The notes under the pieces are model-generated. The model ran no database searches, had not been told where the DNA came from, and saw only the letters and a program-made list of their open reading frames with translations. From Gemmatimonadota bacterium (GTDB taxonomy: Bacteria; GCA-2686955): DNA of 16,501 nt. The DNA lies in NCBI GenBank assembly GCA_002686955.1, contig NYZA01000181.1:1-16501 (forward strand). The letters are read 5' to 3'. How positions within the stretch are numbered: the stretch's first letter is position 1; the number at the start of each line of letters is the position of its first letter. This document shows positions 1 through 16,501 of the stretch, one piece after another. A program made the translations under genes and the position numbers.

Positions 1-319
1 CTTGAAAGGCAACCAGCCTTCCCGCGGACTCAGCTCCTTGATCTCGAAACGAACTCGAACACTGGGCTCGAAAGCCTATGCGCAACAGGCTCCTAGCCCC
101 AAAGCAGATCGAGCATTCCGGTCCCCTCCCGAGGACACTCTGCGTCCGGAAGAGGACAGGTGAGCATGAGACGGGCGCTCCAAGTGCCGTCCCGGGCGCT
201 TCTTCGAGTGGCAAGGCTCTTGCTTGCTACCCCGAGACGGTCCCCGATCAGCGTTCGTTGACACGTAATCCAGCCCTCTGGTAACGTGCCGCGATTTTTG
301 GCTACTCCCCCCCTTTGGT
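1..319. other. Gene-poor leader; possible end of an upstream gene
   Basis: No convincing complete gene. Plus frame 2 is open from the window edge to a TGA at 161-163 and ends in a protein-like stretch (PPEDTLRPEEDR). It may be the tail of an upstream gene, but its third-position GC is unremarkable. A GTG at 160 overlaps that stop (GTGA) and opens a 33-codon arginine-rich frame ending at 261, with AGAGGA just upstream. That frame could be a coupled small gene but is more likely chance. A run of seven C (307-313) lies immediately before the start of the next gene. Confidence 0.3.
258..287 (+). promoter_or_regulatory. Candidate sigma-70-type promoter for the WecA-like gene
   Basis: A perfect TTGACA (258-263) is followed after 18 bases by TAACGT (282-287), which is preceded by TG one base upstream (extended -10 style, TGGTAACGT). 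Transcription would begin near 294 and leave a short leader before the start codon at 320/323. The -35 is exact; the -10 is weak, so this is a prediction only. Confidence 0.35.
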
Positions 320-1375
320 GTGATGATTCAGCTCAGCGCTTTTCTCCTAGCTCTCTTGGCCGCCCATCAGCTCACCCCCGTGGTGCGTTCGTTGATGTGG
401 CGCGTCAATGTCGTCGACAATCCGAATCCCGCGAACCCCGGCAAGATCCACCGTCACCCTACTCCCCTAGGGGGCGGCATCGCGATCTTCGCCGCGACGG
501 TTGGCGCGATGCTCGTGACCGGAGCGATCGACGCGGAGCTGGGGATTCTGCTGGGAGCCGCGGCGGCGATGCTGGCGCTCGGTTTCGTCGACGACACCCG
601 CGTGCTCGACTGGAAACCGCGCATATTCGTCCAAGCGCTCGCGAGCCTGGTGTTCATATTGGTCACCGGTGCGTCGATTCCTGGTATCGCATCGATCTGG
701 GTTGCCGTGCCGCTGATGGTCTTCTGGCTCGTCGGCGTAACCAACGCGCTGAACCTGATGGACAACATCGATGGCGCCACCTCCGGAGTCGCGTTCATGG
801 CGGGAACGCTTCTCTTCCTCATCGAACCGACAAGCAGCGCCGGCATTCTTGGGCTGGTGGTCGCGGGTGCATGCTGCGGGTTCCTCCGTTACAACTCCCG
901 GCCGGCGTCGATCTTCCTGGGCGACACGGGGACCCTCTTCCTGGGATTCACCCTCGGGGCGCTCGCGCTCCTTCAGGCACGTCATCTCGATGGTTCCTTT
1001 GCTCAGCTCTCGGTGCTTCCGATGATCTTCGGGGTTCCGATTTTCGACACCACGCTGGCCACATTTCTCCGGCTAAGGCGGCATCGCCCCATCTATCTGC
1101 CCGACAAGTCGAATCTCACCTACCGGCTTCAGGAGCTCGGCATGACCGACCGCGAAGTGGTGATGTTCGAATACTTGCTGGCCAGCCTCATGGGAGTCTG
1201 CGCTCTCGCCACCCTCCGCATGACTGGCCCCATGGCCTTTCTGCCTCCCTTGGCGGCTCTGTCGGCCATGTTGGCGATGGGAGTACGTCTGGGAAGTGTG
1301 CCCTATCCGGAAGACTTGCCGCTGGCGACTCGACCTCGTCCCGCTCCGCCTCGGTCGACCCGCACGGCCGCCTGA
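320..1375 (+). CDS. Polyprenyl-phosphate sugar-1-phosphate transferase (WecA/TagO/MraY family)
   Basis: Integral membrane enzyme (351 residues) of the glycosyltransferase 4 / MraY-WecA family. Such enzymes move a sugar-1-phosphate from a UDP-sugar to undecaprenyl phosphate at the cytoplasmic face, starting a surface glycan. Visible hallmarks are the N-terminal motif DNPNPANPGKIHRHPTPLGG (residues 33-52), the metal-binding DD at 91-92 (GFVDD), NLMDNIDG at 145-152, FLGDTG at 199-204 and many hydrophobic helices. In the cytoplasmic loop where the family has an HxHH motif, this protein reads DKSNLTYRL (262-270), so the usual histidines are missing. The first codon is GTG at 320 directly followed by ATG at 323; either may be used. 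Substrate cannot be read from sequence; WecA- or TagO-like is more likely than MraY because there is no mur/fts context. A lipoprotein gene follows after 89 bases. Confidence 0.88.
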   Translation: MMIQLSAFLLALLAAHQLTPVVRSLMWRVNVVDNPNPANPGKIHRHPTPLGGGIAIFAATVGAMLVTGAIDAELGILLGAAAAMLALGFVDDTRVLDWKPRIFVQALASLVFILVTGASIPGIASIWVAVPLMVFWLVGVTNALNLMDNIDGATSGVAFMAGTLLFLIEPTSSAGILGLVVAGACCGFLRYNSRPASIFLGDTGTLFLGFTLGALALLQARHLDGSFAQLSVLPMIFGVPIFDTTLATFLRLRRHRPIYLPDKSNLTYRLQELGMTDREVVMFEYLLASLMGVCALATLRMTGPMAFLPPLAALSAMLAMGVRLGSVPYPEDLPLATRPRPAPPRSTRTAA

Positions 1376-1464
1376 CGGCCGATGGCATCTTCCAGCTTCG
1401 GTGCGCTAGACTGGACCACAAGTCCCGCAAGTTTTCGCCCCGGTCACAGATCCTCGAGGATGCC

Positions 1465-2469
1465 GTGCGACTTCCACTGTCCGCTATCGTCTCTTTCTGC
1501 TGTCTCTTAGCCTCGTGCGCCGATCTGATCGAGGTGATGCCGGCGCTCCAGCCCCCCGCCTCGCTGGCGGTGGTTCCGGGAAACGGAGACGCGGAAGTAG
1601 CCTGGGACGCCTCACGGAGCGAAGCCGAGCGGGGCGATATCGGCGGCGACGAGACACAAGGCGGATACGTCGTTTTGAGAACGACCTCGGCCACACTCGA
1701 CTCGGTGGGGCTGCGCGCATTGATCGATGCTTCGGAATTCGAGGCTTTTCTTCTCCAAGACACCACGACGTTCTGGACCTTCGATGACACTCTGCTCTTC
1801 GCCAGGCGCTTGGGCATCGAAGCTCGGCGCTTCCTGGATTCTCCCGTCCCCAACCACACTCTGGCGCGATATTCGATGCTCACCCATAGCGATGATGGAG
1901 CCCGCAGTGCGCCGACGGCGATGTTCGATGTGGTTCCCCATGTGAGCTTCGATGCGGGGTTTCAGGTTGGCACCTGGAACGGACAGGATGTAGGCATTTA
2001 CCCGAATTGGGCAAGATTCCCTCTCGATCTCCGGCTGGCCCCCGAGCAGCAGAATCTCAGCGGAGGACCGCACATCGCTCTTTCGCTCAGTGCGGAGAAG
2101 GTGGTTGGCGAGTGGCGGCTCACGCTGAACGTGGAGCCGGCCCAGGGAATGGCCGACTCGCTCGACATCCGAGTCGAATCGTGCGGGATCCCCGCGTGTT
2201 CCGATCGAGGCGTGGGATGGAGCACGAACACCGACGACTGGCAGGGGCTGGCGGATTCGGTCCAGGTGTCGCGAGATGAGGCTCTATTCATCCGAGTCAC
2301 TGAAGGAGACACGGTCTCACACTTCGGACGCATCGATTTCCCCATGCCCAGCGAGGCGATAGAGGCTGCTCTTTTTGGCGAAGAGTCCCCCGTCTATTCG
2401 AGCAGTGGGGTTTTGATCCTCGAGGCGCGATACGCGCTGCACGAACGTCCCGATTGGGGGGGGTTCTAG
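1465..2469 (+). CDS. Lipoprotein with fibronectin-III-like N-terminal domain, function unknown
   Basis: A protein of 334 residues, read from GTG at 1465 with GAGGA four bases upstream. The start is chosen because it gives a clean lipoprotein signal: basic Arg2, hydrophobic stretch, then lipobox LASC with Cys18 as lipidation site. Residues about 28-130 resemble a fibronectin type III fold: PPASLAVVPGNGDAEVAWD at the start, GGYVVLR in the middle, and ARYSMLTHSDDGARSAPTAM at the end, as in modules ending in ESAPS. About 60 extra residues sit between strands. The remaining part is beta-rich with no motif I recognise. Probably anchored in a membrane leaflet facing the periplasm or surface. The open frame extends far upstream, but that part is a shadow of the transferase gene. 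A run of eight G lies at the 3' end (2456-2463). Confidence 0.7.
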   Translation: MRLPLSAIVSFCCLLASCADLIEVMPALQPPASLAVVPGNGDAEVAWDASRSEAERGDIGGDETQGGYVVLRTTSATLDSVGLRALIDASEFEAFLLQDTTTFWTFDDTLLFARRLGIEARRFLDSPVPNHTLARYSMLTHSDDGARSAPTAMFDVVPHVSFDAGFQVGTWNGQDVGIYPNWARFPLDLRLAPEQQNLSGGPHIALSLSAEKVVGEWRLTLNVEPAQGMADSLDIRVESCGIPACSDRGVGWSTNTDDWQGLADSVQVSRDEALFIRVTEGDTVSHFGRIDFPMPSEAIEAALFGEESPVYSSSGVLILEARYALHERPDWGGF

Positions 2470-2520
2470 GGCGGGACAGCCATGGATTCCCCGCTTGAGG
2501 TCGCGTCGAGCGCACGCCTT

Positions 2521-2549
2521 TTCGAAACTCTATCCGACATACTGATAAA
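2521..2549 (+). promoter_or_regulatory. AT-rich island, candidate promoter for the TPR/TonB cluster
   Basis: Positions about 2520-2570 form an AT-rich island inside GC-rich DNA, between the lipoprotein and the small membrane protein. A weak pair TTCGAA (2521-2526), 17 bases, GATAAA (2544-2549, within TGATAAAT) could be -35 and -10. Matches to consensus are 3/6 and 4/6, so the element is tentative. The position upstream of a run of overlapping genes is what makes it plausible. Confidence 0.25.
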
Positions 2550-2627
2550 TACTTACAAAGATCCTACATCGCTCAAGGCCGCGGGTGACTCCGCCGATAT
2601 GTGGAGACGGGAGCCGGAAAGCGATCG

Positions 2628-2825
2628 ATGGAGATCCAAGAGATGTCGGACGAGATCGAAGGAAGAGAGATCTCTCTCCTCGTGGGGCAATCGATCCTCT
2701 TTTCCGCGATCATTGTCTCCATCGTGATACTCGTATCGGGTTTTGTGACCGTGCATCGCGTAGCCGCGGCCGCCGCAGCGGATTCGGTTGCCGATGTCGC
2801 CGTCCAAAGGCCGGGCTCTCGATAG
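2628..2825 (+). CDS. Small single-helix membrane protein, unknown
   Basis: A 65-residue protein starting at ATG 2628, with GGAAA (2616-2620) upstream as possible ribosome-binding site; an in-frame GTG at 2601 would add nine residues. An acidic N-terminal stretch (MSDEIEGRE, 6-14) leads into one hydrophobic helix at about residues 15-41 (SLLVGQSILFSAIIVSIVIL). A short positive patch HR, an alanine run and a hydrophilic tail follow. Third codon positions are mostly G or C, unlike the competing frame. It precedes the TPR gene by 159 bases on the same strand and could belong to that transcription unit. No family recognised; it may also be a chance open frame. Confidence 0.45.
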   Translation: MEIQEMSDEIEGREISLLVGQSILFSAIIVSIVILVSGFVTVHRVAAAAAADSVADVAVQRPGSR

Positions 2826-2910
2826 CCCAAGCAGCATTGGAACCGCGATACCCCCACGCCGTATGATTGCGTGAGTCAGCGGGGCCAGGTCATGCGGCCG
2901 CCCAGCTGGA

Positions 2911-2929
2911 GCTTCTCCGCCGGAGAAGC
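2911..2929 (+). other. Perfect 8-bp hairpin in the leader of the TPR gene
   Basis: GCTTCTCC (2911-2918), loop GCC, GGAGAAGC (2922-2929). It is followed by an A run (2935-2940), not a T run, so it is not a Rho-independent terminator for the plus strand. On the minus strand the T run would come before the stem. It lies 55 bases before the start codon of the TPR gene and would be in its mRNA leader if transcription starts upstream. Confidence 0.4.
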
Positions 2930-2984
2930 CGGCCAAAAAAGCGTTTCTCGAGGGAGAGACGCACCGATCGAAGGACGATCGCCG

Positions 2985-5873
2985 ATGCGTGCGCGGGGCA
3001 TCATCTTGTGGATACCGTTCTTGTTGGGCGTCGCGGCCTACGGAGCGGAGTCGACCGAGTCGCGACTCCTGGCCGCCCGCGGTTTCATGGCCGACGAGCT
3101 GTACGAGCTGGCAACTCGAGAGCTGGAGCTCCTGCAGTTGAACGACGCCGGTTCGGAGGAGGCGATCGAGGCAGCCTTCCTGCTGGCCGAATGCGCGCGG
3201 GCACAGGGGAACGACGCCGACGCCCTCTACCGGGACTACTTGGAGCGGGCTCCCGCGGGGTTCCATGCCGATGAGGCGCTGTTTCGTATCGGCGATTCCG
3301 CCCGCCGACGCGGTGATTCCGCGGAATCGCTACGGGCGCTCGGGCGATTGATCCTCGGCTTTCCGGCGTCATCTCTCTTGCCCGATGCCCTGCTCCGGCG
3401 ATCACGCGCCGCCAGAGCCATGGGGGATGCCGAGACGGCTTCGGCGGACTTGGAGCGAACGATTGAGGAGTTCCCGGACCATAGGGCGACGGCCTACGCG
3501 CGTTTCGATCTGGCCGTGCTGAGGATGGAAGAGGGGCGACCGGAGCTGGCGGTCGCCACCTTGGAGCCTCTTCTCGATCGTGATGATATCCCCGAGCTCG
3601 AGATCCCGGTTCGTCTCGAGTCGGCACGGGCCCACCTGCGCGCCGGCGAAGGGGCCCAAGCCCTCATCTTGCTGTCGGGCCTCGATGGCATCGAGGCTCA
3701 CGGGATCTCGGGCGAGGCTCTGCTCAGCCTGTCTCGGTACGGAGAGGCGATCGAGCATCTTGAATTGGTCGTGGAATCCGAGGGGGCGGAGACCGATCTG
3801 GCCTACTCCTTGGCTTGGTGTTTGGCCTCCAGCGAGCGCCTCTTGGAAGCGGAAGAGGCATGGGTTGCGCACGCCGATGCGCATGGAACGCACTCGATCG
3901 AGGCGCTGCTCGGAGCCGGCGACGCGGCCGGACGTTTGGGACGGCTGAACGCAGCGGACGAGTATTTTCGTCGTGCGGAATCGATGGCCGAGCAAGACCA
4001 GCTCGCGCGTGCTCTTCTGGGGCGGGGGCTGCTCAGGCCCGACAGCCTCGGCGCGCTCCAGTTGTTTCGCGAGGTCGCCGGCGCGCGAGGCGCGGAACCG
4101 GCGACCACACACACCGCCAACATGGCGGCGGGGCGCCTGCTGCTCACCCTCGACCGCCCCGCCGAAGCGGTGGATGCCTATTCTCAAGCCGTGGAGGCGG
4201 CGACTTCGGGATCGATCGATCCGGCCGACGCGCAGTACGGGCGGGCGGTTGCACTGCTGAGAGCGGGCGACCCGGAGACCGCGGCACAAGTGGCGGCGAT
4301 GGGGCGGCGGGGGAAGCGAGACATGATTCTCCAGGCTGAGGCGGAGTTGGCCGCCGGGGCGCCGGCCGCGGCGGAGTCTCTCTATTTGGCCGTCGCGGAA
4401 TCGGGGGAGACGACCAGCGACGATATGCGAATAGAGGCTTTATTCGGTGTGGGGTGGTGCCGCCTCGGACTCGGTGATCCCCGTGGCGCCCTCGAGTGGT
4501 TTGACCGGCTCACGGTCGAGTATCCGAGCTCCGCAAGGGGCAGGGAGGCGGTATTGAGGATGGGGGACGCCTTCACCGCGGAGGGCGACGATGATGCGGC
4601 GCAAAGCCTCTACGGGCTCTATCTGCTCCATGAGCCGACCGGACGATTGGCCTACGACGCCCTGATCGGGCGATCCCGCGCCCTATCGAGATTGGGCAGA
4701 TTGGACGAGGCGGCCAACGCTGCTCGTGCGGCGCGGCGTTCCGCATCAGGTCGGTCCGACCTCGCCGCGCTTGCGCTCGCGCTCGAGGGACAGGTTAGAT
4801 TCGACGCCTCATCGTACGCCGAGGCGGAATCGCTATTTCTGGCCGCGGCGGAAGGGGCGGAATCCGCGACCATAGCGGAGCATGCCGTCGCTCGAGTCGG
4901 GGACTGCCGCTTCAATTCGGACGATCCGCGAGGAGCCGCGGAAGCCTACGCCACGGTGATTCGGACCTGGCCCGATGGCGATCGAGCAGAGCAGGCGGTG
5001 CAAGGGCTCTATTGGGCCGAGGCCGAGGCGAATGGCGACATCGATGCTTCCGCGATCGTTCGGGAAGTCATTGATGGCGCCGGGGCGCGGGGAGCGAAGA
5101 TCGCGCTCTACGAAGCGCTGGTTCTGAAGGACCGGGGCGAAGATGAAGCCGCGAGGGATCGTTTCGGCGCCCTGGCATCACGCCTTCCCGGCACGCCACA
5201 AGCCGCCGAGGCGCTATATGCGTTGGGTTCCATGCAATCGGACCGGGACAACGCCGCGTGGCGAACCTTGATCCGGGATCATCCCACCCATTCTCGCGCG
5301 CGCACAGCCCGTCGGATCCTCGCGGAGGAAGCCCTGGAGCGAGGCGAGCCGCGTCGCACGCTGGAGTGGTTGGCGCCCCTTGGAGCCGGCAAGCGAGAAG
5401 ACCTGCTCTTGGCCGGGCTCGCCCATGCGGCCATCGATGATGTCGAACAGGCAAGGGTCCATCTAGAGCCACTTGCCGGGGGCGAGGACGACGAGACACG
5501 TTGGAGGGCGATCGTGGCTCTGGCCTTGATCGACTACACAGAGGGAGACACGCTCAGCGCCGGCTCCGCACTCGACACCGCCGCCAAAGATGCCCCCGCG
5601 CGGGTCGCGGCCGAGGCGCGATACCGGAGCGCGGAGCTTCTGTATCGCCAGGGGCTCTTCGAAGAAGCTCTGCGTCTCTTTCTGAAGATCCGCTATCTGA
5701 ATCCGGAGATGACGGATTGGGTTCGGCAAGGTGAGTTGGCAGCGGGACAGTGCTACGAGGCGCTCGGGGAGGAGGCCGAAGCGCACGACCTGTACGATCG
5801 CCTCGTCGCCGGCGGTGATGCCGATCCGCCGGGCCGAGAGGCCGCCGCCCGCTTGCGGGAGTTGGGGCGGTGA
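2985..5873 (+). CDS. Large periplasmic tetratricopeptide-repeat (TPR) protein
   Basis: A 962-residue protein from ATG 2985, with AAGGA at 2971-2975 nine bases ahead. The start is chosen because it yields a signal peptide: MRAR, a hydrophobic core IILWIPFLLGVAA, and cleavage near residue 20 (AYGA/EST). The rest is almost entirely degenerate TPR-type helix pairs, with recurring A..LY..A, G.A..A and GDA/GDCR patterns such as EALFGVGWCRLGLGDPRGAL and EALYALGSM. No catalytic motif is visible. TPR arrays are protein-binding scaffolds; similar YbgF/BamD-like periplasmic repeat proteins accompany Tol or TonB motors. The stop overlaps the GTG of the next gene (GTGA), and three more overlapping genes follow, so it is very likely co-translated with the barrel, ExbB, ExbD and TonB. 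It probably bridges the barrel and the motor or recruits cargo; that role is inference. Confidence 0.82.
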   Translation: MRARGIILWIPFLLGVAAYGAESTESRLLAARGFMADELYELATRELELLQLNDAGSEEAIEAAFLLAECARAQGNDADALYRDYLERAPAGFHADEALFRIGDSARRRGDSAESLRALGRLILGFPASSLLPDALLRRSRAARAMGDAETASADLERTIEEFPDHRATAYARFDLAVLRMEEGRPELAVATLEPLLDRDDIPELEIPVRLESARAHLRAGEGAQALILLSGLDGIEAHGISGEALLSLSRYGEAIEHLELVVESEGAETDLAYSLAWCLASSERLLEAEEAWVAHADAHGTHSIEALLGAGDAAGRLGRLNAADEYFRRAESMAEQDQLARALLGRGLLRPDSLGALQLFREVAGARGAEPATTHTANMAAGRLLLTLDRPAEAVDAYSQAVEAATSGSIDPADAQYGRAVALLRAGDPETAAQVAAMGRRGKRDMILQAEAELAAGAPAAAESLYLAVAESGETTSDDMRIEALFGVGWCRLGLGDPRGALEWFDRLTVEYPSSARGREAVLRMGDAFTAEGDDDAAQSLYGLYLLHEPTGRLAYDALIGRSRALSRLGRLDEAANAARAARRSASGRSDLAALALALEGQVRFDASSYAEAESLFLAAAEGAESATIAEHAVARVGDCRFNSDDPRGAAEAYATVIRTWPDGDRAEQAVQGLYWAEAEANGDIDASAIVREVIDGAGARGAKIALYEALVLKDRGEDEAARDRFGALASRLPGTPQAAEALYALGSMQSDRDNAAWRTLIRDHPTHSRARTARRILAEEALERGEPRRTLEWLAPLGAGKREDLLLAGLAHAAIDDVEQARVHLEPLAGGEDDETRWRAIVALALIDYTEGDTLSAGSALDTAAKDAPARVAAEARYRSAELLYRQGLFEEALRLFLKIRYLNPEMTDWVRQGELAAGQCYEALGEEAEAHDLYDRLVAGGDADPPGREAAARLRELGR

Positions 5874-7450
5874 CTCCGTTCCGAATCTCTTGGGCGCGAT
5901 CGGCCTGGATCGGCGCCCTGGTGTCCTGCATCCCGGCCACGGCGGGAGCGGTCGAGCCCGAGCTGGATCTGCCCGAGGTGGTGATCGAGGGGGTCGATCG
6001 ACCCAGGCGACCCATGGCCGACCGAGATCCGGCCGAAGCCGAGATCCCGGAGGCTCCCGATGGGGTGGTTCGTGGCGCCAAGGCGCCGGACGGCGGAGCG
6101 CCGACCAGTTTGCCGCTTGCCCTCGATGTCTCCCCGCGGACCAGTGCCCCCCTTCGCCTATCGGGATTGGTCGCCGGAGGAAACCTCGGCCGGCGAGAAC
6201 TGGGAGCGGGCGCTCGCGTGCGGAGCGGAAAGAGAGAGCTGAGGGCCGCGGCGCGGGGGTTCGATGCCGATCGACACAGCGCGATCGCGGTGGTGGCGGC
6301 GGCGACCCTCTCCCCCGACTGGTCGGTAGAGGCGAATCTGCTTCGGCGGGAGCGGGAGCTGTGGGGGATGCCACCGGGCACATCGGACTCGCGCGCCGGA
6401 GCGGAGGCCTCGCTCCGTTTCGCTCCGACGCTTCGAGGCGATTGGAAGATGCAGTCGCTCGGCGGCGTGGGCTGGGGGCGCGCCGAGTTGGAGGGCGCGC
6501 ATACTGGAGAACGTTCCGGGACCTTCGTACGCGGACTGACGCAAGTCTCGGGGGGACTGACCGGTTCGCGGATCGTCGGGGGGGCGAGTCTCGGGGTCGA
6601 GAGCGATCTTTCGGTGGCCGAGGTTTGGACCCAACTGGCACGACCCACCGATCGAAAGCTGGCTTTCCGGCTCGGGATCGGGGGATTGATCGCTGGACTG
6701 GAGAATGAGACCGGCAGCGCCCTCGAGCTGCTCGGGGCGGTCGACTTGGCGGCGGCTCCAGGACTGGAGCTCTCGTTGGAGCTTTCCTCGGAGGCGGATG
6801 TTCTCGGATCGCGGTGGTGGGCCCGGATTGCTCCCCCCGTCGACCCCTCTCGGCTCTTCCCAGCAATGAGCAGAAGCTCACCCAGGCTGAAGGCGGTCAT
6901 GCGCAATCGGGAGACAGAGCGGCTCGAGGTTTCGTACGCGCAACGGATCGATGGCGTCATCTGGGCCGAGTCCGCAGAGATCGATGGCTTGTGGATTCAG
7001 ACGCTCGCGGACTCTAGAGCGATCGAGGCCAGGGCCGAAACATCGTTATCCGGAGGCTTGGATCTCGATATCTGGCTGGAACGAGCCTGGGCGGAGGGAG
7101 GGCGGCAGCCTTCGTATCTATCTCCCTGGATCTGGCGCGCGCGCGCCGACGCGCAACTGAAGTCGCTACGGCTTTGGAGCGCGATCCGGGGGGCGTCGGG
7201 CACGCCGACGGGTCGGGACGAAACCGAGATCCCCGCTTGGATCACTCTGGATCTGGGCGGATCGATCGACGTCGGCTGGGGAGTGACCGTGGCCATTGAC
7301 ACGGTCAACCTGATGAACGAGAGCTGGTCGGTGTGGCGAGGGTTCGCCGAAGCAGGCCCTGCCGCTCACCTCTCTATCCGCTATCGGTGGAGAGACGGAG
7401 ACATCCGTCTGCCGAGAACGGCTTCGTGGTTCGAGGAGGATCGAAGATGA
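5870..7450 (+). CDS. Outer-membrane beta-barrel candidate with TonB-box-like N-terminus
   Basis: A 526-residue protein starting at GTG 5870, which overlaps the preceding TGA by four bases. The N-terminus is a signal peptide (hydrophobic about 12-25, ending ATAGA/VEPE). Residues 34-41, LPEVVIEG, resemble a TonB box as found at the mature N-terminus of TonB-dependent receptors. From about residue 95 the sequence alternates polar and apolar residues with Gly and aromatic turns, as in beta strands (for example SLGGVGWGRAELEG, KLAFRLGIGGLIAG). Near the end are YRWRDGDIRLP and a NLMNESW-like turn reminiscent of receptor barrels. I see no plug-domain motifs, and the protein is shorter than typical receptors. 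It overlaps exbB (ATGA) and precedes exbD/tonB, so it is the natural client of this motor. The cargo is unknown. Confidence 0.65.
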   Translation: MTPFRISWARSAWIGALVSCIPATAGAVEPELDLPEVVIEGVDRPRRPMADRDPAEAEIPEAPDGVVRGAKAPDGGAPTSLPLALDVSPRTSAPLRLSGLVAGGNLGRRELGAGARVRSGKRELRAAARGFDADRHSAIAVVAAATLSPDWSVEANLLRRERELWGMPPGTSDSRAGAEASLRFAPTLRGDWKMQSLGGVGWGRAELEGAHTGERSGTFVRGLTQVSGGLTGSRIVGGASLGVESDLSVAEVWTQLARPTDRKLAFRLGIGGLIAGLENETGSALELLGAVDLAAAPGLELSLELSSEADVLGSRWWARIAPPVDPSRLFPAMSRSSPRLKAVMRNRETERLEVSYAQRIDGVIWAESAEIDGLWIQTLADSRAIEARAETSLSGGLDLDIWLERAWAEGGRQPSYLSPWIWRARADAQLKSLRLWSAIRGASGTPTGRDETEIPAWITLDLGGSIDVGWGVTVAIDTVNLMNESWSVWRGFAEAGPAAHLSIRYRWRDGDIRLPRTASWFEEDRR

Positions 7451-8061
7451 CCGTGCTGGAGATTCTCGAACGAGGAGGTTGGATGATGTTGCCGATCTAC
7501 GGCTGCTTCCTGGCTTCTCTCGCACTCGCTCTCGAGCGCCTATTGGTTTTTCGTCGTGCTGGTTCCGCCCGGCCGAGCGAGGCTCTCGAGGGGCTCATCG
7601 ATCGACTTCGGAGAGACGGCGCGGACTCCGCCGGCCCACTCGTCGGCCAGCTCCCTCCGGCTCTGCGGGGCATCGCCCTGACCGCGGTCAAGTTGAACGG
7701 CAACCCGGGGGAACGAAGCAGAGACCGCTTGGTCGCCGCAGGCCAGGAGCAGCTCCACCTGCTCCAACAGAACATGGCGGTGCTGGCGACGCTAGCGGCG
7801 GTGGCGCCGCTGCTTGGATTCCTCGGAACCGTAACCGGCATGATTCGGGCCTTCATGAGTGTTCAGGCTCAGGGCGCGAGCGTCACGCCCGCCGTGCTCG
7901 CGGGCGGCATCTGGGAGGCGCTGGTCACTACCGGGGCCGGCCTCGCCGTCGGCATCATAGCCCTGGTGCTCCACAATCTTCTCGCGGCGCGAATCGACAA
8001 CCAGGCTGTGCTTCTCGGGCGATCGGCGGAGCTTCTTCTCGACGCCGCAGAGGGTCGGTGA
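7447..8061 (+). CDS. exbB: ExbB/TolQ/MotA-family proton channel subunit
   Basis: A 204-residue inner-membrane protein starting at ATG 7447, overlapping the barrel gene by four bases, with a strong GAGGAGG site a few bases before. Three membrane helices are visible: about 13-35, 112-135 and 155-178. The family signature PLLGFLGTVTGMI (121-133) and GGIWEALVTTGAGLAVGI (153-170) identify the MotA/TolQ/ExbB channel domain. With ExbD it forms the proton-driven stator that powers TonB. Length is slightly short for the family but complete. It is placed with exbD and tonB rather than pal/tolB, so ExbB is a better name than TolQ. The long in-frame extension upstream is a shadow of the barrel gene and was not used. 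Confidence 0.93.
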   Translation: MTVLEILERGGWMMLPIYGCFLASLALALERLLVFRRAGSARPSEALEGLIDRLRRDGADSAGPLVGQLPPALRGIALTAVKLNGNPGERSRDRLVAAGQEQLHLLQQNMAVLATLAAVAPLLGFLGTVTGMIRAFMSVQAQGASVTPAVLAGGIWEALVTTGAGLAVGIIALVLHNLLAARIDNQAVLLGRSAELLLDAAEGR

Positions 8062-8474
8062 TGGAAATCCGTCCCCCGACACGGAGCTACGTGACCGGCA
8101 TTGGCTACGCATCCCTGACCGATATCGTTCTCTTGCTCTTGATCTTCTTCCTGCTCTCTTCGAGCTTCGTGCTCCGACCCGGGCTGCAGATCCGGTTGCC
8201 CTCGGGCGAGACGACCGAGCAAACGACGCCCGCACCGATCACCGTCACCCTTACGACCGGAGGCGAGATCTACGTGGACCAGGTGAGGCTCGGTGCCTTC
8301 GCCGAGATCGGTCCCGAGCTCCGGCGTCGACTGCAAGCGGGAGCGGAGGCGACCGTCGTGCTCGAAGCGGATCGAGAGATCGCGCTTCGTCACGCGGTCC
8401 ATGTTCTGGACCAGGCACGCCAAGAGGGGATCGAACGGCTCGTCATTGCGACGGAAGCTCCGGATGCGGGCTAG
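8061..8474 (+). CDS. exbD: ExbD/TolR-family stator subunit
   Basis: A 137-residue protein from ATG 8061, sharing one base with the exbB stop (TGATG); GAGGG lies just ahead. It has a short cytoplasmic N-terminus, one membrane helix (about 22-38) and a periplasmic domain (about 60-137) with the expected end RLVIATEAPDAG. Asp21 in SLTDIVLLLLIFFL matches the essential membrane aspartate of ExbD/TolR/MotB that carries protons. The periplasmic part has VVLEADREIALRHAVHVLDQA, typical of ExbD. It works as a dimer within the ExbB ring. It overlaps the next gene by 11 bases, consistent with translation in fixed ratio. Confidence 0.92.
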   Translation: MEIRPPTRSYVTGIGYASLTDIVLLLLIFFLLSSSFVLRPGLQIRLPSGETTEQTTPAPITVTLTTGGEIYVDQVRLGAFAEIGPELRRRLQAGAEATVVLEADREIALRHAVHVLDQARQEGIERLVIATEAPDAG

Positions 8475-9342
8475 CGACCGCGACTCCCGCTCCTGGGGCT
8501 CCGCGCTAACGTGGACCGGGATCATCCAGATCGCGCTGCTTGCCGGTGTCACGTGGTGGAGGGTCGAACTTCCGATCGTCCCGCCGGTTCGCGAAGAGGT
8601 GTTGGTGGCCCTCGATTTGCGCCAAGGCGAAAGTCTGCGAGGCGATCTGGAGGATCTTCCAGAGCCGGCCGAGAAGCCAGAGCCGATTGTGCAGACCCCG
8701 GAACCCGATCGACCGGAGCCGGAGCCCAGGCCCGAGCCTCAGCCTTTACCGGAGCGGGTACCGGAGCCGGAGTCGGCGGAGGACCCTGTACCGGTCGCCG
8801 GGCTCCCTGTTCCCAGGCCCCTGCCTCGAGTCGTGGCCCCCGTCGCCCTTCCGATTGCGAATGAAATGGCTGAGCCCGACGCCCTTCCCCTCGTGCCGGG
8901 GCGCTCCGCCGCGATTCCGGAGGCCCTGGCTGGCCTTCTTCGCCCGCCAGACCCCGGTCCGTCCGGTTCGACGCGACGCCCGACGCGGATCGGCCGAGCC
9001 CCTTCGATCCGGCTGCCCGACCTGCCTGAGGCCGAGACAGCCGTAGCGAGCCGTGATCCGCAACCAGCCTTTCTGCTGGAGGGACCAGCAGCCCACAGAC
9101 GAATTGTGAGCCGCGTGATACCTCGCTTTCCTCCGGGGGTCAGGCGCTCGGGGCGAGTTCGCCTGCGGTTCGTGGTGAGACCGGACGGAATCGTGGGTGA
9201 CATCGTTCCCGAAGTTCGTATCGATCCGGTCTTCGAGGAGGCGGCGATCCGCGCACTTCGCGAGTGGCGTTTCGAACCGGAAGCCGAGCGAAGAGACCGA
9301 GGCGCGGTCACCTTCGTGTTCGAGTTGATCCGGGAGGGGTAG
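8464..9342 (+). CDS. tonB: TonB-family energy-transducing protein
   Basis: A 292-residue protein starting at ATG 8464 inside the end of exbD; GGAAG lies upstream. Domains in order: membrane anchor about 12-33; a long Pro/Glu/Arg-rich periplasm-spanning linker about 65-126 (PEPEPRPEPQPLPERVPEPE); a second Pro-rich stretch to about 190; and the C-terminal TonB domain about 213-290. The latter contains RVIPRFPPGVRRSGRVRLRF, VRPDGIVGD, and EEAAIRALREWRFEPE, which are the family hallmarks. It transmits force from ExbBD to the TonB box of an outer-membrane partner, probably the barrel two genes upstream. The anchor has no histidine; the position comparable to His20 of the E. coli protein may be Gln22. 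No terminator-like stem with a T run follows. Confidence 0.9.
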   Translation: MRASDRDSRSWGSALTWTGIIQIALLAGVTWWRVELPIVPPVREEVLVALDLRQGESLRGDLEDLPEPAEKPEPIVQTPEPDRPEPEPRPEPQPLPERVPEPESAEDPVPVAGLPVPRPLPRVVAPVALPIANEMAEPDALPLVPGRSAAIPEALAGLLRPPDPGPSGSTRRPTRIGRAPSIRLPDLPEAETAVASRDPQPAFLLEGPAAHRRIVSRVIPRFPPGVRRSGRVRLRFVVRPDGIVGDIVPEVRIDPVFEEAAIRALREWRFEPEAERRDRGAVTFVFELIREG

Positions 9343-9384
9343 GTACCGGCGGGGAGCGTGTGGCGCAACGCGCGCAACGACTCT

Positions 9385-9726
9385 TCAATCCTTGTAGAAG
9401 TACAACTTCATGCGATTGAAGAAGTTCCGCTCTCCCTTGCAGACCCCGCGCGTGCCGGCGATGAAGAAGTGGAAGTCGAGCAGATCATCCGCTCCCACCG
9501 CTTGATCGAGGTCGCCGCGGATCTGCAGCCACTGCGTGCGCTGGTGAAGGGGGCCGCTGGCCAGGGGGTCGTCATCATCGAAGAATGGCTCGTCGTCGAA
9601 CTCTTCATCCGATTCGTCGTGGACCTCCTCATCCAGCTCTTCGAAAGCGAGCTCGTCCAGCAGCTCATCCTCGATCTCTCCATCGTCCCACTCTTCCCAG
9701 GCTTCGAAGTTGCTGTTGGTGCTCAT
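9385..9726 (-). CDS. Small, very acidic protein, unknown function
   Basis: A 113-residue protein on the minus strand, from ATG at 9726 with a good GAGGAGA site about seven bases ahead. By hand count 28 of the first 54 residues are Asp or Glu (for example EEWDDGEIEDELLDE and FFDDDDP). The second half is different: a compact mixed segment with TQWLQIRGDLD and an aromatic, basic end (NFFNRMKLYFYKD). No signal peptide or membrane segment, so probably cytoplasmic. The start codon overlaps the stop of a possible 63-residue gene (ATGA). The long hydrophobic frame on the opposite strand is the expected antisense of Asp/Glu codons. Family not recognised; the acidic half could be a disordered tail or a nucleic-acid-mimicking, chaperone-like segment, which is only inference. 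Confidence 0.68.
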   Translation of the reverse strand: MSTNSNFEAWEEWDDGEIEDELLDELAFEELDEEVHDESDEEFDDEPFFDDDDPLASGPLHQRTQWLQIRGDLDQAVGADDLLDFHFFIAGTRGVCKGERNFFNRMKLYFYKD

Positions 9727-9914
9727 TGGTCGTCTCCTCGGCCAGTGTCCAAGCTGAACTGCCGCAAGTTCCATGCCCCCGTGACCCCGCCGGGGGGACG
9801 GTCTCGGAAGGCATTGAGGGGGCGGGGCTCGGGGGCGAACGGGATATTCATCAGATACCAATCGAGGCTTGGATTGGCGGCGCAGATGGCCAAGTTCGTT
9901 GCAATGTGCGGCAA
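9723..9914 (-). CDS. Possible 63-residue protein coupled to the acidic protein
   Basis: An open frame of 63 codons beginning at TTG 9914 (or ATG 9851, 42 codons) and ending in a TGA that overlaps the ATG of the acidic protein gene (ATGA). Third codon positions are rich in G and C, and the sequence looks protein-like: ANPSLDWYLMNIPFAPEP and RDRPPGGVTGAWNLRQF. No clear ribosome-binding site precedes TTG or ATG. The other frames over the same stretch are arginine/proline-rich and look like shadows. No family recognised. It sits between the acidic gene and the AglD/MprF-type membrane protein gene, all on the minus strand. Confidence 0.4.
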   Translation of the reverse strand: MPHIATNLAICAANPSLDWYLMNIPFAPEPRPLNAFRDRPPGGVTGAWNLRQFSLDTGRGDDQ

Positions 9915-9969
9915 AGAAGAGCAGTCCCTCCAGAGATCGGCGCACCGTGGAATCTTCCTAGCTTGGAAT

Positions 9970-10950
9970 CTATGCGGAGGGCATCGATCGTCTCGCGAAG
10001 GCCAAAAGGCCCCCCGGCAGCACCCAGATCACAACCCAGGCGAAGACCAGCACTGAGAGGGCCATCGCATCGTTCTCCGACACACCGACGCGTGGGAAGA
10101 GATAGAGGTAGGCGTTCTCTCGCAGACCGAGCCCCCCCCCGATCGAGATCGGGAGTGCGGTGACGGCATTCGCGGCAGGCACCACCACCATCGCCTTGCG
10201 CCACCCAAGGCCAGGGCCGAAGGCGTGGGCCATCACGGCGACCTCGAGCACCCGCAAGAGCTGAGCGACCACGGAGAGCAAGAAGCTGAGGGACAACGCC
10301 CATCGATCATGGCGAAAGGAAACGACCGACTCGTGAAACGAGGCCAGGCGGAGCGCGATCTTCTCGCCGGTGCCGAAGCGTGAGAGCGTCGTGAGAATGC
10401 GCGTTTGCCAGGGCAGTGTCGCGATGAAGGCCACGGCGACGATCGCCGCGCCGAGGGCAATCACCGCTCCGGTGAGCTCTCCCTTCAAGTCGGTTGCCAA
10501 CAACCATGCAACGGTGACCACGCCCGCGAGAGAGACCAGACTCAGCACCCGATCCACGGTCACGACCGATGTAGCATCCGCCAAGCGCATTCCCGCCCGA
10601 TGGGTGCGAAATGCGTTGAGCACATCTAGGCCCAATCCCGTGGGCAGAAAGAGCCCCACGAAGTTGTTGCTCCAGTAGATCAGCATGGCCTCGCTCCTCG
10701 GGCGCTTCCATCCTCTCGCTTCAAGAAGCACGAGCCACTTGGCGATCGTCACGAAACGCTCCGCGACGAGGACGAGAAACGAGACCAGCAAGGGGCCGGC
10801 GGCGGCATGGGAGATTGCGTTGGCAACGGCCGCCGGGTCGATGCGGGACCAGGCGACGACCAGGAGCACGACCGCGACGAAGATCCGGACGGGCGGGCCC
10901 TTTCCCGTTGCATTGGCTTTGCCGCCAAGAGTCGGCCGAAGCCCCGTCAT
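9970..10950 (-). CDS. Membrane protein of the LPG-synthase-TM / AglD family (UPF0104)
   Basis: A 326-residue protein on the minus strand starting at ATG 10950, overlapping the stop of the upstream coiled-coil gene by four bases. There are several hydrophobic helices (about 22-35, 52-70, 125-150, 160-180, 218-242, 252-270 and 296-318). Family hallmarks are NNFVGLFLPTGLGLDVLNAFR (95-115), the helix ATSVVTVDRVLSLVSL (126-141) and GGGLGLRENAYLYLF (271-285). The family resembles the membrane part of MprF and archaeal AglD, and some members flip or supply lipids or lipid-linked sugars; here it may handle a lipid precursor of a surface glycan, which is inference. A run of nine G on the coding strand (10132-10140) encodes three of the conserved glycines. 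No ribosome-binding site is evident, fitting translational coupling. Confidence 0.8.
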   Translation of the reverse strand: MTGLRPTLGGKANATGKGPPVRIFVAVVLLVVAWSRIDPAAVANAISHAAAGPLLVSFLVLVAERFVTIAKWLVLLEARGWKRPRSEAMLIYWSNNFVGLFLPTGLGLDVLNAFRTHRAGMRLADATSVVTVDRVLSLVSLAGVVTVAWLLATDLKGELTGAVIALGAAIVAVAFIATLPWQTRILTTLSRFGTGEKIALRLASFHESVVSFRHDRWALSLSFLLSVVAQLLRVLEVAVMAHAFGPGLGWRKAMVVVPAANAVTALPISIGGGLGLRENAYLYLFPRVGVSENDAMALSVLVFAWVVIWVLPGGLLAFARRSMPSA

Positions 10951-12131
10951 GGCGTTCGGTTGGGCTTCAGCTTGAGAACTCCGGCGTCACCGATGTCGTC
11001 TCGACTGGCGAGAACTCGCTCGAAGCGTATCCGTCGCACCGGATCGACAGCGGTAATCTGCAGAATATGGCGCAGGCGGTTGCGATCGGTTGATGTGCGA
11101 GCGATCTCGGTGAGCACATCCAGGATGTCCGACGAGCCGTAGTTCTGCTTGGCCCGCTCGGTGGCTTGCTCGAGATCCTTCAGGGGAACCCTGAGAATAT
11201 GCCTTAGCAGATGGACCGGCGCACCGGGGTTGAACAAGACGATGCTGTGAAGCGACCGGTGCCGGCGGAATGTCTTGCTACGAAAGAAGCTCACCGTGTC
11301 GTCCAGCAGATCGGCACCGAAGGTGGCGGGATTGGCGAGGATCGATTCGAGCATTGCCCGGATCTCGCCGCCCTCCTCATCGGTCAGCGACTCGTGATGG
11401 GCCAGGAGCATCTGCAAGAAGACATCGTTTGTTGATTGCGCGGCGAGAGCTCGAGCTCGCGTCGCCGAGATCGGTTCGTCGGCCGAGAGGAGATCCGCGA
11501 TGAGACGAAGGGTCTCGGTTGCCGGTAGCTCCTTGGTGTGCCGCTCGATACGGGTCAGCGCTTCGTGGATGCGCTTGGACTTGCCTCGCCGGGCGAGATT
11601 GCGCATCTCCTCGACCTGCTCTCGATAGAAGTCGCGATTCTCCATGAGCTCTTCGACCTCCGTGCGGAGCCCGTCGCGCTCTTTCCGCAGGTCGGCGATC
11701 TCGTCGGGCGAGAGGCGGCGGGTCGGTTGCCTGGCCGAGGCAATGGCCGAGAGCTGACTCTCGATGTCCCCTCTTTTCTGCTTTAGGGCCCGCTCCTGCG
11801 CGATCCCGGCTTCCCTGTCGATCGGCTCCTTTCGCTGCGACATCGAGCGAATGAGGAAGTTGAGCAACTGCTCTCCCTCGGCCCCACGTCCTCGGAGCTC
11901 GTCCAGCTCGGTTTCGCTGAGCGAGTGCTCGCCTCTCAGGTCGACCGAGACCTTGAAAAGCTCGGCGTTCAGTCGCCGGCGCTCATCCTGCAGGTGCCGG
12001 ATCTCCTCTCCGGTGAGGTGTTGGTCGAGCCGGAAGTTCAGTCGATTGAGGCGGATCAAGAGCTTCGTGAGCTCGTGTCGGGTCTGGCCGGTCTCCTGGG
12101 TAGCCACGGTCTCTCCAGCGGGCTGTGGCAT
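10947..12131 (-). CDS. Coiled-coil protein with helical-repeat C-terminus, unknown function
   Basis: Read from ATG 12131 it has 394 residues. The frame is open to TTG 12185, which has a GAGGGAG sequence two bases ahead and would add 18 residues; the true start is uncertain. Residues about 17-180 are charged and heptad-like (HELTKLLIRLNRLNF, IRHLQDERRRLNAELF, IADLRKERDGLRTEVEELME), predicting a long coiled coil. Residues about 190-375 form helical pairs of a HEAT or leucine-rich-variant flavour, with LFNPGAPVHLLRHILRVPL and SDILDVLTEIAR. No signal peptide or membrane segment, so it is likely cytoplasmic, perhaps peripheral to the membrane protein whose start overlaps its stop (ATGA). That overlap suggests the two proteins work together. 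No family name can be given. Confidence 0.7.
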   Translation of the reverse strand: MPQPAGETVATQETGQTRHELTKLLIRLNRLNFRLDQHLTGEEIRHLQDERRRLNAELFKVSVDLRGEHSLSETELDELRGRGAEGEQLLNFLIRSMSQRKEPIDREAGIAQERALKQKRGDIESQLSAIASARQPTRRLSPDEIADLRKERDGLRTEVEELMENRDFYREQVEEMRNLARRGKSKRIHEALTRIERHTKELPATETLRLIADLLSADEPISATRARALAAQSTNDVFLQMLLAHHESLTDEEGGEIRAMLESILANPATFGADLLDDTVSFFRSKTFRRHRSLHSIVLFNPGAPVHLLRHILRVPLKDLEQATERAKQNYGSSDILDVLTEIARTSTDRNRLRHILQITAVDPVRRIRFERVLASRDDIGDAGVLKLKPNRTP

Positions 12132-12191
12132 GTGACGACTTCTGACGGAGGACCATACGCCGAAGCCGAGCACTCCTGGGGACAAATGCTC

Positions 12192-12211
12192 CCTCGCTCA
12201 AGCGAGCGAGG
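12192..12211. repeat. Short inverted repeat between divergent genes
   Basis: CCTCGCT (12192-12198), six-base loop, AGCGAGG (12205-12211), a perfect 7-bp stem. It lies just beyond the furthest possible start (TTG 12185) of the minus-strand coiled-coil gene and upstream of the long palindrome. It may be an operator-like site or a leader hairpin. There is no T run, so it is not an obvious terminator. Confidence 0.4.
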
Positions 12212-12271
12212 ATGCGGTCGAAGGGATCGAGGAGGTGTTGGTCGCGACAGACCGAGCCGTCGAAGAACGAC

Positions 12272-12449
12272 CCTAGGGTCGGCGAAGAAATGGCTTCCCG
12301 GGTTTGCGTCCAGATGTGCCGCAGATCTGGTCAATCGGTGAGTTCCGAAACCGGAGGAGTAGCAGCGCTACTTCGAGGATTTCGGGGCTCGCCGATCGGC
12401 CGGAGATGGGATGCAAACATGGGAAGTTATTTCTTCGCCGACCCTTAGG
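12272..12449 (+). repeat. 178-nt imperfect palindrome, candidate structured RNA or miniature palindromic element
   Basis: The two halves pair almost end to end around an AGC loop (12364-12366). Outer stem: 12275-12311 with 12409-12445, 32 Watson-Crick pairs, four G/T and one G/A mismatch. Three more pairs at the tip (12272-12274 with 12447-12449) sit beyond a one-base bulge. Middle: an asymmetric internal loop (12312-12333 and 12397-12408). Inner stem: 12334-12350 with 12380-12396, 17 pairs of which three are G/T. A small internal loop follows, then an 8-bp apical stem (12356-12363 with 12367-12374) with one G/T. The left tip also forms a perfect 12-base palindrome GACCCTAGGGTC (12269-12280). 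Fifteen bases later is the ATG of a glycosyltransferase, with its GGAGG site outside the stem. It could be a 5' leader structure or a dispersed palindromic repeat; no second copy is seen in this window. Confidence 0.85.
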
Positions 12450-12464
12450 AACTCCGGAGGAAAC

Positions 12465-13700
12465 ATGCCGGCAGCGCTGGTTCCAACGCTGCATATCGAG
12501 GGCGCGATCGACGGTGAAGGGGGCTCCTTCCGCAGCCTCACTGGGTTGCTGGAGAGGATCGATCGTTCCCGCTTCGAGCCGGTCGCTCTCTTCTGCCGCG
12601 CCTGCGAAGCGGCAATGCGCCTTCGGGAGCAGGGACTCGATGTCTACGTGCTCCCGGAACCTCCACGCCGCCCTCTGGCATCCGGGCGGGTGGAGTTCTA
12701 CGCCGAGCTCCTCCGCGCGACACTGAAGTGCGCGGGGATCATTCGGTCCCTGGAGCAAGGCCGCGGCTCCTCTTTTGGCGTGATTCACACTAACGATCAA
12801 CTGGTCACCAACGCGGGATGGATTGCCGCGGCTCGAATGTTGAGGCGAGCGGTGGTATGCCACGAGCGGCAGCATGGTGACTTTCGAACGGTCCATCGAG
12901 CGCTGGCCTCCGGTATCGCCGCGCATGTGCGGATCTCGGCATCGGTCGACGCGCATTGCCGGGAGCATCGCATACGCGCAAGACGAAACACGCTGGTGTA
13001 CAATGGTCTAGCCATTCCGTCCGCCGCGGAGAAAGCGGCGGCGAGAGAGCGCGGCGCCCGTGTCCTCGCGGAGCTTGGAGTGGGCCCCGGGGCTCCGGTG
13101 CTCCTGTACGCGGGCACCGTGGCATCGTGGAAGGGGACCGATTCAGCCGTGCGCGCCTTCGCGGCGTTGCGCCCTGGAATGGGCCGGCCGGAGCCGATTC
13201 TGGTGCTGGCGGGAGAGGCTTCGGCAGACGCACCGAGCTGGCCGAACGAAGTTGAGCGACTCTCGCGGGAGCTCGGCGTCGCGGAGAGGCTGAAATGGGT
13301 CGGTCGGCGCGACGATGTGACCGATCTGATGTGCGCTTCCGATGTCGTGCTTCATGCGGCGGTTCGGCCAGAGCCCTTCGGGCGGGTTCCTCTCGAGGCG
13401 ATGGCGTGGGGTGCTCCCGTTGTGGCAACCGACACCGGAGGCGTGGCGGAGGTGCTGGGAGAGGAGCATCCGGGGTTGGTTCCGGCGGGGCGCCCCGGGG
13501 CGATGGCGCGGGCGATCGAAGAGGTCTTGGAGGGGGGCGGAGCGACCGTGGCCGCGGTGGCAATCGGCGCCGAGCGCGCGGAGGCTAGTTTCTCGATCGA
13601 GGCCCACGTGCGGGAGATGGAGAAGATCTTTGGTGCCGCGGCGGGGGTGTCCGATGAGCGGCCGGAGCAGCGAACGGACCCGGTCCGGAGCAGCGAATGA
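12465..13700 (+). CDS. GT4-family glycosyltransferase, first of a pair
   Basis: A 411-residue, presumably cytoplasmic GT-B enzyme starting at ATG 12465, four bases after GGAGG. The N-terminal domain has the glycine-rich acceptor loop GAIDGEGGSFRSL (13-25). The C-terminal nucleotide-sugar domain carries LLYAGTVASWKGTD (213-226, Lys223 as phosphate-binding residue), LKWVGRRDDV (276-285) and RPEPFGRVPLEAMAWGAPVV (301-320). Within the latter, Glu303 and Glu311 make the E-x7-E signature of retaining GT4 transferases. DTGGVAEVL (323-331) completes the pattern. It should transfer a sugar from a nucleotide donor to a lipid-linked or surface glycan; donor and acceptor cannot be read. Its stop overlaps the next glycosyltransferase gene by four bases (ATGA). 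The long palindrome lies directly upstream and may control it. Confidence 0.88.
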   Translation: MPAALVPTLHIEGAIDGEGGSFRSLTGLLERIDRSRFEPVALFCRACEAAMRLREQGLDVYVLPEPPRRPLASGRVEFYAELLRATLKCAGIIRSLEQGRGSSFGVIHTNDQLVTNAGWIAAARMLRRAVVCHERQHGDFRTVHRALASGIAAHVRISASVDAHCREHRIRARRNTLVYNGLAIPSAAEKAAARERGARVLAELGVGPGAPVLLYAGTVASWKGTDSAVRAFAALRPGMGRPEPILVLAGEASADAPSWPNEVERLSRELGVAERLKWVGRRDDVTDLMCASDVVLHAAVRPEPFGRVPLEAMAWGAPVVATDTGGVAEVLGEEHPGLVPAGRPGAMARAIEEVLEGGGATVAAVAIGAERAEASFSIEAHVREMEKIFGAAAGVSDERPEQRTDPVRSSE

Positions 13701-14992
13701 TGGTCGCGTCATTGGGGGTGCTCCTCGCTACGCCGAACTACCTGCCCACGATTGGAGGGGCGGAGCTCGCGGTGCATCAACTCGCTCTGGCGTTGTCGCG
13801 AGCGGGACATCGGCCCGCGGTGCTCTGTCCTGATCTCGGTCCCTTGCCGGGCTCTCTTCCCTTTCCGGTGTGGCGCTATGCTCCGCCGAGGCGCGGAGGC
13901 TGGCGGGCGCATCTCGGCCTGCTGCTGGCGGCGATGCCTTTCGCGGCGCGCAAGTTCGGCGCCGATCTGATCCATGCGCACTATGCCGACACGATGGGAT
14001 GGGCAGCAATCGCTTCTCGCTCCTTCCACCGGCGCCCCGTGATCGTGACCAGCCACGGCGCCGATCTGCAGAAGGCACCTTCGATCGGCTACGGGCTGCG
14101 GCTCGATCGGCGAGCCGACGCGCGGGTACGCCGGGTCATGAAGTGTGCGGATGCGCTCGTGGCGATCTCGGCGGAGATCGCCGAAGAGATGGGCGCCGCG
14201 GGCGCCGAGATGGGGCGCGTGATTCAGGTTCCCAATGGAGTGGATCTGGCGTGGATGACACGCTGGAGGGAGGGAGCGGTATTGGACGGCGGATCTGTGC
14301 CGCTGGTCAAGGTCGCGGGTCGCCTCCATCGATCTTCTCCGGACGGGTCGGAGGCGGAGGGCTTTGAAAGAAGCAGCGATTCGTTCCGGAGCATGGAACG
14401 GGATGATCCGGGGTGCCACATCGTGGCGGTTGGGCGGAATCATGCCAAGAAAGGGTTCGAAGTGCTCCTGCGGGCGATGGGTCGGGTGGTGGCGGAGCAG
14501 CCGGGGGCACGGCTCAGTATCGCCGGGGAGGGGACGGAGCAGCTGGAGTCTTTGGCGCTGGAGCTGGGTCTTGGGAACGAGGTGAAGTTCCTGGGGCGCA
14601 TTCCGCCGGAGGGCACGCCGCTGTCGGTCGAGCATCCGATGCCGGTGGAGTTGGCGAAGCTCTTGGGCGGGGCCGATCTCTTTGTCTCTCCTTCGCTCGT
14701 GGAGGGGTTTCCGCTGGTTAATGTGGAGGCGATGGCGGCGGGGCTTCCTCTCGTGCTGACCGATATCTCGGGGAATCGGGAGGTGGTGGGCGAGGAGGAT
14801 GGGGAGAACGGGCTGCTGGTGCCGGCGGGGGACGCGGGGGCACTCGCGGAGGCGATCGTGGCGCTGGCCGGCGATCGGGGGCGGCGGGAGCGGATGGGGC
14901 AGCGCTCCGCGTCGATGGCGAAGGCGTACGATTGGGACGAGATCGCGCGCAGGCACGTCGCGGTGTATCGTGGGGTTTCGCGCGAATCCTAA
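13697..14992 (+). CDS. GT4-family glycosyltransferase, second of a pair
   Basis: A 431-residue GT-B enzyme starting at ATG 13697 (ATGATG, so ATG 13700 is an alternative), overlapping the first transferase by four bases with GGAG ahead. N-terminal domain: YLPTIGGAELAVHQLALAL (15-33) with the family GG-E motif, LIHAHYADTMGW (91-102), TSHGADLQK (118-126) and VPNGVDL (178-184). C-terminal domain: VAVGRNHAKKGFEVLLRAM (243-261, Arg247/Lys252), IAGEGTEQLESLA, and SPSLVEGFPLVNVEAMAAG (331-349), where Glu336 and Glu344 form E-x7-E. About 58 residues separate the domains (185-242), longer than usual, with a Ser/Asp/Glu-rich linker. It probably adds the next sugar after its partner. A HAD phosphatase gene follows after 39 bases. 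Confidence 0.9.
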   Translation: MMVASLGVLLATPNYLPTIGGAELAVHQLALALSRAGHRPAVLCPDLGPLPGSLPFPVWRYAPPRRGGWRAHLGLLLAAMPFAARKFGADLIHAHYADTMGWAAIASRSFHRRPVIVTSHGADLQKAPSIGYGLRLDRRADARVRRVMKCADALVAISAEIAEEMGAAGAEMGRVIQVPNGVDLAWMTRWREGAVLDGGSVPLVKVAGRLHRSSPDGSEAEGFERSSDSFRSMERDDPGCHIVAVGRNHAKKGFEVLLRAMGRVVAEQPGARLSIAGEGTEQLESLALELGLGNEVKFLGRIPPEGTPLSVEHPMPVELAKLLGGADLFVSPSLVEGFPLVNVEAMAAGLPLVLTDISGNREVVGEEDGENGLLVPAGDAGALAEAIVALAGDRGRRERMGQRSASMAKAYDWDEIARRHVAVYRGVSRES

Positions 14993-15031
14993 CGACGCTC
15001 AGCTCTACACACCCGGTCGAGGACTCTTCCG

Positions 15032-15724
15032 ATGGACGAATCCGCTCGTCTGCTGCTTTTCGATATCGATGGAACTCTGCTCCATTCGCACGGCGTGGGG
15101 ACGCGCTCGATGCTCGATGCGATCGCCGAGGTGTGCGGGACGGAGATCGATCTGAACGGCTACTCGATGGGGGGGCGCACCGATCCGCAGATCTTCCGGG
15201 AGCTTCTGGAGCGGTCGGGGGGTGGTGATGTGGGGCAGGAGGATTTGGATCGATTGGCGGCGCGCTATCTGGAGCTTCTGGAGGAGAAGTTGCGGGAGCG
15301 GGTGCCCGTTCCGAAACCCGGGGTGCTGGAGCTGCTCGAACGGCTTGCGGGAGAGGGGGCGGCCCATGTCGGGTTGGTGACGGGCAACTTCGAGAAGGGG
15401 GCGGCGCTGAAGTTGGCGCGGATGGGCATCGATCACTACTTCGCGGTTGGCGCCTACGGGTCGGATCATGCGGACCGGGACCGTTTACCGGCGATCGCGA
15501 TGGAGCGGGCGGCGGAGCATTTTGGCGTCCGTCATGCGCCGGAGCGGGTGACCGTGATTGGGGATACTCCGAGCGATGTGCGCTGCGCGAGGGCGGCGGG
15601 GGTGCGGGCGTTGGCGGTGGCCACCGGGGGGTACGATTCGGCGGCGTTGACCGAGCATCGACCCGATCACTTGCTGGAGGATCTGGGCGATGTGGAGCGG
15701 GTTGTGGGGATTTTGATGCGGTAG
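15032..15724 (+). CDS. HAD-superfamily phosphatase (phosphoglycolate-phosphatase-like)
   Basis: A 230-residue cytoplasmic hydrolase from ATG 15032 with GAGG about nine bases ahead. All four HAD motifs are visible: motif I LLFDIDGTLL with nucleophile Asp11 and Asp13; motif II Thr117 in LVTGN; the lysine of motif III probably Lys127; motif IV GDTPSD with Asp178 and Asp182. An alpha-helical cap (about residues 20-90) makes it subclass I, like Gph or beta-phosphoglucomutase. Length is normal. It removes phosphate from a small metabolite; the actual substrate is unknown. Its position after two glycosyltransferases would suit a sugar-phosphate phosphatase, but that is inference. It is the last intact gene before a region of fragments. 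Confidence 0.88.
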   Translation: MDESARLLLFDIDGTLLHSHGVGTRSMLDAIAEVCGTEIDLNGYSMGGRTDPQIFRELLERSGGGDVGQEDLDRLAARYLELLEEKLRERVPVPKPGVLELLERLAGEGAAHVGLVTGNFEKGAALKLARMGIDHYFAVGAYGSDHADRDRLPAIAMERAAEHFGVRHAPERVTVIGDTPSDVRCARAAGVRALAVATGGYDSAALTEHRPDHLLEDLGDVERVVGILMR

Positions 15725-15790
15725 GGGCGGCGGTCGGATTGCCCTGATCGACGCCGGTGCCGGCAGGGCGAAGAGGGCGGGGTTGCTCGC

Positions 15791-16081
15791 CACCCGGGCG
15801 GTGACAAACGGCTCCTGCGGCTGATCGGCTGCTACCTGCGGGCAGGAGTGTGGACGGACTACGGGCTTCTCGCCACGACGAAAGGGGTACCTCAGGGTGG
15901 CCCTCTTTCGCCCTTGCTGGCCAACGTCATCCTCGACGACTTCGACAAGGAGTTGGAGAGGAGAGGTCACCGCTTCGCGCGCTATGCCGACGATGTGATC
16001 ATCGTCGTCGGTAGCAAACGCAGCGGTGACCGCGTGCTGGCCGGCGTCACACGATGGCTCGAACGCGAGCTCCACTTGGAA
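15791..16081 (+). pseudogene. Internal fragment of a group II intron-type reverse transcriptase
   Basis: About 97 codons in plus frame 2 match only the palm core of group II intron-encoded reverse transcriptases. Visible are DKRLLRLIGCYLRAGV, then GVPQGGPLSPLLANVILDDF, then DKELERRGHRFARYADD with the catalytic YADD box, and then SKRSGDRVLAGVTRWLERELHL. The N-terminal RT motifs, the thumb, maturase and endonuclease parts are all absent, whereas full proteins run to over 400 residues. Sequence before about 15791 is not RT-like, and at about 16081 it changes abruptly to AT-rich DNA; the frame stops at 16111. No intron domain V could be found. This is therefore a dead remnant with both ends missing, and cannot be a functional enzyme. 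Confidence 0.8.
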
Positions 16082-16327
16082 CAAATGCAACATAAGAGAA
16101 GTGTCTACTAAATCGGGGGAAGGTCCGTTTTCTTCTGTATCAATTACCGGACCAGAGGGACCATCCCATGCATACCCCTTTTTAACCAGCAGATTTCCCT
16201 TTATGTCTAAATCGATAAAATCTGTTTTTACATCAGAGTGTGGACCGAAAGGAATATTGATTTTGTAACTGTTTGCCAACTGGTATTTATAGTCAGCCCT
16301 GTAGCTTATATGTCCTTCTGTAGCCAT
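16082..16327 (-). pseudogene. Truncated phage-type DUF1353-like gene
   Basis: On the minus strand from ATG 16327, with GAGGG about eight bases ahead. The N-terminal portion (about 82 residues) reads as a small phage/prophage-type protein: GHISYRADYKYQL, then KTDFIDLDIKGNLLV, then KKGYAWDGPSGPVIDT (49-64). This resembles DUF1353-type proteins as I recall them, where a SLxHDALYQ-like segment follows; here TSLMLHLFQ may be its degenerate counterpart. The frame then runs into the antisense of the RT fragment, so the C-terminus is lost. By hand count 16081-16320 is 40% GC, far below the surrounding DNA, which indicates foreign origin. The family assignment is from memory of motifs and moderate in certainty. 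Confidence 0.6.
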
Positions 16328-16501
16328 TTCACGATCCCTCTTCTTTGGTTATACTTTTGAAACATGACGCTGGCGATCAGCTGCGGCGCGCAGCGCCGTC
16401 AGCCTGCATCGACTTGATACTCATTGAGCCCCCTCCTGGCCGTACCCTGTTGGGCAAGGCCAGGCTGGCCGTCAGCTAGCCCTCACACCAGCACGGAGGA
16501 A
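16328..16501. other. Window end, no firm gene
   Basis: Apart from the micro-ORF nothing convincing is visible. Base composition returns to GC-rich from about 16365. On the minus strand a TATAAC (16348-16353) upstream of the DUF1353-like gene could be a -10, but no good -35 lies at the right distance. Other frames end within a few codons, so they could at most be the last residues of a gene beyond the edge. Confidence 0.4.
16377..16424 (-). CDS. Possible 15-residue micro-ORF with strong ribosome-binding site
   Basis: ATG at 16424 is preceded at about six bases by AGGAGGGG (minus strand, 16430-16437), the strongest Shine-Dalgarno sequence at this end of the window. The frame reads MSIKSMQADGAARRS and then TGA. 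It lies upstream of the DUF1353-like gene on the same strand. It may be a leader peptide or a degraded start of a longer gene. A CGGCGC/GCGCCG hairpin (16384-16398) lies within it. Unproven. Confidence 0.2.
   Translation of the reverse strand: MSIKSMQADGAARRS

Follow-up and report, generated by a model that had tools for sequence, protein, structure and literature searches.

A dispersed palindromic element of MITE-like character with a core that appears to evolve as a strand-specific RNA hairpin

The question raised by this locus is what a very long palindrome is doing directly upstream of a glycosyltransferase gene in a Gemmatimonadota bacterium. The window, which is the whole stretch of 16,501 nucleotides analysed here, had been described in a first-pass annotation made from the sequence alone as containing at this point a near-complete palindrome that might be a miniature palindromic mobile element, a large leader structure or a new structured RNA. 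The palindrome proved real and well outside chance expectation: positions 12262-12459 have a predicted folding energy of -124.8 kcal/mol, whereas shuffled sequences average -69.3 +/- 4.4 (z = -12.8, equalled by none of 200 shuffles), and the 37-nt arms at 12275-12311 and 12409-12445 form the top inverted repeat of the whole window. The stem geometry given in that annotation was essentially correct, but it missed that the outer arms and the inner hairpin follow different evolutionary rules. When 37 near-full-length copies are aligned together with their flanks, the window copy falls at 12276-12444 (169 bp, from GGGTCGG... to ...CCGACCC) on the + strand, which for the element denotes the strand on which the core folds best. 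It comprises a left terminal inverted repeat (GGGTCGGCGAAGAAAT...; 12276-12301, +), the first ~16 bp of which are present even in minimal copies of 40 bp, a right terminal inverted repeat (12419-12444, -) recognised by comparison of copies and by its co-variation with the left arm, and a strand-specific inner hairpin, the putatively RNA-like core (12306-12414, +), delimited by the G-U and A-C counts, the covariation and the conservation in a second genome that are described below. CTA at 12273-12275 and TTA at 12445-12447, neither assigned to a strand, represent the 3-bp TNA duplication of the family with one mismatch. The nearest relative, at locus L002, has 11 nt of the 3' arm that the window copy lacks near 12396-12405, between two AGATG repeats, and this deletion accounts for the unequal inner stems of the window copy. 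At locus L002 (2538-2774, contig C17 of the same genome) there is a 237-bp copy whose core contains foreign sequence and whose two arms differ in type (GGGTTCGCGCGAG / CTCTTCGCCGACCC). Outside the element, GGAGG at 12456-12460 precedes the start codon of the GT4-type glycosyltransferase gene (12465-13700, +; Pfam PF00534/PF13692).

A BLAST search of the source genome (4.28 Mb, 270 contigs), which the first-pass annotation had recommended, gave 50 matches at ~40 places, several of the reverse matches being the same palindromes read from the opposite strand. When up to one mismatch is allowed, the end motif GGGTYSGCGMARRAA is present 217 times in this genome and eight times for the reversed control, and it is therefore estimated that there are roughly 100 elements. 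At least 56 copies could be delimited by pairing ends within fetched regions; their lengths run from 40 to 237 bp and peak at 179-180 bp, full copies being mostly 179-182 bp. These copy numbers rest on searches and on fetched regions of the source genome and are lower bounds, since the ends of contigs C125, C138, C65, C244, C156, C55 and C150 fall within or beside the element, which thus adds to the fragmentation of the assembly. The terminal inverted repeats of ~16-27 bp start with GGGT(C/T)(C/G)GCG at both ends, so that copies end in GGG...CCC, and an end with its flanking target reads TNA-GGGTTCGCGCA.... The terminal ~16 bp are common to every size class, and the 40-bp minimal copies consist of two ends and an 8-bp loop, with TAA duplications still present. 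Arm positions 17-27 are highly variable among copies and usually match within any one copy. At three loci (L008 ~1485-1502, L049 1563 and L084 1466) a lone outer end adjoins a complete element via a common TTA/TAA (...GCGCGGACCC-TTA-GGGTCCGCGC...), and such ends may be left over from neighbouring insertions or from excision.

The flanks record how the copies arrived. A perfect 3-bp flanking repeat is present in 30 of the 56 copies, compared with a shuffling expectation of 11.0 and a maximum of 21 in 5000 shuffles, while 4-bp duplications are found in merely 2% of copies; the target consensus is C-TNA-G. Three copies have one flank in common, which proved to be another dispersed repeat, and joined flanks match an uninterrupted 147 bp at four other places with 95-97% identity. 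These empty places (C73, C8, C166 and C163; ...CTCGACTAAGACC..., with CCAAGGCC in C163) carry a single TAA, or CAA in one of them, and the occupied copy in C125 (...CTCGACTAA[181 bp]TAAGACC...) carries two, so that insertion with a 3-bp duplication is shown directly. The second dispersed repeat (CCATGCGCCTCTTGGCC...GGCGGATCCTGG) is ~150 bp long and is found in more than 15 places (loci L054-L057, L005, L050, L024 and L029; contigs C73, C8, C166, C163, C125, C81, C65 and C138), and in several of them its TAA holds the palindromic element. A fold-back assembly artefact is ruled out by the copies on many contigs with different flanks and by the clean empty sites. The suggestion of a miniature palindromic mobile element has therefore been upheld by the dispersed copies, the target duplications and the empty sites: the palindrome is a dispersed, non-autonomous, MITE-like DNA transposable element of ~180 bp and not a leader of the glycosyltransferase gene.

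The element is shorter than 500 bp, multi-copy and without coding capacity, and it has the attributes of a MITE apart from a named autonomous partner, which was searched for and not found. The source assembly, which is 84.5% complete, yielded no cognate transposase; its profile matches were two to PF01609, both without the element's ends, none to PF13586 or PF05598 and one fragment to NF033580, and inspection of the fetched unpaired ends produced no autonomous partner. IS5-type elements with TNA targets (the IS1031 and ISL2 groups) make a 3-bp TNA duplication and have G-rich inverted ends. Duplication and ends of this kind are what is seen here, which is a lead and not membership: no IS5-type transposase gene with the element's ends was found in the source genome, and the element is therefore not filed as IS5-derived. 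Rfam gave no match to the element at gathering or relaxed thresholds, and DNA searches of the same-family genome G001 and 58 others found no copy, nor did searches of plasmid, phage and viral collections. Among viral sequences the end pattern matched only once (L143), inside a phage gene, and this was dismissed as a chance hit. The RNA covariance model R1 had no match in 144 other genomes.

A larger transposon is found within the palindrome arms. This insertion sequence (IS) of 2.44 kb encodes a 182-aa HTH protein and a Transposase_29 protein of 572 aa (PF21804, E 2.5e-190); it is complete in C108 (locus L149, C108:61500-66805, the IS extending from ~63504 to 65944), where it has the ends CAGACCTCCTGATCTCGGG and AAGTT on either side, with pieces in C99, C102 and C22 and end fragments in C131 (locus L048) and C3. 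All seven IS ends seen adjoin AACTT/AAGTT (once GACTT) of a palindrome arm, and in at least five places the IS sits at AAGTT inside the arms. Homologues in genomes G149 and G210 have AAGTT on both flanks, the one in G149 being a single fused 728-aa frame. Residues D148, D239 and E343 are invariant in four Transposase_29 homologues, which would suit a DDE enzyme. It was at first suggested that this IS might be the autonomous partner, since the copies in C99, C102, C22, C108 and C131 start with the palindrome's outer arm, but AAGTT at both ends in C108, G149 and G210 ruled this out, and the palindrome interior on the other side of the C108 copy also speaks against it. The IS has terminal repeats (CAGACCTCCTGATC...) unlike those of the palindrome and a different target rule, and the palindrome is therefore a landing site for the IS and not its derivative. 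In the window copy the pentamer AAGTT lies in the right arm at 12424-12428 (+), its left-arm counterpart at 12292-12296 reading GGCTT. REP/BIME sequences are likewise landing sites of insertion sequences (PMC1525189) and QMITE2 is hit by IS1111 (PMC10969869), but the present palindrome is longer than REP/BIME and has TNA duplications, and the IS belongs to another family. REP/REPIN sequences are hairpins of 20-40 bp mobilised by RAYT (HUH) enzymes without target duplication, whereas the present element has 180 bp and a 3-bp duplication and is not classed with them.

The two parts of the element evolve in different ways. When the 37 near-full copies were oriented by their apex and aligned, the sense strand gave the more stable fold of the inner part in every copy (37/37; mean -79.4 vs -50.3 kcal/mol), and the outer arms were balanced between the strands (20/37). 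The outer ~27-bp arms co-vary without strand preference, as expected of DNA inverted repeats; arm types switch as wholes, and both G-T and A-C intermediates are present among them. Double changes in the core pass via G-U (CG-UG-UA, UA-UG-CG, AU-GU-GC), whereas those in the arms pass via both kinds. Among non-Watson-Crick cells there were 325 G-U and 11 A-C in the inner part, compared with 48 and 33 in the outer; because a sense-strand consensus fold would itself avoid A-C, the count was also made on the union of pairs picked on either strand, and gave 327 G-U vs 25 A-C for the inner part and 50 vs 51 for the outer. None of 500 shuffles and no slid control reached the covariation seen in the source genome. 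Within the inner ~123 nt there are eight fixed G-U pairs, two modules of tandem G.A pairs (AGAU/AGAU), each position of which is present in 30-37 of the 37 copies, and, at the apex, a conserved motif (ACCGGAGG-stem-CGAGGAUU). The strand difference of -29.0 kcal/mol compares with -9.3 in shuffled sequences, so that composition explains only part of it, about a third. The alignments show that the inner ~123 nt keeps its base pairs as one strand would read them, G-U being accepted and A-C not. The suggestion of a new structured RNA finds support in this inner part only, as an evolutionary signal read from sequence; the outer arms behave as DNA inverted repeats.

An important consideration is at what point such selection would act. 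Core pair types confined to one copy include 11 G-U and 9 A-C, whereas core changes common to at least two copies comprise 93 G-U vs 2 A-C when counted in cells, the corresponding figures for the arms being 40 and 25; the copies are related, however, so that cells are not independent events. Counted as distinct inherited pair types, the inner part has 14 G-U vs 3 A-C and the outer 13 vs 10, a difference that is not significant alone (Fisher P 0.10). Of the 37 copies 35 are intergenic, and the flanking genes, called with a simple codon model, occur in every orientation relative to the core. As inherited changes favour G-U, private ones do not and there is no gene-orientation bias, selection seems to act during spread and not after insertion. 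It looks as if the fold is filtered among copies that leave descendants, rather than being kept for each copy's neighbours.

A second genome, G149, from the same domain and distant, was reached via the Transposase_29 IS, and in it the end motif occurs 147 times vs 13 in the control. Its copies include homologues of 181 bp, minimal ones of 40 bp and longer forms that carry additional GC palindromes. A covariance-model search of relatives, also recommended at the outset, recovers these diverged copies: model R1, made from the source genome only, detects them with E values down to 7e-15 and on the strand that the apex predicts. The middle stem has been wholly replaced in G149, but the apical motif is kept, as are the lower stem, three G-U pairs and one of the AGAU/AGAU modules, and the joint covariation of both genomes is above all controls. 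The sense strand was more stable in 13/13 copies, oriented with a model that itself includes the structure, and the strand difference was -18.1 kcal/mol vs -7.9 shuffled. For loci L249 and L206, RNA energies gave z -5.1 and -4.8 on the sense strand vs -1.9 and -1.1 on the antisense, and with DNA energies the strands were alike (-2.0 and -2.1 vs -2.4 and -2.1). The outer arms in G149 also lean to G-U (36 vs 11, with one mis-oriented copy in the alignment). Small GC palindromes (GTCCCGCGTACTGCGCGGGAT; CATGTAGGGGCACGGCATGCCGTGCCC) are inserted in the arm or loop at L215, L219, L226, L229, L248 and others, and the longer forms look as if palindromes were nested inside palindromes.

An RNA-level role of the core in the propagation of the element is, on this comparative evidence, probable. 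A transposase acting in trans would cut at GGG/CCC and join the ends to a staggered TNA target; the core would be transcribed from one strand and the transcript folded, a protein might bind the folded core through its conserved internal loops, and the protein-bound RNA would make the copying or survival of the source element likelier. Given the GGA repeats at the apex, CsrA-type proteins are one speculative candidate for such binding. Selection would then fall on source copies, inherited core changes respecting RNA pairing and single-copy changes not. The more specific proposal, that the spread of a DNA transposable element depends on its own strand-specific RNA hairpin (as guide, cofactor or protein decoy), conserved in two distant genomes, is advanced tentatively. 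Counting against a need for the core are the minimal copies of 40-57 bp, which have duplications and lack the core; they are either later deletions or a sign that it is not strictly required.

These observations have to be weighed against the view that the element is an ordinary MITE, in which the palindrome would derive from terminal repeats and from template-switch "correction" of quasipalindromes in replication, and the strand bias of the core would reflect the history of one founder and composition and not selection. The outer arms fit such a history, with whole arm types changing jointly and both intermediates occurring; size classes of 40, 57, 87-98 and 151 bp resemble deletions across a hairpin, composition yields its share of the strand difference, the eight fixed G-U pairs could stem from one founder, and folding is generally predicted for the transcripts of MITEs (PMC10969869, PMC2229807). 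Template correction should, however, erase the core's G-U pairs and G.A modules, private changes do not behave as inherited ones do, and the strand bias is seen again in G149, whose core is hardly palindromic as DNA any longer (antisense z between -1.1 and -1.9). Such an origin is unlikely, though by no means negligible. The core might instead be recognised by a recombinase as a folded single DNA strand, like IS200/IS605 ends, REPs and integron attC sites. Tandem G.A pairs are stable in DNA as well, and strand specificity without gene orientation bias would follow, but the equality of the two G149 strands with DNA energies, and a fixed 3-bp TNA duplication with inverted ends that points to a double-strand mechanism, make this quite improbable.

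It is more doubtful still that the copies are a host-domesticated RNA family, some of which yield a useful small RNA or mRNA element for which the fold is kept. The conserved apical GGA/GA motif, the covariation and the largely intergenic location would be in keeping with this; the lack of orientation bias to neighbouring genes, private mutations that disregard the structure and the failure of R1 in the 144 other genomes are not. As for a leader or riboswitch dedicated to the glycosyltransferase gene, the large leader structure of the first-pass annotation, the window copy does lie in sense orientation and ends 20 bases before the start codon, but many copies adjoin unrelated genes in all orientations and the window copy has a deletion in its core. 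A dedicated leader is refuted, and an incidental effect on that gene is possible.

The element resembles a number of bacterial MITEs with fully folded bodies, namely Correia/NEMIS, ERIC, RUP, BOX, Nezha and Chunjie (PMC10969869, PMC2229807, PMC3049150): it falls in the range of 100-250 bp, has terminal inverted repeats and duplicates its target, its copies number in the tens to hundreds and are mostly intergenic, any transcript is predicted to fold, and it has no transposase. It differs from them in its TNA duplications (the table in PMC2229807 gives TA at the termini of several), in a body that is palindromic throughout, in the GC-rich genome and in its core, where, unlike in the arms, pairing appears to be under selection on one strand. 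Transcripts of Correia, ERIC, RUP and BOX fold and sometimes affect mRNA (PMC2229807, PMC3049150, PMC10969869). The BOX element of Streptococcus pneumoniae is likewise a small repeat, some copies of which are transcribed and whose RNA secondary structure was predicted by aligning copies, but it is modular (boxA-B-C), unlike the present element, which has no Rfam match; the words "covariation" and "compensatory" are absent from the BOX paper (PMC3049150). Folded MITE transcripts have been described for decades, and it is hard to test whether a fold is selected or a by-product of inverted repeats. The arms and core of one element provide an internal control, the arms drifting as DNA and the core apparently as RNA, with selection visible in inherited changes only. 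If the proposed role of the core is true, this is a very small DNA transposon with an RNA participating in its life cycle.

Elsewhere in the window, at 15848-16111 (+), a reverse transcriptase of the group II intron type (RVT_1, E 2.9e-14, with a YADD motif) is present as a truncated fragment adjoining a HAD-family gene.
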